From positions 414,401 to 478,400 of the forward strand of contig NZ_CP120678.1 in the NCBI RefSeq assembly GCF_030273445.1: DNA of 64,000 bases, given 5' to 3'. The translations under genes were made by a program, and so were the position numbers. Source of the DNA: Selenobaculum gibii (GTDB lineage: Bacteria > Bacillota > Negativicutes > ICN-92133). Within the stretch, counting starts at the first letter, position 1. Every line of letters begins with the position of its first letter. Below, one piece after another: positions 1-64,000 of this stretch. A model generated the notes under the pieces. It made no database searches, was not told the origin of the DNA, and saw only the letters and a program-made list of their open reading frames with translations.

Positions 1-846
1 AAGATTGTAGTTACAGGATCGAATGGACAACTTGGTAGAGAGATTGCTATGCAAGGTCATGCTCATGAACTTATTTTGACGGATTATGATAATTTAGATA
101 TTACGAATGCAAAAGAAACACAGTCATTTTTTCGTGAGGTAAAGCCAGATGCAGTGATTCATTGTGCAGCCTATACGAATGTAGATAAAGCTGAAAATGA
201 TTTTGATGGCGCTTATAAAGTAAATGTGATAGGGGCACAAAATGTTGCCGCTGGATGTTTAGAATGTGGTGCGCGGATGGTATATGTAAGTACGGATTAT
301 GTTTTTGATGGTTTAGAAAATAAGGTTTACCGTGAGTACGATACAGTAAATCCGCAGAGTGTTTATGGAAAGACGAAACAGCTTGGAGAACAGATGGTTC
401 GAGATATTTTAGGACGTCACTATATTACGCGGACAGCCTGGCTCTATGGAGAGGGAAATAATTTTGTTCGGACGATGCTAAACCTTGCGAAAACAAATCC
501 AGAATTACGAGTAGTAAATGATCAAATAGGCACTCCGACATCGACAACGGAATTAGCAAGGAGTATTTTTAGATTATTAAATACGGATGCATATGGGACG
601 TATCATACGACGTGCAAGGGGCAATGTTCTTGGCACGATTTTGCGTGTGAGATTTTTCGCCAAGCTAATTTAGATGTTAAGGTTATGCCAGTATCAACTT
701 CAGAGTTTCCGCGTCCAGCAAAACGTCCGCCGTTTGCAGTATTAGACAATTATCTGCTGGAAATGACGATTGGGGATGAGATGTGTCAATGGAAAGAAGC
801 TTTGAAAGTGTACTTGGAAAAAGAAAAGCGTAATAAAGGTATTTAA
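1..846 (+). CDS. rmlD: dTDP-4-dehydrorhamnose reductase, 5' end cut by window
   Basis: NADPH-dependent reductase that makes dTDP-L-rhamnose, last step of the RmlABCD pathway, cytoplasmic. The frame is open from base 1 (K-I-V-V-T-G-S-N-G-Q-L-G), the N-terminal Rossmann motif GxxGQLG, so only the start codon and perhaps one or two codons are missing; the ATG at 49 is internal. The SDR catalytic YxxxK is seen as VYGKTK, preceded by STDYVFDG, a hallmark of RmlD. The C-terminus with RPxxxxLD (RPPFAVLD) is complete. Followed by envelope sugar genes, consistent with surface polysaccharide synthesis. Confidence 0.88.
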   Translation, partial: KIVVTGSNGQLGREIAMQGHAHELILTDYDNLDITNAKETQSFFREVKPDAVIHCAAYTNVDKAENDFDGAYKVNVIGAQNVAAGCLECGARMVYVSTDYVFDGLENKVYREYDTVNPQSVYGKTKQLGEQMVRDILGRHYITRTAWLYGEGNNFVRTMLNLAKTNPELRVVNDQIGTPTSTTELARSIFRLLNTDAYGTYHTTCKGQCSWHDFACEIFRQANLDVKVMPVSTSEFPRPAKRPPFAVLDNYLLEMTIGDEMCQWKEALKVYLEKEKRNKGI

Positions 847-881
847 ATAAGAAAGCATCAATTTATTATAAAAATAAATAG

Positions 882-910
882 TTGACCAGTATAAATTTGC
901 TATCTATAAT
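882..910 (+). promoter_or_regulatory. Sigma-A type promoter ahead of gtrA
   Basis: TTGACC (882-887) and TATAAT (905-910) are separated by 17 bases. Transcription would start near 917, so the gtrA transcript has a leader of about 60 bases that carries a terminator-like hairpin. Confidence 0.7.
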
Positions 911-934
911 ACATAATGAGATTGGTTAATTTTT

Positions 935-966
935 AATCCTCTTTGCGTAAGAGGATTTTATTTTTG
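935..966 (+). terminator. Intrinsic terminator or attenuator in the gtrA leader
   Basis: Nine-base perfect stem AATCCTCTT / AAGAGGATT around a TGCGT loop, followed by a T-rich tract. It lies downstream of the 882-910 promoter and 12 bases before the gtrA start, so it could stop rmlD read-through or attenuate gtrA. Confidence 0.65.
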
Positions 967-977
967 GGAGTTATTAT

Positions 978-1361
978 ATGAAAAACAAAAGAATAGCAGA
1001 AATTTTACGCTTCTTATTTGTTGGAGGAGTATGTTTTTTTATTGATTATTTTTTACTTTATGCATTTACTGAGTACTGTGGAGTTTCTTATTTAGCTTCA
1101 TCTGGATTATCGTTTACAATTTCTTTCATTTTGAACTATTTTCTTTGTATAGTATGGGTGTTTTCAAAGGTAAAGAAACAAAATGTTAAGCAAGGGATTG
1201 TTTTTATTGGTTCGAGTTTAGCAGGGCTTGGAATTAATCAGCTTTGCATGTGGGGTTTTGTGGAGTTTTTGGCCATGCATTATATGGTTGCTAAAATTTT
1301 TGCGGCAGCGATTGTAATGGTATGGAATTATATATTGAAGCGAAGGGCTGTACAAATGTAA
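978..1361 (+). CDS. GtrA family membrane protein
   Basis: Small integral membrane protein of 127 residues with four hydrophobic segments (about 10-30, 38-60, 72-95, 100-120) and the FxxVGxxxFxxDY-like opening (FLFVGGVCFFIDYF) typical of GtrA. Family members are thought to flip or stabilise undecaprenyl-phosphate-linked sugars for surface glycosylation. ATG at 978 follows GGGAG. Own promoter upstream and terminator after it, so probably monocistronic. Substrate unknown. Confidence 0.8.
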   Translation: MKNKRIAEILRFLFVGGVCFFIDYFLLYAFTEYCGVSYLASSGLSFTISFILNYFLCIVWVFSKVKKQNVKQGIVFIGSSLAGLGINQLCMWGFVEFLAMHYMVAKIFAAAIVMVWNYILKRRAVQM

Positions 1362-1405
1362 AAGGCAAAGAAATAATTATGAATATCATTTCTTTGTCTT
1401 TAATT
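1361..1405 (+). terminator. Intrinsic terminator after gtrA
   Basis: Fourteen-base stem (AAAGGCAAAGAAAT with one wobble against ATTTCTTTGTCTTT) beginning at the stop codon, followed by a weak T-rich tract. Confidence 0.6.
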
Positions 1406-1457
1406 ATATTTTAGTATTGATCATTCAGTATAAATTCATAATTTAATCTTATAATTG

Positions 1458-1466
1458 TGGTATACT
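1458..1466 (+). promoter_or_regulatory. Extended -10 element before the epimerase gene
   Basis: TGGTATACT is a TGn extended -10 located 38 bases before the ATG at 1504. No convincing -35 was seen. Confidence 0.35.
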
Positions 1467-1503
1467 GTAAGAGTAAAAATTTAATTTTATTGAGGTTGTT
1501 ATC

Positions 1504-2427
1504 ATGAAAAAAATATTAATTACAGGTGGAGCTGGATTTATTGGTTCACATATTATAGAACTTTTACAGAAAGAAAACTGTGATATTACGGTTTTAGATA
1601 ATTTACATACAGGGCTTAGAGAAAATGTTCCAGAAAATGTTCGCTTGATTGAAATGGATATACGCGATAAAAGAGTGATCGATGTATTTGAAAAATACCA
1701 ATTTGATGTGGTACTTCATTTAGCAGGACAAACGATGGTGAATGTTTCAGTCGATGATCCTTTTTATGATGCAGATGTAAATATTATGGGTACAGTGAAT
1801 ATCTTAGAAGCATGTCGTAAAACAGGTGTAAAACGTATTGTATTTTCATCGACTGCCGCGACATATGGTGATATAGAAGAAGTCCCAATTCGTGAAGAAT
1901 TTTCAGTCAATCCATTATCTTTTTATGGATTGAGCAAATTAACAGTAGAGAAATATTTAAAACTTTATCATGATTTATATGGATTAGAGTATGTGATTTT
2001 GCGTTATGCAAATGTATATGGAGAACGTCAAGGGGATGGCGGTGAAGGTGGCGTAATCAGCATTTTCACGAAAAAGATTGCAAAAGATGAATCGTTTGTC
2101 ATTCATGGTGATGGTAAACAGACGCGCGATTTTGTCTATGCTGGTGATGTCGCAAGAGCGAATTGGTATGCTGCGAATACTGAGTATTGTAATACAATTT
2201 ATAATGTAAGTACGAATAGTGAAACGAGTATTCGTGAGTTGGTAGATTTATTGGAAAGTGCATCGGGAAAAACTATTGATCGACAATATGGTGAGCGTCG
2301 TGAAGGTGATATTTATCGTTCAGTATTAGATAATTCAAAAATAGTTACTAACTTAAATTGGAGGCCGATGATAAACTTACAAGAAGGTCTAAGGCGGACC
2401 TACGATTATTTTGTAAAAAGTAAATAA
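1504..2427 (+). CDS. NAD-dependent sugar-nucleotide epimerase (GalE-like)
   Basis: Extended short-chain dehydrogenase of 307 residues that probably interconverts UDP-hexoses such as UDP-glucose and UDP-galactose. N-terminal GGAGFIGSHI binds NAD; SSTAATYG supplies the catalytic serine/threonine and YGLSKL the YxxxK pair. RYANVYGERQ and the C-terminal GDIYRSVLDNSK are typical of GalE-like epimerases. It is shorter than E. coli GalE (about 338), so the exact sugar is open. ATG follows GAGGTTG. Terminator downstream makes it a single-gene unit. Confidence 0.82.
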   Translation: MKKILITGGAGFIGSHIIELLQKENCDITVLDNLHTGLRENVPENVRLIEMDIRDKRVIDVFEKYQFDVVLHLAGQTMVNVSVDDPFYDADVNIMGTVNILEACRKTGVKRIVFSSTAATYGDIEEVPIREEFSVNPLSFYGLSKLTVEKYLKLYHDLYGLEYVILRYANVYGERQGDGGEGGVISIFTKKIAKDESFVIHGDGKQTRDFVYAGDVARANWYAANTEYCNTIYNVSTNSETSIRELVDLLESASGKTIDRQYGERREGDIYRSVLDNSKIVTNLNWRPMINLQEGLRRTYDYFVKSK

Positions 2428-2444
2428 GTGTGGATTTGTTTTAT

Positions 2445-2486
2445 AAAATGTTGTTGATTTTACATTAACAACATTTTATTTTTTTT
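2445..2486 (+). terminator. Intrinsic terminator after the epimerase gene
   Basis: Eleven-base perfect stem AAAATGTTGTT / AACAACATTTT with a long T tract. Confidence 0.8.
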
Positions 2487-2549
2487 GCATTGAAGAATAG
2501 CGCTTTTCATAATGTATAGCATTAAATAAAATTGAAGGAGAGAGTTGTG

Positions 2550-3077
2550 ATGAGAATTGTGATTAATGGTGGGCATTGCCCAGGCCGAGATTGTGGTGCA
2601 CTTGGGCGGATTAGCCAAGAGGCAGAGATAACGAGGGAGTTAATGGCAGCTGTGGCCGGATATTTACGTGCAGTTGGATATGAAGTCCTAGAAGTGCAGG
2701 AAAATGACCTAAGTCAGGTGGTGAAGGAAAGCAATGATTTTGAGGCGGACCTATTTGTGGCGATTCATTGTAATGGTGCAGCAAATCGGAATGCTCGTGG
2801 TACAGAGGTTTATTATTTTAGTCCTAAAGGAGCTATTGTGGCTCAATGTATTCAAAAACAAATTGTAAATTCATTGGAAACTTTAGATCGAGGGATAAAA
2901 GAATCTGCTACTTTTTATGTATTGAAGCAGACAAATTGTATAGCTGTTCTTGTTGAAACGGCATTTATAACCAATGAAGAAGATGAAAAATTTTTACTTG
3001 TAAAACGAAATGAATTTGCGAGGGCGATTGCAAGAGGAATTACAGATTATCATGTAATTTTAGTGCAGGAGGGATAA
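2550..3077 (+). CDS. N-acetylmuramoyl-L-alanine amidase (Amidase_3)
   Basis: Zinc amidase cutting the bond between muramic acid and the stem peptide of peptidoglycan. INGGHCPG near the start carries the first zinc histidine, FVAIHCNGA the second, and the catalytic glutamate is in VLVETAFITN. About 175 residues, the size of a bare catalytic domain; no signal peptide or wall-binding domain is seen, so export is unclear and a sporulation or in-cell lytic role is possible. ATG at 2550 chosen because GAAGGAG (2534-2540) lies at normal spacing; an in-frame TTG at 2532 lacks such a site. Confidence 0.85.
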   Translation: MRIVINGGHCPGRDCGALGRISQEAEITRELMAAVAGYLRAVGYEVLEVQENDLSQVVKESNDFEADLFVAIHCNGAANRNARGTEVYYFSPKGAIVAQCIQKQIVNSLETLDRGIKESATFYVLKQTNCIAVLVETAFITNEEDEKFLLVKRNEFARAIARGITDYHVILVQEG

Positions 3078-3335
3078 GAAGCGCGAATTGCTGAATGGAT
3101 AGTATACTACTAAAAGAAAAATACGTTATCTTTGGAATATTTGTAAATATTGATGCAATTTATACAGGACTTTTGGAAGTTTAGAAAGAATATTTAATAT
3201 TATTAAAATAATCAATATTGAGTCTAAAAATAATAGACATAAATTTTTACTTTATATCATAGATTGATCAGGTAGTTACTTTTTAGCTACTCAAACAATA
3301 TAAAAATATGATGGAAAGATATGGAGTTGATTTGT

Positions 3336-4691
3336 ATGGAATTAAAACGAACTGCATTTAAAGCTTATGATATTCGAGGGAAGTTTCCAGAAGAAGTAAA
3401 TGAAGAACTTGCTTATCGTATAGGACGCTCTTACGTAGATTTGTTTAATGCGAAGAAAGTAGCTGTTGGGCATGATATCCGTTTATCTGGAAAAGATATT
3501 CGCAATGCGTTGGTACTTGGACTTACTGAAGCTGGTTGTGATGTTGTCGATATTGGTATGTGTGGCACTGAAATGATTTATTTTGCAACTGCACATCTAA
3601 AATTAGATGGCGGTATTATGATAACGGCAAGTCATAATCCAAAGGATTATAATGGGATGAAATTGGTTCGTGAGGAAGCCCGTCCGATTAGTGCTGATAC
3701 AGGATTGAAAGATATTGAGAATATGGCGATAGCAGGTAGCTTTAAATCTACAGAGGGTGTTGCCTTTGGAAAGATTGCTTACGTTGATATTATGGATGAT
3801 TACATAGAGCATTTACTTACCTATGTGGATCTAAAATCATTGAAACCTTTAAAGGTGGTTGTAAATGCGGGAAATGGCGCCGCAGGGCCTGTATTAGACC
3901 GATTGGAAAAAGTCTTACCATTTGAGTTTATAAAAATATACAATGAACCGGATGGAAACTTCCCAAATGGTGTACCAAATCCTATTTTATTTGAAAATCG
4001 TGAAGCTACGGCGAAAGTGGTTCGCAAGCATCATGCAGATGTGGGAATTGCGTGGGATGGTGACTTTGATCGTTGTTTCTTATTTGATGAAAAGGGCGGA
4101 TTTATTGAAGGTTACTATATGGTTGGATTCCTTGCACAGGCTTTTTTAAGTAAGAATCCTGGGGCGAAGATTATTTATGATCCTCGCATGATCTGGAATA
4201 CAATTGAGCTAGTAGAAGGTGCTGGTGGAGAAGCTGTGATGTGTAAGAGTGGTCACGCTTTTATCAAAGAAAAAATGCGCAATGTAGGTGCTGTGTATGG
4301 TGGAGAAATGTCAGCCCATCATTATTTTAAAGATTTTTCTTATTGTGATAGTGGAATGATTACCTGGTTGCTGGTTGTAGAATTGATGTGTAAAGCAAAC
4401 AAATCGCTCTCTTCTTTAATGGCAGAACGTATGGAACGTTATCCAATTAGCGGTGAGATTAATAATACCGTAAAAGATGGGAAAGCTGTGCTTGCTGCGC
4501 TTGAGGAAAAGTATGGAAAAGAAGGAAAAGTTGTAAAAGTAGATGGACTTAGCGTTGATTTTCCAGAGTGGCGCTTCAATGTGCGGATTTCTAATACGGA
4601 GCCAGTATTGCGCTTGAATGTAGAGGTACGTCAAGATAAAGCGTTATTAAAAGAAAAAACAGAAGAATTATTAGAAATTATTAAGGCATAG
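3336..4691 (+). CDS. Phosphomannomutase/phosphoglucomutase, copy 1
   Basis: Alpha-D-phosphohexomutase that moves phosphate between C1 and C6 of mannose or glucose. Motifs in order: AFKAYDIRGKFP, phosphoserine loop TASHNPKDYNG (catalytic Ser), metal loop DGDFDRC, sugar-binding GGEMSAHHYF and phosphate-binding ISNTEPVLRLN. About 451 residues, full length. The start at 3336 has GGAG nine bases upstream; 3321 is an in-frame alternative with GGAA. Followed at 15 bases by galU and then pgi, so the three probably supply hexose phosphates and UDP-glucose together. A second paralogue lies at 33389. Confidence 0.88.
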   Translation: MELKRTAFKAYDIRGKFPEEVNEELAYRIGRSYVDLFNAKKVAVGHDIRLSGKDIRNALVLGLTEAGCDVVDIGMCGTEMIYFATAHLKLDGGIMITASHNPKDYNGMKLVREEARPISADTGLKDIENMAIAGSFKSTEGVAFGKIAYVDIMDDYIEHLLTYVDLKSLKPLKVVVNAGNGAAGPVLDRLEKVLPFEFIKIYNEPDGNFPNGVPNPILFENREATAKVVRKHHADVGIAWDGDFDRCFLFDEKGGFIEGYYMVGFLAQAFLSKNPGAKIIYDPRMIWNTIELVEGAGGEAVMCKSGHAFIKEKMRNVGAVYGGEMSAHHYFKDFSYCDSGMITWLLVVELMCKANKSLSSLMAERMERYPISGEINNTVKDGKAVLAALEEKYGKEGKVVKVDGLSVDFPEWRFNVRISNTEPVLRLNVEVRQDKALLKEKTEELLEIIKA

Positions 4692-4706
4692 AAAAAGGGG
4701 AGCAAA

Positions 4707-5582
4707 ATGCAACAGATTCGTAAAGCAATTATTCCGGCGGCAGGACTTGGAACAAGATTCTTGCCAGCGACAAAAGCACAACCGAAGGAAATGCTACCGA
4801 TTGTGGATAAACCTGCAATTCAGTATATTATTGAGGAAGCAGTAGAATCGGGAATTGAGGAAATTCTGATTATTACAGGACGAAATAAACGTTCGATAGA
4901 GGATCATTTTGATCGCTCTATCGAATTGGAATTACAGTTGAAAGAGCAAGGCAAATATGATTTGCTTGGCTTAATTGAAGATATTTCAAAAGTTACGATT
5001 CACTTTATTCGTCAGAAAGAGGCGAAGGGATTGGGACATGCTGTGCTTTGTGCGAAACAATTTGTTGGCAATGAACCGTTTGCGGTAATGCTTGGTGATG
5101 ATATCGTTGATGCTGAAGTTCCATGTTTAAAACAGTTGATGGATGTTTATAAAGATTGTCATGGCAGTATTCTTGGAGTGCAGGAAGTTGCAAAAGATAA
5201 GGTTTCCAGCTATGGAATTGTCAATCCAAAAGCAGTAAAACAAAATATTTGGCAAGCGATTGATTTAATTGAAAAACCGTCAGTGGAAGAAGCGCCGTCA
5301 CAATTGGCTGTATTGGGACGTTATATTTTAGAACCGGAAATTTTTGAGCTTTTAGAAAAAACGGAGCCTGGACGAGGAAATGAAATTCAGTTAACTGATG
5401 CGATTTGCCGCTTGGCAGTAGATCATAAAGTTTATGCATATAACTTTAAAGGACGTCGTTATGATATTGGCGATAAGCAAGGCTATTTAGAGGCCACTGT
5501 TGAATATGCATTAAAACGTCCGGATTTAAGAGATAAATTTTTAACTTATTTAACGAAAACGGTAGGGCCATTAATTAAGTAA
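4707..5582 (+). CDS. galU: UTP--glucose-1-phosphate uridylyltransferase
   Basis: Makes UDP-glucose from UTP and glucose 1-phosphate. The nucleotidyltransferase signature AAGLGTRFLPATKA is at residues 10-24, with KPAIQYI, MLGDDIVD (metal-binding Asp) and IEKP further on. 291 residues is the usual GalU length. AAAGGGG precedes the ATG, and it sits between a phosphohexomutase that makes its substrate and pgi. Cytoplasmic; product feeds surface polysaccharides and the epimerase nearby. Confidence 0.95.
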   Translation: MQQIRKAIIPAAGLGTRFLPATKAQPKEMLPIVDKPAIQYIIEEAVESGIEEILIITGRNKRSIEDHFDRSIELELQLKEQGKYDLLGLIEDISKVTIHFIRQKEAKGLGHAVLCAKQFVGNEPFAVMLGDDIVDAEVPCLKQLMDVYKDCHGSILGVQEVAKDKVSSYGIVNPKAVKQNIWQAIDLIEKPSVEEAPSQLAVLGRYILEPEIFELLEKTEPGRGNEIQLTDAICRLAVDHKVYAYNFKGRRYDIGDKQGYLEATVEYALKRPDLRDKFLTYLTKTVGPLIK

Positions 5583-5603
5583 TATTGGAGATGAATTTTT
5601 GTT

Positions 5604-7073
5604 ATGACATGTGTAAATGCGAAAAAATTAGTGTTAGAAACAGGATTCACGTTTGATTATGAAAATTTAGTGGGAAGCGGAAAAGTTACAATAGATGATG
5701 TAGTGTCGTTAGAAGAGAAAATTAATGACGCACAGGCTGCGATTCAGGTGATGCGTAAAACCGGTGTAATTCGCGGACATTTATCAAAAGATGGAGAGCC
5801 GGAAAAGGTACTCTTTAGTCAATTGCCCTATATAAAAGCAGAAAATCTAAATTCTCCCGCTATAATTCGAAAACTCAAAGATTTCTCTGCCTCAATAAAA
5901 GATCGCGTAGATGCAGTAATATCCTTTGGAATTGGTGGGTCTTTTCTTGGAAATAAAGTTCTTTTTGATATACATTGTGGTGAGTTTTGGAACGGAATGT
6001 CAAATGCGGAACGCAATGGTTATCCACGGATGTATTTTAGTGGGAATAGTATTGACCCGCGTCGGACAAGTGAATTAGTTGAAAATATTGAACGGATGGC
6101 AAAAACATATCACAAGCATGCAGGAAAAAAGTTTTGTTTAATGATGATTGTCATTTCGAAATCAGGTGGAACACTTGATACCATGTCAAATTTTATGGTG
6201 GTTTATGAAGCGTTAAAGAACCATGAGCATATTGATATTGAGATTGTTGCTGTTACCGATCCGAATGAAGAAAAGAAAACGTTATTAAAAAAATTAGCGG
6301 AAGAAAATCATTGGCCGACTTTTGCTGTGCCGGATGGTGTTGGCGGACGGTTTAGTATTTTTTCTGAGGTAGGTCTTATTACTGGTGCTTGTATTGGTTT
6401 TGATATTGAAGCGTTTTTAGCTGGGGCGAAATCAATGGATGAAGCATGTCAAAGGGCTGACGTATGGCAGAATCCTGCATTATTAAATGCAACACTAAAA
6501 TATTTGGCGGCAGAAAAATATGGCAGGGATATAGAAGTATTAATGCCTTATGCAGATTATTTAAAATCTACGTCGGAATGGTATATTCAACTTTTAGCGG
6601 AATCGCTTGGGAAAAAATATGATCGCAATGGTAAGATTGTAAATTATGGACGCACACCGATTGTAGCGGTGGGAACAACGGATATGCACGCGCAGACGCA
6701 GCAACATCAAGAAGGAGCATTGAATAAAGTTATTCAGTTTATTCGCGTAAATGAATGGGATATTGATCCTGTAATTGGTGATATGTTCCCATCGGCGCAG
6801 AAGTTGACAGATATTTCGGGGATTAGAATGAGTCAAGCCCTTGATGTTGCCTTGGCTTCAAATGCGCAGGCTCTAATTTCAGACTATCGATTTAATGCGA
6901 CGTTTACGATGCCGAAAATGAATGCATTTCATTTGGGTGAATTACTGTATATGCTAGCAATATCGATTGCTTATGAGGGTGAGCTTGCAGATGTAGACGC
7001 ATTTGATCAGCCTGGAGTGGAAGCGTACAAACGAATTATGGGACCTAGCTTGCAAAAATTAAAAGTTAAATAG
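5604..7073 (+). CDS. pgi: Glucose-6-phosphate isomerase
   Basis: Interconverts glucose 6-phosphate and fructose 6-phosphate. FGIGGSFLGNK, SKSGGTLDTM and VGGRFSIFSEVGL are the sugar-phosphate binding (SIS) motifs, and QHQEG carries the catalytic His/Glu region. 489 residues, between short bacterial (about 450) and long (about 550) forms, with clear sequence divergence from E. coli Pgi. Third gene of the phosphohexomutase-galU-pgi unit, 21 bases after galU, ended by a strong terminator. Confidence 0.88.
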   Translation: MTCVNAKKLVLETGFTFDYENLVGSGKVTIDDVVSLEEKINDAQAAIQVMRKTGVIRGHLSKDGEPEKVLFSQLPYIKAENLNSPAIIRKLKDFSASIKDRVDAVISFGIGGSFLGNKVLFDIHCGEFWNGMSNAERNGYPRMYFSGNSIDPRRTSELVENIERMAKTYHKHAGKKFCLMMIVISKSGGTLDTMSNFMVVYEALKNHEHIDIEIVAVTDPNEEKKTLLKKLAEENHWPTFAVPDGVGGRFSIFSEVGLITGACIGFDIEAFLAGAKSMDEACQRADVWQNPALLNATLKYLAAEKYGRDIEVLMPYADYLKSTSEWYIQLLAESLGKKYDRNGKIVNYGRTPIVAVGTTDMHAQTQQHQEGALNKVIQFIRVNEWDIDPVIGDMFPSAQKLTDISGIRMSQALDVALASNAQALISDYRFNATFTMPKMNAFHLGELLYMLAISIAYEGELADVDAFDQPGVEAYKRIMGPSLQKLKVK

Positions 7074-7090
7074 TACAAAAAATACAAAAA

Positions 7091-7131
7091 AAAGAAAAAT
7101 CCTGATTTTTGACAGGATTTTTCTTTTTTTT
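7091..7131 (+). terminator. Intrinsic terminator after pgi
   Basis: Fourteen-base perfect stem AAAGAAAAATCCTG / CAGGATTTTTCTTT with an eight-base loop and T tract. Confidence 0.9.
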
Positions 7132-7176
7132 GTAGAATGAATTAGGCGTATAGTTTAAAAAGGCAGGAAAAGTATA

Positions 7177-7737
7177 ATGAAAGAAAAATTTGAGGAGTTT
7201 TGGAAAGAACCAAAGCATAAAGTTTTGGTTTTAATTCTTGTAGTTTTGCTCGCTTATTTATCTGTGGAGGGTCTACTAAATAAAAATGTTGAAGTTGTTA
7301 ACGTAGGGCAAAATAATTTAATAGCAACGGATGCGAAAAGTCAAAATAAGTTGGCGTCTACAACGATGCATGAGGTAGATATGCAAAAAGCAAATTTGCA
7401 GGAAGTCACGGATAATACGAAAGTGCCTAAGCGCAATCCGTTTGAAGTACCGGTTGCATATAGGGAGGTCAAGCCGATGCTGAGTCCGGAGGGGAAAAGT
7501 GGTGCACCTCTAAACGAACAAGCCCAAAATCCTGCACCAGTTAATCATGAAAAACCAATTGCTAAAGGGCTTATTGGGACTTCCGACCAATCAATTGCTA
7601 TTTTAGAATATAATACGGAACGGAAGCAATGTATGGTTGGAGAATATATAGGACCTTATAAGGTAGCTGGTATGTATTCTGATTTGGTAACTCTAGAAGG
7701 GCCGGAAGGCACGATATCTTTAAAGGTGGGACAATGA
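7177..7737 (+). CDS. PilP/GspC-like inner-membrane partner of a secretin
   Basis: 186 residues: short cytoplasmic N-terminus, one membrane segment (about 15-33), a low-complexity periplasmic linker, then a small beta domain (about 120-186) with GLIGTSDQSIAIL and ISLKVGQ, the pattern of the GspC homology region or PilP. Such proteins link the inner-membrane assembly of type II secretion or type IV pilus systems to the secretin. Its stop overlaps the secretin start by four bases, which supports translational coupling. Family assignment is from fold pattern and context, not close identity. Confidence 0.65.
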   Translation: MKEKFEEFWKEPKHKVLVLILVVLLAYLSVEGLLNKNVEVVNVGQNNLIATDAKSQNKLASTTMHEVDMQKANLQEVTDNTKVPKRNPFEVPVAYREVKPMLSPEGKSGAPLNEQAQNPAPVNHEKPIAKGLIGTSDQSIAILEYNTERKQCMVGEYIGPYKVAGMYSDLVTLEGPEGTISLKVGQ

Positions 7738-9164
7738 TGTTTTTGCAAAAAAAAATGTTTGCGTTGGTTTTTGTTCTTGTTTTTAGTCTGATGGGGGTAG
7801 TTCAGGCTGGACCACAGGTATCTTTAAATGTAGTTGATACGGATGTACGTGATGTGCTTAATTCATTGGCGCGTTTAGGTAATGCGAATATTGTGACTGA
7901 TGGCGATATAAAAGGAAATATCACGATACAGATTCATTCACTTGATTTTGATTCTGCGCTAGATTTAGTAACAAAGATGAAGGGGCTTACCTATCATAAA
8001 GCGGGGGATGTTATCTTAGTTGGTCCGAAAGATAATATGAGCTCTAATTTCGGCTCTATGCATATTTTTCAATTGAAATATGCAAATCCAAGTACTGTAA
8101 TTTCGGCAGCTTCTTTAGCTTTAGGATATACAGAAAGTAATGCGAAGACTCCTGCAAGCACTTCGAGCAGTGACTCTGTCTCAACTTCCGGAACTGATGG
8201 TATTGCTACGACAAAGGTAATCGATCGTGCAAAGGAAGAGTCAAACCTTGTTCAAGTGAATAACGGGATTACCAATCGTCTATCTATAGATAAGGCAACA
8301 AATTCTTTATTATTTTATGGCACGGATGAAGAGGCAAATAAAATTGCACAAATGCTAACATCTATTGATATTCCATATCAACAAGTATCTGTAGAGGCAG
8401 AAATTGTTGCAATTAATAAAGATGCATCAAAAAATCTTGGAATTGAGTGGAATTGGTCATCCTTGCCTCAATATCCAGAATATGAAACGGAATATAAAAC
8501 TTTGACTAATAGCTATACCGATAGTAGTGGAAAGGAATATCAATTTTCTACGCAAGTCCCAAAACAGACGATTACACGTAAATGGGGAGCTAGTGACGGA
8601 CAATTGGCTGGAGGGATAGTTAGTTTTGGACGTACACCGGAAGGACATTCGTATGAATTTTATTATTCGGCAACGATTAATGCATTAGTTACTGATGGAA
8701 AAGCAAATATTTTAGCTCGTCCCAATATACAGACGATGAATGGAAGAGAAGCGGTTATTAATATTGGTGGACAGATTCCGATTTCAACAGTGACAATGAA
8801 TGATAACACATCTACGACTAGTATTGAATATAAAGACACTGGTATTATCTTACGTTATACACCGCAGATTAACCCAGATGGATATATTACAGCAAATGTA
8901 TATACGGAAGTAAGTTCACCGGTTTATGTAGAAGATTTGAAAGCGTATCGATTTAATAAACGTTCTGCTGATACTGTAGTCAGGTTAAAAGATGGAGAAA
9001 CGATGGTGATTGGTGGGCTTATTGGCAGTGAAGAAAGCAAATCCTATAGTAAAATACCATTCTTAGGCGATTTGCCGATACTAGGTAAATTTTTTAGCAA
9101 TCATAACAATACAAAAAATGAATCAGAAGTAATGATTTTCTTAACAGCACGTATTATCAAATAG
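7734..9164 (+). CDS. Secretin (PilQ/GspD family)
   Basis: Outer-membrane channel subunit for type IV pili or type II secretion. Signal peptide (about 1-25, ending VVQAG), then an N0/STN-like domain beginning VSLNVVDTDVRDVL, an N1 module with NRLSIDKATNSLLFYG, and the conserved secretin core: VEAEIVAINKDAS, ARPNIQTMNGREAVI, GIILRYTPQIN, and VRLKDGETMVIGGLI near the end. 476 residues, compact but complete. An outer-membrane channel implies a diderm envelope. No pilin, ATPase or platform gene is nearby, so the rest of the machine must be elsewhere. Confidence 0.9.
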   Translation: MMFLQKKMFALVFVLVFSLMGVVQAGPQVSLNVVDTDVRDVLNSLARLGNANIVTDGDIKGNITIQIHSLDFDSALDLVTKMKGLTYHKAGDVILVGPKDNMSSNFGSMHIFQLKYANPSTVISAASLALGYTESNAKTPASTSSSDSVSTSGTDGIATTKVIDRAKEESNLVQVNNGITNRLSIDKATNSLLFYGTDEEANKIAQMLTSIDIPYQQVSVEAEIVAINKDASKNLGIEWNWSSLPQYPEYETEYKTLTNSYTDSSGKEYQFSTQVPKQTITRKWGASDGQLAGGIVSFGRTPEGHSYEFYYSATINALVTDGKANILARPNIQTMNGREAVINIGGQIPISTVTMNDNTSTTSIEYKDTGIILRYTPQINPDGYITANVYTEVSSPVYVEDLKAYRFNKRSADTVVRLKDGETMVIGGLIGSEESKSYSKIPFLGDLPILGKFFSNHNNTKNESEVMIFLTARIIK

Positions 9165-9178
9165 GATGTGGTATAGAG

Positions 9179-9850
9179 ATGAAAATAAGGGTATTGATTG
9201 CAGATGATCATTTGCTCTTGCGGCAAGGAATTCGAAAAGTACTTGAGCTAGAACCTGATTTTGAGGTTGTTGACGAAGCAATAAATGGACAAGAGGCATT
9301 ATCGAAAACATTGATATTAGAACCAGATATTTTATTATTAGATTTAAATATGCCGATGTTAAATGGTGTAGAAGTTGCTAGGCAGTTAAAATCAGCGAAG
9401 GCAAAGACAAAGATTATTGTTTTGACTATGCACGATGATGACAATTATGTCATAGAGTTATTGAGAAGTGGTGCAGCGGGATATTTATTAAAAGATGTGG
9501 AACCATCTATTTTAATTAAAGCGATTCGCATGGTGAAAAATGGAGAATCGTTTATATATCCTGAAGCAGCAGAAAGCCTTTTTGGTGTAACGCAGTGTTC
9601 AGGAAATATTGGCGCACAGGCAGAGCAAATTTGGCGTGAACGCCGTAGTGAGCGATTAACGGCACGGGAATTAGATGTTTTACGCTGTATAGCGCAAGGC
9701 TTTAGCAATCAAGATATCGCGAAGACGTTATTTGTTAGTGAGAAAACAGTAAAGAATCATTTAACAAATATTTTTCGTAAAATTAATGTCAATGATCGTA
9801 CGCAGGCTTTGTTATATGTACTAAAAAATAAAATTATGACGTTGGAATAA
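9179..9850 (+). CDS. NarL/LuxR-type response regulator
   Basis: Two-component regulator: receiver domain (about 1-120) with acidic pair in IADDH, phospho-acceptor Asp in LLLDLNMP, switch Thr in VLTMHDDD and Lys in YLLKDVEP; C-terminal LuxR helix-turn-helix (about 158-215) with LTARELDVLRCIAQG and VSEKTVKNHLTNI. 223 residues, normal length. It lies 15 bases after the secretin and has no histidine kinase neighbour, so the partner kinase is elsewhere; control of the secretin operon is only suggested by position. Confidence 0.9.
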   Translation: MKIRVLIADDHLLLRQGIRKVLELEPDFEVVDEAINGQEALSKTLILEPDILLLDLNMPMLNGVEVARQLKSAKAKTKIIVLTMHDDDNYVIELLRSGAAGYLLKDVEPSILIKAIRMVKNGESFIYPEAAESLFGVTQCSGNIGAQAEQIWRERRSERLTARELDVLRCIAQGFSNQDIAKTLFVSEKTVKNHLTNIFRKINVNDRTQALLYVLKNKIMTLE

Positions 9851-9896
9851 AAAGAGACTCCTAATGGCGATACTTGCTATAGGGAGTCTCTTTTTT
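9851..9896 (+). terminator. Intrinsic terminator after the response regulator
   Basis: Stem AAAGAGACTCC / GGAGTCTCTTT with a 21-base loop and T tract. Confidence 0.85.
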
Positions 9897-10005
9897 ATAA
9901 ATTTATGAATTAAATTCAACTTTTTTTGAAAATAGGATAGAAAAACGTTTAAAAAAGCGCTATGATAATAGATATGTTATTTTTTAATAGGGAAAGGGTG
10001 GCAGT

Positions 10006-10653
10006 ATGGCTTCCTATCCGATCAATCTTAATTTAAAAGATCGATTATGTATTGTTATAGGTGGTGGGCGTGTTGCTTGGCGAAAAGTCAATACGCTTTT
10101 AGATACAGGTGCAAAGCTGCGTATCGTTAGTCCGCATGTTATTGAGGAGTTAACGGAGCTAATTAGATTAAACAAAATTGAATATTATCAAAAATTTTAT
10201 GAAAAAAAAGATATCATGGGAGCTTTTTTAGTGATTTGTGCAACGGACAATAAACAAGTAAATGCTTTGATAGGAGAAGATGCACAAAAAAATGGTGCAC
10301 TTGTTAATGTTGTGGATGATAGTTATCCGAGCGATTTTACGGTTCCTGCGCAGATAAAGCAAGGGGATTTGTTGCTTACTGTATCAACGAGTGGGAAAAG
10401 TCCGGAGATATCACGGCAACTTAGAATGGAACTTGAATCCACATATGGTCGTAAGTCTTATGCGGATTTTATTACGTTAGTTGCTTCTTTTCGTGAAAAA
10501 TTAAAACACATGGATATACCGTCTCGTCAGCGTGAGTTATTTTGGCGGCAGATGATAAATCGCGAAGTATTAGAATTCGTGCGAAATGGTGAAATTAGCA
10601 TTGTGGAGGCAAGATTTAAAAATGCAATTAGTAGTTTTAGGGCTGAATCATAA
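10006..10653 (+). CDS. Precorrin-2 dehydrogenase / sirohydrochlorin ferrochelatase
   Basis: CysG N-terminal/Met8-type enzyme oxidising precorrin-2 to sirohydrochlorin with NAD and possibly inserting iron to give siroheme. Rossmann motif VIGGGRVAWRK at about 17-27, VICATDNKQVN, and SGKSPEISRQLR of the dimerisation domain. 215 residues, the usual size. First gene of sirC-hemA-hemC-cobA/hemD; its end overlaps hemA by 32 bases, so translation is coupled. Whether it has chelatase activity cannot be read from sequence. Confidence 0.88.
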   Translation: MASYPINLNLKDRLCIVIGGGRVAWRKVNTLLDTGAKLRIVSPHVIEELTELIRLNKIEYYQKFYEKKDIMGAFLVICATDNKQVNALIGEDAQKNGALVNVVDDSYPSDFTVPAQIKQGDLLLTVSTSGKSPEISRQLRMELESTYGRKSYADFITLVASFREKLKHMDIPSRQRELFWRQMINREVLEFVRNGEISIVEARFKNAISSFRAES

Positions 10654-11938
10654 AACCGCGCCGGTTGATGTAAGAGAACGTTTTTCATTTTCAGAAGATC
10701 AAGTGCGATTAGGATTGCGTAATATGGATCTTTATGAAGGCATTAATGAAGCTGTTATTATTTCGACGTGCAATCGTACAGAAATGTATGCAGTTGTTGA
10801 TGATTCAGATGATGGATTACCGGTATTGAAAGAGTTTTTTTATGATATGGCAAGTAGTGATGAAAATATTGATGAGTACTTATTTTTTTATGAAAATGAT
10901 GAATGCATTCGTCACTTGTTTCGTGTAGCAGCAAGTTTAGATTCCCTGGTCATTGGTGAGGGGCAGATATTAAGTCAGGTAAAGAAAAGTTATGCGATTG
11001 CGCGAGAAATGGGCATGGCGAGTACCGTAATTAATACGTTATTTCATCGTGCGATTGCTGTCGGTAAGCGCGTTCGCACGGAAACGCGAATTGCCTACAG
11101 CGCAGTGTCTGTGAGTTATGCGGCAGTTGAACTCGCAAAAAATGTGATTGGAGATTTGGCGAAAGTTAATGTTCTTTTACTAGGCGCTGGGCAAATGGGT
11201 GAATTAACAGCCAGACACTTGGCTGATGCAGGTGTAAATCAAGTTTTGGTAGCAAATCGCCGTTATGAGCGAGCCGTTGAACTAGCAGCTCAATTTAATG
11301 GACGAGCTGTTGAATTTGATAAATTTATGACTGAAGCACTTGATACGGATATCGTAATTACCTCTACTGGAGCACCACATTATGTGGTGAAGAAATGGGA
11401 AACTTCGCAGTTGATGAAAAAACGTAAGGGACGACCGCTAATTTTTATCGATATTGCAGTACCACGTGATGTTGAGCCAGAGGTTGCGAATTTAAATGGT
11501 GTTGAACTATATAATATTGATGATTTGGAAGCTGTAGTGGATTCTAATATAAAAATTCGTGAGCAGGAAGCAAAAGAGGCAGAGCGTATTGTAGAAGAGG
11601 AAGTTGTTGAACTTGTAAATAAATTTCGTTATTTGTCTTTCCGACCAGTGATGGCTCTTTTAACGGATAAAGCAAATCGGATTCGTGAACGTGAAGTGAA
11701 ACGAGCAATGAGCAAATTTGAAGATATTACACCTGAAGAACGCAGGATTGTTGAAAATATGTCAAAGATGATTATTCGTAAATTACTGCGTGAGCCGATG
11801 GTGCGGATGAATAGTGCTGCAGGAACGGGACATGAGCAGTATTATATGAAAGCAATGAGCGATTTATTTAAATTAGATACAATAGGGGAGAGTCGTAAAA
11901 TTGAGAAAATCAGTAGTTATCGGTACGCGCGGCAGTAA
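10622..11938 (+). CDS. hemA: Glutamyl-tRNA reductase
   Basis: First committed enzyme of the C5 route: reduces glutamyl-tRNA to glutamate-1-semialdehyde. Starts MQLVVLGLNHKTAPVDVRE, the standard N-terminus, so 10622 is preferred over an upstream in-frame codon at 10586; GGAGG lies just upstream inside sirC. Catalytic cysteine is in STCNRTEMY, tRNA-recognition SLVIGEGQILSQVK, NADPH-binding LLGAGQMGELTARHL. About 438 residues, normal. HemL, the next enzyme, is encoded 5 kb downstream. Confidence 0.95.
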   Translation: MQLVVLGLNHKTAPVDVRERFSFSEDQVRLGLRNMDLYEGINEAVIISTCNRTEMYAVVDDSDDGLPVLKEFFYDMASSDENIDEYLFFYENDECIRHLFRVAASLDSLVIGEGQILSQVKKSYAIAREMGMASTVINTLFHRAIAVGKRVRTETRIAYSAVSVSYAAVELAKNVIGDLAKVNVLLLGAGQMGELTARHLADAGVNQVLVANRRYERAVELAAQFNGRAVEFDKFMTEALDTDIVITSTGAPHYVVKKWETSQLMKKRKGRPLIFIDIAVPRDVEPEVANLNGVELYNIDDLEAVVDSNIKIREQEAKEAERIVEEEVVELVNKFRYLSFRPVMALLTDKANRIREREVKRAMSKFEDITPEERRIVENMSKMIIRKLLREPMVRMNSAAGTGHEQYYMKAMSDLFKLDTIGESRKIEKISSYRYARQ

Positions 11939-12833
11939 GTTAGCGCTTTGGCAGGCAAATTACATCGCCGATTGTTTAAGAAAGCAGTATCCGGATTTGA
12001 CGGTTGAGCTAAAGCAAATCACAACGATGGGAGATAAGATTCTTGATGTGCCGTTGGCGAAAATCGGTGGCAAGGGTTTGTTTACAAAAGAGTTAGAGAA
12101 TGAAATGTTATCTGGGACGATTGATTTGGCAGTGCATAGTTTAAAAGATATGCCAACAGAGCTTCCAGAAGGTCTTACTTTAGCTGCAATTACTGAACGC
12201 ATAGCTTCTGGTGATGCGCTTGTGAGCAATCATTTTTCATCGCTTCAGGCATTGCCCAAAGGTGCTAGAGTCGGAACTTCAAGCTTGCGTAGAAAAGCAC
12301 AGCTTTTAGCATACCGACCGGATTTAATTATTTCTGATTTAAGAGGAAATGTAGATACGCGGCTTAAAAAACTTGATGATGGCGAATTTGATGCTATTGT
12401 TTTAGCTGCAGCGGGATTAAAGCGTTTAGGTTGGGAGAAAAGAATTGCAGAAATTCTTGACACGAAGGTTTGTTTACCTGCGGTTGGCCAGGGGGCATTA
12501 GCAATTGAGACGCGTGCAGATGATCAAACTATTTTAGATTTATTAGCCTTTCTAAATGACGAAGAAACGCGTGTGACGACAACAGCGGAACGAGCTTTTT
12601 TACGTACGGTAGAAGGCGGCTGCCAAGTTCCAGTTGGTGTCTATGGAACGGTGGTTGGTGAAAATCAAATGCAAGTAGAGGCATTGATTGCAAGCCTTGA
12701 TGGCAAGGTTGTTGTACGTGATACATTGCGAGGATCGTTTGCAGATGCAGAAATATTGGGGATACGTTTAGCGAAGAGCTTATTAGCGCGTGGCGGGCGC
12801 GAAATTATGATTAGCGTAGGCTGTATGGTATAA
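11901..12833 (+). CDS. hemC: Hydroxymethylbilane synthase (porphobilinogen deaminase)
   Basis: Polymerises four porphobilinogen units into hydroxymethylbilane on a dipyrromethane cofactor. Begins with KSVVIGTRGSKLALWQA; VHSLKDMPTELP, GTSSLRRKAQL and cofactor-binding cysteine in VEGGCQVPVG are all present. 310 residues, standard. Uses a TTG start at 11901 with AGGGGAG 12 bases upstream; overlaps hemA by 38 bases. Confidence 0.95.
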   Translation: MRKSVVIGTRGSKLALWQANYIADCLRKQYPDLTVELKQITTMGDKILDVPLAKIGGKGLFTKELENEMLSGTIDLAVHSLKDMPTELPEGLTLAAITERIASGDALVSNHFSSLQALPKGARVGTSSLRRKAQLLAYRPDLIISDLRGNVDTRLKKLDDGEFDAIVLAAAGLKRLGWEKRIAEILDTKVCLPAVGQGALAIETRADDQTILDLLAFLNDEETRVTTTAERAFLRTVEGGCQVPVGVYGTVVGENQMQVEALIASLDGKVVVRDTLRGSFADAEILGIRLAKSLLARGGREIMISVGCMV

Positions 12834-12861
12834 AGTAAGACTTGATTCAGGAGGATGAGAC

Positions 12862-14373
12862 ATGGCTGGAATGGTTTATTTAGTGGGTGCAGGACCTGGA
12901 GATTATAAATTAATTAGTATGAAAGCATGTGAATGCATACAGAAAGCCGATACGATTGTTTATGATCGCTTGGCGGATGATCGCTTACTTTCTTATGCAC
13001 GTAAAGATGTTGAACTTATTTATGTAGGAAAAGCATCGAGCAATCATACGATGAAGCAGGAAGACATTAATCAATTGCTCGTGGATAAAGCAAAAGAGGG
13101 CAAAATTGTTACACGATTAAAGGGCGGAGATCCTTTTGTATTTGGCAGAGGCGGCGAAGAGGCTTTATTACTGGAAGAAAATCATTTGCCGTTTGAAGTC
13201 GTACCAGGGATTACTTCGGCGATTTCAGTTCCGGCATATGCAGGGATTCCAGTAACGCATCGTGGCATTGCAACGTCGTTTGCCGTGGTAACGGGGCATG
13301 AAGATCCGACGAAAGCAAAATCCAATATGCGTTGGGAGAAGTTAGCGACAGCTGTAGACACATTGGTATTTTTAATGGGAGTAGAAAATTTACCGCATAT
13401 TACATCAAAGTTGATTGAAAATGGACGCAGTGCAGATACACCAGCGGCAGTGATTCGCTGGGGAACTAAGCTTGATCAGCGTACATTAATTACAACGGTC
13501 GGAAAAGCGGCGGAAGATGTAAAGCTAAATGATATTAAACCACCTGCAATATTTATTGTCGGTGATGTAGTGAATTTACGCGAAAAATTAGCGTGGTTTG
13601 ATAACAAACCGCTGTTTGGTAAGACGGTATTAGTTACTAGAGCACGCGAACAAGCAAGCTTACTTACCGGCAAATTAGAAGAGTTAGGTGCAAGATGCAT
13701 TGAAGCTCCAGCAATTCGCATTGTAGAACCTGATACTTATGAAGCAATGGATACGGCGATTGAGAATTTAAGCGATTATCAATGGCTCATTTTTACGAGT
13801 ACAAATGGTGTGGAAAGATTTTTTAACCGTTTAAATAGCAAGCAGCTAGATGCTAGAGCGATTCGAGGTAAAGTAGCAGCCATTGGAGTTTCTACGGCAA
13901 ATGCTTTACGCAGTTATGGTGTTTTAGCTGATTTGATTCCAGTGGAGTTCCGTGCCGAAGGCATCGTTGAACTTATGCAGGATATGGTAAAACCGGGCGA
14001 TAAAATTTTGATTCCTCGCGCAAAAGTTGCCAGAGAAATTTTGCCGCAAAAATTACGTGAACTTGGAGCGATAGTTGATGTCGTAACTGCTTATCAAACG
14101 GTAAGCGGTGATGTAGACAAAGACGCGTTAAAAGCAATGTTTGTAAATAATGAAATAGATTTAGTTACGTTTACAAGTTCTTCTACCGTAACAAATTTAC
14201 TTGATATTTTAGGTGAAGATGGTGCGAAAATGATTTCTAGTGTAAAGACAGCTTGTATTGGCCCAATTACAATGCTGACTTGTGAAGATCATAAAATTAC
14301 ACCAACGATTGTTGCCGAAGAATATACAATTTCTGGGCTTGTTGAATCCATTAAAAAAATGTTCAAAATATAA
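12862..14373 (+). CDS. cobA-hemD: Uroporphyrinogen-III C-methyltransferase / uroporphyrinogen-III synthase fusion
   Basis: Two-domain enzyme. Residues 1-245 are SUMT/CobA, which methylates uroporphyrinogen III to precorrin-2: VYLVGAGPGDYKL, YDRLADDRLL, GGDPFVFGRGGEE and VPGITSAISVPAYAG are its SAM and substrate loops. Residues 255-503 are HemD, which closes and inverts ring D: TVLVTRAREQASLL opens it and FTSTNGVERF and VTFTSSSTVTNLL follow. The fusion is common in Firmicutes. It sits 28 bases after hemC and feeds precorrin-2 to the SirC-type enzyme and to cobalamin synthesis. Confidence 0.94.
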   Translation: MAGMVYLVGAGPGDYKLISMKACECIQKADTIVYDRLADDRLLSYARKDVELIYVGKASSNHTMKQEDINQLLVDKAKEGKIVTRLKGGDPFVFGRGGEEALLLEENHLPFEVVPGITSAISVPAYAGIPVTHRGIATSFAVVTGHEDPTKAKSNMRWEKLATAVDTLVFLMGVENLPHITSKLIENGRSADTPAAVIRWGTKLDQRTLITTVGKAAEDVKLNDIKPPAIFIVGDVVNLREKLAWFDNKPLFGKTVLVTRAREQASLLTGKLEELGARCIEAPAIRIVEPDTYEAMDTAIENLSDYQWLIFTSTNGVERFFNRLNSKQLDARAIRGKVAAIGVSTANALRSYGVLADLIPVEFRAEGIVELMQDMVKPGDKILIPRAKVAREILPQKLRELGAIVDVVTAYQTVSGDVDKDALKAMFVNNEIDLVTFTSSSTVTNLLDILGEDGAKMISSVKTACIGPITMLTCEDHKITPTIVAEEYTISGLVESIKKMFKI

Positions 14374-14374
14374 T

Positions 14375-14412
14375 AAATACCCTATGACTAAACGATGGTC
14401 ATAGGGTATTTC
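14375..14412 (+). terminator. Intrinsic terminator after cobA-hemD
   Basis: Fourteen-base perfect stem AAATACCCTATGAC / GTCATAGGGTATTT with nine-base loop; short T tract. Splits the tetrapyrrole genes into two transcription units. Confidence 0.75.
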
Positions 14413-14509
14413 ACTAGGATTATTGCATTTCTATGGATTACTGGGTATAATTTTTTAGATGAAGGTTTTTAGATATAAATTTAAAATTTCTATATAGGGG
14501 ATGACGTAA

Positions 14510-15484
14510 ATGAAACAGACATTGAGACCGCGTCGAATGCGTATTTCGGAAGGGGTTCGCAGTTTGGTTCGTGAAACTTCTTTATCAGTAAAAGATTTTG
14601 TTTATCCAATTTTCGTTGTACCAGGGGAAAAAGTCAAAGAAGAAATTTCCTCTTTGCCAGGTTGCTATCATTTATCAGTGGATGAAGCGCTAAAGGTAGC
14701 AGAGGAAGTCGTAAGCCTTGGCATTCCATCAGTTGAGGTGTTTGGATTGCCAGCATATAAAGATGAAATAGGTTCAAGTGCGTGGGACATGACAAGTCCT
14801 GTGCAACAGGCGATAAAAGCAATCAAAGAAAAATTTCCAGAGCTTGTGATTATTGGCGATGTTTGTTTATGTCAGTATACAAGTCATGGTCATTGCGGAC
14901 AGTTATGCGGACAATATGTGGATAATGATGAAACCTTGAAGCTATTGGCGAAGGTTGCAGTAAGTCAAGCTAAGGCTGGTGCGGATATGGTTGCGCCATC
15001 TGATATGATGGATGGCAGGGTTGCAGCAATTCGTCAGGCTCTTGATGAATCAGGGTACCAAAATGTATCGATTATGTCTTATGCGGTAAAATATGCTTCG
15101 GCTTATTATGGACCGTTTAGAGATGCAGCGCATAGTACACCGCAATTTGGTGATCGTCGTTCTTACCAAATGGATCCGGCAAATTCGCGTGAAGCGTTAA
15201 AAGAAGTAGCACTTGATACGGCAGAAGGTGCAGATATTATTATGGTTAAACCAGCGTTATCATACCTTGATATCGTTCGTCAGGTACGTGGTACTACGCA
15301 TTTGCCAGTAGCCGTATATAATGTAAGTGGTGAATATGCAATGGTGAAAGCGGCGGCTGCAAATGGTTGGATTGATGAAAAGCGAATCGTACTAGAAACA
15401 TTATTGAGTATGAAACGTGCCGGCGCGGACATGATTATTACATACCATGCATTAGATGCAGCGCGCTGGTTAGCTGAAAAATAG
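14510..15484 (+). CDS. hemB: Delta-aminolevulinic acid dehydratase (porphobilinogen synthase)
   Basis: Condenses two 5-aminolevulinate molecules to porphobilinogen. Zinc-binding cysteines appear in DVCLCQYTSHGHCG, and the two active-site lysines lie in the SYAVKYAS and IIMVKPALSYLD segments; VYNVSGEYAM is conserved. 324 residues, standard. The cysteine-rich loop indicates a zinc rather than magnesium-only active site. ATG at 14510 follows AGGGGATGA. Runs into hemL 14 bases downstream. Confidence 0.96.
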   Translation: MKQTLRPRRMRISEGVRSLVRETSLSVKDFVYPIFVVPGEKVKEEISSLPGCYHLSVDEALKVAEEVVSLGIPSVEVFGLPAYKDEIGSSAWDMTSPVQQAIKAIKEKFPELVIIGDVCLCQYTSHGHCGQLCGQYVDNDETLKLLAKVAVSQAKAGADMVAPSDMMDGRVAAIRQALDESGYQNVSIMSYAVKYASAYYGPFRDAAHSTPQFGDRRSYQMDPANSREALKEVALDTAEGADIIMVKPALSYLDIVRQVRGTTHLPVAVYNVSGEYAMVKAAAANGWIDEKRIVLETLLSMKRAGADMIITYHALDAARWLAEK

Positions 15485-15498
15485 GAGGCTGAGGAAAG

Positions 15499-16821
15499 AT
15501 GGCTTTAAATTTAGAAAAATCCGCAGCAGCATTTGCTGAGGCAAAACAATATATCCCTGGTGGAGTAAATAGTCCGGTCCGTTCTTTTCGTAATGTTGGT
15601 GGCACTCCGCCGTTTATTACGAAAGCAAAAGGCAGCAGGATTTATGATATTGATGGCAATGAATATATTGATTATATCGGTTCATGGGGCCCAATGATTG
15701 TTGGACATGCTAATGATGAAGTCGTAGCTGCACTAAAAGAAGCAGTTGATCGTGGGACAAGTTATGGTGCACCAACTTTGCTTGAAACGGAATTAGCAAA
15801 GTTAATTAATCAGATTATGCCATCGATGGAATTGATTCGCATGGTGAACTCCGGAACAGAAGCGACGATGAGTGCGCTTCGCTTAGCAAGAGGCTATACT
15901 GGTCGCGATAAAATTGTAAAATTTGAAGGCTGTTATCACGGGCATCATGATAGTTTACTGGTAAAAGCAGGTTCTGGTGCGGCGACTTTTGGTGTACCTG
16001 ATAGTCCTGGTGTTCCTTCTAGTATTGCGAATAATACGTTGACGATTCCATATAACGATATTGATGCTGCAGAAAAAATTTTTAGTGAGGTTGGCAGTGA
16101 AATTGCGGCAGTCATTATTGAACCGGTTGCCGGGAATATGGGATTAGTATTACCTCGCCAAGGATATTTACGTAAATTGCGTGAAATTACCACGAAATAT
16201 GGTGCGCTATTAATTTTTGATGAGGTAATGTGTGGTTTTAGAGCTGCGCTTGGCGGAGCGCAAGCGGCTTATGGGATTACGCCTGATTTAACTTGTTTAG
16301 GCAAAATTATTGGTGGTGGTCTTCCAGTTGGGGCTTATGGTGGTAGACGTGATATCATGGAACAGATTTCACCGGCTGGACCAATTTATCAGGCAGGTAC
16401 ACTTAGTGGCAATCCACTTGCGATGACCGCAGGAATTGCAACGATGAAAATTATTTCTCGTGAACCTGAATATAAACAACCTGACTATAGTCGTCGGTTA
16501 ACGATTAAGACAAAACAGTTGACAACGGGTATGGAAGAAATGGTGAAAAAAGCAGGGCTTAAATTGCAATTCCATCAAGCTGGTTCAATGTTTGGCTTAT
16601 TCTTTAATGAAAATGAAGTATATGATTATGCGACATCGGCGCAGTCTGATCAAGAAGCATATAAAATTTATTTCCATAGTATGTTAGAGCAAGGAATTTA
16701 TTTAGCGCCGTCTCAATTTGAAACAGCATTTATGTCTGGTGCACATACAGAGGAAGATATTCAAAAAACAATTGTAGCGAGTGAAGTGGCTTTTGCAAAA
16801 GTTGCAGCGTGGAAAAAGTAA
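15499..16821 (+). CDS. hemL: Glutamate-1-semialdehyde 2,1-aminomutase
   Basis: PLP enzyme converting glutamate-1-semialdehyde to 5-aminolevulinate, the second C5 step after Hem[12 protein letters not shown] at the N-terminus, [25 protein letters not shown] and the PLP-lysine loop [16 protein letters not shown] identify it clearly. 440 residues, normal. ATG preceded by GAGGCTGAGGAAAG. Last gene of hemB-hemL. Confidence 0.96.
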
Positions 16822-16833
16822 AAAGAACTTAAC

Positions 16834-16868
16834 AAAAGAAGCAGACTCATTTTGAGTCTGCTTCTTTT
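16834..16868. terminator. Bidirectional intrinsic terminator between hemL and the FtsA-like gene
   Basis: Sixteen-base perfect stem AAAAGAAGCAGACTCA / TGAGTCTGCTTCTTTT with a three-base loop; A tract on one side and T tract on the other let it serve both convergent genes. Confidence 0.9.
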
Positions 16869-19008
16869 ATCCTTTTAATGGGGTTGTAATTACTTCGATA
16901 TTATCGCCGCTTTTTACAGGTGTTATATATTCGGCTGGTTGATTGTTGAGTAAAATTTCTACACTGACTTTGCTAAAGGCGCTAGGTGCTTTATAGCCGA
17001 CAGTGAATAAAATGTCGCTAAGTATTGGCGTCCCTTTATCTATTAGCTCATAAGTAATTTCAGCGCCATCTTTTGCAACGTCATCGAGAAGTGCATTATT
17101 TCCATTCATTTTTATGGTATAATGACTCGTTGGAATAAAATGTTTTTTCTTATTAAAATATATGTAGATTCCCTTATCAATCGTTTCGAGTTGAAGGACT
17201 TTACCTAATTGGGGGACTTTCGGTTCGATTAAAGTAATTTCATCATTTGGTTCAATTGGATGTGATACTGTTGCCGGCTCATCATTTACGAGTATCGTCG
17301 TCGATACGCTATGTTGAGTTTTAACCCCATTTACTGTATAGGTAAATCGATGGGGTTGCGGAGAATAACCTACGCTTACAAGTATTTCACCCAAATTTTT
17401 CAAATTGCGATAGGTAACGATATCACGGTCTTTTAATTGCTGATCTAATTTGGCAGGTTTATCATTTACTAAGAGAATTGGTGATACAGTGTAATTTTCA
17501 TTATTAATCAAAACGCTCATATCTTCTGCTGGTTCTACGACATCTTTTAAATACACAGTAGGTGCTTTACCATTAATTCCGCACACTACAGATATTTTAT
17601 CCCCATCTTTAATTTCCGTATCTAATGTTGTTTTCTCGTTATTTAAAAGTAATTCAGCTGCTGTTCCCATTGTGCCAGGAATAAATTTTGTTTGTTTATT
17701 GATAGTAACGGTAATCGCAAGACCGGGTTTACCATTTAAGTCTTTTAGGCCAATGCCAGCAGCAAGTAATGCATCTGAGAGGGTTAGTTTTCCAATATTA
17801 AATAGACGATAAGGGGTATTGTTTACATGTACTGTAATAAAATGCAAACTTTGAGAAGCTGCTACTTTTAAAATCCCAAGTGGGGTTACGTTATCCGGCT
17901 GTTTTAACTCATCGGGAAACTCCATTCCATGAATTGTATCGGGTCGCCGTACGGCAACTCTTGGGGCAGGAATTTCTAACGCTTGTGCGAGCATTTCTGG
18001 TAAAAGCGGGGTTAAGGACCCACCACCAACTAATAATACAGCTTGGGGTGATTCTTTATTTAATGCAATGATTTGGTTGGCAATAGCCTGTGCCAGTTCA
18101 CCGACATTCGGCTTAACTTGTTCAACGATTTCCGTAGGTGACAAATTGTATTCAATTCCAAGAATATCTGAAAAAGTGATTGTAGTTTCCGTGGATGTTT
18201 TTTGCATAGTTAATTCGCGTTTAATTCTTTCGGCGACATTGAAATCTAAGAGATACGCTTGCGAAAGTGCTTCTGTAATTTCATCTCCGGCAAGTGGAAC
18301 CATGCCGTAACCAATAATCGTACCATTTTTTGTTATCGCAACGTCGGAGGTGCCTGCACCAATATCTACGAGAACTAGATTTAAATGGCGCATTGTTGGT
18401 GGGATTAATACGTTAATCGCAGCAATTGGTTCTAAGGTTAATGCTGACATCTCTAAATTGGCCGCTATTAGTGCCGATTGCATTGAGTCGATAACTTGGC
18501 GAGGCAAAAACGTTGCAATTACTTCTATATGTGCTTTTTTCCCGCGTTGTCCTACTAATGTTTTTAAAGGAACGTTATCAAGCTTATAGGTTATGGTGCT
18601 ATAGCCGACACAATAATATAATGTCGGATCGTCTACTGTATTAGAAGTAGCAAGTTTTTTTTGTGCGGCTTGAATGGCGGAAAGTTCTAAGGTGCGTTCA
18701 TTTTCTGGAGTGATGATTTCTGATATTTCCATTTCTGCTTCGGCAGTAATCGTATAGAGTGCACGCCCTGCTGCTGCAACCGCAGCATGATTTAGTGTTC
18801 CAACGCGATCTTCAAGTTTTAATTTTACTTCTTCTAGTATTGCAGCAACTTCGGGGACATCGTGAATTTGACCATCTAGCATTGCTCTGGTATTATGTTC
18901 TTTACGTTCTGCTGCAATAATTTTTATATCTTTACCGATTTTTTCGGCTACGATGCCAATGACACTTCGTGTTCCAATATCTAGTGAAAATAATAGATTT
19001 TTATTCAT
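16867..19008 (-). CDS. FtsA-like actin-fold ATPase with C-terminal beta-grasp-like repeats
   Basis: 713 residues. The first half is an ASKHA/FtsA-type fold: phosphate-1 LFSLDIGTRSVIG, an SHS2-like 1C region, phosphate-2 LVDIGAGTSDVAI and adenosine loop LLVGGGSLTPLL. Canonical FtsA is about 420 residues; this protein adds about 300 residues with at least four repeats of the type LLxNNxxxxxxxxIKDGDxI (LLLNNEKTTL, LLVNDKPAKL, ILVNDEPATV, ILLNNQPAEY), which resemble ThiS/MoaD-like beta-grasp units. No FtsA amphipathic tail is evident. It stands alone, away from a division cluster, with AAAGGAGCTC before its ATG. A cytoskeletal or envelope role is likely; the exact job is unknown. Confidence 0.75.
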   Translation of the reverse strand: MNKNLLFSLDIGTRSVIGIVAEKIGKDIKIIAAERKEHNTRAMLDGQIHDVPEVAAILEEVKLKLEDRVGTLNHAAVAAAGRALYTITAEAEMEISEIITPENERTLELSAIQAAQKKLATSNTVDDPTLYYCVGYSTITYKLDNVPLKTLVGQRGKKAHIEVIATFLPRQVIDSMQSALIAANLEMSALTLEPIAAINVLIPPTMRHLNLVLVDIGAGTSDVAITKNGTIIGYGMVPLAGDEITEALSQAYLLDFNVAERIKRELTMQKTSTETTITFSDILGIEYNLSPTEIVEQVKPNVGELAQAIANQIIALNKESPQAVLLVGGGSLTPLLPEMLAQALEIPAPRVAVRRPDTIHGMEFPDELKQPDNVTPLGILKVAASQSLHFITVHVNNTPYRLFNIGKLTLSDALLAAGIGLKDLNGKPGLAITVTINKQTKFIPGTMGTAAELLLNNEKTTLDTEIKDGDKISVVCGINGKAPTVYLKDVVEPAEDMSVLINNENYTVSPILLVNDKPAKLDQQLKDRDIVTYRNLKNLGEILVSVGYSPQPHRFTYTVNGVKTQHSVSTTILVNDEPATVSHPIEPNDEITLIEPKVPQLGKVLQLETIDKGIYIYFNKKKHFIPTSHYTIKMNGNNALLDDVAKDGAEITYELIDKGTPILSDILFTVGYKAPSAFSKVSVEILLNNQPAEYITPVKSGDNIEVITTPLKG

Positions 19009-19200
19009 AGGTGAGCTCCTTTATCTAAAGTAAAAAATAAAGTAAGAGTTGACTCAAGTGGAATTTTTACTCTATTTGAGTTCTGGTTATCAGGTAACAA
19101 TGGATTATTTCGAGAATTTGTGTGATTATTCCTTTGATTTTTAGCAAAATATATAATATTATTAGTAATTGATTTTGATTTTATTGTTTTATACTGTATT

Positions 19201-19228
19201 TTGCTGTGGAAATTTAGTACAATATAAA
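19201..19228 (+). promoter_or_regulatory. Possible promoter of the fakB-fakA pair
   Basis: TTGCTG (19201-19206) and TATAAA (19223-19228) with a 16-base spacer, about 130 bases before the DegV start. The 349-base gap 19009-19357 otherwise shows only AT-rich sequence. Confidence 0.35.
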
Positions 19229-19357
19229 TATGAATGTTTAACTGGAAGTTTATACTTTCAACTGAAAAATAAAAAAAGAGATAGTAGGCCTTTGGGTTTG
19301 AAGGCTGATAAATTGAAAAAGCAATATATTGGGATGTTGTTTTTGAGGAGGATTGTC

Positions 19358-20200
19358 GTGAATAATATTCATGTAGTTTTAGATAGTACTGCGAGAATTC
19401 CAGCAGAATTATTGAAACAACATAAAAACTTGCATAAAGTATCTTTAAAAATTAGAGTTGCCGATAAAGAGTGGAATGAAGATGAATTACCATATCAGCA
19501 GTTATTTGCTGAGTTAGATAAAGCGAAGACAATGCCACAAACTTCACAACCTCCACTTGGTGAGTTTGTAGAGTTATTTCAAAAGCTTGTTGATGAAGAT
19601 GCAGAAGTCATCGTAATTACTGTTTCTGGAGCGCTCAGTGGTACAGCCGAAGGGGCACGAACTGCGGCGCGCAGTGTAGATGCGAAAAAAATTCATGTCA
19701 TTGATTCGGAAACTGCCGATATTGGTCAGCTAGGAATAGCAGAAGCTGCACTTCAAATGATTGCAGAGGGGCTTGATTGTGTAGAAATTGTTCAAGGTCT
19801 AAAAGATAGAGTAAGAGCTACGCATACGATGATTTTACCTGATTCTTTGGAACATTTGCATAAAGGTGGTAGAATTGGCGGTGCCGCAACATTGCTTGGT
19901 ACAATTTTGCAAATTAAACCAGTACTTTATTTAACCGAAGGAAAAATTTCGGTTTTAGATAAAGTAAGAACACGCAAACGTGCTATGAATCGAATGATTG
20001 ATGAAATCGCAAAGTGTGAACGTATTGAATATGTTGGTGTAGTTCATGCTGGAGCATCTGAAGAAGATTGTTTAGAATTAAAAAAACGTGTACAGGAATT
20101 ATATCCATATATGAAAGTTACGTTAACGGAGACTAGTTCAGTAGTAGCTGCACATACAGGGCCAAAAGCGTTAGCACTAATATATCAGGAAAAGTTATAG
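19358..20200 (+). CDS. DegV/FakB family fatty-acid-binding protein
   Basis: 280-residue EDD-fold protein that presents bound fatty acid to the kinase FakA. VVLDSTARIP opens the domain, PQTSQPPLGEF is the conserved TSQP loop, VITVSGALSGTAEGA follows, and HIGGRIGGAA-type sequence (LHKGGRIGGAATLLG) matches DegV. GTG start at 19358 chosen because GAGGAGG (19345-19351) precedes it; the frame is open further upstream without a ribosome site. Directly followed by a FakA-like kinase, the classic partner. Confidence 0.87.
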   Translation: MNNIHVVLDSTARIPAELLKQHKNLHKVSLKIRVADKEWNEDELPYQQLFAELDKAKTMPQTSQPPLGEFVELFQKLVDEDAEVIVITVSGALSGTAEGARTAARSVDAKKIHVIDSETADIGQLGIAEAALQMIAEGLDCVEIVQGLKDRVRATHTMILPDSLEHLHKGGRIGGAATLLGTILQIKPVLYLTEGKISVLDKVRTRKRAMNRMIDEIAKCERIEYVGVVHAGASEEDCLELKKRVQELYPYMKVTLTETSSVVAAHTGPKALALIYQEKL

Positions 20201-20216
20201 GAAGGAGTGCAATCGA

Positions 20217-21836
20217 TTGGCGGGAAATAAAGAGATTATTACCGGTAATGATTTTAAATGCATGATTGCAGGTGCGTATAATGCATTTTCATTAGAACAT
20301 GAAAATATTAATCGTTTAAATGTATTTCCAGTACCGGATGGCGATACGGGAACAAATATGCTTCGAACCTTGGGAGCAGTTGCAAGAGCTGTAGCTGAAG
20401 CGTCAGAAACTTCTATTGGAGAATTGAGTAAAAAAGCAGCTACAAGTGCGATTATGGGAGCGAGAGGAAATTCCGGGGTTATTTTATCGCAGATTTTTCG
20501 CGGTTTAGCACGTGGGTTGGAAGGAAAAGATACCGTTTGTTCAGCTGGTCTGGGGAAAGCGTTTCAATATGGTGTTTTATATGCATATCGTTCAGTATCT
20601 AAACCTGTAGAAGGGACGATTTTGACTGTTGCAAAAGGGATTGCAAAAGGTGCTCATCATGCAGTACGCGCTGATTTGCCTATTATGGAGATATTAAAAG
20701 AAGCTGTCGCAGGTGGAAATCGTGAATTAGCAAGAACACCTGACTTATTACCAGCACTTAAAGCTGCAGGTGTGGTTGATGCTGGTGGTAAAGGGCTGAT
20801 TGTTTTTTTAGAAGGATGCATTGCTGGGTTGGGTGGTGACTTACCGACGGCTCCAGAGGTTACTTTTGAAAAAAGTTTTAAAGCAGCAGCAAAGATGCCA
20901 GCGGAAGATTTTGAGATTACACGTCCATATTGTACAGAGTTTATGGTAAAAGATTCTACGGTAAAGGCTGTAGAAGCGCGAAAAGTCTTAATGAAAATGG
21001 GAGATTCTCTAGTTGTTGCTGATGGCGGCGAAATACTAAAAATTCATATTCATACAGATAATCCAGGCAAAGTATTGGCACAAGGAATTTCTTGGGGTTC
21101 TTTACATGATATTAAAGTGGATAATATGGCAGATCAACATCGTAGTTTGGTTATTGATGAAGAAGCAAAAGAACCTGAGCTAAAGGTAGCTGTAATTAGT
21201 GTGGCTGCTGGTGAAGGACTGGCTGAGATTATGAAGGGATTAGGTGCCTCGATTATTATTTCGGGTGGACAGTCGATGAATCCGTCAGTAGAGGAATTTG
21301 TTGATGCAATCAATAGTAATATTGCTGAAAAATATATTATTTTACCAAATAACAGCAATATCGTTTTGGCGGCGGCTCAAGTAAAGAAAATGCTTGGGGA
21401 CCGAGTTGAAATTGTTCCTACAGTAAATACTCCGCAAGGGCTATCTGTGCTCATGGCGTTTGATCCATCATTAGATATTATGGAAAGTGTAAATCATATG
21501 ACTGAAGCGATGCAAGGTGTACGTGAAGCGGCGATTACACAAGCAGTTCGTGATAGTAAAGTCGATGGTGTTTTAGTAGAAGAAGGCGCTTATCTTGGTG
21601 TAATTGGTGGTAAAGTAAAATTATATGGTGATAATATTAATAAAGTGATTGTAGACACCGTTAAAAAAATTTCTGATGACGAATGTGAAGTTGTCAGTTT
21701 ATATTATGGAAAAAATATTAAGACAGAGGATGCAGAAGCTTTTGCTGAAATGTTAGAAGATATTTTTCCAGATTTAGAAGTTGAGATTTATGCTGGTGGA
21801 CAGCCACATTATCATTTATTGATTAGCGTTGAATAA
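20217..21836 (+). CDS. DAK2-domain fatty-acid kinase (FakA/YloV family)
   Basis: Phosphorylates fatty acid held by FakB, giving acyl-phosphate for phospholipid synthesis. N-terminal DhaL/DAK2 domain (about 1-200) has NVFPVPDGDTGTNML (magnesium Asp triad) and GARGNSGVILSQ; the C-terminal FakA domain holds GVVDAGGKGLIVFLEG and a DegV-like second half. 539 residues, normal. TTG start at 20217 with AGGAAGGAG upstream. Together with the preceding DegV it makes a self-contained pair. Confidence 0.88.
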   Translation: MAGNKEIITGNDFKCMIAGAYNAFSLEHENINRLNVFPVPDGDTGTNMLRTLGAVARAVAEASETSIGELSKKAATSAIMGARGNSGVILSQIFRGLARGLEGKDTVCSAGLGKAFQYGVLYAYRSVSKPVEGTILTVAKGIAKGAHHAVRADLPIMEILKEAVAGGNRELARTPDLLPALKAAGVVDAGGKGLIVFLEGCIAGLGGDLPTAPEVTFEKSFKAAAKMPAEDFEITRPYCTEFMVKDSTVKAVEARKVLMKMGDSLVVADGGEILKIHIHTDNPGKVLAQGISWGSLHDIKVDNMADQHRSLVIDEEAKEPELKVAVISVAAGEGLAEIMKGLGASIIISGGQSMNPSVEEFVDAINSNIAEKYIILPNNSNIVLAAAQVKKMLGDRVEIVPTVNTPQGLSVLMAFDPSLDIMESVNHMTEAMQGVREAAITQAVRDSKVDGVLVEEGAYLGVIGGKVKLYGDNINKVIVDTVKKISDDECEVVSLYYGKNIKTEDAEAFAEMLEDIFPDLEVEIYAGGQPHYHLLISVE

Positions 21837-21837
21837 T

Positions 21838-21878
21838 AAGATAGGGATGTTGCATTGTAGCGACATCCCTATTCTTCT
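21838..21878 (+). terminator. Hairpin after fakA, probable terminator
   Basis: Perfect ten-base stem ATAGGGATGT / ACATCCCTAT, but the following tract (TCTTCT) is only moderately T-rich. Confidence 0.55.
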
Positions 21879-21962
21879 AATGAATTTTTGGAAAATAAAA
21901 TTTTTATAATGGAAAGTATTTTATTTTTGGTCATACAATAGAGATAGATAGGAGGAGTGAAT

Positions 21963-22544
21963 ATGTTGACGGAACTTTCTATCCATGATTTTTTTACAAA
22001 AATGGCTGGGAAAGAAGCTCCAGGTGGTGGAAGCGGAGCGGCAATGACGGGGCTTAATGGTGTATGCTTATTAGAAATGGCAGTCAAAGTATCGAAAGTA
22101 TCTTTAACAGAAACTGAATTTTCAGGGGCATTAGATGAGCTGACTCGACTACATCAAGAATTGGAAAATTTAATTAATGCAGATGCGGAAGTCTTAGCAA
22201 GAGCTCTTCCTGCGTTAACGAGAGTTGGACCAGATGGAAGTCAAGAAGAATGGAATGAAATTTTGTTAGAAGCGGTACATATACCGTTTGAGATTGCACA
22301 GGCTTGTATAGATGCATTAGTGGTCGCAAAACAAATGAAGGATAAATTGCACCAAAATGTTGTTTGTGATGCGACCTTTGGTGCGATGAGCTGCAATACG
22401 GCATTGCAAGGTGCAGTGCTTTTGGCAGAGCTCAACATATCTTTGTTGCGCGGTGATGCAGAGTTAATGGAAAAATTAAAAATAGACATGATGAATTTTG
22501 CAGAGAGAAGTGATATGTTAATCGATGCTATATTGTGTAAATAA
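21963..22544 (+). CDS. Cyclodeaminase/cyclohydrolase family protein (FTCD_C)
   Basis: 193-residue all-helical protein of the formiminotransferase-cyclodeaminase C-terminal family, acting on formimino- or methenyl-tetrahydrofolate. The N-terminal signature PGGGSGAAMTG is typical; the second half has CDATFGAMSCNTALQGA. Stand-alone copies of this size occur in anaerobes using histidine or one-carbon units. ATG at 21963 chosen over GTG at 21957 because GGAGG (21951-21955) spaces correctly. No histidine-degradation genes nearby, so the substrate is open. Confidence 0.78.
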   Translation: MLTELSIHDFFTKMAGKEAPGGGSGAAMTGLNGVCLLEMAVKVSKVSLTETEFSGALDELTRLHQELENLINADAEVLARALPALTRVGPDGSQEEWNEILLEAVHIPFEIAQACIDALVVAKQMKDKLHQNVVCDATFGAMSCNTALQGAVLLAELNISLLRGDAELMEKLKIDMMNFAERSDMLIDAILCK

Positions 22545-22580
22545 AAATAGCAGGAAGAAATCTTCCTGCTATTTTTATTT
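22543..22580. terminator. Bidirectional terminator between the cyclodeaminase gene and the CobT gene
   Basis: Sixteen-base perfect stem AAAAATAGCAGGAAGA / TCTTCCTGCTATTTTT with two-base loop. Confidence 0.9.
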
Positions 22581-22596
22581 GGAATCCTAGCTTAAT

Positions 22597-24477
22597 TTAT
22601 ATGTCTAAGCTTTGTCTGTTTGCTCCGGGGCCGTCGTTTGCAATAGCTACAGCCGCTTGTTTAAATGTTTTCATATCGTTGACCATATGCAAACAGGCAT
22701 CAAGGAGTGTCATGCCGAGGGCTGCTTGGCAGCCTTCATAGAGCGTTGAATCAAGATAAAGATAAGCATTTAGATTTAGAGATTCAATTGCTTCTTTATG
22801 AAGTGGTTCAGGTGAAAGAGAAGCGTTAATTAAGTAATTATTAATTTCCTTATTCATGCTTACAGCAATTCGTGCGGCTAATGCAGTAAGTGGCCCGTCA
22901 AGCATGATTGCACATTTATTTGCAGCGGCAGCGATGATTGCTCCAGTAATAGCCGCTAATTCCACGTTATCTATATTAGTGAATGACTCTAGGGATTTAT
23001 TGGCGAATCTATTTGGCACTTGCTGACCATATGGAGTGAGGTTTAAGCTTTCACCAATTCCAAGAATTCTGCTACCTTTTTTAAATTCTTGATCGGCGAC
23101 TTGCATACCTAATGCTAATGCTTGCCCGCAATTCATTTTACTATTGTCTAGATCAGCAATTGTAAGATTCGCCTTTGTATGTGAAGCAAAGGCGTAAATC
23201 AATGAATTTTTAGGTGTAGAAAATAGAAGTATACTTTTTTTCAAATTCTTTGGTTTAGACATTTCAGTTATACCCGCAAGCTGGACAGCTAATTTTTCAA
23301 GATGTCCAAGACTGCCAAGCGGTTTTGTAAGATTATCAATATGTAATTGGCACGCTTGCATTGCTTCATTATCTAATGAAGCGGCAATATAACGATCAGG
23401 CAATATTTCAGATAACATCTGATCTGGATCAACGATTGTTGTGTTTTCAGGATTAGATTCATGCAGATAGGATTTTATCGTAGCGTCAAGGATTGACATG
23501 GCAAGTGCGGCTCCAGTCGCTTCCCCAAAACGAAAATGCATATCAATATATGCTTTTAATTCTAATATTTCGAGGGCTTTGCTATGTGCAGGCTCAGCTG
23601 ATAGGTGTGAGCCAATTAAGAATTTTTTAGATAGTGGACAAAGACTCGCTGCAATTAAAGCGGCTGCACTTGCATTAAATCCATCGATGACAACAGCAGC
23701 ACGGTTCGCTGCACAACCGAGGATAACCCCTGCCAAGCAACCAAGTTCAAAACCACCAACTTTTTTCAAAACGTCTAGGCCATCATTTGAATTTGGTTTA
23801 TTTACCGCTAATCCTTTTTCTACGACTTGGATTTTTTTTAGTAATCGTTCATCAGAAATATTAGTTCCACGACCAGTTGCCTTTTTGGGAGCTAGCTTAG
23901 CAAAAGCTGCGACAATTGCTGCACTAGAGGTTGTATTGGCGATGCCCATTTCCCCCAAACAAAAACAACGATAGCCTTCAGCAATTTTTTGCGTGGCAAT
24001 TTCAATTCCAATTTCAAGTGAACGAATTGCTTCGCTTTCGGTCATTGCAGGGCCTTTTGTAAAGTTTTTTGTGCCGTAATTGATTTTTCTATCAATAAGT
24101 CCCTCGATTTTTTCCATAGGCGCAGCAATGCCAACATCGACTACGACTAAATCAGCACCACAATGCAAGGCCATTGCGTTAGCACCTGCACCTTTAGCGA
24201 CTAAATAATTACGTGTCATTTGTACTGTCGTTTCAACTGGATAGGCACTTACACCTTCCTCAGCGACGCCATGATCTGCACAAGCGACTACCATACATTT
24301 TTTTGGTACTGACGGGGTAATCTCATTGGTAATACCGACGTATTTTTGTAATATAGTTTCAAGATAACCAAGGCAGCCTTCAGGTGTAATTAAATTATGG
24401 CTAGCCTTTTTTATTTTTGCCATTGCTAAATCATTCAGAGGTGTAACTTTAGCAATTGTACTTTTTAATAAATCCAT
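22597..24477 (-). CDS. Tandem CobT-CobT nucleotide phosphoribosyltransferase, possible fused ArsAB type
   Basis: CobT moves ribose phosphate from nicotinate mononucleotide to the cobalamin lower-ligand base. Here 626 residues hold two CobT-like units. Unit 1 (about 1-350) has VACADHGVAEEGVSAYPVE, LGEMGIANTT and FGEATGAALAM, whose Glu matches the catalytic base region. Unit 2 (about 365-626) opens with the classic LTKPLGSLGHLE yet has lost the DHG loop (STPKNSL) and GEMGxxNT (GIGESLNLT), keeping only YEGCQAALG. One active and one degenerate unit recalls the two-subunit ArsA/ArsB enzyme of Sporomusa, which handles phenolic bases. A plain duplication is the alternative. Own promoter and a leader of about 190 bases. 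Confidence 0.85.
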   Translation of the reverse strand: MDLLKSTIAKVTPLNDLAMAKIKKASHNLITPEGCLGYLETILQKYVGITNEITPSVPKKCMVVACADHGVAEEGVSAYPVETTVQMTRNYLVAKGAGANAMALHCGADLVVVDVGIAAPMEKIEGLIDRKINYGTKNFTKGPAMTESEAIRSLEIGIEIATQKIAEGYRCFCLGEMGIANTTSSAAIVAAFAKLAPKKATGRGTNISDERLLKKIQVVEKGLAVNKPNSNDGLDVLKKVGGFELGCLAGVILGCAANRAAVVIDGFNASAAALIAASLCPLSKKFLIGSHLSAEPAHSKALEILELKAYIDMHFRFGEATGAALAMSILDATIKSYLHESNPENTTIVDPDQMLSEILPDRYIAASLDNEAMQACQLHIDNLTKPLGSLGHLEKLAVQLAGITEMSKPKNLKKSILLFSTPKNSLIYAFASHTKANLTIADLDNSKMNCGQALALGMQVADQEFKKGSRILGIGESLNLTPYGQQVPNRFANKSLESFTNIDNVELAAITGAIIAAAANKCAIMLDGPLTALAARIAVSMNKEINNYLINASLSPEPLHKEAIESLNLNAYLYLDSTLYEGCQAALGMTLLDACLHMVNDMKTFKQAAVAIANDGPGANRQSLDI

Positions 24478-24536
24478 AATAACCTCACTTTAATTTCTTT
24501 AGATGTTACGATTAACTATCGGATAAAAATATAGAA

Positions 24537-24572
24537 GGTGCAGCCGGTAGACAGTTTGCACCGATTTTTTAT
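24537..24572. other. Hairpin in the leader of the tandem CobT gene
   Basis: GGTGCA and TGCACC form a stem around a 14-base loop; on the plus strand a T run follows. It lies about 65 bases upstream of the CobT start in its transcript. It matches no riboswitch consensus I can recognise. Confidence 0.4.
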
Positions 24573-24669
24573 GAAAATATAAGTTGTAAATTAGATAAAT
24601 GAAGGTTGGATTGTATTCACTTTGGTTATTTTCATAAGAAAATTAATCACTACAAATACCTTGAAACTT

Positions 24670-24698
24670 ATTATAACATGGAGATATAGGAGAGTAAA
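24670..24698 (-). promoter_or_regulatory. Promoter of the tandem CobT gene
   Basis: On the minus strand TTTACT (24693-24698) and TATAAT (24670-24675) with exactly 17 bases between. It overlaps the ribosome site of the plus-strand mini-ORF at 24702. Confidence 0.6.
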
Positions 24699-24701
24699 CT
24701 A

Positions 24702-24734
24702 ATGAAAAGCTTGAATTTTATGCCTAAAGGGTAA
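24702..24734 (+). CDS. Candidate ten-residue leader peptide before gerKA
   Basis: ATG at 24702 with a strong Shine-Dalgarno (TAGGAGAG, 24687-24694) seven bases upstream encodes M-K-S-L-N-F-M-P-K-G and stops at 24734. The reading frame covers the left arm and loop of the terminator at 24705-24753, the layout of a translation-coupled attenuator. No family is recognised; expression is not shown. Confidence 0.4.
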   Translation: MKSLNFMPKG

Positions 24735-24753
24735 GATGAAATTCAAGTTTTTT
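24705..24753 (+). terminator. Terminator/attenuator upstream of gerKA
   Basis: CTTGAATTT (24710-24718) pairs with AAATTCAAG (24739-24747), followed by six T. It lies 71 bases before the gerKA start and overlaps a mini-ORF. The rest of the 346-base gap 24478-24823 holds the CobT promoter and leader. Confidence 0.7.
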
Positions 24754-24823
24754 GCATAAAAATTTGTTAATATTCTGTAATTTGGTCATACTAATTCCAA
24801 GTATCTGGAAGGAAGGTGTTTTT

Positions 24824-26701
24824 GTGGAACAAAACCAAAAAGGTTCTTTATATAAAAAGATATTTGAATATATTCAATATAAACCTAAAACGGAAGAAAC
24901 TACTTTTGTTTTGCCAGAAACGGAAGAAGAACAATGGATTGCATATAACAAAACAAAAGCAAAAGCAAGTGTTTTAGATTGTCTATCGGATGTTACAAAT
25001 GGAATAAAATCTTTATCTGAGGTTATTGAATTAGCGAAAGAAAAATGTGCGTCGGGAAAGTGGACAAAAGAAGATATAGAAATATTAAAAATTCGGTTAG
25101 AAATGTTAGAAATGCGAGCTGATGAATTAGAGCCAATTATTCTTGCCTATGAGCATGGCAATATGGACCGGGGAAGAATTAGTGTCAGCAGTAGTTTGAT
25201 TGAGAACAAAACGACAATAGAAAGACTATACCATTTACCAAAAAATAAAGACATTCAAACTCGCGAATTTGAATTAAAAGGAAAAATCCCCGTTAAAATG
25301 ATGTTAAATTACATTGATGGTATGGTTGATAAGCAATTGTTAACCTTGGCATTATTACAACCATTGATGCTTTTCGAATATGAAAAGGAAGGGTTGATTG
25401 GTGAAACTTTAACTGATAAATTGGTAAATAATCTTATTCCACACTTGCAGCCGCTTAAAATAACGACTTATCAAGATGTGACAAAAAGTATCAATGCTGG
25501 CGATTGTGTTTTATTTATTGAGGGTTCAAAAGAGGCATTGGGAATTGATGTAAAGGGATATAAAAGCCGTGGGATTGGAAAAGCGGAGATTGAGAAAACC
25601 ACACGTGGTTCGCAAGCTGCGTTTGCTGAAGCATTGCGTCCAAATACTGCACTGATTCATGCTATGCTGCAAAGTACGAATCTAGTAACAGAATTATTTC
25701 CTTTAGGAAAAGTAAATGCGAAAAATTGTGCGGTAATGTATGTTGATGGAATCGTAAATGAAACGGCGAAAAAAGAATTAATTCGACGCATCAAAGGGGT
25801 AAAGCGTGATGATGTCTTTGATGCAGGATCGTTTAGTCAAATGATTTCAGATAATAAACTTCAGTTTCCTGAAAATTTATCTACTGAGCGTCCTGATCGT
25901 GTAGTTGCAGCACTTATGCAAGGAAGAATTGCCTTTATGGTAGATGGAGATCCCTTTGCTTATATTGCGCCAGTTAATTTATGGGATTTTTTTCATAATC
26001 CGGAGGATTATGAAATGCGATTACCAGCGGCTATGTTTATGCGTATCTTGCGCTATACGGGTTTACTTTTAGCATTTTTTTTACCAAGTATATATATTGC
26101 GCTAGTATTATTTCATTATGAAGCAATACCAACAGAAATTCTTTTAGCGATATCTGGTTACAGGCAGTTTGTTCCATTTACTTCTGTCTTAGAGTTATTG
26201 ATGATGATTTTTTCCTTTGAATTGATTCGGGAGGCAACGCTACGTGTACCAGGTCAGCTTGGAGGATCTATCGGTATTGTGGGGGCAATTATTCTTGGGC
26301 AGGCGGCAATCTCAGCAAAGTTAGTTAGTCCGCTATTAGTGGTTGTTGTTGCAATTACGGGACTAGCTTCCTATGTCATTCCTGAATATCGATTTGGATT
26401 TGCAGTGAGAATTACGCAATATGCAATGCTCCTTTCAGCTGCGATGATGGGCTTGGTTGGCGTAAGTATTGTACTTCTTTTAATCTTATTAGAAATGGTA
26501 GGATTAAAATCTTTAGGCGTTCCATTTTTATCACCAATCATCCCCAAAACGTCGACAGTTACAGATATTTTACGGGTGCCTAATTCATATGAGAATGATT
26601 TATGGCGTCCAGATGAATTAAATACTGAGCGGGTACAGCGCAAATCAACAGCAAGTGAGTCATGGCGAGAAGAGAAGCCTACACAAAAGGAGGAAGAATA
26701 G
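24824..26701 (+). CDS. gerKA: GerA-type spore germinant receptor A subunit
   Basis: Inner-membrane subunit of a nutrient germinant receptor in dormant spores. 625 residues: hydrophilic N-terminal half (with LPKNKDIQTREF and YIDGMVDKQ), then the GerA core with DGDPFAYIAPVNLWDFFHNPEDYEMR and several membrane segments (about 390-560), and PGQLGGSIGIVGAIILGQAA. GTG at 24824 fits GGAAGG (24811-24816); 24752 is an open-frame alternative without a site. Overlaps the next gene by one base. Which of the GerA, GerB or GerK types it is cannot be settled; the symbol is by operon order. Confidence 0.92.
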   Translation: MEQNQKGSLYKKIFEYIQYKPKTEETTFVLPETEEEQWIAYNKTKAKASVLDCLSDVTNGIKSLSEVIELAKEKCASGKWTKEDIEILKIRLEMLEMRADELEPIILAYEHGNMDRGRISVSSSLIENKTTIERLYHLPKNKDIQTREFELKGKIPVKMMLNYIDGMVDKQLLTLALLQPLMLFEYEKEGLIGETLTDKLVNNLIPHLQPLKITTYQDVTKSINAGDCVLFIEGSKEALGIDVKGYKSRGIGKAEIEKTTRGSQAAFAEALRPNTALIHAMLQSTNLVTELFPLGKVNAKNCAVMYVDGIVNETAKKELIRRIKGVKRDDVFDAGSFSQMISDNKLQFPENLSTERPDRVVAALMQGRIAFMVDGDPFAYIAPVNLWDFFHNPEDYEMRLPAAMFMRILRYTGLLLAFFLPSIYIALVLFHYEAIPTEILLAISGYRQFVPFTSVLELLMMIFSFELIREATLRVPGQLGGSIGIVGAIILGQAAISAKLVSPLLVVVVAITGLASYVIPEYRFGFAVRITQYAMLLSAAMMGLVGVSIVLLLILLEMVGLKSLGVPFLSPIIPKTSTVTDILRVPNSYENDLWRPDELNTERVQRKSTASESWREEKPTQKEEE

Positions 26702-27837
26702 TGAGTTATGGCATTGGAAAAATAAGTGCAGTAGAAGGCATGACCTTAGTAGCAATGTTGATTGTTCCGAGTATTTATCTCACAGAGCCTAGTTTATCTA
26801 TTGGGTTTGTGGGAAACTCAGCTTGGCTGTTGAAAATTTGCAGTGGTTTGCTATTGCTAGGTCTTTTATTAGCAATCTTGAAAATCTATCAAAACTATAT
26901 TGATAAATTTTGTAATGGACGAATGATCACATTTTTTAGTTTTGTACAAGGGGTATTAGGTCGTAGTGGGGGAATGATATTCTTTATTTTATGGGCAGTT
27001 TTGTTTCACCTTTCTACGGTTTTGATGATTAGAGAATTTACAGACCATACATTAATGACAACTTTAAAAACGGGAAATTTAAAATTAGTTTTACTTATTT
27101 TTGCTGTTGCTATTTTTTTTATGATGCGCTATGGGTTAGAGGTAATTTTACGCTGTGCATATCTTTTGTTAGTTGTACGGGCGATTACTTTAATCATTTT
27201 ACTTTTTTTGTTATTTTCCTCTTACGATGTTACGCAATTATTGCCATGGCAAGGCTATGGCATGGGGAGTTTAGCAAAATATTCTTTTCTAGACATTGGT
27301 ACAGGAGCAACCTCGATGGCGATTTTTTTCATTATTCCGCATTTGCAAAATATTGCTACAATGAAAAAAAGTATTTTATATGGAATGGCATACGTAACCT
27401 TTTTTAAGATGATTTTAATTCTCATGATGATTATGACGTTTGGAATTATTGTTTCGCCAGAGCGCGTGTTGCTCTTTTATGAATTGGTTCGGTGTGTGAA
27501 TTTATCGCAATATGTGCAGCGAGTGGACTCAATTTTTATTTTGATGTGGTTGACAGCAGGTTTGATGTCAATTGTAGTAACGCAATATTTATCGGTAATG
27601 ATTTATTGTGAAGCTTTTAAATTAACGGATAGTAAAGCTTTAATGGCGATTGCAATGTTATTGACTACGAGTATAGCGATGTTGCCTGATTCAACAATTA
27701 CCGCATTAACAATGAGTGGATTTTTTATTTATCAATGGTCAACGGCTTTTATGGTGTTTAGCTTTATTATTTTGGGGATTGGGTATTATGTGAAATGTCG
27801 GAGGAACAGCTCATGTGTTGGACAAGGCCTAAGATAA
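26701..27837 (+). CDS. gerKB: Spore germination permease, GerAB/GerKB type
   Basis: B subunit of the germinant receptor, an APC-superfamily-like permease with about ten hydrophobic segments over 378 residues, thought to hold the germinant-binding pocket. It opens with IGKISAVEGMTLV and continues with long runs such as LLLLGLLLAILKI. GTG at 26701 overlaps the gerKA stop (TAGTG) with AGGAGGAAG just upstream, so translation is coupled. Confidence 0.9.
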   Translation: MSYGIGKISAVEGMTLVAMLIVPSIYLTEPSLSIGFVGNSAWLLKICSGLLLLGLLLAILKIYQNYIDKFCNGRMITFFSFVQGVLGRSGGMIFFILWAVLFHLSTVLMIREFTDHTLMTTLKTGNLKLVLLIFAVAIFFMMRYGLEVILRCAYLLLVVRAITLIILLFLLFSSYDVTQLLPWQGYGMGSLAKYSFLDIGTGATSMAIFFIIPHLQNIATMKKSILYGMAYVTFFKMILILMMIMTFGIIVSPERVLLFYELVRCVNLSQYVQRVDSIFILMWLTAGLMSIVVTQYLSVMIYCEAFKLTDSKALMAIAMLLTTSIAMLPDSTITALTMSGFFIYQWSTAFMVFSFIILGIGYYVKCRRNSSCVGQGLR

Positions 27838-29069
27838 TTATTGTAGTAAGTTTATTATTTGTTATTTTTTTATGTAGCGGTTGTATGGGCGGACAAGAGG
27901 TAGATGATTTATCATTTATTTTGACCATTGGAATTGATAAGTCAGATGAACCTGATATGAATATATTTACTTTTCGCATTGCTATGCCTAGATCTTTTAC
28001 GGGAGATTCTGGGGGAGAGAATAAAGATAAAACAAAACTTGTCAGTGTAAAATCGCCTAACATTACAGAAGCAATTCGACAACTTGGGATTGCGTTGAAT
28101 CGTAATCCTGAGTTAAGCCATACCTCTGCTTTATTTATTAGTGAGGAGGTTGCAAAAGAAGGAATTTATCCATATTTGACGATGTTTCTACGTGAACAAG
28201 TATATTTAAATACAATGTCAATTTTAATTATTGAAGGTGAGGCAAAGGAGGCTTTGAAAAAAAATACGGCTCCTTTTGAGCTTTTTCAATATCGATGGAT
28301 AGATAGTTTAAAAAGAGTGCAGAAATTTGCCGCTAGTTCTCTAATTAATGATGTAAATCAATTTTATATGCAGATTAAGGAACCCACACATGCAGTTGCA
28401 ACCGGATATGGAACCATTATTGATAATAGCTTACAAAAGAAATCCCCGATGCCATTACCGCATCAATCCATTCCACAGTATGGAGTGGAGGATTTTCCAA
28501 GAGAAGGCGGGACAGAATTAATTGTTGTTGGCTCAGCTATTTTTCGTGATTGGAAAATGGTTGGTAAGTTAAATATGAGTGAAGCGTTTGGCGCGGTGTT
28601 ATTAAATAAAGGGATACAAACTACATTAACAGTTGAAGATCCATTTGTTGAAGAAAGAAAAATAAGTTTAGGTATAGATGTAAAAAATCCTAAAGTCGAT
28701 GTTGATGTAGTTGATGAGAAAATGAAAATTGATATTAATATTATAGCGAATTGTGAGTTATCAGATGTTGTAACGGATATGGATTATACGAACAAAGAAA
28801 ATCGTCAGATTATTGAGAAAAAAATTAATGAGGCAATAGAAAGTGGTGTTCAGGCCTATTTTAATGCAACACAGCCATTCGGTGCAGATTGTATTGAAAT
28901 TAGCAATCAGTATCGAGCGAAGGTAGGAACATGGCAAGAATGGTCAAGCCATGATTGGCCGAGCTTATATAGGAATGCAGAAGTTCATATTAAGGTGAAT
29001 TCTAAATTAAAGCGCTCTGGTTTATTATGGAGAGAAGTAGATGAAAGAGGAGCAGGAGATAATGTATAA
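27813..29069 (+). CDS. gerKC: Ger(x)C family spore germination lipoprotein
   Basis: C subunit of the receptor, a lipoprotein anchored by its N-terminal cysteine. Signal segment IIIVVSLLFVIFL is followed by lipobox CSGC; then EVDDLSFILTIGID, the common Ger(x)C opening, and RDWKMVGKLNMSEA. ATG at 27813 is preferred to ATG at 27795 because GGAGG lies eight bases upstream. Overlaps gerKB by 25 bases. 418 residues, a little longer than usual. Confidence 0.9.
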   Translation: MCWTRPKIIIVVSLLFVIFLCSGCMGGQEVDDLSFILTIGIDKSDEPDMNIFTFRIAMPRSFTGDSGGENKDKTKLVSVKSPNITEAIRQLGIALNRNPELSHTSALFISEEVAKEGIYPYLTMFLREQVYLNTMSILIIEGEAKEALKKNTAPFELFQYRWIDSLKRVQKFAASSLINDVNQFYMQIKEPTHAVATGYGTIIDNSLQKKSPMPLPHQSIPQYGVEDFPREGGTELIVVGSAIFRDWKMVGKLNMSEAFGAVLLNKGIQTTLTVEDPFVEERKISLGIDVKNPKVDVDVVDEKMKIDINIIANCELSDVVTDMDYTNKENRQIIEKKINEAIESGVQAYFNATQPFGADCIEISNQYRAKVGTWQEWSSHDWPSLYRNAEVHIKVNSKLKRSGLLWREVDERGAGDNV

Positions 29070-29217
29070 GTTATTTTTGGTTCTTTGGCTAGTTATGGCC
29101 GGAAATTTGGCTCTTGGATATGCGCGTTATGTTCATGATGATGAAAACAATAAGGCTGGTGCATTTGCAGTTTTTGCTTTGGTTATATTGGCCGCTGGGG
29201 CAGTATATATGGCTTAA
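29062..29217 (+). CDS. Small two-segment membrane protein, putative germination D subunit
   Basis: 51 residues starting M-Y-K-L-F-L-V-L-W with two hydrophobic stretches (about 3-20 and 33-50) split by a charged turn (HDDENNK). The ATG at 29062 has GAGGAG nine bases upstream and overlaps gerKC by eight bases, so it looks like a true fourth gene of the operon. Small two-helix D proteins are known beside ger operons in Bacillus and tune germination; similarity here is in size, topology and position only. Confidence 0.6.
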   Translation: MYKLFLVLWLVMAGNLALGYARYVHDDENNKAGAFAVFALVILAAGAVYMA

Positions 29218-29220
29218 TAA

Positions 29221-29270
29221 AAAAATGCTGACTTCAAATAATATTTTTATTTGAAGTCAGCATTTTTTAT
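29221..29270. terminator. Bidirectional terminator between ger operon and tex
   Basis: Twenty-base perfect stem starting AAAAATGCTGACTTC, seven-base loop, T tracts on both strands. Confidence 0.92.
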
Positions 29271-29330
29271 TTTCTATCCGATGACGGGAACTCTAATAGA
29301 GTAAAAAATCCACCTGAATTAGGTCCACTT

Positions 29331-31517
29331 TTATTTTGAGGATACTTGATCTTCTACTTGTTTTAAACTTAGTCCAATACGGTTTCTTTCCGCATCAATG
29401 GAGATAATCATAACATCAATAATATCGCCTACAGAAAGCACATCAAGTGGATGTTTAAAGTACTTGTGGCTGAGCTCGGAACGATGAATTAATCCAGCTG
29501 TCTTAATTCCAATGTCGACAAATGCACCAAAATCAGTAATGTTGTGAACGGTTCCTTTAACTATTGTACCAACAGTTAAATCGGTCAGCTTTACGATACT
29601 TTTACGGGTAAGTGGTGCAGGCAAATCTTCGCGAGGATCGCGTCCGGGTTTGGCAAGAGCGGAAATAATATCGCGAATTGTTGGAAGACCTGCATCTAAA
29701 GTTTTCGCTAATTCTTCAGCGTTGATATTTTGTAATTTTTCCTGTAAATCAGCAAGTTTATTTCTATTGGTTAAATCTTCAAGTGAAAATCCGAGTTCTG
29801 TTAATAAAGCTTTAGCTAGATCGTAGGATTCTGGATGAACTGGTGTATGGTCAAGTGGCATGTCACTGCCATTAATTCTTAAAAAACCTGCACATTGGGT
29901 AAAGGCAGCTTGTCCGAGACGCGCGACTTTTAATAATTCTTTACGGCTTTTAAACGCTTGGTGTTCATCGCGATAAGCAACAATATTTTTAGCAACTGAT
30001 GCGTTAATGCCAGAGACATGCTTTAATAATTCAATAGAAGCTGTGTTTAGCTCGACACCAACATGATTTACGGCAGATTCAACAACTGTCGTTAATGTTG
30101 TTGTAAGTTCCTTTTGATTTACATCGTGTTGATATTGGCCAACACCAATGGATTTTGGATCAATTTTTACAAGTTCGGCCAGCGGATCTTGTATACGGCG
30201 GGCAATAGAGACAGCTCCGCGAATTGTTACATCGTATTCGGGCAATTCCTCTTTGGCGAGTTTTGAAGCGGAGTAAACGGAAGCTCCAGCTTCATTAGTA
30301 ATTAAGTAATGCACGGCAAGGTTGTGATCTGCAATTAATTTTGCCGTGAATTCTTCTGTTTCATAAGAGGCTGTACCATTACCAATCGAGATAAGGGTAA
30401 TCTGATGCTTTTTGATTAGGTTAAGGATTTTCTCGGCGGCTTGCTTACGTTGTTCATCGCTTGCAGTAACATAAATTACCCCGTGGTCTAGCACTGTTCC
30501 CGTTGGACCGATTACCGCGAGCTTACAACCCGTTCGATAGCCTGGATCTAGTCCAAGTACAGTATGCCCGGCGAGTGGCTGCTGTAATAAAAGTTGTTTC
30601 AAATTCAAACCAAAGACACGGATTGCTTGTTTTTCTGCGTTTTCAGTTAACTGTGTACGAATTTCACGTTCAAGTGCAGGAAATAGTAATCGTTTATATC
30701 CATCTGTGATTGCGGCAAGAATAGTGTCCGCAAAAATAGAAGAACCTCTGATGATTTGTTTGGCAATTAAATCAATATTCGTATCGTGATTTGTTGCTAA
30801 TTTTACTTTCAGCAGCGATTTTTTTTCACCGCGATTAATCGCTAGAATGCGATGCGATGGCAAACGATTTACGGGTTCACTATATTCACTGTACATCAAA
30901 AAGGCTTTGCTTTCCTCGTTATCTGTAACAAGTGTTGTAGAGATTTGCCCGTATTGCCATAATTGGCGGCGAAGCATTGCGCGGATTTTTGCTTGTTCGC
31001 ACACTGTTTCAGCGATGATATCCATAGCGCCGCTTAATGCATCTTCAGCGGTATGAATTTCTTTTTCTTCATTGATATATTGTACAGCATAATCCAAAGG
31101 ATTGCCCTCAACTATCTTCTGCAAAAGGATAAGCTCAGCGAGTGGTTCAAGACCTTTTTCGCGAGCAATTTGTGCACGGGTCCGTTTTTTGGGTTTATAA
31201 GGTAAATAGAGATCTTCTAACTCTTGTAATTTCGTCGTTTTCTCAATCGCTGTTTTTAATTCAGGGGTAAGTTTTTCTTGTTCCTGAATACTGACGATGA
31301 TATCTTCCTGGCGTTTGATTAGATTACGGAGATATTGCACACGCTCTTCAATAGAGCGAACTTTTTCTTCGTCTAATTCACCAGTAACCTCTTTGCGATA
31401 TCTAGAAATAAAAGGAACTGTATTTCCCTCGTCGAGCAATTTTATTGTCGCATTTACTTGAACTGGTTTAACATTTAGTTCACGAGCAATAAAATTAGGG
31501 ATTTCTGCTAAAATCAT
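29331..31517 (-). CDS. tex: Tex-family RNA-binding transcription accessory protein
   Basis: 728-residue nucleic-acid-binding protein with the Tex layout: helical N-terminal region (NTVPFISRYRKEVTG), YqgF/RNase-H-like domain (LGLDPGYRTGCKLAVI, about 325-450), helix-hairpin-helix segments (VSGINASVAKNIVAYR, QAAFTQCAGFLRI) and a C-terminal S1 domain (VGTIVKGTVHNITDFGAFVDIG). Thought to act on transcription or RNA turnover; cytoplasmic. Single-gene unit. Confidence 0.95.
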   Translation of the reverse strand: MILAEIPNFIARELNVKPVQVNATIKLLDEGNTVPFISRYRKEVTGELDEEKVRSIEERVQYLRNLIKRQEDIIVSIQEQEKLTPELKTAIEKTTKLQELEDLYLPYKPKKRTRAQIAREKGLEPLAELILLQKIVEGNPLDYAVQYINEEKEIHTAEDALSGAMDIIAETVCEQAKIRAMLRRQLWQYGQISTTLVTDNEESKAFLMYSEYSEPVNRLPSHRILAINRGEKKSLLKVKLATNHDTNIDLIAKQIIRGSSIFADTILAAITDGYKRLLFPALEREIRTQLTENAEKQAIRVFGLNLKQLLLQQPLAGHTVLGLDPGYRTGCKLAVIGPTGTVLDHGVIYVTASDEQRKQAAEKILNLIKKHQITLISIGNGTASYETEEFTAKLIADHNLAVHYLITNEAGASVYSASKLAKEELPEYDVTIRGAVSIARRIQDPLAELVKIDPKSIGVGQYQHDVNQKELTTTLTTVVESAVNHVGVELNTASIELLKHVSGINASVAKNIVAYRDEHQAFKSRKELLKVARLGQAAFTQCAGFLRINGSDMPLDHTPVHPESYDLAKALLTELGFSLEDLTNRNKLADLQEKLQNINAEELAKTLDAGLPTIRDIISALAKPGRDPREDLPAPLTRKSIVKLTDLTVGTIVKGTVHNITDFGAFVDIGIKTAGLIHRSELSHKYFKHPLDVLSVGDIIDVMIISIDAERNRIGLSLKQVEDQVSSK

Positions 31518-31547
31518 ATAGTCACCAACTTTTCTTTTAATAGGAGT

Positions 31548-31556
31548 ATTATAGCA
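31548..31556 (-). promoter_or_regulatory. Extended -10 upstream of tex
   Basis: Minus-strand TGCTATAAT, a TGn extended -10, 31 bases before the tex start; -35 not convincing. Confidence 0.45.
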
Positions 31557-31683
31557 TAATTTAAAAATAAAATGAGGACTGAATCATTGATAAGAAAAAT
31601 CTTCTTTGTAAAAAATGCACAATGTTTTGTGTATGATTTTACTTGATGTGTACAAAATAATGATGCAGGAAAGGAGGGGTAAA

Positions 31684-31881
31684 ATGTTAACAGAAAAAGA
31701 GTTGCTTTTAATGGAAGATTTTTTAAATGCAGCACAAAGTTCATCTGATAGTATGAACAACTTGGCTAACTCATTGCAGGATGCGCAAACAAAACAATTA
31801 TTTCAACAAATTTCACAGAAAAATAGTCAAAATGCACAGATGATTAGCAAGCATTTGAATGCAGGACAAAATATTCAATAA
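31684..31881 (+). CDS. Small coat-like protein, N-terminal CotF-type half
   Basis: 65 residues, hydrophilic and helical, beginning MLTEKELLLMEDFL, with QLFQQISQKNSQN. That central stretch is nearly the same as SLFQQISQKEQQH of the larger protein at 56796-57275, and both start MLT(E/Q)KE. ATG at 31684 follows AGGAGGGG. Pairs with the next gene 15 bases downstream; together they match the two halves of the larger protein. Likely spore coat or spore-associated, ferritin-like helical. Confidence 0.65.
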   Translation: MLTEKELLLMEDFLNAAQSSSDSMNNLANSLQDAQTKQLFQQISQKNSQNAQMISKHLNAGQNIQ

Positions 31882-31896
31882 TGTGGAGGTGTAAGA

Positions 31897-32181
31897 ATGC
31901 CAAGCAAAATGAATGGTGAGGCAGATCAGTTTTCTGAACAAAATGTATTGCAGATAGCATTAAATGAAACAAAATTAATGGCAAATGGGATAAATACATG
32001 TATTTTAGAAGCAAGTGACGATCAACTCCGTCGCGATTACATGACTGTGCTAGGTGATGTATATTGCCAGCAAAAACAAATCTACGATATTATGGAGCAA
32101 AAAGGTTATTATCAAACACAACAGGCAAAACCAGAAGCTGTTAATCAAGCAAAATCAAAATTTATGTCGCAAAGCAACTAA
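31897..32181 (+). CDS. CotF-family spore coat protein, C-terminal half type
   Basis: 94 residues with NVLQIALNETKLMANGIN and a C-terminal YDIMEQKGYY, the CotF-like ending (compare YDYMAQNGMY in the protein at 56796). Mostly helical. GGAGG precedes the ATG and it is cotranscribed with the 65-residue partner. Role in the spore coat is inferred from family and from the sporulating gene set around it. Confidence 0.7.
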   Translation: MPSKMNGEADQFSEQNVLQIALNETKLMANGINTCILEASDDQLRRDYMTVLGDVYCQQKQIYDIMEQKGYYQTQQAKPEAVNQAKSKFMSQSN

Positions 32182-32225
32182 TTCACAAAAACCCTTACAT
32201 TAAAAATGTAAGGGTTTTTGTGAAT
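32181..32225 (+). terminator. Intrinsic terminator after the coat protein pair
   Basis: Twenty-base perfect inverted repeat beginning ATTCACAAAAACCC with a five-base loop. Confidence 0.85.
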
Positions 32226-32241
32226 TAGACAAATGTACATA

Positions 32242-32271
32242 TTGACAAAAAATGAATGTTTCAGTTATGAT
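32242..32271 (+). promoter_or_regulatory. Promoter of the Fur/PerR-like gene
   Basis: TTGACA (32242-32247) and TATGAT (32266-32271), spacer 18. An AT-rich stretch (32281-32310, AAACGATAATTTTTGTTATT) downstream could hold an autoregulatory operator, but symmetry is weak. Confidence 0.6.
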
Positions 32272-32375
32272 ATAAGCAGATAAAAATAAACGATAATTTT
32301 TGTTATTAAGGAAAATATATTAGATGATATTAAACTTGATAAATGCAGTAAATCGATAGAGAGGAGGAAAATAGA

Positions 32376-32798
32376 ATGGATGAACAAAGTGTTACGAATT
32401 TACTAAGAGAAAAAGGTTTTAAAGTTACACCACAAAGATTGGCAATTTACGATGTATTGGCGAAGACCAAAGAACATCCGAGTGCCGAAATGATTTTTAA
32501 TCAATTACAGGAGTATTATCCAACGATGAGTTTGGCAACTGTTTATAAAACGATTGAAATACTAAAAGAAATCGGTTTAGTTCAGGTATTAAATGTTGGT
32601 GAAGACAGCTTCCGTTATGATGCAATCGTTGAAAATCATCCGCATATTCGTTGTATGGTATGTAAACGTGTAGATGATGTGGAAGAAGTGGATTCCAGTG
32701 ATTTTATTGAAAAAATTAAAGAAAAAACCGCTTATCAATTAACAGGACAACAATTTTATTTTTATGGAATTTGTCCAAAATGTATGGTGAAACATTAG
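32376..32798 (+). CDS. Fur family regulator, PerR-like
   Basis: 140-residue metal-dependent repressor. Winged-helix domain (about 1-82) has KVTPQRLAIYDVL, HPSAEMIFNQL and SLATVYKTIEIL; the dimerisation domain has HPHIRCMVCKRV and GICPKCMVKH, whose two CxxC pairs bind structural zinc. Length and motifs fit PerR/Fur; the strongly AT-rich control region and anaerobic host favour a peroxide sensor, but this is not proven. GAGGAGG precedes the ATG. Confidence 0.88.
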   Translation: MDEQSVTNLLREKGFKVTPQRLAIYDVLAKTKEHPSAEMIFNQLQEYYPTMSLATVYKTIEILKEIGLVQVLNVGEDSFRYDAIVENHPHIRCMVCKRVDDVEEVDSSDFIEKIKEKTAYQLTGQQFYFYGICPKCMVKH

Positions 32799-32811
32799 GT
32801 TATAGCGATTA

Positions 32812-32860
32812 AACACAAAATATGCGCAGAAAAGTATTTTCTGCGCATATTTTGTGTGTT
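32812..32860. terminator. Terminator after the Fur/PerR-like gene
   Basis: Long near-perfect stem (over 20 pairs) containing ATATGCGCAGAAAA / TTTTCTGCGCATAT with three-base loop; usable from both strands. Confidence 0.85.
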
Positions 32861-32924
32861 CAATTAAAAATAAAATGCTCCCTTGGAGGAGGGAGGTGCC
32901 ACAGCGTGATGGCGCTAATCTGAA

Positions 32925-33209
32925 TTATTCTTCACCGATTTGTGCTGGATTCATTTTGCTGCTGATACAACCAAGTAATTCAATAATTTTTTGATTTTGA
33001 GCGATAATCACTTCTTGATTTTTTAATGCGCATGCAGCTTTTACATTTAACTCTTCTCTCGTGTCACTCAATTCATGAGCTAAGGATTTTGCCATTTTTT
33101 CAACGTTAGGCATAAAGAACCTCCCTATATCAAAGTTTTGATTATTTGATTTGTGCTTGGTAGAAGTCTTTTTTTCTTGCTCATTTATGGGGCGAAGTTT
33201 TTTGGACAT
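32925..33209 (-). CDS. Small hypothetical protein
   Basis: 94 residues, no signal peptide or membrane segment. Basic N-terminus (KKLRPINEQEKKTS), then a helical, possibly coiled-coil half (about 35-85) with NVEKMAKSLAHELSDTRE. Two cysteines (ACAL, LLGC). AGAGGAT lies at correct spacing before the ATG. I do not recognise a family. Convergent with the Fur/PerR-like gene. Confidence 0.55.
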   Translation of the reverse strand: MSKKLRPINEQEKKTSTKHKSNNQNFDIGRFFMPNVEKMAKSLAHELSDTREELNVKAACALKNQEVIIAQNQKIIELLGCISSKMNPAQIGEE

Positions 33210-33388
33210 GACAACACATCCTCTATTTGTATTTAATTCATTTTATGCAAGAGTTAGAAAAATAGTTACGATATCCTATGTGCTTGTATTGTTTTTACGA
33301 AAAGGATAAAATAGATTTAAGTTTTGTTTATCTAAAGAGAGTATTGCTAGTCTGGGTTGAAATGTATTTGAGAAGGGATTTTAAATAG

Positions 33389-34744
33389 ATGAGTGTTTTT
33401 AAAGCATGTGATATTCGTGGAATTGCAGAGAAGGATTTAACAGATGACGTTGCAACGCAGATTGCAAAAGCAGTTGGTGTAAAACTGAGTGGAAAGCGTA
33501 TTGTGGTAGGGAATGATGTAAGGCTGTCATCACCTCGTCTTAAAGAGATCGCAGTCAGGGAGTTGGCTGCATCAGGGTGCGAAGTTGTTGATATTGGTAC
33601 GGTAGCAACGCCAATGTTTTACTATGCAGCAAAACATTGCAATGCTACTGGTGGGGTAATGATTACGGCATCACATAATCCTGCACCTTATAATGGATTT
33701 AAGTTACTGCTAGGTGATCGGCCGATTCGTGAAGCGGATATCTTAGCGATTAAAGATTTGTATGAGAAAAAAAGTGAGATTAGAAAAAATGGTAGTATTG
33801 AAAAATTTGATATTATCGATACGTATATTGCAGACATGGCAAAAAAAGCCGCGCCAGGCAGGTTGAAAATTGTTCTTGATGCAGGCAATGGCGCAGTTTC
33901 GGATTTTGCACCGAAGTTTTATCGTGCTTGTGGCTATGAAGTCGTTGAATTATTTTGTACGCCGGATGGTAATTTCCCTAATCGACCGCCAGATCCTGCA
34001 TTGCCGGAAAACTTAAGATTATTATGTGAAAAGGTAAAGGAATGTAAAGCTGATCTTGGAATTGCTTTTGACGGCGATGGAGACAGAGCGGGATTTGTCG
34101 ATGAGACTGGACGAGCTGTAGATAATGATGACATTCTAGTATTATTGGCGCGTAATTTTCTTGAGCAAGAAAAGGGAACAGTTGTATATGATGCAAAATG
34201 TTCTATGGTAGTACCAGAGCAGATTGCGCTTGCGGGTGGAACTCCTTTGATGGCGAGAGCAGGGCATACGTTTATCAAAGAAAAGTTTTTACAAGAAAAG
34301 GCGGTATTTGCCGGTGAACTTAGCGGACATTTTTTCTTTTGTGAACTAGGGTATGATGATGGAATGTTTGCTGGTACAAAGGTTTGTGAATATGTCATGC
34401 ATCATGGTAAGTTGTCTCAATTGATAGACGCGATACCAAACTATATGTTAACGACGGAAATTAGAATAGAGTACTTACCGGATAATAAGGAAGAAGTCTT
34501 AGCTGAAATTGCAGCAAGGCTAAAAGAATATCAGGTGAATTTAATTGATGGCGTACGTGTAGAATTTTCTGATGGATGGGGCATGATTCGCTCTTCTGTG
34601 ACTCAGCCGTTATTCACGCTTCGTTTTGAAGCGCATACACAACCTCGATTGCTTGAGATTGAAGAAGTTTTATTAAAAGCCTTACCATTAAATTTGCGTG
34701 AAGAGGTACGTGAAAAATTGCTAGATGTAAATGAGGGAAAATAA
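33389..34744 (+). CDS. Phosphomannomutase/phosphoglucomutase, copy 2
   Basis: 451-residue alpha-D-phosphohexomutase: FKACDIRGIAEKD, phosphoserine loop TASHNPAPYNG, metal loop FDGDGDRAG (canonical, while copy 1 has DGDFDRC), sugar loop AGELSGHFFF and phosphate loop SSVTQPLFTLRF. SVTQP replaces the usual SNTEP, so sugar or phosphate preference may differ from copy 1. Located before walJ-htrA-rlmH with a four-base gap, probably cotranscribed. Confidence 0.88.
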   Translation: MSVFKACDIRGIAEKDLTDDVATQIAKAVGVKLSGKRIVVGNDVRLSSPRLKEIAVRELAASGCEVVDIGTVATPMFYYAAKHCNATGGVMITASHNPAPYNGFKLLLGDRPIREADILAIKDLYEKKSEIRKNGSIEKFDIIDTYIADMAKKAAPGRLKIVLDAGNGAVSDFAPKFYRACGYEVVELFCTPDGNFPNRPPDPALPENLRLLCEKVKECKADLGIAFDGDGDRAGFVDETGRAVDNDDILVLLARNFLEQEKGTVVYDAKCSMVVPEQIALAGGTPLMARAGHTFIKEKFLQEKAVFAGELSGHFFFCELGYDDGMFAGTKVCEYVMHHGKLSQLIDAIPNYMLTTEIRIEYLPDNKEEVLAEIAARLKEYQVNLIDGVRVEFSDGWGMIRSSVTQPLFTLRFEAHTQPRLLEIEEVLLKALPLNLREEVREKLLDVNEGK

Positions 34745-34747
34745 TTT

Positions 34748-35557
34748 ATGCGGGTTTCAGTATTAGCAAGTGGCAGTTCGGGAAATGCTACTTTTATTCA
34801 GATGGGCGAAACGAAGTTACTCGTTGATGCAGGGATTAGTGCTAGACGAATTAAAAAATCTTTAGCTGAAATTGGCGTAGCAATTGAAGAATTGCAAGGC
34901 ATTTTAATTACACATGAGCATCGCGATCATATTAATGGATTGGTTACGTTGACGAAAAAATATCAATTACCAATTTATTCGCGAGCGAATACATTTCGCC
35001 AGATGTATTGCCGGGATTTATTGGCAGATCATTGTTGTAATGCAATTGTCGATTGTCTGGCGATTGGTGATATTCGGATTGAATCATTTAGCATCTCCCA
35101 TGATGCGGCTGATCCAGTCGGATATTCTTTGTATCGCCAAGGATTAAAGTGTACAGTAGCAACGGACTTAGGTTTCGTTACAACTGGGGTACAAAAAGCT
35201 TTAGATGATTCTGATGTGGTTGTGCTAGAGGCGAATCATGATGTAGATTTATTGCAGCAAAATCCAGCGTATCCACAAACACTTAAACAGCGAATTTTAA
35301 GTAACCGCGGTCATTTATCCAATCAAGATGCGGCGTGGGCATTGGTGAAGATGCGCAAGAAAAAGCAGTGCAAAGTGTTATTAGCGCACTTGAGTGATGA
35401 AAATAATAAACCAGATTTAGCATATGATACAATCTGCAAGATAGTAAGTAAACAAGGCTGCGATTTAATAGCAAATATGGATATTAAAGTAACAAAACCG
35501 GATGAAACGGTGAGTTTAGATGATGGGTATAATTTGCGAAGTGAAGGAGTTGGATAG
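34748..35557 (+). CDS. walJ: MBL-fold hydrolase WalJ/YycJ
   Basis: Metallo-beta-lactamase-fold protein of 269 residues, YycJ-like, linked in Bacillus to wall and DNA metabolism. LASGSSGNATFIQ opens it; metal motif THEHRDHING gives HxHxDH, and further ligands are in SISHDA and EANHD. RGHLSN is conserved at the C-terminal side. No walRK two-component genes precede it, but walJ-htrA-rlmH order is the same as in Bacillus. Confidence 0.88.
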   Translation: MRVSVLASGSSGNATFIQMGETKLLVDAGISARRIKKSLAEIGVAIEELQGILITHEHRDHINGLVTLTKKYQLPIYSRANTFRQMYCRDLLADHCCNAIVDCLAIGDIRIESFSISHDAADPVGYSLYRQGLKCTVATDLGFVTTGVQKALDDSDVVVLEANHDVDLLQQNPAYPQTLKQRILSNRGHLSNQDAAWALVKMRKKKQCKVLLAHLSDENNKPDLAYDTICKIVSKQGCDLIANMDIKVTKPDETVSLDDGYNLRSEGVG

Positions 35558-35559
35558 GA

Positions 35560-36669
35560 ATGAATCAATGGAAAAAATTTAGACCTTATATACTTACTTT
35601 AGTAATTGGAATTATGTTTGGTGCAACATTATTAGCGGGATGTTCTAGTAAATTTTTTGCAAGTGAAGCACCAAAAGAAAAAGCGGAAGCGAGCAATTTG
35701 GCTGCTCCGACACCTGCTGATTTATCCGATGCAAGAAATACACCAATCGTACGGGCGGCACATAGTGTAGCTCCAGCAGTTGTTGGTATTACGAATAAAG
35801 CAGTAGCAAGAGATTGGTTCAATCGCAAAGTTATCGTTGACCAAGGGACCGGATCAGGGGTTATTTTTGATGCGAATGGTTATATTGTAACGAATAATCA
35901 TGTGGTAGAAAATGCACAAGAGATTGTTGTTTCTTTATCCGATGGCAGAACGTTGAATGGTAAGGTTGTAGGTACGGATCCAGCAACGGATTTAGCAGTA
36001 GTCAAAGTAGAGGAAACGGGACTACCAACCGCTACTTTTGGAGATTCTGATGGAATTATGGTAGGCGAACCCGCGATTGCAATCGGAAATCCATTGGGGT
36101 TAGAGTTTCAAGGAAGTGTAACGACGGGGGTAATCAGTGCGCTTAATCGTTCTATTGAAATTGGCGAACGTCGGTTTAAATTGATTCAGACCGATGCGGC
36201 GATTAATCCAGGAAACTCTGGAGGTGCTTTAGTCAATGCAGATGGGCAGGTAATCGGGATTAACAGTGCGAAAATTTCTGTAAGTGGTGTGGAAGGCATT
36301 GGACTTGCGATACCAATCAATACAGCAAGACCAATTATCCAAGCATTGATTGATCAAGGTAAAGTAGTGAGACCATATCTTGGGGTAGGTGTCTTTGATA
36401 AAGCGACAGCGGCACAGAATGGATATCAATTAAATATTAATGCTGGTGTTTATGTCATGAACGTAACTTTAGGTTCACCTGCAGATAAATTGGGAATTAA
36501 AAAAGGCGATATTATATTAAAAATTAATGATACGGAAACGAATAGCGTTGTTGATTTAAGAACGGCGATTGCTGAATGTGCGGTTGGCGATACAGTAAAA
36601 GTAACCTTTGTGCGTAAAGGAAATCAACATACGGAATCCGTTCAATTAGAAGAAATGCCAACGGAATAA
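35560..36669 (+). CDS. htrA: HtrA-type serine protease with a lipobox-like N-terminus
   Basis: Envelope quality-control protease of 369 residues. N-terminal hydrophobic segment (about 9-29) ends in LLAGC, which fits a lipobox, so it may be a lipoprotein rather than a simple membrane-anchored protein. Catalytic triad: His in TNNHVVE, Asp in ATDLAVVK, Ser in NPGNSGGALV. C-terminal PDZ domain from about 275 with GSPADKLGIKKGDII. Two bases after walJ. Confidence 0.93.
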   Translation: MNQWKKFRPYILTLVIGIMFGATLLAGCSSKFFASEAPKEKAEASNLAAPTPADLSDARNTPIVRAAHSVAPAVVGITNKAVARDWFNRKVIVDQGTGSGVIFDANGYIVTNNHVVENAQEIVVSLSDGRTLNGKVVGTDPATDLAVVKVEETGLPTATFGDSDGIMVGEPAIAIGNPLGLEFQGSVTTGVISALNRSIEIGERRFKLIQTDAAINPGNSGGALVNADGQVIGINSAKISVSGVEGIGLAIPINTARPIIQALIDQGKVVRPYLGVGVFDKATAAQNGYQLNINAGVYVMNVTLGSPADKLGIKKGDIILKINDTETNSVVDLRTAIAECAVGDTVKVTFVRKGNQHTESVQLEEMPTE

Positions 36670-36674
36670 CAAAG

Positions 36675-37154
36675 ATGAAAATAACAATCGTAGCCGCTGG
36701 CAAGATTAAAGAAAAATATTTGACGGCTGGAATTAGTGAGTTTACAAAACGCATTACGCCTTATGCAAAGTTAAACATTGTAGAAATTGATGAAGAAAAA
36801 ATGCCGGAAAATCCGTCAGAAGCGGAAAAACAAAAGACGCTTACCAAAGAAGGTGAGCGTCTACTAAAGCAGGTTCCAGAAGGAAGTTATCTCGTTGTAC
36901 TTGATGTGTTTGGGAAAAATATATCCTCAGAAGAATTAGCAGGAAATATTGAGCAATTAGGAGTGCAAGGAACGAGCCATATTACCTTTTTAATTGGTGG
37001 AGCCTTTGGCTTATCCAAAGCAGTCCGCCAAGCTGCAAAAGAAAAATTAAGCTTTTCAAAAATGACATTTACCCATCAAATGGTAAGATTGCTACTCGTC
37101 GAACAAGTTTATCGCGCCTTTAAAATTATGCGTGGTGAAAAGTATCATTGGTAG
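36675..37154 (+). CDS. rlmH: 23S rRNA pseudouridine-1915 N3-methyltransferase
   Basis: SPOUT methyltransferase modifying helix 69 of 23S rRNA on assembled ribosomes. 159 residues, exact family size. MKITIVAAGKIKEKYL start, LVVLDVFGKNISSEE, knot motif FLIGGAFGLS and C-terminal MTFTHQMVRLLLVEQ with ending YHW are all diagnostic. Last of the walJ-htrA-rlmH unit. Confidence 0.96.
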   Translation: MKITIVAAGKIKEKYLTAGISEFTKRITPYAKLNIVEIDEEKMPENPSEAEKQKTLTKEGERLLKQVPEGSYLVVLDVFGKNISSEELAGNIEQLGVQGTSHITFLIGGAFGLSKAVRQAAKEKLSFSKMTFTHQMVRLLLVEQVYRAFKIMRGEKYHW

Positions 37155-37157
37155 AAG

Positions 37158-37197
37158 AAAAGGTGTTAAGACTTTTAGGGTCTTAGCACCTTTTTTT
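37158..37197 (+). terminator. Intrinsic terminator after rlmH
   Basis: Stem AAGGTGTTAAGAC / GTCTTAGCACCTT with one wobble and a seven-T tract. Confidence 0.85.
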
Positions 37198-37276
37198 GTA
37201 TGGTAATATAAAGTAGAATATGGTAATTATAGAAATGCAAAAACTCTTAAATAATTTTACAATTGAATAAAATAAA

Positions 37277-37347
37277 GAAACATTTATGAAGAACCTTAGT
37301 ATAATAAATTCTCACACAAAATCTCATAAGGAGTACATAAATGTTTC
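37277..37347. repeat. Twelve-base inverted repeat flanking a -10-like box
   Basis: GAAACATTTATG (37277-37288) and CATAAATGTTTC (37336-37347) are perfect inverses 47 bases apart. Between them are TATAAT (37300-37305) and ATAAGGAG. The right arm overlaps the ATG of a short frame (37341, eleven codons) that ends at the insertion-sequence edge. Confidence 0.5.
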
Positions 37348-37382
37348 AGAACACAATTATATCAAATAATTTAGGCTCTATA

Positions 37383-37432
37383 ATAAATGTTGTGGTCTTG
37401 ATGAAAATCAAGGTTACAACATTTATTTTTTT
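37383..37432 (+). terminator. Hairpin at the IS left end
   Basis: Twenty-base arms ATAAATGTTGTGGTCTTGAT and its inverse at 37407-37426 with two mismatches, then seven T. Blocks read-through from the chromosome into the transposase. Confidence 0.7.
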
Positions 37433-37503
37433 GCGAACTAAAAAACATGACAAATTCCTGATAAAATATTAATCGCCAAACCAATACTTTAAGGAGAGTT
37501 GTC

Positions 37504-38028
37504 ATGTCTAAACTAGATTTTATCACATCTATTCTTCATTTACCAGAACGTAGTTTTCGCCTTATAAAGGATAATACTTTTATTCTCACACTTCCTGGTA
37601 TTTCACATAAATGTCCTCGTTGTAACAAACCTACTACCGGGATTCACAGTTATCGTAATCAATCAGTAAAATCTGTTTTTCTTTTTAACATCAATTACTC
37701 GCTTATTTACCGTAAACATCGTTACTTTTGTACTCATTGTTTAAAACCATTTTTTGAATTAAATAACTTTATTTCTAGATATCAGCGTATGTCAAAAGCT
37801 ACTATCGCTTCACTTGTTAATGAACACGGTTTTCTTATGTCTTTAACCGACATTGCAAGACGCTTTAATATATCTACTACTACAGTTCAACATATATTCA
37901 AATATATTGCACCTGATTCAAATAACCTTTCTTCTGCTATATCTATTGATGAATTTAAAGGCAATGCTGCACCCTTTCCCGATTTGGCGGACACAAAAAT
38001 AAGTTATATAATAAAGAGAAAGAGGTAA
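37504..38028 (+). pseudogene. Truncated ISL3 family transposase
   Basis: N-terminal region of an ISL3 transposase: zinc-binding HKCPRCNKPT and YFCTHCLKPF, then helix-turn-helix with LTDIARRFNISTTTVQ and the start of the DDE catalytic domain, ISIDEFKGNA. After that the family should continue for about 230 residues, but sequence departs at once (APFPDLADTK) and stops at residue 174. GGAGAG precedes the ATG. Inactive remnant. Codons are richer in C-ending forms than the neighbours, consistent with transfer. Confidence 0.85.
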
Positions 38029-38112
38029 TTGATATATCTAGTGGACACCACATTGACCAAAAGAAGCAAATTAAGAATGCTATACTAGGGGATTGTACGC
38101 TGGTGCTATAAT
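38010..38112 (+). other. Coding-like fragment after the transposase remnant
   Basis: In a frame different from the transposase, about 34 codons read as ordinary protein (KEVIDISSGHHIDQKK) up to a stop at 38110-38112. There is no start codon or ribosome site. It looks like the tail of a gene joined by the IS-linked rearrangement. Family not recognised. Confidence 0.25.
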
Positions 38113-38245
38113 AGTAAATGAGAAATATTTTCTTTTGAATATAAAAATTTGAAAATAAAAATATTTCTAGTGTCACTGTGGACAAAATAGCTAGAACAGC
38201 AGATAATGGTGAAATTAACTGCAAATAATAGGGAGGCAACAATTG

Positions 38246-38635
38246 ATGGGGATTGTAAATATGCTACAGGTTAAAAGCTGGGCAGTTGTAGGAGCAACAG
38301 GGAATAAAGAAAAGTTTGGGTACAAAATTTTCAAAGTAATGACAGAAGCTGGACTTGAAGTCTATCCGGTAAATCGGGGAGTGGAGGAAGTTCTGGGGAA
38401 AAAGTGCTATGCTAAATTAGCTGATTTGCCCGTGGTGCCGGAGGCTGTAAATATTGTTGTACCGCCAAGTGTAGGTACAAAGATTGTACGCCAGTGTGCT
38501 AAGCTTGGAATAAAAAAGATTTGGTTGCAACCAGGGTCTGAAAACGCTGAGCTTATTCGATTGGCTGATGAACTTGGCTTGGAGGTAGTATGCCAGTCTT
38601 GTATTATGATTGAGTTAAAAAAATCTAAAGGATAA
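38246..38635 (+). CDS. CoA-binding domain protein (YccU type)
   Basis: 129-residue Rossmann-fold protein. SWAVVGATGNKEKFGYKIF is the CoA_binding opening, followed by VYPVNRG, VNIVVPPSVG, KIWLQPGSEN and CQSCIMIEL. Stand-alone proteins of this family bind CoA; the reaction, if any, is unknown. ATG at 38246 with GGGAGG nine bases upstream preferred over TTG at 38243. Monocistronic. Confidence 0.88.
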   Translation: MGIVNMLQVKSWAVVGATGNKEKFGYKIFKVMTEAGLEVYPVNRGVEEVLGKKCYAKLADLPVVPEAVNIVVPPSVGTKIVRQCAKLGIKKIWLQPGSENAELIRLADELGLEVVCQSCIMIELKKSKG

Positions 38636-38664
38636 TTACTAAATAGGGTATTTTCAGATAGAAC

Positions 38665-38698
38665 GGGCGATGTGGGAAGACTTCATCGCCCTTTTTTT
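38665..38698 (+). terminator. Intrinsic terminator after the CoA-binding gene
   Basis: GGGCGATG / CATCGCCC stem with eleven-base loop and seven T. Confidence 0.88.
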
Positions 38699-38954
38699 GT
38701 CGTTTGACCTGATACGGAGAGAAGGATAAGACAAAGATACAAAAGTGGCGGTTTGCAGTGTGCCAAATAGGCGTGTATCTTAGAGCGCAAAATAAATAAT
38801 TTTAAGCTAACGATGTAGCAAAAGTAGATGGGATAAAATTTAAAAATATTTATCTCATCTACTTTTTTATAAGGAGGAAATTTTAGAGTAGTGCAATATT
38901 TACGCATTTGACGTATAATTTGAAGTATTAGATTAAGCAGATAGGCGGTATATT
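38699..38954. other. Non-coding gap with one hairpin
   Basis: With the terminator before it, the gap between genes is 319 bases. No gene is seen. AAAAGTAGATG (38819-38829) pairs with CATCTACTTTT (38855-38865), a terminator-like hairpin with no gene before it; TATAAT at about 38927-38932 could serve the radical SAM gene. Confidence 0.4.
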
Positions 38955-40079
38955 ATGAAAATTTCTAAGCAAGATGCGTTGATTTGGTTTGACTTTTTTG
39001 CGCAATTACCAGAGGATGAAGAGATTACTGTAAAACATGAAGAAATCATTTACGCTACTTTTGCGCAAATTGAAGAAGCGATTGATGATAGAAATGATAA
39101 GTTGATGTCTCAAATTAAAGGGTTAAAAACGTTAGAAAATAGAACTCTTTTTGTGGGGAATGAAAGCAAATTTCCGCAAGGCTGTCGCTCTTGTCTATTA
39201 GGTACTGGGTTAAGTGCGATTAGGAAAACGAACAAGTGTAACTTGGAGTGTAAATTCTGTTACAATTATGGCGAACTAGACGATATTCATCCGGTTGGCG
39301 AAGGTATGTGGGAAATTGGTGGAACAAAATTCTACGAAAAGGATATTGATTTGCTTCTTTCCATTCACCAAAAACCTACGGGAATTTCCTATGTTTATTT
39401 AGAACCCTTTATAGAAATTGAAAAGTATTATTCGGTGATAAAGAAATTTGCCGCGGCAAACATTCATCAGCATTTATACACCAATGGAACTTTGGCTACA
39501 GAAGAGACCTTGAAAGCATTAGGAGAAGCTGGGCTTGATGAGATACGTTTCAACCTAGGTGCATCTAATTGCGCGGATAAAGTTATTGAAAATATTGGAC
39601 TTGCTAAAAAATACATTAAAAATGTAGGGATTGAAACGCCAATGACGCCTGAGTTTTTCGAATCATTTTTCAATAAAAAGCAAGCGATCTTTGCAACCAA
39701 ACTTGATTTTATCAACTGTGCGGAATTGCATTTGAATGAGAATAATATCAACAATTATTATGGGGAAAATATGTACATTTCAAGACATGGCTATATATCG
39801 CCAATTTGGAGTAGAGAGCTAACTTTGAAATTCATGAAAGTAGCGGCTGATGAAAACTGGGATTTAGCAGTTCATGATTGTTCAAACAATACAAAGTTTG
39901 CTAGAAGTCTAAACTTGAGCAGTAAATCGGATATGTGGTTTGGCGCTAGTAACTATGCCAGTGAATTTTCTATGATTCCCTATGAAATATTTATCCCGAT
40001 CTTAAATGATGATAATTTTAAATTTTTAAAAGAAGAAGAACTGCCTGAAGATTACAAACCCGAACTTATAGAATTTTAG
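38955..40079 (+). CDS. Radical SAM protein of unknown function
   Basis: 374 residues. The iron-sulphur motif CNLECKFCYN (CxxxCxxC) is at about residues 97-104, unusually far in, and is preceded by a second pair GCRSC about 18 residues earlier. YLYTNGTLA-like (HLYTNGTLA) and FNLGASN segments fit the TIM-barrel. More cysteines lie at FINCAELH and VHDCSNN, which might bind an auxiliary cluster. The N-terminal 90 residues have no match I recognise. Single gene with its own terminator; substrate unknown. Confidence 0.8.
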   Translation: MKISKQDALIWFDFFAQLPEDEEITVKHEEIIYATFAQIEEAIDDRNDKLMSQIKGLKTLENRTLFVGNESKFPQGCRSCLLGTGLSAIRKTNKCNLECKFCYNYGELDDIHPVGEGMWEIGGTKFYEKDIDLLLSIHQKPTGISYVYLEPFIEIEKYYSVIKKFAAANIHQHLYTNGTLATEETLKALGEAGLDEIRFNLGASNCADKVIENIGLAKKYIKNVGIETPMTPEFFESFFNKKQAIFATKLDFINCAELHLNENNINNYYGENMYISRHGYISPIWSRELTLKFMKVAADENWDLAVHDCSNNTKFARSLNLSSKSDMWFGASNYASEFSMIPYEIFIPILNDDNFKFLKEEELPEDYKPELIEF

Positions 40080-40120
40080 AATATGGGATTGTTTACTTTT
40101 TAAAATTTAATGAGTAATAA

Positions 40121-40160
40121 AAAATAAATGCATGTAAACATTTTTACATGCATTTATTTT
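40121..40160 (+). terminator. Intrinsic terminator after the radical SAM gene
   Basis: Eighteen-base perfect stem AAAATAAATGCATGTAAA with its inverse, four-base loop. Confidence 0.85.
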
Positions 40161-40265
40161 GAGTATTGGCATTTTTAATTTGGAAATATTTTAGTTGAAA
40201 TTTATGTTTTATTATTTAAAACTCTCGGAGATGATATTAATAAATCCACGAGAGGAGATTTTATA

Positions 40266-40892
40266 ATGCCTAAATTTTCAAAAGAAAAATTAAAAGTGTT
40301 TGAAAGCAAGCTTCTTTCAGAAAAAGAACAACTTTTAAAGACGGTATCGGCAATAGAGGAAGCCGGGCTAAAAGATACAATGGCAGATACATCGACAGAA
40401 CTTTCTATGTATGATAATCATCCTGCAGATATAAGCGATCAGGTTTTTGAACGCAGTAAAGATGTAGCGCTAATAGATAATGCAAATGTTGCATTAAAAA
40501 GAATAGAAATGGCGTTAGATAAAATACAAGAAGGAACTTATGGAGAGTGTAATCATTGTGGAAAATCTATTGCGGTAGAACGGCTCGAAGTTTTGCCGTC
40601 TGCTACTTTATGCATATCATGTCAGGAAGAAGCTGATGAAAGAGAGTTAACCTTACGTCCTTTGGAAGAAGAGGTTTTAGTTCCACCTTTCTATCAAAAC
40701 TATTTAGTGTATGACCGATCATATGATGATGGCGTTGAACCAATAGATATTTTACAATCGGTAATGAAATATGGAAGTTCAGATTCACCTGCTGATACCC
40801 CAAATATAGATGACGATGATCGATACCCAAGTAGTAATGATGAACAATTACACATTATTAGGGACTCTGATCCTATAATTGATGATGATTAA
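40266..40892 (+). CDS. DksA/TraR-type zinc-finger protein, YteA-like
   Basis: 208 residues. N-terminal coiled coil (about 5-70), conserved YDNHPADISDQVFER in the middle, and a DksA-type zinc finger GECNHCGKSI...CISCQEE at about 97-120; the acidic tail runs to the end. YteA proteins of Bacillus and clostridia are made in sporulating cells and have this same order. GAGGAG precedes the ATG. Confidence 0.87.
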   Translation: MPKFSKEKLKVFESKLLSEKEQLLKTVSAIEEAGLKDTMADTSTELSMYDNHPADISDQVFERSKDVALIDNANVALKRIEMALDKIQEGTYGECNHCGKSIAVERLEVLPSATLCISCQEEADERELTLRPLEEEVLVPPFYQNYLVYDRSYDDGVEPIDILQSVMKYGSSDSPADTPNIDDDDRYPSSNDEQLHIIRDSDPIIDDD

Positions 40893-40895
40893 AAC

Positions 40896-40947
40896 GAAAA
40901 ATGACAATAATCTTAAAATAGATTGTTGTCATTTTTCTTATTTTTTT
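40896..40947 (+). terminator. Intrinsic terminator after the YteA-like gene
   Basis: Stem of AAAAATGACAATAATCT with AGATTGTTGTCATTTTT, T-rich tail. Confidence 0.85.
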
Positions 40948-41179
40948 GGGTGTAAATGAATGATTAAAAAGGTGATCGATTCAATCATTTCTATTTCTAG
41001 AATAAGATAGATGATAAATATATGGGACTTAAGGTCGTTTCTTTTTTATTGGCTGTTAAAGTATAATTAATGCAGGGATATCAATTAGATAATGAGTGAG
41101 TGTCCTTTATATTGAAGATAAGCTACTAAAAATAGTACATCTTTATTGGATTTTACTGGATTAAGGGAGAAGTTGTATT

Positions 41180-42244
41180 ATGGCTAAAATGGTGGCAGTA
41201 AAAGATTTAGTACCAGGCGATATTCTTGCAGATGAAGTTTTGTCTATCTCGGGGAAAGTGCTTCTTGGAAAAGAAGTTGCATTGACTAATCGACACATTT
41301 CTTTGTTGAATACTTGGGATATTCAAAGCGTATTTATTGACTCTGATGAAGAAGAGATGGAAGAAGCTGAAAATGAAGATTTTGTAAGTAATCAATTTAT
41401 AGTAAAAGAGGATCAGCCATCTTCTAGTGAATATGTAAGATTTAATCAAGACTATGATTCGATAATAACCAATATTGTACAATCTTTTGATATTATAAAA
41501 CAGCATAGAATTATACCGGTTTCTCAAATGAGGGGCAATGCAGAAAAAATATATTCCTCTATTGCGAGCAATTTTGAAATATTGAATCATTTGCTTGTTA
41601 GTGATAACAAGTTAGCGGATTGCATTTCTAGGCATTCTGTGATGGTCGCTTATTTTTCTGGTATAATCGCTAGGCAGATGAATTGGACTAAGAAAGATAT
41701 AGAAGGTGTAACCGTTGCAGCGTTATTGCATGATATAGGAAGTTTGGTTGTAGATAGAAAACCAATTTCCCATAAAAGTGCGTATCTTTCAGAGACTGCA
41801 GGTTTGCTTAAATTGGCGAATGGGTTGTCTGCGGAAATCATATTGGGAATCGTACAACATCGGGAATATATGAATGGAACCGGTTTTCCGAGAGGAACTA
41901 AGGGACTTCAGATTCATCCATATGCTAGGATTCTTTCAATCGCTGATAACTTTCACAATTCTACATATAATGAAAGCGGAATAAATCCATTTCCTATATT
42001 AGAATTGCTTAAGCGTGAAATGTATGGAAAATTTGATACGGATATATGTCAGACATTTATTTCGCGTATTAAAGATACGCTGATATTAAATAAAGTTATC
42101 TTATCCAATAATCAAGAAGCAGAAGTTATTTTTTTTAATAAGAATAATTATGAAGAGCCAGTCGTAAAGTGCTTAGATAATCAAATTATTGATTTATCAA
42201 AAAGAAAAGATTTAAGAATTTCTCGAATTGTTACTTTCAATTAG
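41180..42244 (+). CDS. HD-GYP-like phosphohydrolase
   Basis: 354 residues. N-terminal region (about 1-60) has VPGDILADEVLSISGKVLLGK, a small beta domain common before HD-GYP domains. The HD core has HSVMVAYFSG, ALLHDIGSLVV and QHREYMNGTGFPRG; canonical HD-GYP has HHExxDGxGYP, so the first His is Gln and Asp and Tyr are replaced (QHREYMNGTGFP). HD-GYP enzymes cut cyclic di-GMP; these changes leave activity in doubt. GGGAGAAG precedes the ATG. Confidence 0.8.
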   Translation: MAKMVAVKDLVPGDILADEVLSISGKVLLGKEVALTNRHISLLNTWDIQSVFIDSDEEEMEEAENEDFVSNQFIVKEDQPSSSEYVRFNQDYDSIITNIVQSFDIIKQHRIIPVSQMRGNAEKIYSSIASNFEILNHLLVSDNKLADCISRHSVMVAYFSGIIARQMNWTKKDIEGVTVAALLHDIGSLVVDRKPISHKSAYLSETAGLLKLANGLSAEIILGIVQHREYMNGTGFPRGTKGLQIHPYARILSIADNFHNSTYNESGINPFPILELLKREMYGKFDTDICQTFISRIKDTLILNKVILSNNQEAEVIFFNKNNYEEPVVKCLDNQIIDLSKRKDLRISRIVTFN

Positions 42245-42638
42245 CGTGGATCAGCAATAATTGATGAAGAATTTTTGAAAGTTGAATAGTTCATAAAAGT
42301 TGTCAATGAAAATTGGTTAAACTTATTACTCCCTAGGGTAATTAGTTATAATGCGATGGAAAACATAATTAGTATTAAATTTAAGTTGGATTATAGTATT
42401 TTTAAATGCAGTTAGAGTATTAATCATTTTTCTTTTAATCTTTAGTGTATTTTATATGATGAAAAAGTTTCAGCGTATTTCGAATATGGCGATGTATTTA
42501 TTACTTCCTTATCTTTAGACAATAAATTGATTTCTGGCAAACAAATTATTGAATAAGGTAAAGAAATTCTTGAATTAAAATGAATTTTAGAGATAAAATA
42601 GGGATAGAGTTTTATAAATATACAATAAACCATTTATT
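42245..42638. other. Gap before the CRISPR island
   Basis: 394 bases, strongly AT-rich. No intact gene. One coding-like fragment at 42446-42556 is listed separately; no promoter or terminator is clear. Confidence 0.4.
42446..42556 (+). pseudogene. Possible gene fragment
   Basis: 36 codons between a stop and a stop without a start codon: DEKVSAYFEYG and VFITSLSLDNKLISG have a balanced, protein-like composition unlike the surrounding AT-rich spacer. Could be the tail of a decayed gene next to the CRISPR island. No family recognised. Confidence 0.25.
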
Positions 42639-42693
42639 AAAAGTCGTCGACCGACAGTAGTGTAAAAAATACTAGGCATCGACGACTTTTTTA
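42639..42693 (+). terminator. Long hairpin upstream of CRISPR leader 1
   Basis: AAAAGTCGTCGA (42639-42650) and TCGACGACTTTT (42679-42690) form a perfect stem; an inner TAGT/ACTA stem lies in the loop and T residues follow. A close copy sits at 54423-54477, at the same distance from the second array. Confidence 0.8.
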
Positions 42694-42799
42694 GGTCGAT
42701 TTTAAATAGATGACGAGTAAAAGATAAAAAACTTTATGCTTTTTTATCTTTATGCACTAGAAAATGTATGATTTTACATGTTTTTTATTATATAATAGG
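42694..42799 (+). promoter_or_regulatory. CRISPR leader 1 with pre-crRNA promoter
   Basis: AT-rich leader of 106 bases between hairpin and first repeat. TGATTTTA at 42769-42776 and TATAAT at 42791-42796 are separated by 14 bases; the same two boxes with the same spacing are found in leader 2. The -10 box ends three bases before the first repeat, so transcripts would start inside it. Confidence 0.65.
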
Positions 42800-44100
42800 A
42801 TTACTAGCTTACCTATAAGGAATTGAAACTTTGGCTACCTTTAGTAAGATTATTGCCAATTATCTCCATTACTAGCTTACCTATAAGGAATTGAAACCGC
42901 AAAAACTTCAAATAATGTCTTACTGCAGAATCTATATTACTAGCTTACCTATAAGGAATTGAAACAAACATTCGGAGTGTGTAAGGCTGTCATTATCAAT
43001 CATTACTAGCTTACCTATAAGGAATTGAAACTCTCACAAAGAGCGTTGATGATGGGTTCATTGAACATTACTAGCTTACCTATAAGGAATTGAAACCATA
43101 CTTCCCACATTGATTGTTCGTTGCGAATTTTATATTACTAGCTTACCTATAAGGAATTGAAACTGAAGTAGAATTACAGCGATACAAGGAAGCTAAAGAA
43201 GATTACTAGCTTACCTATAAGGAATTGAAACCTGAATAGAAAGAATGAGTCATTAGAAAAAGGCAGGGATTACTAGCTTACCTATAAGGAATTGAAACCT
43301 CTATATAATGCTAAAGGAAAAGCAACAATTGAATTACTAGCTTACCTATAAGGAATTGAAACCCGCGATATTTACATCCGGTGCATTGTCGATAATGCAT
43401 TACTAGCTTACCTATAAGGAATTGAAACGAAAAAATGATGTGGAAAGATTGGCTAAACATCTTAGGATTACTAGCTTACCTATAAGGAATTGAAACTTAG
43501 TAATGGAGATACTAATAAAGTTAGGGTTGAGATTACTAGCTTACCTATAAGGAATTGAAACACACGTCACATCCTAATACTGTTCATGGTGGCTGTGAAT
43601 ATTACTAGCTTACCTATAAGGAATTGAAACCCTATACCTATTGAGAACAGTTATCAATTAGTATGTATATTACTAGCTTACCTATAAGGAATTGAAACTC
43701 ATCAATAATGAATGTCCCGTCTCGAATCGTGAGATTACTAGCTTACCTATAAGGAATTGAAACTAAGGAGTGATGTGATGGAAAGAGATGCTTTTACAGA
43801 ATTACTAGCTTACCTATAAGGAATTGAAACCCGCTTGACCGTCTGTAAAGTCTTGTGACCAGCCATGCATTACTAGCTTACCTATAAGGAATTGAAACTT
43901 CGATATTGACCGCGAAAAGAATGAGGCAATTGCGGATTACTAGCTTACCTATAAGGAATTGAAACCGGAGAAAGTCGAGATTGGGAGCAACTTGTTGAGT
44001 TAGATTACTAGCTTACCTATAAGGAATTGAAACCCATCACTCCAGTTATATATCCCAGCTATTCTTCTACATTACTAGCTTATCTATGAGAAATTGAAAC
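42800..44100 (+). CRISPR. CRISPR array 1, 20 repeats and 19 spacers
   Basis: 30-base repeat that begins ATTACTAGCTT and ends AAGGAATTGAAAC; the last eight bases ATTGAAAC give the crRNA handle typical of type I-B. Repeats start at 42800, 42868, 42936, 43002, 43067, 43134, 43202, 43269, 43333, 43399, 43467, 43532, 43601, 43669, 43734, 43801, 43869, 43936, 44004 and 44071. Spacers are 34-39 bases and all differ. The last repeat (44071-44100) carries three changes, marking the old end; with the leader at 42694 the array runs on the plus strand. Confidence 0.98.
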
Positions 44101-44149
44101 TCTGTGTTATCTGCATTTTGATAATTAACTTTTATTGTATGGAATGAAG

Positions 44150-44178
44150 TGTACAGAATTGGTAAAATTATATATACT
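44150..44178 (+). promoter_or_regulatory. Possible promoter of the Fic gene
   Basis: TGTACA (44150-44155) and TATACT (44173-44178) with a 17-base spacer, 34 bases before the TTG start. Confidence 0.35.
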
Positions 44179-44212
44179 TTTATTATTAAAGCTTTATAAG
44201 GAGGGGTAATCA

Positions 44213-44938
44213 TTGTTCGAAAAAATAGATGAAAAGCAATTAGAAATAAATCGCTATAGACCGCTGAATCATATACAGTTAAATGAATTAAAAGATTATT
44301 ATAAAATTGGTTTGGTGTATTCATCTAATGCTATCGAAGGCAATACATTAGACATATCTGAGACGAAGGTTGTTCTCGAAGATGGTATTACTATTGGTGG
44401 AAAGCCAATGAAAGATCATCTGGAGGTAATTGGGAGTGGTGCAGCTTTTGATGAGATGATACATATGATTAATGATAAAAAAGAATTAACAGAGCAGTCA
44501 ATAAAGCGATTACATAAAGTATTGTACGCGCCTATCGATATAAAAAATGCTGGTGTTTATAGAAAAAAACAAGTATATATTAGTGGCTCAGAATACAGCG
44601 TAGCAACTGCTAGTGAGATTGCTTTAAAAATGAAAGAGTTTATATTGAAAATGACTGAAATCAAAGATACTATACATCCTGTTGAGTATGCAGCAAGATT
44701 TCATCAGGAATTAGTATATATACATCCATTTATTGATGGGAACGGACGATTATGTAGGACGCTTATGAATTTGATTTTCTTGCAATATGGGTATCCAATC
44801 GTATGTATTTCTCCAATTGTAAAAGTTGATTATATTAGAGCCTTAGAGCAGGGACATAAAAATCCAAATCTATTTATTAAATTTATCGCAGAGCAAGTAA
44901 TAGAAGGTCAAAAAGATTATCTTAGATTGGTAAAGTAA
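44213..44938 (+). CDS. Fic domain protein
   Basis: Fic proteins transfer AMP or a related group to a target protein. 241 residues. The core motif HPFIDGNGR (about 172-180) is complete, with catalytic His. The inhibitory helix motif (S/T)xxxE(G/N) is present N-terminally as SNAIEGN (about 38-44), so this is a self-inhibited class II Fic. TTG start at 44213 with AAGGAGGGG upstream. No antitoxin-like partner gene. Placed between array 1 and the cas genes; its link to CRISPR is unknown. Confidence 0.9.
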   Translation: MFEKIDEKQLEINRYRPLNHIQLNELKDYYKIGLVYSSNAIEGNTLDISETKVVLEDGITIGGKPMKDHLEVIGSGAAFDEMIHMINDKKELTEQSIKRLHKVLYAPIDIKNAGVYRKKQVYISGSEYSVATASEIALKMKEFILKMTEIKDTIHPVEYAARFHQELVYIHPFIDGNGRLCRTLMNLIFLQYGYPIVCISPIVKVDYIRALEQGHKNPNLFIKFIAEQVIEGQKDYLRLVK

Positions 44939-44940
44939 AG

Positions 44941-45000
44941 AACAAAAATCATCAAGTTCTAGCACTATAAAAATGCTAAACCTTGATGATTTTTTTGTTT
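44941..45000 (+). terminator. Intrinsic terminator after the Fic gene
   Basis: AACAAAAATCATCAAG pairs with CTTGATGATTTTTTTGTT around a 25-base loop. Confidence 0.8.
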
Positions 45001-45186
45001 CAAAGATAAAATAGGTATCTCCTTAATGAATTATATAGTATGCAATAGTTAAACAATTTATGTATTATCACATAGGAAAAACAAGGCAAATGTAGAATTT
45101 ATTATTAAATGTTAATTTAAACGATAATTTTGTAATATATCATATCGAAGCGGATAGAAAACAGGTGAGATGAAGGAGGATGAAGT

Positions 45187-45552
45187 ATGAGTTCATGGAA
45201 GTATGAAGTTAAATTACGTCAACTAACCCCGCTTATTCATTTTCAAGCGGAGCAACCTCAGGCAACGTTACGGGCAACAGAGGTAAAACCCAAATTAGAT
45301 AGATTCTTATTATGGTATCTCGCTCCGGAGCGGTTTAGTGGGATACTGTCAGGAAAAGATGAAAAAAAATTATTATTGGAAATTGCTCGTTCAAAAAAAT
45401 GGTTGCTTCCGATGGTACAAGGAGATGGTAGCGCTGCTTTAAATTATAAAATGCAAATTAGTGCTGATGAAAAGGACAAGATTGACTTAGATGGTATAGG
45501 TGCATATTTTTCAGTGGGGCAAGATGATAAAAAGTTAGTAGCTTACCTATAA
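45187..45552 (+). pseudogene. RAMP-family (Cmr1-like) CRISPR gene, truncated by a CRISPR repeat
   Basis: 121 codons. LRQLTPLIHFQ followed by ATLRATEVKPKLDRFLL resembles the N-terminal RAMP strand and the recognition helix of Cmr1-like type III proteins, which are usually over twice this long. The frame ends because it runs into a CRISPR repeat at 45534: the last codons (L-V-A-Y-L) and the stop TAA are repeat sequence. GAAGGAGG precedes the ATG, so it was a real gene. No other type III gene is present, so this is a relic. Family call is tentative; the truncation is plain. Confidence 0.6.
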
Positions 45553-45563
45553 GGAATTGAAAC
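45534..45563 (+). repeat. Solitary CRISPR repeat
   Basis: 30 bases matching array 1's repeat except for positions 1 (G) and 5 (G). It has G at position 1 like array 2 but C at position 9 like array 1, so it is a third variant. No second copy or spacer follows; cas6 starts 146 bases later. Confidence 0.92.
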
Positions 45564-45641
45564 CTATTTTTCCACAGATTGATAGCAATTTTATAAATTG
45601 GTTGTAGAGTTCAAACAAAAATAAAATATTTGTGGAAATAG
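45564..45641. repeat. Inverted repeat directly after the solitary CRISPR repeat
   Basis: CTATTTTTCCACA (45564-45576) and TGTGGAAATAG (45631-45641) are inverses save two extra T, 54 bases apart. It sits in the leader of the cas operon; function unknown. Confidence 0.4.
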
Positions 45642-45708
45642 AAGGATATATTTGTAAATATGTCGAATTTACGTTTTCATAAGATGATTTTATAGGGGCG
45701 TATTTTTT

Positions 45709-46455
45709 ATGAGAATGGTGATTACTTTAAAAGCGGAAAATAGCATTGACTTGCCAATTGACCATAATCATATTATTCAGAGTTGGATTTATAGTTCAAT
45801 TAGTAAAGAACTGGCGACTTTTTTACATGATGAAGGCTTTGTTGTGAATGGGCGGACGTTTAAATTATTTTGTTTTTCTCGTCTTATGGGCAATTTTTCA
45901 TTATTTCCTGCCAGACAGAGGATTCTTTATAGTGGAATGGTTCAGCTTGTGATTACTTCACCGCTGAATTATTTTATAGAAGAATTGGCAAATGGGATGC
46001 TTTTAAGCCCTAGTGTGAGATTGGGTAGTAATGATTTAATTGTGGAACGTGTGGACGTTTATGATGAAGAGATTACACAAGATGAAATTATCGTAAAGAC
46101 TTTGTCACCGATTACTGTGTATTCGACGTTGCTTCGCATGGATGGGCGGAAGTATACTGCCTATTTTGCACCGCGTGACCCGGAATACAATGAGATGATT
46201 ACAAATAACCTTATCAAGAAATGTCAGGCGATTTTAAATTCTTCAAGGGAGTTCCAAGTAGGTGATGTTTTGGTTACACCAATTGGTATGGGGAAAATGA
46301 ATATTGTTCGCTATAAAAATATTATTATTAAAGGCTATTCGGGGCGGTTAAAATTATCTGGTCCGAAAAATTTGTTGCAAACTGCTATTGAATGTGGGCT
46401 AGGCAGTAAAAATTCACAGGGATTTGGTTGTATCGAAATAGCAAGAAGGCATTAA
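45709..46455 (+). CDS. cas6: CRISPR endoribonuclease Cas6
   Basis: Cuts pre-crRNA within repeats to leave the eight-base 5' handle. 248 residues with two RAMP/ferredoxin-like halves; the N-terminal half has LPIDHNHIIQSWIYSS and the C-terminal glycine-rich loop is GLGSKNSQGFGCIE. The His pair in DHNH may belong to the catalytic site, though Cas6 catalytic residues vary. First gene of the operon, ATG at 45709. A strong hairpin overlaps its stop codon. Confidence 0.92.
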   Translation: MRMVITLKAENSIDLPIDHNHIIQSWIYSSISKELATFLHDEGFVVNGRTFKLFCFSRLMGNFSLFPARQRILYSGMVQLVITSPLNYFIEELANGMLLSPSVRLGSNDLIVERVDVYDEEITQDEIIVKTLSPITVYSTLLRMDGRKYTAYFAPRDPEYNEMITNNLIKKCQAILNSSREFQVGDVLVTPIGMGKMNIVRYKNIIIKGYSGRLKLSGPKNLLQTAIECGLGSKNSQGFGCIEIARRH

Positions 46456-46488
46456 TGCATACGTGTGTGCATTAATGCCTTCTTCTGC
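46441..46488 (+). terminator. Hairpin between cas6 and cas8b, likely attenuator
   Basis: Sixteen-base perfect stem, AGAAGGCATTAATGCA at 46444-46459 with its inverse at 46468-46483, eight-base loop. It covers the cas6 stop codon but has no long T run, so it may lower or process the transcript rather than stop it. Confidence 0.65.
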
Positions 46489-46513
46489 AATCTAGTAAAG
46501 GTGGTGGATAATC

Positions 46514-48544
46514 ATGGACATACCAAAATTGTTGAGCAATATGTGTGGTGAGGGTGCTGAAAATTTATTTTCGGCACTCATCAAACCAGCTTCGATTATG
46601 GCAAAAGATCGAAAAAAAGATTTGTTGAATATTTTTATGAATTTTGATTTAGATCAAAAGAAAATCTTTTTTGATGCAGTGCCGTATAGCGGAGATATGG
46701 TTGATGAACAAAAATACCATTATTTCGGTAACAATCCTGCTGCTGCTAAGCAGACATATGTTGTTCGTGATGCGGGGAGTATGCTGAATTTTTGGCTGGG
46801 CAAGTCAAAGGGAATTATGCAAAATCTTTATGAATTTATTGGTGATGGCAAATTAAAAGAGTTACTTAAAGAATGTCAAGAGAGTCAGCTGTTTGATGAA
46901 AAAGGAATTTGTGAAGCAACGATTCAGTTTCGTGAAGCGTTGGGCGAAGTGGAGTTTGAAGTCAAACGTGATAAGGCTGATAAAGGGCTATATATCAACG
47001 GCGATAAAGTCAGTCCGGATAAGTTTATTAATTTTTGCTTAGAAGATGAAAGCAATGGAAAATTTGTATTGGTGATTCCGCAGATTATAAAAGATGGTGA
47101 AACTATTTGCATTTCGCAGGATGAAGGTTATTTAACAGCGATTACTGAATCGTTGCAAGGGGAGAGTAGCGGAAGTATAGCAGTTTGTCATTTGTGTGGG
47201 AAAAGTAAACATGATATTAACACGGTAGAGTATTCGACAAAATTGAGTAAATCGAGTATCGGGAAAGTATTTGTAACGACAACGGTCAATTATAGTCCGC
47301 TGTTTAATAAGAGTAATCATCAGAAAAACTATAGCCTTTGTAAAGCTTGTTATGAAAAGATATTGTTTGGTGAAAAGGCTGTGATGCGGGACTACAAAAT
47401 CCGGATAGCCGGTGAAGATTGCGTGCTATTATTTGCTGGAATAACGGATAAGCTAGAGACAAAATTTTTACCTGCATTAAAAGCTAATATTGATGCCGTA
47501 TTTAATCATAAGGAACTTGATCAAGCAGTCAAAGACTTAATTAACGAATTTGACTGCCAAGGGATGGCGACGTATCTCGGTAAAAAAATTCATTTATATG
47601 AATTTCATATGGTGTTTTATCGGACGGATGGTAAATCAACCAGTGTAGTAAAAACGATTGAAAGTGTATCGCGAATTCGGTTTAAAGAAGTAAATGAGGC
47701 ATTTGAAAAGATTCTTCAAGAGCGATTTGATAAATTTTTAACGTCTTTTTCTTTAGCGAATATTTATCGGATGATTCCTGTCGCGACGAATTCTAAAGGA
47801 GAACAATTAGATATTGGGCGGGTTTTAGATTTTTACAGTGGCATTTTAAAAGGGGAAGCTATTGCGAGAAATGTTATTTTTGATTTTGCAACGGAAGCAT
47901 TAGAAAAGGGGATACGTGAGCTAAATTCAGCAAAATTGCGCAATTATAAAAATTTGCACCGTTTAGAAGCTTTATATGGGAAAGATTACGGCAAAGATTT
48001 TTATAGTGCGGAAATGGTCATGATGTATTTGGCTTTGATTGAGGTATTGCAAGAGTTAAAGATTTTAAATGAGGAGGTAGTTATGATGGAGAAAATAGGT
48101 AGTCCAATGGTACAGTATCCAGAGTATATTCAAGAGATGGAACAGTTTTTAACAGCACATCATTTTAATATGGCACAGAAAAAATTGTTTTACATGGGTG
48201 TATTAATGCATTTGATTGGAAGGGCACAATATAAACAAGACCATAAAACAAAACCAATCCTTGATAAAATAACGTATTCAGGGATGACTGATAAAGAGGT
48301 GCTGGAGTTCTATTTAGAACTTCAGGCAAAAGGGAGACAATATCAAAGTATTTTGTTAAAAAATAAAATTTTAGGTGTTTTTGAACAAATTGAAGGTTGT
48401 GTAACGAGAAACTTGGGAGAAGTCGATAAGAAAAATCAATTAACAGAGAAAGAAAATGTGTTTTTCATTAAAGCGGGGTACAGTTTTTGTGTATTAAATT
48501 ATAAGAATAAAGGGGCGGATAATAATGACAGTAGTGAAGAATAA
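46514..48544 (+). CDS. cas8b: Cascade large subunit Cas8b (Csh1 type)
   Basis: Large subunit of the type I-B interference complex, involved in PAM recognition. 676 residues, normal for Csh1. A zinc-finger-like CHLCGKSKHD at about 237 pairs with CKACYEKI at about 278, the four-cysteine pattern of Cas8b; the rest is divergent. GGTGGTGG lies before the ATG. Overlaps cas7 by 20 bases. Identified by operon position, size and the zinc motif together. Confidence 0.88.
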   Translation: MDIPKLLSNMCGEGAENLFSALIKPASIMAKDRKKDLLNIFMNFDLDQKKIFFDAVPYSGDMVDEQKYHYFGNNPAAAKQTYVVRDAGSMLNFWLGKSKGIMQNLYEFIGDGKLKELLKECQESQLFDEKGICEATIQFREALGEVEFEVKRDKADKGLYINGDKVSPDKFINFCLEDESNGKFVLVIPQIIKDGETICISQDEGYLTAITESLQGESSGSIAVCHLCGKSKHDINTVEYSTKLSKSSIGKVFVTTTVNYSPLFNKSNHQKNYSLCKACYEKILFGEKAVMRDYKIRIAGEDCVLLFAGITDKLETKFLPALKANIDAVFNHKELDQAVKDLINEFDCQGMATYLGKKIHLYEFHMVFYRTDGKSTSVVKTIESVSRIRFKEVNEAFEKILQERFDKFLTSFSLANIYRMIPVATNSKGEQLDIGRVLDFYSGILKGEAIARNVIFDFATEALEKGIRELNSAKLRNYKNLHRLEALYGKDYGKDFYSAEMVMMYLALIEVLQELKILNEEVVMMEKIGSPMVQYPEYIQEMEQFLTAHHFNMAQKKLFYMGVLMHLIGRAQYKQDHKTKPILDKITYSGMTDKEVLEFYLELQAKGRQYQSILLKNKILGVFEQIEGCVTRNLGEVDKKNQLTEKENVFFIKAGYSFCVLNYKNKGADNNDSSEE

Positions 48545-49439
48545 TAGTGATTTCTTATTTATTTTTGATGCGACGAATACGAATCCGAATGGAGACGCGG
48601 ATCAAGAAAACAAACCACGGATGGATAATGAAACAAAAACATTGTTAGTGAGTGATGTTCGCCGGAAACGTGATGTCCGTGATTTTTTAGCGAATAAAGG
48701 GTATGGGATTTTTGTTAATACGTTGAATGATAAAAAAGTGACAATGGACAAGATGTTTGAAGAAGTGATGAAAGATCATGACTTGTCTAAAACATCAACC
48801 GAAGAGGAACAAACAAAATGTATTTTGGAGAATATGATTGATATTCGTTTATTTGGTAGTGCAATGGCGGTGAAAAGTAATATTACGAAGACATTCACTG
48901 GCCCGGTGCAATTAACTTGGGGGTACTCACTTCATCCCGTCGATTTAGTGAAATCAAATTCCATTGTAACGATTATGAATGATGATAATTCGACATTTGG
49001 CAAGATGTATAAAGCGCATTATGCAATGGTTGCGCATAGTGGAACGATAAATAAATTTGCCGCAACGAAAACAGGAGTGACGGAAGAAGATTGTGAAGTA
49101 TTTCGCAGGGCGTTAGTGCAGTCTTTGATGAATAATCTAACGCATAGCAAACAAGGGCAACAGCCGTTACTTTATTTAGAAGTTGTATATCACGAGGATT
49201 TTGATGGATATTTAGGTGATTTACGCAGATTTGTTGAAGCTAAACTCAAGAAAGAATCAGCGATTCGTGGGATAGCAGATATATCCTTGGACTTTGCAAA
49301 TTTAGTGCAAGCGATTGCAGAGTTAAAAGGTAAGGGGTATGTTAAAGAAGTGCGAATTTGGCAGAGTCCATTATTCAAACAGGTGGAAAACTTACCGGAC
49401 GGAGTAAGACTTGATTTATTGAAACCGATTGTTAAATAA
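48525..49439 (+). CDS. cas7: Cascade backbone subunit Cas7 (Csh2 type)
   Basis: Forms the crRNA-binding spine of Cascade. 304 residues. FLFIFDATNTNPNGDAD followed by NKPRMDNET is the Cas7/Csh2 signature; SDVRRKRDVRDFL and GSAMAVKSN-FTGPVQ match it too. AAAGGGG lies upstream of the ATG inside cas8b. Confidence 0.95.
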   Translation: MTVVKNNSDFLFIFDATNTNPNGDADQENKPRMDNETKTLLVSDVRRKRDVRDFLANKGYGIFVNTLNDKKVTMDKMFEEVMKDHDLSKTSTEEEQTKCILENMIDIRLFGSAMAVKSNITKTFTGPVQLTWGYSLHPVDLVKSNSIVTIMNDDNSTFGKMYKAHYAMVAHSGTINKFAATKTGVTEEDCEVFRRALVQSLMNNLTHSKQGQQPLLYLEVVYHEDFDGYLGDLRRFVEAKLKKESAIRGIADISLDFANLVQAIAELKGKGYVKEVRIWQSPLFKQVENLPDGVRLDLLKPIVK

Positions 49440-49452
49440 GGTGGTGAAAGTC

Positions 49453-50220
49453 ATGCAGGCGATTTCCTTTTGCCTTAACGGCAAGATGGCACATTTTAGA
49501 AAATACTATAGCAATTCAACTGCACTTTCACATTTAGTTCCACCTGTGGCGACGATAAAGGGAATCATTGCTGGTTTATTGGGGTATGAACGTGACAGTT
49601 ATTATGAAGAGTTTTCCGATAAACGTTGCAAAGTTGCTTTGTGCGTAAAATCACCGCTGAAGAAAATCACGCAAACAATGAATTTGTTAAAGGTGGAAAG
49701 CTTAAATCATTTAAATGGAGCAGGCTTAAATCGTACGCAAAATCATACAGAGTTTGTCGTGCCGAAAAATCTACAAAGTGAAAATATCTGTTATGAAGTA
49801 ATTTTTTATCATGAAGATAGAAGTGTGATGGAAAAATTAACAGCAATGCTTTGTTTGCCTTCGTCGGCCTATTTGTCGCAAGGAATTAGTGTTGCCTTGG
49901 GAAGTGCACAATGTTTAGGGTGGATTAGTCAGGGCAAAGTAGTGGACTTAGAAAAACGCTTAAGTGATGATGCTGTTATTGCGATTTGTAGTGCAGTTGT
50001 TCTAAACCGAATTGAAAAGATTTGTTTGGAAAAAGAAATCTGCAGCAATTTTTTTAAGGAAGAAACGATTACGGAGTTTGATGAACATCGGTTGATTACG
50101 GAAGGTTCACGTAAAGAGATTTTATTTAACTTGGAAGATACCGCATTGTCATTGATTTTAAAACAAGCTACACCGTATTATGTAATGGATGCAAAAGAGA
50201 ATATTGTATTTTTGGAGTGA
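49453..50220 (+). CDS. cas5: Cascade subunit Cas5 (Cas5h type)
   Basis: Caps the crRNA 5' handle in Cascade. 255 residues; RAMP start with AISFCLNGKMAHFRKYY and the PPVATIKGIIAGLLGYE segment typical of Cas5. ATG at 49453 fits AAGGTGG; an in-frame TTG at 49429 lies inside cas7. Stop overlaps cas3's start. Confidence 0.93.
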   Translation: MQAISFCLNGKMAHFRKYYSNSTALSHLVPPVATIKGIIAGLLGYERDSYYEEFSDKRCKVALCVKSPLKKITQTMNLLKVESLNHLNGAGLNRTQNHTEFVVPKNLQSENICYEVIFYHEDRSVMEKLTAMLCLPSSAYLSQGISVALGSAQCLGWISQGKVVDLEKRLSDDAVIAICSAVVLNRIEKICLEKEICSNFFKEETITEFDEHRLITEGSRKEILFNLEDTALSLILKQATPYYVMDAKENIVFLE

Positions 50221-52553
50221 TTGCGTTGTTGTATGCACATTACGATAAAACTTCTCAAACCGGACAAGCGTTAACAGAGCATCTTGAAGTGGTAGCAAAG
50301 AAGATGGGGGAGAACATTTCCCCACTTCATTTTAAATGTTCGTCCAATGACAGATTAAAGCAACTGTTGTCCCAGACAGGCTACTATCATGATGTCGGTA
50401 AACTCATGAAGAGTTTTCAACGGTATCTTAAAACGGATAAAGGTGGACATGAAAAAGATCATGCATTGATTTCGGCGGGGCTGTTTAGCACAAACTATAA
50501 AGCTAGAGAAATTGACGGCTATTTAGCAATGCTAGCAATCGCTAAACATCATGGCGATTTGAATAATGATATCGCAATGGAGAATAACTTGTTTTCTCAG
50601 CTTACTAATCAGTACGAAGATATTTGTCAGCAAATTGAAGCTTATCCAGAGTATAAGGAGAAATTAAGCACAACTTTTGATTTAGCTGTGTATCAAAAAT
50701 TTATACAAGATAATGTTAGCTATATAAGAAGTAAACGAAATTTATCGATGAATGGTGTAGAATCGTTTTTCTTGCTGCAATATATTTTTTCTAAGCTGAT
50801 TTGGGCAGATAAATTAAATTCTGCTGGATTAGACAAAAAAGAAAGCGTGAATACGACTAAGCTGGCTGATATCGAACGTTATATTCGGGAAAAAAATCAG
50901 CAAGCCATGGCGGTAAATGAAAAGCGGGAAACGATTCGGCGTAGTGTACTAGAGAAAGTGGATGCGTTAACGGAGGAAGAGTTTGGTAAAACGCGGATTT
51001 TTCAATTAACTGCACCGACGGGAACAGGCAAAACCTTGACGAGTATTTGTGCGGGATTAAAGATTATGGAGCGGATGCAAAAGCTTTATCAGTGCCGCGG
51101 ACAAATTATTACAGCATTGCCGTTTATCAATATTTTAGAGCAGACGAAAATAGATTATGAAGCATTTTTTGCTGATGTATTGGTGCATTATAGTGGGGCG
51201 GATTTGAATGCTACAGCGGAAAATAAATCTGAGCATGAGACTGATTTGCAGAAAAAACTGCTGTTAATGTCAGCGTGGGAAAGTCCAGTCGTGATTACTA
51301 CCTTCGTACAATTTTTTGAATCTATTTTAACGGATAAGAATAAGCGATTGATAAAGCTTCACAAATTGGCGGGCAGTGTTGTCATCTTAGATGAGGTGCA
51401 AACGATTCCGTTTTACTATGCACCGCTTTTAGGGGCGGTGATTCAGCATTTGGCGGATTTTTATGGAACTCGGTTTATTTTAATGACCGCAACGCAGCCG
51501 GAAATTGTAACTATGGCAAATCGGTTTTTGCCTAAGGACAATCCTATGCATACCTATGAATTGTTGCCGAGCTACCAAGAGTACTATTCGGAGTTAAAGC
51601 GAACGAAGATTATTCCCGTCTTTGATAAGGTCGAAGATAATGAAGCGCTTGTCGAATTTATCAAAGCGACGAAAGAAGAGGATCAATCCGCATTGGTAGT
51701 GGTCAATACGATTCGGCAGAGTATCGAAGTTTATCAACTGTTAAAGGAAGATTACCAAGTGCTTTACCTATCAACGAATTTAATTCCTGTCGATAGAAAA
51801 GCGGTAATCAAAGAAGCAAAAGCTTTATTAAAGCAGAAAGTGCCGTTTATTTTAGTGTCAACACAAACGATTGAAGCTGGCGTTGATTTAGATTTTGACA
51901 TCGGGTATCGGGATTTAGCACCGCTAGAATCGATTATTCAAGTTGCCGGCAGAATCAATCGGGCTGGTGATAAAGGGGAGTATCTGCCGTTATATGTATT
52001 TGATACAGGGAGTGCAAAATCTGTTTATGACCAGTATCCAAGGCAAGAAACGAGTAAAATGCTAAAAGCATGCGAAAGTATCGGTGAAGATAAATACTTA
52101 TCTTTGATTAAGCAGTATTATCAACGAATTGCTAAATCGGAGCAGCATGAACGGCAGATTTATCGAGCAATGCATGTATTGGAGTATAAAACCGAGGTGA
52201 AGGATTGCCTGGCAATTCGTGATTTTTCGCTGATTGAGAATCAAGATAATGTTAAAACAGTTTTGATTACTAAAACAGCACAAGTACAGGAAAAAGCAGA
52301 AGAATATGCGCAGTTATTAGAAGAAGAACATTTAGATTTTGCACAAAAGGCCAAATTAAAACAACTCCTTACGGAATTGAGTCGCTATACGGTGGATATT
52401 CGCGTGGCGAATTTAGCTAAAAATATACCGTGTAAATTTGCCGATGTACATAGAGTCGAGCTGGATTGGTATGTCGTACAATTGGATGAAGTAAAAAACT
52501 ATTATAATGAGACGGGATTTATGACAGAGAGCCCGCAAGCGTTTGTTTATTGA
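50217..52553 (+). CDS. cas3: Cas3 nuclease-helicase
   Basis: Single-chain Cas3: N-terminal HD nuclease (about 1-230) with H in LTEHLEVV, YYHDVGKLM and KHHGDL, then superfamily 2 helicase with Walker A TAPTGTGKTLT, DEVQ box LDEVQTIPF, MTATQPE, and motif VI GRINRAGD. 778 residues. It unwinds and degrades DNA bound by Cascade. The GTG at 50217 overlaps the cas5 stop; TTG at 50226 is a second possibility eight bases after GGAG. Confidence 0.95.
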   Translation: MIALLYAHYDKTSQTGQALTEHLEVVAKKMGENISPLHFKCSSNDRLKQLLSQTGYYHDVGKLMKSFQRYLKTDKGGHEKDHALISAGLFSTNYKAREIDGYLAMLAIAKHHGDLNNDIAMENNLFSQLTNQYEDICQQIEAYPEYKEKLSTTFDLAVYQKFIQDNVSYIRSKRNLSMNGVESFFLLQYIFSKLIWADKLNSAGLDKKESVNTTKLADIERYIREKNQQAMAVNEKRETIRRSVLEKVDALTEEEFGKTRIFQLTAPTGTGKTLTSICAGLKIMERMQKLYQCRGQIITALPFINILEQTKIDYEAFFADVLVHYSGADLNATAENKSEHETDLQKKLLLMSAWESPVVITTFVQFFESILTDKNKRLIKLHKLAGSVVILDEVQTIPFYYAPLLGAVIQHLADFYGTRFILMTATQPEIVTMANRFLPKDNPMHTYELLPSYQEYYSELKRTKIIPVFDKVEDNEALVEFIKATKEEDQSALVVVNTIRQSIEVYQLLKEDYQVLYLSTNLIPVDRKAVIKEAKALLKQKVPFILVSTQTIEAGVDLDFDIGYRDLAPLESIIQVAGRINRAGDKGEYLPLYVFDTGSAKSVYDQYPRQETSKMLKACESIGEDKYLSLIKQYYQRIAKSEQHERQIYRAMHVLEYKTEVKDCLAIRDFSLIENQDNVKTVLITKTAQVQEKAEEYAQLLEEEHLDFAQKAKLKQLLTELSRYTVDIRVANLAKNIPCKFADVHRVELDWYVVQLDEVKNYYNETGFMTESPQAFVY

Positions 52554-52554
52554 T

Positions 52555-52595
52555 AAAAATCCCGATGGTTGCTAAAAACCGTCGGGATTTTTTAT
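52555..52595 (+). terminator. Hairpin between cas3 and cas4
   Basis: AAAAATCCCGATGGTT pairs with AACCGTCGGGATTTTTT around a short loop; T run present. It separates interference genes from adaptation genes. Confidence 0.85.
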
Positions 52596-52610
52596 CGGGG
52601 AGGGATAGGA

Positions 52611-53108
52611 ATGGACGTTAAAGTAAATGGAACCTTGATTTGGTATTACTATATTTGCAAGCGTGAAGTTTGGCTTATGGGGCATCAAATTGTGCCAGAT
52701 CAAGAAAATGATAATGTGTTGATTGGTAAAAGTATCGCTGAATATTCGTATGCCCGTGAGAAAAAAGAAATTGTTGTTGATAACATTAAAATTGACGTTT
52801 TGGAACTAGCTGATGGGAAATTTTGCATTAGTGAAGTAAAGAAAAGCTCACGTTATAAGCAAAGTGCCAGGATGCAATTGGCATTTTACATGAGTAAATT
52901 GAAGGAACGTGGCATAGAGGCGAAAGGCGAATTAAGATTTCCTAAAGAGAAAATTCGGGAAGAAGTTGTCCTCGATGCACAAACAGAAGCAGAACTATTA
53001 AAAATAATAGAAGATATTTCAGTCATCTTAAATGAAGAAAAACCATTGCCGCCGGAAAAACAGAAGTTTTGCCGCAATTGTGCATATGCAGAATTTTGTT
53101 GGTGCTAA
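52611..53108 (+). CDS. cas4: Cas4 exonuclease
   Basis: RecB-like iron-sulphur nuclease that trims prespacers. 165 residues. First cluster cysteine is in YYICKREVWL, the last three in CRNCAYAEFCWC; the nuclease core shows Asp in DVLELADG, ISEVKKSS (E-x-K) and QLAFYMSKL (QxxxY). ATG at 52611 follows GGGAGGG; the upstream in-frame extension overlaps the terminator. Confidence 0.94.
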   Translation: MDVKVNGTLIWYYYICKREVWLMGHQIVPDQENDNVLIGKSIAEYSYAREKKEIVVDNIKIDVLELADGKFCISEVKKSSRYKQSARMQLAFYMSKLKERGIEAKGELRFPKEKIREEVVLDAQTEAELLKIIEDISVILNEEKPLPPEKQKFCRNCAYAEFCWC

Positions 53109-53118
53109 AGGGGGATAA

Positions 53119-54114
53119 ATGATGAAAAAGACACTATACTTTTTCTCAGATGGGGTCTTGCAACGTAAAGATAATACGATATTTTTTGAAACGGCGGAGG
53201 GCAGAAGGTTTTTGCCGGTTGAAGATGTTGGCGAAATTATGGTATTTGGAGAAGTAAATTTTAATAAAGCGCTTGTGGAATTACTATCGCAAAAAGAAAT
53301 TATTTTGCACTACTTTAATTATTATGGCTATTATATGGGAAGTTTTTATCCGCGCGAGCATTTGAATTCAGGGTATACGATTTTAAAGCAGGCTGAGTTT
53401 TATATGGATGAAGCGAAACGATTAGCATTAGCAAAATTGTTTGTAAGTGGGGCGGCGAAAAACATTCGGCAGATTCTAAAATATTATTTGAATCGTGGAC
53501 GCGATTTAACGGAGATTTTAGAAACAGTTGGGAAGTTATTTCCGAGTATTGAAAGTTCAGAAACGATTCCGGAATTAATGGCGATAGAAGGGAATATTCG
53601 TGAAACATATTATAAGGCGTTTGATACGATTATCGATGATAAAGATTTTGTATTTCAGGAGCGAACTCGCCGACCTCCGAAGAATTATTTGAATACATTA
53701 ATTAGTTTTGGCAATACATTAGCATATACTGTTTGTTTAAGTGAAATTTATAAAACTCATTTAGATCCACGTATAGGATATTTACATAGTACGAATTTTC
53801 GTAGATTTTCACTTAACTTAGATGTTTCGGAAATTTTTAAGCCTATTTTAGTAGATAGAATTATCTTTAGTTGTATTGCTAAAAAGATGATTACCAAGAA
53901 AGATTTTGTCAGTGATACCGAAGGGATTATTTTAAAAGAGAAAGGCAAGAAATGTTTTATTGAAAATTGGGAAGAAAAATTGAAAACGACATTCCAACAT
54001 CGAGAAATTGGCAAATCTGTATCATATCGTCGCTTGATAAGGTTGGAATTATACAAAATTGAAAAGCACATTATGGGCGAAAAAACATATGAACCATTTA
54101 TAGCTAAGTGGTAG
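53119..54114 (+). CDS. cas1: Cas1 integrase, I-B type
   Basis: Integrates new spacers with Cas2. 331 residues. LYFFSDGVLQRKDNTIFF opens the beta domain; the metal site residues lie in AIEGNIRETYY (Glu), LHSTNFRRFSLNLD (His, then Asp within DVSEIFKP). ATG at 53119 or 53122, after AAAGGGGG. Confidence 0.95.
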   Translation: MMKKTLYFFSDGVLQRKDNTIFFETAEGRRFLPVEDVGEIMVFGEVNFNKALVELLSQKEIILHYFNYYGYYMGSFYPREHLNSGYTILKQAEFYMDEAKRLALAKLFVSGAAKNIRQILKYYLNRGRDLTEILETVGKLFPSIESSETIPELMAIEGNIRETYYKAFDTIIDDKDFVFQERTRRPPKNYLNTLISFGNTLAYTVCLSEIYKTHLDPRIGYLHSTNFRRFSLNLDVSEIFKPILVDRIIFSCIAKKMITKKDFVSDTEGIILKEKGKKCFIENWEEKLKTTFQHREIGKSVSYRRLIRLELYKIEKHIMGEKTYEPFIAKW

Positions 54115-54122
54115 TAGAGGTG

Positions 54123-54389
54123 ATGATTTTGTTTGTGATACTAGTTTATGATATTCACGTAAAACGAGTGGCAAAAGTATTAAAAAAATGTCGTCAATAT
54201 CTTAATTGGGTACAAAACTCAGTCTTTGAAGGAGAAATCTCCGATGGCAATTATAAAAAATTGATGATAGAATTGAATCATATTATAAAAGAGCAAGATT
54301 CGGTTATTATTTATAATATGAGGACAACAAGATATTACTCCAGAGCCATATTAGGTGTAGAAAGGTGCGAAACGGGTAATATATTGTAA
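54123..54389 (+). CDS. cas2: Cas2
   Basis: 88-residue partner of Cas1. FVILVYDIHVKRVAKVLKKC with the conserved Asp, RQYLNWVQNSVFEGEIS and VIIYNMRT fit Cas2. ATG at 54123 preferred (AGAGGTG upstream); GTG at 54108 is in frame but lies inside cas1. Ends 34 bases before the hairpin of leader 2. Confidence 0.95.
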   Translation: MILFVILVYDIHVKRVAKVLKKCRQYLNWVQNSVFEGEISDGNYKKLMIELNHIIKEQDSVIIYNMRTTRYYSRAILGVERCETGNIL

Positions 54390-54422
54390 CGTAATGAATA
54401 AAAATTAAAAAAGTATGCAAGA

Positions 54423-54477
54423 AAAAAGTCGTCGACCATAGATAGTGTAAAAACACCTAGGGGTCGACGACTTTTTG
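54423..54477 (+). terminator. Long hairpin upstream of CRISPR leader 2
   Basis: AAAAAGTCGTCGACC (54423-54437) and its inverse (54462-54476), with TAGTGTAAAAA in the loop as in the copy at 42639. It also ends the cas operon. Confidence 0.85.
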
Positions 54478-54583
54478 TATGAGATTTTTTGATTGAAATA
54501 AAATTAAAAATAAAATTTCGCCAGAAAAAGTTGATTTTGCATAAATATTAGTGATTTTAGTAGAATTTTAATGTATAATATGG
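54478..54583 (+). promoter_or_regulatory. CRISPR leader 2 with pre-crRNA promoter
   Basis: 106 bases, AT-rich. TGATTTTA (54552-54559), 14 bases, TATAAT (54574-54579), then four bases to the first repeat: the same layout as leader 1 although the rest is dissimilar. Confidence 0.65.
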
Positions 54584-55627
54584 GTTATTAGATTACCTAT
54601 AAGGAATTGAAACTCCGATACTTTCCATCGCCGCATGGAGTTACAATTAGTTATTAGATTACCTATAAGGAATTGAAACGCTTCTGCTTGTGCTTTCGTA
54701 TAAACCTCTTTTTTCTCTGGTTATTAGATTACCTATAAGGAATTGAAACTTTCGAGATTGGCGGATGCTATCAAAATTGCCCCGGAGTTATTAGATTACC
54801 TATAAGGAATTGAAACGAAGGCTCAAGCGATCTGGACTTGATAAGGTTGTTCAGTTATTAGATTACCTATAAGGAATTGAAACCATCTTGCAACGCCCTA
54901 ATGAATCCAGATGCCGTATTTGTTATTAGATTACCTATAAGGAATTGAAACCAACTATGAAGCCTTAGGAATCAAGCCATACGTACAAACGTTATTAGAT
55001 TACCTATAAGGAATTGAAACACCTCACTCATGACTACATCACCCTGCGCCCCTACAGCAGTTATTAGATTACCTATAAGGAATTGAAACTTTATTAGTTC
55101 ACCCTATTGACATGTAGTACATATTGGTTATTAGATTACCTATAAGGAATTGAAACAGCGTTTCAAGTTGCTTGTCACGTTCTTTTACTTGTTCGTTATT
55201 AGATTACCTATAAGGAATTGAAACCATTTACAGACAACCAGAGAAGGCTTCACAAAGAGTTATTAGATTACCTATAAGGAATTGAAACTATGCATTAGGA
55301 ACCGTTTTATCGTACGCTGGCCGAGGTTATTAGATTACCTATAAGGAATTGAAACTCCCCATCATATCATTAATATAAAAAATTGTTCTTTCGTTATTAG
55401 ATTACCTATAAGGAATTGAAACAAGCGAGAATACAACTTGCTCCGGAAAGCTTTACTACCGTTATTAGATTACCTATAAGGAATTGAAACCTTGCCAAAG
55501 GGAATCACCCCTTCCTTTTGTTCATTGCCGTTATTAGATTACCTATAAGGAATTGAAACATTGGCTTGTCATTACAGATGTAGCAGCCCCCACAGCAGTT
55601 ATTAGATTACCTATAAGGATATTGTGA
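54584..55627 (+). CRISPR. CRISPR array 2, 16 repeats and 15 spacers
   Basis: 30-base repeat starting GTTATTAGATT and ending AAGGAATTGAAAC; differs from array 1 at positions 1, 5 and 9 only. Repeats start at 54584, 54650, 54720, 54787, 54854, 54922, 54991, 55060, 55127, 55195, 55259, 55326, 55393, 55461, 55530 and 55598. Spacers are 34-40 bases, all different. The final repeat is broken after 22-23 matching bases (AAGGATATTGTGA), showing it is the leader-distal end. Same orientation as array 1 and the cas operon. Confidence 0.98.
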
Positions 55628-55735
55628 TGAATAGGTGCGACGTTAATCATGATCGTGAAGGAGAGTTAGCAGGATTTTTGTCGCTTTAACTCGAATTTTA
55701 ACATAATAGTATATTTACAATAGTAGGAGTCGAAA

Positions 55736-56668
55736 GTGAAAAATAAGAAAATGTTAGCTTGGATATTTACAGTTCTTTTTGTTTTGGGAGCAATTGGAAT
55801 ATACATAGGCAATTACTTTATTAATTTTGCTTTGCAAAGAGGAAATGATCAGGACAAAACAGCGGTACCTGTTGCTTGTATGCAAATTTTAGATCCACGA
55901 GTAAAAAAACAAGATGAGCCGTCGGTTGTAAAAGAAAATTGGACAATAGCATCATTGGATGGATTAAAGTTAGTTGGGACACACTTTGCGCCTAATGTTT
56001 CCAGCGATAAATGGGTGATTGTTGTGCATGGTTATGGTAGAGAGCAAAATAGCGTTTGGGATATTGCTACAAAGTATTTAAGTGAAGGGTATCATGTATT
56101 AACGCCAGATTTACGTGCAAGTGGAAAAAGTGAAGGAATTTATTTAAGTATGGGGCTTTTAGAAAGCGATGATATCAAACTATGGATTGATGAAATTATA
56201 GCGAAAGACCCACAGGCGAAAATTATATTACATGGGGTATCTATGGGAGCGGCAACTCTTATGTTAACCGCTGAAAAGGATCTACCTAGTCAAGTTAAAG
56301 TTTTAATTGAAGATTGTGGTTATACTAGTGCGTATACGATGTTTATAATGCAACTTGAAAAGATGTTTGGTTTACCATCGTTTCCGATTATGAATATTGT
56401 CGATGGTGTTGGACGTCTAAAAGCAGGCTATTTTATATCGGATGCAGCACCAATAAAAGTCATGGGAAAAATAAAAATTCCAACGTTGTTCATTCATGGC
56501 GAAGATGATGAACTTGCACCTGTATCTATGGTAGATGAGTTATATAGTGCGGCAACTTGTGAAAAACAAATTTTAAGAGTGCAAAATGCAGAACATGCGG
56601 ATGCAAGAAAAGTAGATGCAGATAGATATTACGGTACAATTTTCAAATTTATTAATGATAAATTATAA
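55736..56668 (+). CDS. Alpha/beta hydrolase, membrane-anchored
   Basis: 310 residues. N-terminal membrane segment (about 8-28), then an alpha/beta hydrolase domain with VVHGYGREQ, nucleophile elbow HGVSMGAAT (Ser), Asp in HGEDDELAPV and His in NAEHADA. Like the YqkD/FrsA-type esterases of Firmicutes; substrate unknown. GTG start at 55736 with TAGGAG upstream. Single gene after the CRISPR island. Confidence 0.85.
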   Translation: MKNKKMLAWIFTVLFVLGAIGIYIGNYFINFALQRGNDQDKTAVPVACMQILDPRVKKQDEPSVVKENWTIASLDGLKLVGTHFAPNVSSDKWVIVVHGYGREQNSVWDIATKYLSEGYHVLTPDLRASGKSEGIYLSMGLLESDDIKLWIDEIIAKDPQAKIILHGVSMGAATLMLTAEKDLPSQVKVLIEDCGYTSAYTMFIMQLEKMFGLPSFPIMNIVDGVGRLKAGYFISDAAPIKVMGKIKIPTLFIHGEDDELAPVSMVDELYSAATCEKQILRVQNAEHADARKVDADRYYGTIFKFINDKL

Positions 56669-56707
56669 AAGACATTTGCAAGAGCTATAGTAAATGATTT
56701 TCTAAGT

Positions 56708-56770
56708 AAAAAGAGTGTAAGAGTGTCCAATGAGTCTTTCGACTGCAGAGGAACACCTTACACTCTTTTT
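56708..56770. terminator. Bidirectional terminator between hydrolase and coat-like gene
   Basis: AAAAAGAGTGTAAG / CTTACACTCTTTTT stem with an inner GTGTCC / GGAACAC pairing. Confidence 0.8.
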
Positions 56771-56795
56771 ATAGATTTTTTAAGTTAAATAGTCT

Positions 56796-57275
56796 TTAGT
56801 TATACATTCCGTTTTGAGCCATATAATCATAAATAGCTTTTCCATGCTCTTGTTCTTCTTTTTGAATATGATTTAGTACATCCCTAATATTGTTTTCGGT
56901 GAATTCAAAAATAGAAATATTATAGTCAGAGGAAACATATTTTTCTGTAGTTAATGCATCTGAGCATAGATAAGCATCATTTTGTTTGTTCATTGTATTA
57001 TCGTAGTATGCGGCTTGTGAAGAAGGTTGTTGTAAAGTATTTGAATTATTATTACTACTACTACTACTACTATTAGCATTCATAGTTGGGACAGAGCCAT
57101 TTAGAATTTGATCAATGCTGTTTAGATGTTGCTGCTCTTTTTGACTGATTTGCTGAAATAAAGATTTTAATGATGGTGAGGAAGCTGATTGAGCGTATTT
57201 ATTGTATTTTTGAACGCAAACTTCTTCACATTTTTTTAAGTCTGTTAACAAATTCACTTCTTTTTGTGTTAACAA
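56796..57275 (-). CDS. CotF-type spore coat-like protein
   Basis: 159 residues with two helical parts split by a Ser/Asn-rich linker (about 65-90). N-part starts MLTQKEVNLLTDLKK and has SLFQQISQKEQQH; C-part ends KAIYDYMAQNGMY. It looks like a fusion of the two small genes at 31684 and 31897. TTG at 57275 is preferred to GTG at 57284 since it gives the same MLT(Q)KE start as the homologue and spaces correctly after AAGGGGTG. Confidence 0.75.
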   Translation of the reverse strand: MLTQKEVNLLTDLKKCEEVCVQKYNKYAQSASSPSLKSLFQQISQKEQQHLNSIDQILNGSVPTMNANSSSSSSNNNSNTLQQPSSQAAYYDNTMNKQNDAYLCSDALTTEKYVSSDYNISIFEFTENNIRDVLNHIQKEEQEHGKAIYDYMAQNGMYN

Positions 57276-57482
57276 AAAAATCACCCCTTCAATAGTATGA
57301 CTGTTAAAAGCATAACTATACTACTGTATTTTTAGTTGAGATTTTGATAATCTTAGTTTATTTATCATTATATTAAAATATTTATGATTATTGCTAAAAT
57401 AAAAAAATATCGTTTAAGTAAACAAGGATTCATTGTTAATATATAGAAGTTTCACTGTAGAACTATTTACGGAGGGGTGCTC

Positions 57483-58070
57483 ATGAAATTTAAAGGGTAT
57501 GTTCAAGTCTACACTGGTGATGGAAAAGGAAAAACAACTGCGGCAATAGGTTTAGCAATTCGAGCATTAGGCGCAGGTAAAAGAGTTTGTTTCTTACAAT
57601 TTATGAAGAACAAGTCGTATAGTGAACATTGTATATTAAACAATTTATCTAGAAATTTGACGGTTAAAACGTTTGGGAAACCTTTTTTTATTGCTAAAAA
57701 AGAAGAATTTGACCGATTGAAAGAGGAGGTCATCGGTGAAGAAATTGTTGTCTTTAAAAGTGGTTTTCCACCGCGAGAATATGTAGCTTTAATTCATGAA
57801 GGAATGGAGGTGGCAAAGCGAGCAGTACAAAGTGGCGATTATGATATTGTTATTCTTGATGAAGTCATTGTAGCGGTATATTTTGAATTAATTGCAGGGA
57901 GTGAGTTGGATTTTTTAATTCAAAATAAATTAGATTCTGTTGAACTTGTTTTGACAGGACGCAAAGCGTCTAAGGAATTAATTGAAAAAGCCGATCTGGT
58001 TACAGAGATGAAGGAGATAAAACATTATTATACTAATGGAATTGAAGCGCGTGTGGGTATTGAAAATTAG
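57483..58070 (+). CDS. cobO: Cob(I)yrinic acid a,c-diamide adenosyltransferase
   Basis: Adds the adenosyl group to cobalt in corrinoids. 195 residues. P-loop YTGDGKGKTTAAIGLA at about 10-25, FLQFMK, and Walker-B-like VILDEVIVAV, all typical of CobO/BtuR. ATG at 57483 after GGAGGGG. It stands alone, far from the CobT-like gene, but both belong to cobamide synthesis. Confidence 0.93.
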   Translation: MKFKGYVQVYTGDGKGKTTAAIGLAIRALGAGKRVCFLQFMKNKSYSEHCILNNLSRNLTVKTFGKPFFIAKKEEFDRLKEEVIGEEIVVFKSGFPPREYVALIHEGMEVAKRAVQSGDYDIVILDEVIVAVYFELIAGSELDFLIQNKLDSVELVLTGRKASKELIEKADLVTEMKEIKHYYTNGIEARVGIEN

Positions 58071-58315
58071 TTTTTTAGAATTATCAAAATGTGTAGCTAG
58101 GGTGAACGATAGGGTTACTATTAATTCAGAAGAATAATTTTAATTCTGGTAAATTTTTATCTAGAAAGAAAATATTCTTTATAGTATAATAATCGCTATC
58201 TATGGGATTGTATTATCTTTGTTAGCATTATCAGAATTTAATGAAAATTAGGGAGAGTAAAAGGTTAGCAGAAATATTACCACACCCCAATTTGATAGGA
58301 TTTGGAGGCGGTTTT

Positions 58316-59659
58316 ATGAGTTTGAAACAAGAGTACAAAAAGAAAATAGTATCTGCTAATGAAGCAGTAAAAGTTGTGAAATCTGGAGACTGGGTAGATT
58401 ATAGTTTTTGCTTAGGGCAACCAGTTGCGCTTGATCAAGCATTGGCATTAAGAAAAGAGGAGCTTTTTGATGTAAAAATTCGGGGCGGATTACGGATGGC
58501 TCCATTAGCTGTGGTTGATGTTGATCCTGAGCGTGAACATTTTTGTTATAATAGCTGGCATTTTAGCGGACTTGAACGGCAATTAAGTGATAAAGGTTTG
58601 TGTAACTATATTCCGATGATTTATCGCAACAAACCTTTACATTATCGTAAGAGTTTAGAAGTTGATGTGGCAATGATTATGGTTACACCGATGGATGAGT
58701 ACGGGAATTTTAACTTTTCTTTTACGAATTCAGCAACGAAAGCAATTGTTGAGAAAGCAAAAATTGTTATTGTTGAGGTAAATGAGAATTTGCCGAGGGT
58801 TATTGGAGGAAAAGAAAACTCCATTCATCTTAGTGAAATTGATTTTATTGTTGAGGGGAATCATCCTGATATCCCGGTCATTAATCCAGGGAAAATCTCG
58901 GAAGAGGAGATTAAGATTGCAGCGCTTATTGCAGCAGAAATTCCTAATGGGGCTACGATTCAACTCGGCATTGGCGGATTGCCAAATGCAGTAGGAACAA
59001 TGATTGCAGAATCGGATTTGAAGGACCTTGGTTTTCATACGGAAATGCTAGTAGATGCCTATATGGTGATCGATAAGGCTGGAAAAATGACAAACAAAAA
59101 GAAGAATATTAATATGGGGAAAGGTGTTTTTTCTTTTTGTGCGGGAAGCAGTGATTTATATGAATGGGTGAGAGGCAATAGACAGATTGAGTCTTATCCG
59201 ATTAATTATGTAAATGATCCAGCAGTTATGTCACAAATTGATCACTTTATTACAATTAATAATTGCATTGAAGTAGATTTATACGGTCAGGTTGCCTCAG
59301 AATCGGCAGGTAAACGTCATATTAGTGGCACTGGAGGACAGTTAGATTTTGTAACTGGAGGATATTTGTCTAATGGTGGCAAGAGCTTTATTGCGCTTAC
59401 CTCTACGTTTGTTGATAAAAAATCCGGTGAACTTAAATCGCGTTTAGTACCGAGTTTAATGGAAAGTACAGCAATAACCAATCCACGGTCGCAAGCACAT
59501 TGTTTAGTTACTGAATGGGGTATTGCTGACTTAGCTGGAAGGACGACATGGGAACGTGCAGAAAGAATTATTCAAATCTCGCATCCTAGTTTTCATGATG
59601 AATTAATAAAACAGGCAGAAAAATTAGGGATTTGGCGCAAAACAAATAAGCGTATGTAA
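58316..59659 (+). CDS. Acetyl-CoA hydrolase/transferase family CoA-transferase
   Basis: 447 residues, class I CoA-transferase of the Cat1/AbfT type that swaps CoA between acyl-CoA and acetate or similar acids. Conserved LGIGGLPNAVG, LGFHTEMLVDA (Glu that would form the CoA thioester), and GTGGQLDFVTG. Candidates are butyryl-CoA, 4-hydroxybutyryl-CoA, propionyl-CoA or succinyl-CoA transfer; sequence reading cannot separate them. ATG at 58316 has GGAGG (58304-58308) upstream; an open frame to 58241 lacks a site. Confidence 0.85.
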   Translation: MSLKQEYKKKIVSANEAVKVVKSGDWVDYSFCLGQPVALDQALALRKEELFDVKIRGGLRMAPLAVVDVDPEREHFCYNSWHFSGLERQLSDKGLCNYIPMIYRNKPLHYRKSLEVDVAMIMVTPMDEYGNFNFSFTNSATKAIVEKAKIVIVEVNENLPRVIGGKENSIHLSEIDFIVEGNHPDIPVINPGKISEEEIKIAALIAAEIPNGATIQLGIGGLPNAVGTMIAESDLKDLGFHTEMLVDAYMVIDKAGKMTNKKKNINMGKGVFSFCAGSSDLYEWVRGNRQIESYPINYVNDPAVMSQIDHFITINNCIEVDLYGQVASESAGKRHISGTGGQLDFVTGGYLSNGGKSFIALTSTFVDKKSGELKSRLVPSLMESTAITNPRSQAHCLVTEWGIADLAGRTTWERAERIIQISHPSFHDELIKQAEKLGIWRKTNKRM

Positions 59660-59713
59660 TAAGCCTTGATTTAGGTGGAGTTTAAACTTCAGTTGAATCG
59701 GCAGATAACATGG

Positions 59714-59750
59714 AGGCATCCTATTGAAGTATCATAGGGTGCTTTTTATT
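59714..59750 (+). terminator. Intrinsic terminator after the CoA-transferase gene
   Basis: GCATCCTAT / ATAGGGTGC stem (one wobble), T tract. Confidence 0.75.
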
Positions 59751-59855
59751 ATTAAATACTGGAATAATTATTATTAATAAAAACATTTCAAAAGATAGTG
59801 ATTTTTGCTTGAGGTTGTTATATTATAAAATAGATTATTGTTAGAGGAGAGATGT

Positions 59856-60248
59856 ATGATGTATGAATTTACAGATGATTATTTAACTGGTGTAGAGCAA
59901 ATTGATAATGAACATAGAAAGCTTTTTGCAATCGCTAATGAAGCATACGAATTGTTGAAAGATAATTTTGTTTCTGATAAGTATGATTATATTAGAGAAA
60001 TACTTGAAGAACTTCGAGGATATACGAAAACCCATTTTGCGCATGAAGAAGAATATATGGATAAGATTCAATATCGGAGAAGATTTTCGCAAAAAATTCA
60101 ACATGCAGAATTTATAAAAAAATTAGAGGATATTGATTTAGATGGAATTGATGAAAATCAACAAGAGACTTTATTGGAAATTTTGGATTTTCTCGCAAAT
60201 TGGTTAGTTTCCCATATTAAAAAAAGTGATACGTTGATTAATAAATAA
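59856..60248 (+). CDS. Bacteriohemerythrin
   Basis: 130-residue four-helix protein that binds oxygen with a di-iron site. Ligands are seen as IDNEHRKLF (His), HFAHEEEYM (HxxxE), HAEFI (His) and HIKKSD (HxxxxD), matching the family. In an anaerobe it may sense or scavenge oxygen. ATG at 59856 or 59859 after AGAGGAGA. Convergent with cstA. Confidence 0.92.
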   Translation: MMYEFTDDYLTGVEQIDNEHRKLFAIANEAYELLKDNFVSDKYDYIREILEELRGYTKTHFAHEEEYMDKIQYRRRFSQKIQHAEFIKKLEDIDLDGIDENQQETLLEILDFLANWLVSHIKKSDTLINK

Positions 60249-60360
60249 AATTTGAAACTAAAAATGCAAAGAATATCCTGTAACATTACATATGGTAGAT
60301 AATGGTGTATATCTTTTATGATTATCACAACTTGCAAAAATATAGAGCTTTTGAAAGCTA

Positions 60361-60413
60361 AATAGAAACAAAAACAACATTACTTTTTAAGTAATGTTGT
60401 TTTTGTTTCTATT
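60361..60413. terminator. Bidirectional terminator between hemerythrin and cstA
   Basis: 25-base perfect inverted repeat with the arm core AACAACATTACTT and a three-base loop. Confidence 0.92.
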
Positions 60414-60427
60414 TAAGAAGTCATATT

Positions 60428-62206
60428 TTAAACTGAAACTTTTGTAGTATTTTTATCTTTGATTAATGAAGACCATTTTTTGATAGAGCTAAATATGATG
60501 AATATAATAAGTAACATCATTATTGCACTTGATCCAGCTAATAATAATTGATTTTTAGGAAGATAGAATTCAAAAATATTATAAAAACCAGCTGTTAAAG
60601 CAGTTGCAATCATAAAGCATAATGGAATAACTGTTGTCCAGATATATTTAAGTTTCCCCATACGAATTAACATTGTTGTTCCGATTGCTAAAGTCATGCT
60701 GGCTAAAAGTTGATTTGATAAACCAAACAGTGGCCAGATGGAAGAAATTGAACCGCCAAATACAAGATACCCCCAAGCAAAGGAGATAAGTGCACTGGTA
60801 AATATAATTCCTGGCATCCAATGAACATTTCCAAGTGGTTTATATACAAGTCCACCAACTTCTTGAAGCAAATAACGACCAACGCGGGTTCCAGCATCGA
60901 TGATTGTCAAGATGAAAAGTGCTTCAAACATAATAGCAAAGTGATACAAAAAGGACATCAATGATTCAAGACCAGGGATTTTTGCAAAAATATGTGCCAT
61001 GCCGACAGCTAAAGATACTGCTCCGCCAGGACGTCCAGCGATATCTTCACTTACCATTTGCGATAAGAATGGCAATTCTTTAACTGCCATATCTAACTTT
61101 TCAAATACGGCAGGTGCGCTATTAATTGCAAAATAATCAGGCGGGAATAGGCTTGTTGCTGCAATTAATGCCATGATACCAACAAAGGATTCAGCGAGCA
61201 TAGCGCCAAAGCCAATAGGTAAAATTTCTCTTTCATTTGTAATCATTTTTGGTGTAGTTCCGGTAGAGATAATGGAATGGAATCCAGAAATTGCGCCGCA
61301 AGCAATAGTAATACAGATAAACGGCCATACTGGACCTGGTACTACGGGACCGCCACCATGGATGAATTCTGTTATTGGAGGCATGTGAATTTCTGGTTGT
61401 ACAATAATAATTCCTAAGGCTAGAGCACCAATTGTTCCAATTTTCATATAGGTGCTTAAATAATCACGAGGTGCAAGTAATAACCAAACAGGAAGAGCTG
61501 CGGCAATGAAACCATATAAAGGTAGAATAAGATCAAGTTGAACTCTGCTCAAGGTAAAATAAGGTGCAAATGATGAATGCTGAATCAAGGAACCGCCAAA
61601 AACTGCTGCTAATACTAAAACAACTCCAATGAAAGAAGCTTCGCCGATATGACCAGGACGAAGAAAACGCATATAAACTCCAATGAATAAAGCAATTGGA
61701 ATTGTTGCACCGACGGTAAAAGTTCCCCAAGGACTATTAAATAATGCATTTGCTACAGCAATAGCCATACCTGCCATAGTAATGATCAAGATAAAAATTA
61801 CAGCAATGGAAGCTGCGAGCCCTGTAGATTTACTGATTTCTGCTTTTGCAATTTCGGCGATAGAAAGGCCATCGTGACGGATTGAAGCAAATAAAATTAC
61901 AATATCATGAACCGCTCCACCAATACAAGCGCCGACTAACAGCCAGATCATACCGGGTAAATATCCAAATTGTGCAGCTAAAACCGGCCCAACTAAAGGA
62001 CCTGCTCCGGCGATTGCGGCAAAATGATGCCCAAAGGTTACCCATTTGTTTGTAGGAACATAATCGTGCCCATCTTCGTGGATGATTGCAGGGGTTGGTC
62101 GATTTGGATCTAATGCTAAAACTTTTGCGGCTATAAAGGCACCATAAAACCGATAACAAATTACAAGAATTAATGCTGAAATAATAACCATGTAAAGTCC
62201 GTTCAT
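60428..62206 (-). CDS. cstA: CstA-family carbon starvation transporter
   Basis: Polytopic inner-membrane protein of 592 residues with about 16 hydrophobic segments. Family motifs: DGHDYVPTNKWVTFGHHFAAIAGAGPLVGPVLA near the N-terminus (in parts HDYVPTNKWV and FGHHFAAIAGAGP), SIAEIAKAEI, and GGAVSLAVGM. CstA-type proteins take up peptides or pyruvate under starvation. Shorter than E. coli CstA (701). Preceded by GGGGGAAT; promoter at 62356-62384. Confidence 0.93.
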   Translation of the reverse strand: MNGLYMVIISALILVICYRFYGAFIAAKVLALDPNRPTPAIIHEDGHDYVPTNKWVTFGHHFAAIAGAGPLVGPVLAAQFGYLPGMIWLLVGACIGGAVHDIVILFASIRHDGLSIAEIAKAEISKSTGLAASIAVIFILIITMAGMAIAVANALFNSPWGTFTVGATIPIALFIGVYMRFLRPGHIGEASFIGVVLVLAAVFGGSLIQHSSFAPYFTLSRVQLDLILPLYGFIAAALPVWLLLAPRDYLSTYMKIGTIGALALGIIIVQPEIHMPPITEFIHGGGPVVPGPVWPFICITIACGAISGFHSIISTGTTPKMITNEREILPIGFGAMLAESFVGIMALIAATSLFPPDYFAINSAPAVFEKLDMAVKELPFLSQMVSEDIAGRPGGAVSLAVGMAHIFAKIPGLESLMSFLYHFAIMFEALFILTIIDAGTRVGRYLLQEVGGLVYKPLGNVHWMPGIIFTSALISFAWGYLVFGGSISSIWPLFGLSNQLLASMTLAIGTTMLIRMGKLKYIWTTVIPLCFMIATALTAGFYNIFEFYLPKNQLLLAGSSAIMMLLIIFIIFSSIKKWSSLIKDKNTTKVSV

Positions 62207-62591
62207 AAAGATTCCCCCAATGTGAATTTTATAAGAGCGTAAATAAATTTATAAAAACCCAAAACATTTTGAATTTTTGAAATTTTCATTATAGAAATAG
62301 TTGATTAAAACATAGTGACAAACAATTCATATGTTTTGGATAATTTTTCATGTTAAGTATAGCAGAAAAAATTTTCTTTCTCAATGAATTTGCAGTTAAA
62401 ACTTATAAAAATAACGCAAGCTAGAGAATTAAATAAATAATAACAATTTCTGAATAAATATAATTATAAAAATGTATTTATTTAAGTTGTTTTGTATAGA
62501 TATGTAAAATGTTTTGATGTAGAATAGAATTTATTAATATTTTACTAATAAATCTTAAAACCTAATATTTAAAAAGAGATTGGTGATAAAA
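62207..62591. other. Divergent intergenic region
   Basis: 385 bases between cstA and the V4R gene. It holds the cstA promoter and a leader of about 140 bases; the rest is AT-rich without a gene or clear structure. Confidence 0.5.
62356..62384 (-). promoter_or_regulatory. Promoter of cstA
   Basis: Minus-strand TTGAGA (62379-62384) and TATACT (62356-62361), spacer exactly 17. Confidence 0.65.
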
Positions 62592-63131
62592 ATGATAAAA
62601 TTTTTACAAGATGGTAATGGAAAATTTTCTTGGAATAGCATTAGTAATATTTCAAAGAGGAGAAACAATCTTGGTGATGAGATGCCAGTATTTATGTATA
62701 GATTATTTCAATATACGCTGCGTGACGAATTGATAGCACGATTTGGTAAAGAAGTTACAATTGATATTTTTCGCAAATCTGGTGAACGTGCTGGTTGTGA
62801 ATTTGCCCAAAATATATTGGATTTGGCACTTCCATTTAATGAGTTTTTTGCGCAATTGCAAGAGGTTTTGCAAGAAAAGAAAATTGGTATTTTACGAATC
62901 GAAAAATTTGATTCTTCAACAGGGCATATAGTTTTAACGATAAGTGAAGATTTAGATTGTTCTGGATTACCGGTTGTAGGTGAAACGGTTTGTAATTATG
63001 ACGAGGGATTGTTAGCTGGAATATTAAAAAGCTATACAAAAAAATCTTATCAGGTCGTGGAAGTAGATTGTTGGTCAACAGGTTCTAGGGTATGTAGATT
63101 TGAAGGGTTTTTAATAAATGAGAAAGAGTAA
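62592..63131 (+). CDS. V4R (4-vinyl reductase-like) domain protein
   Basis: 179 residues. C-terminal half fits the V4R small-molecule-binding domain: ALPFNEFFAQLQEVLQ, CNYDEGLLAGIL and VDCWSTGSRVCRFEG, where the cysteines often bind metal. ATG at 62592 with GGTG seven bases upstream preferred over GTG at 62580. Its stop overlaps the next start (TAATG), so it is coupled to a GGDEF protein and may be its sensor input. Confidence 0.78.
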   Translation: MIKFLQDGNGKFSWNSISNISKRRNNLGDEMPVFMYRLFQYTLRDELIARFGKEVTIDIFRKSGERAGCEFAQNILDLALPFNEFFAQLQEVLQEKKIGILRIEKFDSSTGHIVLTISEDLDCSGLPVVGETVCNYDEGLLAGILKSYTKKSYQVVEVDCWSTGSRVCRFEGFLINEKE

Positions 63132-64000
63132 TGAGGAAAATGAGCAGTTCGCGTGATATTCAAAGTTTAACTGAACAATTAAAAAATATCATATTAAATA
63201 AACCATTATTAACAATAGAAAAGGTTAAATCACCTAAACTTGACAGAATACAAGAGATGGTTACTTACTTAGGACAGTGTTTGAGTGAATCAAATGAATT
63301 TTTGCAACAATTATCTATAGGAAATTTAGAGGCAAAGGTGCCAAATCGGTATAATTTTTTAGCAAGTGGATTAAAAGAAATTCATGCAGGATTAAGACAC
63401 TTAAGCTGGCAAGCTACCCAAGTAGCAAAAGGTGATTATAAACAGCGTGTGAAATTTCTGGGTGATTTTTCTACAGCTTTTAATTCTATGATAGAGCAAT
63501 TGGAGGAACGAGAAAAAAGATTGAAAGATAAAACTGTAGCTTTAGAGCAGTCAAGAAATCTTTTAATATCAATTATCAATGGGATTGAAGAGTGGATTGT
63601 TGTTATTGATAAAGTGGAGAAGAAAGTAATCTATTCTAATCAAGCTGTACGATGTTTAGGTTGTGATGTTAAAAATAATCGAAATTTTTGTGGATACACT
63701 TGTGGAGTCATTGAAAAATTAATTGACAAAATGTCCAAAGATGAAAATGATGTAATCGAATTGGAATGTGAATATAATGCAAAATTTGTGGAAGCAAAAG
63801 CATATCCTATTGAGTGGAATGAAGTTGCTGCTTGTGCATACTTAATTAGGGATATTACAAATCGCAAACGAGAGCAGGAAGAAATGGAAAATGCCGTTTT
63901 TAAAGATGAATTGACGGGCGTTTATAATCGTAGATACTGCATGAAATTATTAAGTGAATTACAACAAGGACACAAAGGGTTTTCAGTTTGTTTTATAGAT
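63131..64000 (+). CDS. HAMP-PAS-GGDEF protein, cut by window end
   Basis: Probable diguanylate cyclase making cyclic di-GMP. Starts at 63131 (MRKMSSSRDIQSL); 290 codons visible. HAMP-like helices around LSIGNLEAKVPN to VAKGDYKQRV, then a linker coiled coil, a PAS-like domain (about 130-245: GIEEWIVVIDKVEKKV) with several cysteines, and the GGDEF domain opening DELTGVYNRRYCMK. No membrane segment is visible, so it seems cytoplasmic. The GGDEF active motif lies beyond the window. Confidence 0.85.
   Translation, partial: MRKMSSSRDIQSLTEQLKNIILNKPLLTIEKVKSPKLDRIQEMVTYLGQCLSESNEFLQQLSIGNLEAKVPNRYNFLASGLKEIHAGLRHLSWQATQVAKGDYKQRVKFLGDFSTAFNSMIEQLEEREKRLKDKTVALEQSRNLLISIINGIEEWIVVIDKVEKKVIYSNQAVRCLGCDVKNNRNFCGYTCGVIEKLIDKMSKDENDVIELECEYNAKFVEAKAYPIEWNEVAACAYLIRDITNRKREQEEMENAVFKDELTGVYNRRYCMKLLSELQQGHKGFSVCFID

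Follow-up and report, generated by a model that had tools for sequence, protein, structure and literature searches.

It was found that the window, by which I mean the whole 64,000-nucleotide stretch of Selenobaculum gibii DNA analysed here, contains a fused arsA-arsB gene (22597..24477, minus strand); the genome has no other gene of the CobT family. The identity of the two halves, their fusion, the reciprocal loss of motifs, the recurrence of this architecture and the purifying selection that acts on either half in relatives are established at the level of sequence comparison. The product is quite probably a single-chain ArsAB in which an A catalytic core works together with a B lid, most likely activating p-cresol or phenol for the lower ligand of a cobamide.

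The gene is one uninterrupted frame of 626 amino acids with an ATG start. Pfam DBI_PRT matches three stretches of the protein, namely unit 1 at 1.9e-113 and the two ends of unit 2 at 5.2e-12 and 1.8e-26, and the presence of two CobT-family units in a single protein, as proposed in a sequence-only reading, was thus borne out. The same Pfam search found no CobT-family match elsewhere in the 2.68 Mb genome. An AlphaFold2 model based on 23 homologues has a pLDDT of 89.9 and a pTM of 0.92, the latter being a value for the whole chain and not for a superposition of the halves on 4hdk A+B. The linker between the halves (residues 339-366; 23380..23463, minus strand) was modelled with lower confidence (pLDDT 65-75 at residues 341-360). 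Foldseek ranks ArsAB chains first (4hds_A, TMt 0.97) and CobT next (about 0.93-0.95); each match spans about 340 columns, and the TMt of 0.97 to 4hds_A is the score of unit 1, which has the ArsA/ArsB (CobT) fold. ArsAB has been defined by two separate polypeptides from tandem genes (PMC6461909). Because the window has a single frame instead, the 626-aa chain is a variant of ArsAB rather than a plain member.

Unit 1 (residues 1-338; 23464..24477, minus strand) is an ArsA-type catalytic half as judged by phmmer, Foldseek and the tree, and unit 2 (residues 367-626; 22600..23379, minus strand) is an eroded, non-catalytic ArsB-type half as judged by an ArsB HMM (313 bits), the tree and motif loss. 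In a phmmer search of PDB sequences, residues 1-336 matched Sporomusa ovata ArsA (4hdk_A) with 399.9 bits, and residues 367-422 and 585-626 matched S. ovata ArsB. The aligned identity is 54.9% between unit 1 and S. ovata ArsA and 39.0% between unit 2 and S. ovata ArsB, above the crossed values of 37.3/27.2%, and the window's own two halves are 27.8% identical to each other. In a joint ML tree of 35 rows, the ArsA rows lie on one side of a branch with an SH-aLRT of 94, and the B half of the window lies within a B-only set of 12 (100*). The two halves did not branch together; unit 1 went with ArsA and unit 2 fell inside ArsB. The fused ArsAB identity suggested earlier is supported alike by the PDB sequence matches, the half-by-half identities, the joint tree and the structural model.

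The motifs ADHGV (as part of CADHGV), GEMGIANTT and FGEATGAALA, which had been noticed in unit 1, are all present within residues ~1-338. The DHG motif of the catalytic core (D68-G70; 24268..24276, minus strand) occurs in ArsA whether separate (34/34) or fused (28/28), and in 9/9 CobTs. E176 of GEMGIANTT (residues 175-183; 23929..23955, minus strand) is equivalent to E174 of SeCobT, and E319 (23521..23523, minus strand) is equivalent to E317; these SeCobT residues are the ribose contact and the general base, respectively (PMC9561151). With DHG, GEMG-NTT and the E317 equivalent, unit 1 has the intact NaMN/base site of ArsA (7/7 core residues). The Y/M/M pocket triad, which permits phenol in SeCobT as Y80/M88/M175 (PDB titles 4kqj/4kqk), is also present in unit 1. 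It was dropped as a phenol marker, since most of the CobTs compared have it too and it does not discriminate.

Unit 2 had been said to keep DNLTKPLGSLGHLE and to lack DHG and GEMG, and this is the case, with GIGESLN in the place of GEMG-NTT. The N-terminal small-domain motif DNLTKPLGSLGHLE (residues 381-394; 23296..23337, minus strand) is found in every ArsB half tabulated, and the D, K, P and E of this type of motif are shared by separate (34/34) and fused (28/28) ArsBs alike. The C-terminal ArsB tail NDMKTFKQAAVAIANDGPGANRQ (residues 600-622; 22612..22680, minus strand) matches 4hdk_B, and its M/T/F residues are conserved in 32/34 separate and 28/28 fused proteins. The ArsB tail shared with unit 2 can be written as HMxNDMKTFxxAxVAxAxDGPGAxRQSxDx. 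With DNLTKP and the NDMKTF..DGPG tail, unit 2 has the features of a non-catalytic ArsB-type partner.

Two sets of seven residues were scored to follow the loss of motifs. The core set consists of D, H and G of DHG together with the positions of E174, N, T and E317; the small-domain set consists of D, K, P and E of the N-terminal motif together with M, T and F of the tail. All nine CobTs have 7/7 core and 7/7 small-domain residues. The A half of the window has 7 core and 2 small-domain residues and the B half has 3 and 7, so that neither is a canonical CobT, a chain of ~350 aa with both motif sets together. Across 114 unique A/B loci, the mean A core is 7.0 and the mean B small domain is 6.9-7.0, and the A small domain and the B core fall together from 7 to 0. 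The Spearman coefficient between these two is 0.80 for 61 separate pairs and 0.81 for all, with kinship not removed. A phylogenetic test of the reciprocal decay gave no significance, there being too few independent pairs, and the correlated decay may largely be due to shared ancestry.

Some pairs, for example those at L010, L011 and L015, still have full motif sets in both subunits, and an MxTF-type tail, searched by pattern, remains in just 13/56 separate ArsAs. Since no fused chain exceeds 4 in the A small domain or 3 in the B core, these results suggest that the asymmetry came before fusion. In some loci, for example L026, L097 and L158, the B protein is unfused yet short (248-286 aa), and thus erosion does not require fusion. 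In family f2, six loci (L023, L025, L026, L027, L031 and L033) have an ArsA-like gene followed by a separate ArsB-like gene of ~245-270 aa, another view of B erosion without fusion, and some genomes of genus g2 have no CobT-family match. Two fused chains, L174 (477 aa) and L175 (469 aa), have a B part of ~120 aa that consists of the DNLTKP helix and the LHMLNDMKTFAEA.V..ANDGPGA tail, the core between them being absent. L183 and L184 (from genomes G218 and G220) are CobT-family frames of ~395 aa whose C-terminal ~100 aa resembles a last ArsB remnant; the K of the KP motif is lost and the A half is shortened at its N-terminus. By eye, their sequences look like a later stage of erosion than L174/L175. 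Among close fused pairs, dN/dS is about 0.02-0.14 for the A halves and 0.06-0.22 for the B halves; the value for the B part of L174/L175 is 0.12, with saturated dS.

Is the fused form common? The search took in 381 genomes from the same class, and 58 genomes were used in a follow-up. Of the 381, about 95 (a hand count of listed rows) encode a fused ArsAB, 84 of them belonging to family f20. Both halves lie in one long frame, mostly of 560-850 aa, in nine families including f20. Some of these frames extend into upstream read-through, and in a few a stop lies inside the matched region. Family f20 is presumably Selenomonadaceae, and the fused carriers would then be mostly Selenomonadaceae-like. 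Among the best 80 genome matches, from which the names were taken, the carriers include Schwartzia succinivorans, Mitsuokella multacida, Propionispira raffinosivorans and P. arboris, and the fused form is also present in Megamonas MAGs and many rumen MAGs. In Sporomusa, Pelosinus, Anaerospora, Veillonella and Dialister the two genes have stayed separate. In a tree of ArsA and CobT with 66 rows, the starred branches force at least six changes between the fused and separate states, and therefore fusion (or fission) occurred repeatedly. The window is grouped with other fused chains at a support of only 85/82, with S. ovata and V. parvula, the two known producers of phenolyl cobamides, bracketing it.

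The arsAB gene stands alone, flanked by a gene for an FTCD_C protein and an operon of the spore-germination type. The latter, a gerA/gerB/gerC-type operon at 24752-29069 of the window, lies beside the arsAB gene. A cob operon lies elsewhere in the 2.68 Mb genome (L204), with cbiD, cbiC-, cbiA-, cobU, cbiP, cbiB, cobS, cobD and cobC-type genes by NCBIfam and further cbi-type genes read from the sequence; cobT is absent from it. No Rfam match for a cobalamin riboswitch was found within the window, and a scan for promoters and terminators gave matches no more frequent than in shuffles. Genome-wide there are 14 cobalamin riboswitch matches, four of them within 6.5 kb at G000:C1:721787-728211. As a separate observation, the window has a CRISPR array of 16 repeats from 54584 to about 55620, the final repeat being degenerate, near cas genes (44900-55650: cas6, cas8-, cas7- and cas5-like genes, cas3, cas4 and cas1) that appear by eye to be of type I-B. 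A lone repeat at 45534-45563, about 9 kb off the array, overlaps the end of the ORF at 45187-45552, which is short and could be a cas-type gene in truncated form.

Judging from kinship and genome content, the substrate would be phenolic, and this genome is likely to support the production of phenolyl cobamides. The genome encodes both ThiH and HydG, lyases that set p-cresol free from tyrosine. Its one member of the ThiC family is scored as ThiC, under the BzaB cut-off, and BluB had no match over the cut-off, so that the searches for these two families found no benzimidazole synthesis gene in the genome. The same architecture could instead serve benzimidazole or adenine, obtained from the environment or metabolism, as in the general function of CobT. 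This is unlikely, but it has some weight: NCBIfam names the protein cobT (TIGR03160, 483.8 bits), the crystal 4hdr has DMB bound to ArsAB, and the pocket triad is common to CobTs. However, the kinship in the joint tree is with ArsA/ArsB and not with CobT, the genome is without detected benzimidazole synthesis genes, p-cresol can come from ThiH and HydG, and known phenolyl producers bracket the window on the ArsA tree, which together favour p-cresol or phenol.

How might the two halves work? The 626-aa chain would be a nicotinate-mononucleotide:base phosphoribosyltransferase with the whole catalytic core carried by unit 1. Unit 2 would be a pseudoenzyme that supplies a small N-plus-C-terminal domain, composed of the DNLTKP..LE helix and the MKTF..DGPG tail. 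In Salmonella enterica CobT, both chains build the base pocket (PMC9561151). The small domain of unit 2 would complete the base pocket of unit 1 like the partner subunit in the CobT dimer, and the fusion would convert a trans-composite site into a cis site. A symmetric dimer has two sites, each made from the core of one chain and the pocket part of the other; if one site were abandoned, the core of one chain and the pocket part of the other would both be freed. Since the parts freed in this way are complementary, the reciprocal loss fits an A core with a B lid, and it is because of the complementary retention and loss that the DNLTKP and tail elements may be regarded as the pocket part lining the A active site.

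It is rather improbable that unit 2 is a mere structural scaffold, replacing the dimer partner for stability with no contribution to the active site, even though most of its own catalytic residues are gone and enzymes of the CobT type form tight dimers (PMC9561151). A scaffold does not readily account for the retention of two short elements and not of the large domain, even in B remnants of ~120 aa, nor for the tendency of ArsA to lose these elements where the ArsB core is lost; a shared composite site is preferred. For practical purposes, the joint tree rules out a recent tandem CobT duplication with in-frame decay of one copy into a functionless passenger: CobT homologues do make up both halves of one frame, but they sit in separate old groups with ArsA and ArsB, are just 28% identical to each other, and have relatives whose B halves are under purifying selection. 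A joining of two neighbouring genes by sequencing or assembly error is hardly credible, although many relatives have arsA and arsB side by side or overlapping, because the one-frame architecture is seen in about 95 genomes and recurs among many that were assembled independently.

No fused ArsAB is described in the open literature searched (subscription papers were outside its scope), and by that literature the sequences appear to represent a previously undescribed form of a known enzyme. In a genome survey, arsAB was called only for two adjacent cobT genes, in 27 species (PMC6461909), and fused genes escape such a rule because they are not two adjacent genes. It is the cobT model that they match instead. 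About 95 of the 381 genomes searched nevertheless carry them, as do rumen MAGs, and past counts of these genes have probably overlooked many producers of phenolyl cobamides. S. ovata and V. parvula are the only named producers, although a share of 20-34% has been reported for phenolyl cobamides in the bovine rumen (PMC8123684). A wider proposal, which I consider evenly balanced, is that Selenomonadaceae and their relatives make phenolyl cobamides mainly with the single-chain form, that this form goes back to at least six independent fusions, and that its natural deletions show ArsB to contribute no more than a two-element lid to one composite active site; rumen members would in that case be a major source of the phenolyl cobamides found in the rumen. 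The graded series of decay offers a direct, testable map of the role of a pseudoenzyme subunit.

Among known systems, S. ovata ArsAB (PDB 4hdk, 4hdm, 4hdn, 4hdr and 4hds), which also activates DMB (PMC8123684), is alike in its ArsA-type and ArsB-type parts by sequence and tree and in the fold of unit 1, and in both cases the full catalytic set is confined to A. It has two chains, whereas the window has one chain of 626 aa, with a B half ~90 residues shorter than S. ovata ArsB in which the DHG, NTT and GRGTG regions are gone. V. parvula, a known producer of p-cresolyl cobamide, has A and B orthologues of the two halves, and its A protein belongs to the group that is sister to the window's clade; in contrast, its genes are two in tandem and its B protein has 367 aa. 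CobT, a homodimer of the SeCobT type, shares with the window protein the fold, the catalytic residues of unit 1 and presumably the reaction chemistry, but it is symmetric and has the core and the small-domain motifs on the same chain; in the window protein these are divided between units 1 and 2. BluB/CobT2 of Propionibacterium freudenreichii (PMC4657239) is likewise a fusion protein with an enzyme that activates the lower ligand; it joins ligand synthesis to activation, whereas the protein of the window joins two CobT-family halves.

Follow-up and report, generated by a model that had tools for sequence, protein, structure and literature searches.

How does the start of a type III-B gene come to end inside a solitary CRISPR repeat, directly ahead of a complete type I-B cas operon? 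This arrangement is found on the forward strand of the window, the 64,000-nucleotide stretch of the Selenobaculum gibii genome analysed here. The open frame extends from an ATG at 45187 to 45552 (121 codons) and is preceded by a good ribosome site, AAGGAGGA. Secure Cmr1 homology covers its first 101 residues (45187–45489, + strand, the 5' part of cmr1). The PADLOC Cmr1 profile PDLC01492 matched residues 4–100 with an E-value of 3.3e-23, and the Cmr1 protein of PDB 9lq5 matched residues 10–100 with an E-value of 5.3e-9. A profile of our own from four homologues (L004 left out and L043 not included) aligned residues 3–101 and nothing beyond, residue 101 corresponding to base 45489. Pfam and NCBIfam gave no match to the 121-codon fragment at E 10. 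Judged by these profile matches, the product is the N-terminus of Cmr1, a type III-B RAMP protein; the profile search of the 121 residues proposed in the preliminary description thus found a RAMP family and narrowed the RAMP-like N-terminus recognized there to Cmr1.

The length of the fragment was compared with that of its relatives. Of 379 further genomes of the class, 3 contained such a relative, as did 2 of 397 further genomes from the phylum (G237 being counted in both); relatives were also present on two named contigs. Their Cmr1 proteins had 429 (L003), 394 (L030), 410 (L031), 412 (L032) and about 425 (L004) amino acids, and G477 had an open frame of 435. In L003, L030, L031 and L032 the match reached profile position 286–288 of 288, while the fragment reached only 72; hence, the fragment is about the first quarter of Cmr1, with about 70% of the protein missing, and its 121 codons fall short of a full-length Cmr1 (about 390–435 residues). 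Homologues ending near residue 115, which the preliminary description had named as evidence against a broken gene, were not seen, the full-length ones having about 394–435 residues. Neither were there conserved short homologues of Cmr1, as all matches in the genomes of the class and the phylum lay in frames of 396–435 codons. The 115 codons upstream of the repeat-derived codons showed no further decay, which points either to a recent event or to some constraint on the frame.

The repeat into which the frame runs (45534–45563, + strand) was identified both by Rfam and by a scan of the genome. As reported in the preliminary description, this lone 30-base repeat supplies the last codons and the stop; these are codons 117–121 and TAA. 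The Rfam model CRISPR-DR2 (RF01315) covered positions 1–30 of 30 with 43.2 bits, the top of 16 matches in the window, and the repeat is complete, with an intact 8-nt Cas6 handle and an intact 3' end. It was the sole isolated copy among 51 genome-wide matches (0 in the reversed-pattern control). The others form array 1 (42800–44100, + strand, 20 repeats of the ATTACTAGC... type), array 2 (54584–55627, + strand, 16 repeats of the GTTATTAGA... type), the last repeat being degenerate in both, and a third array at G000:C1:932.6 kb. The distance from the lone repeat is 1.4 kb to array 1 and 9 kb to array 2. Direct reading of the repeat gave a stop in each of its three frames (TGA in frame 1, TAA in frame 2 and TAG in frame 3), so that any frame entering it must end there. 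The stop inside the repeat is thus uninformative in itself and no coincidence.

The lone repeat differs at 2 of 30 positions from array 1 and likewise at 2 of 30 from arrays 2 and 3, and its variant (GTTAGTAGC...) is absent from all three arrays of the genome, whose non-terminal repeats are internally identical (19/19, 15/15 and 15/15). A distinct variant next to such uniform arrays fits a separate array that has been lost. Conceivably, the first five bases of the repeat are chimeric and were supplied by cmr1. No second repeat was found beside it, and the locus does not amount to an array of at least two repeats with spacers. A faint candidate for a second, degenerate repeat 37 nt downstream, recognizable by GTTGTAG, was rejected as unconvincing, with shuffles giving 70 of 5000 (8 nt) and 767 of 5000 (full repeat).

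The preliminary description had regarded the repeat as the last one of its array. We counted the state of array ends in the window and in L017, L034 and L037–L042, leaving out ends cut by gaps or by the edge of a stretch as well as antisense elements. Among the 15 ends, 12 carried at least 3 mismatches to their own array, one carried a single mismatch and two carried none, one of these two sitting 61 nt from the edge of its stretch. With its intact 3' end, the lone repeat resembles the internal repeats of an array rather than the terminal one, and DNA on its 3' side would then have to have been lost as well. It may be a rarer intact array end or an internal repeat that a second loss has exposed, or the event may be recent.

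The point at which cmr1 would have been joined to the array DNA was also examined. Between the secure homology and the repeat lie 44 in-frame nucleotides (45490–45533, + strand) without significant homology, which could be a variable part of Cmr1 or spacer or junction DNA, and multiple alignments provided no trustworthy partner for residues 102–115. The join may be at any point of 45490–45533, no further than 44 nt from the start of the repeat, because residue 101 is the last with secure homology. The gene had been described as broken exactly at the repeat; the frame does stop inside it, but the break itself may precede it by up to 44 nt. A spacer origin of the two flanks of the repeat (45490–45533 and 45564–45603) found no support: they matched phages at chance level only, and 22–23-nt pieces of both had no exact match in viral contigs.

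The type III-B loci of the relatives indicate what may once have adjoined the fragment. By profile, the operon order in L003 and L032 is cmr1-cas10-cmr3-cmr4-cmr5-cmr6; L030 and L031 have the same order of open frames, and were scanned for Cmr1 and Cas6 (L030) or Cmr1 and Cas10 (L031) only. Directly before cmr1, L003 has a Cas6b-like gene of PADLOC family PDLC01782, which it has in common with the cas6 of the window. An array downstream of cmr1 and oriented like it was present in three (L003, L030, L032) of the five cmr1 loci scanned for arrays, and none was seen in the stretches examined of L004 and L031. The window shares with these loci the 101 N-terminal residues of Cmr1, including the LTPLIHFQ...ATLRATEVKPKLDRFL stretch, but it keeps only 2–72 of the 288 profile positions and has no cas10, cmr3–6 or effector gene adjoining.

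No replacement for the missing parts was detected elsewhere. The 2.68-Mb genome contained no further match to the cmr1 fragment, and the search for Cas10 gave nothing convincing (best score 14.2 bits; Cmr2_N 16 bits, below the cut-off), so that the cas10 gene by which a type III-B system is recognized was not found in this genome. The RAMP model PF03787 had no match in the genome and also missed the cmr1 fragment, and for this reason the absence of all small Cmr subunits is only likely. With about 70% of Cmr1 gone and probably no Cas10 or Cmr complex left, the remnant would have no Cmr function. A listing of the literature on type III-B systems of related bacteria contained nothing about this locus.

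In contrast to the type III-B remnant, the type I-B system is complete. The operon, all on the + strand, comprises cas6 (Cas6b; 45709–46455, profile matches including PADLOC), cas8b (46514–48544, PF09484 and PADLOC Cas8b), cas7 (Csh2; 48525–49439, profile matches), cas5b (49429–50220, profile matches including PADLOC), cas3 (50217–52553), cas4 (52569–53108), cas1 of type I-B (53119–54114, TIGR03641, 464.7 bits) and cas2 (54108–54389). We compared its upstream side with that of 10 type I-B cas6 loci, which belong to nine further genomes of the class. In four of the 10 (L039, L040, L041 and L042) there were repeats that have the same strand as cas6 and end about 90–725 nt ahead of it, with assembly gaps inside the arrays of L040 and L042, and in L037 an array ended about 3.5 kb upstream. 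With 145 nt between it and cas6, the lone repeat hence occupies a place in which relatives have an array. The window and L039–L042 have in common a repeat of the same family and strand that lies no more than a few hundred bases from cas6; where those loci have an array, the window has a single repeat, and it lacks a leader.

As arrays can lie downstream of the cmr genes in related type III-B loci and upstream of cas6 in related type I-B loci, a deletion from cmr1 into an array fits best. We consider it probable that the locus is the scar of a large deletion that joined the front of cmr1 to a leftover array repeat before the intact type I-B system. The ancestor would have carried a type III-B locus, cmr1 first and then cas10 and the other cmr genes, followed by an array in the same orientation as the cmr genes and right before the type I-B cas6 operon. 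A single deletion, most simply of a few kilobases, would have run from inside cmr1 (after about codon 101–115) to within the array, leaving the start of cmr1 and one repeat, in which the frame was forced to stop; the type I-B system, still complete, would have continued alone. We infer that a single event took place, which direction it had and that an array with a repeat variant of its own was lost, as well as the full ancestral arrangement. Against the deletion stand the intact 3' end of the lone repeat, compared with the 12 mismatched ends among 15, the absence of further decay in the 115 codons and the lack of an intact locus. The stretches examined of the 10 related type I-B loci had no cmr1 near cas6, no type I-B operon accompanied the three cmr loci found in the class, and an intact cmr1, array and type I-B locus was absent from all genomes searched, the order being represented by the present genome (G000) alone. 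Of the deletion put forward in the preliminary description, the loss of a type III locus together with an array thus remains the best reading, while the identification of the repeat as the last one is weakened. The comparison of related genomes suggested there recovered the order of cmr1, cas10, cmr3–6 and array in relatives, but not an intact arrangement at this place.

The case is most likely ordinary decay of a CRISPR defence locus and not a new mechanism. It provides a clean example in which one CRISPR type was deleted and its neighbour survived, the breakpoint lying in an array or next to it. Deletion alone can yield a solitary repeat next to cas genes, a point to bear in mind whenever solitary repeats are classed as regulatory elements. 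As a fossil the locus is ordinary, and it would be more important only if the captured repeat now influences the cas transcript.

Such an influence could arise on top of the deletion if the old cmr1 promoter reads through to cas6-cas2, so that remnant and repeat form part of the mRNA leader, and Cas6 cleaves this leader at the repeat. The amount of Cascade would then be subject to feedback, and through the loss of type III the remaining type I-B system would have acquired a feedback control in which Cas6 cuts the transcript of its own operon. An intact CRISPR repeat is a substrate of Cas6, and the lone repeat is intact. There is also a sigma-70-like site upstream of cmr1 (45116–45143) and none on the + strand in the intergenic region between repeat and cas6 (45564–45708), a 145-nt segment that lacks a convincing second repeat and is not convincingly duplicated elsewhere in the genome, and the arrays of four of the 10 relatives would put repeats at a matching position. 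The promoter matches were, however, not above chance (10 found against 8.4 expected from shuffles) and the folding of the leader was not unusual (z −1.4), and we regard such a leader as unlikely. Still less can be said for a functional small protein, for instance a decoy or inhibitor that uses the repeat as its stop, which we consider very improbable: the good start site and the 115 codons without decay would agree with it, but whichever frame enters the repeat has to stop there, and the few genomes with a match (3 of 379 in the class, 2 of 397 in the phylum) have long frames, with no conserved short homologue among them. Repeats are classic sites of mis-assembly, which would speak for an error that fused two loci. 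Such an error is hardly to be expected in a single 2.68-Mb contig of 99.3% completeness, in which the remaining cmr genes were not found elsewhere.

A regulatory guide of the CreR/CreA sort would be a different use of the repeat. An RNA matured by Cas6, starting with ATTGAAACCUAUU and carrying the guide CTATTTTTCCA..., would direct Cascade to repress the cas promoter. The lone repeat is placed suitably, just upstream of cas6, and is complete with its 8-nt handle; ectopic repeats are reported for type I systems in PMC8501985 and PMC12737573, and antisense ones with seed matches occur in related genomes. CreA guides are described in PMC8501985 as pairing through nucleotides 1–5 and 7–11 next to a PAM, and we searched for such seed matches. 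The TTA flank was taken from the elements of the relatives only, since a search with the whole of array 1 as a single stretch did not reveal a useful protospacer. Within 900 nt in both directions no pairing of this kind was found, the best site reaching 8/10 with any flank; the best TTA-flanked site within 250 nt reached 6/10, of which about one is expected by chance, and genome-wide there were 12 non-self seed matches against 11 in the reversed control. The same test succeeded with L038 (9/10), L040 (9/10) and L041 (10/10), at offsets of −69, −64 and −58 and with at most 0.03 expected by chance, was weak with L042 (7/10, 0.14 expected) and failed with L034, L035 and L036. A guide target elsewhere, reached by relaxed pairing, is conceivable. 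Ectopic repeats of this sort are moreover described as degenerated in PMC9458426, and the lone repeat is not. The window shares with the systems of PMC8501985 and PMC12737573 a repeat outside an array and beside cas genes, but neither the seed complementarity nor the degeneration, and the candidate was rejected as quite improbable. Solitary repeat units (Racr), as presented in PMC10651486, likewise consist of a single intact repeat; those described belong to the genomes of viruses, where they frequently follow a promoter and have no cas genes next to them, whereas the lone repeat here follows a broken cas gene within a cas locus of the chromosome.

Degenerate antisense repeats, on the minus strand, were observed in the type I-B loci L038 (1730–1806), L040 (17367–17396), L041 (19595–19680) and, weaker, L042 (9509–9538), those of L038 and L042 sitting just behind cas6. 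The 10–11 nt that follow these repeats match a TTA-flanked site 58–69 nt upstream of the repeat, and the elements look like self-repressing guides of the CreR type, to judge from this pairing; the one in L038 has a very short spacer of 17 nt. In L034 (13061–13090), L035 (6262–6291) and L036 (11047–11076), an intact or near-intact lone repeat follows cas6 together with an antisense degenerate repeat, and no other matching cas genes were seen downstream of cas6 in the stretches examined. Their guide-like flank is conserved as CTA[AT]TGATGGCTCCG, and no seed target was found near that of L034 or L036.

Further observations concern the surroundings of the probable deletion scar and the other arrays. 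An intact Fic-domain gene (44213–44938, + strand, PF02661, E 5e-21) with a TTG start and, by eye, an HPFIDGNGR motif separates array 1 from the remnant of cmr1. The third array (G000:C1:932586–933619, L017:187–1220) has 16 repeats of the array 2 type; no cas genes were seen adjoining it, and the genes that come after it resemble histidine-biosynthesis genes (names assigned by eye). A rearrangement with this array as partner was found to be unsupported, as these genes and not cas genes follow it. All three arrays are preceded, about 100 nt before the first repeat, by a conserved, terminator-like hairpin (AAAAGTCGTCGACC...GTCGACGACTTTTT) at 42639–42691, at 54424–54476 and at about L017:36–90, which perhaps insulates the array promoters.
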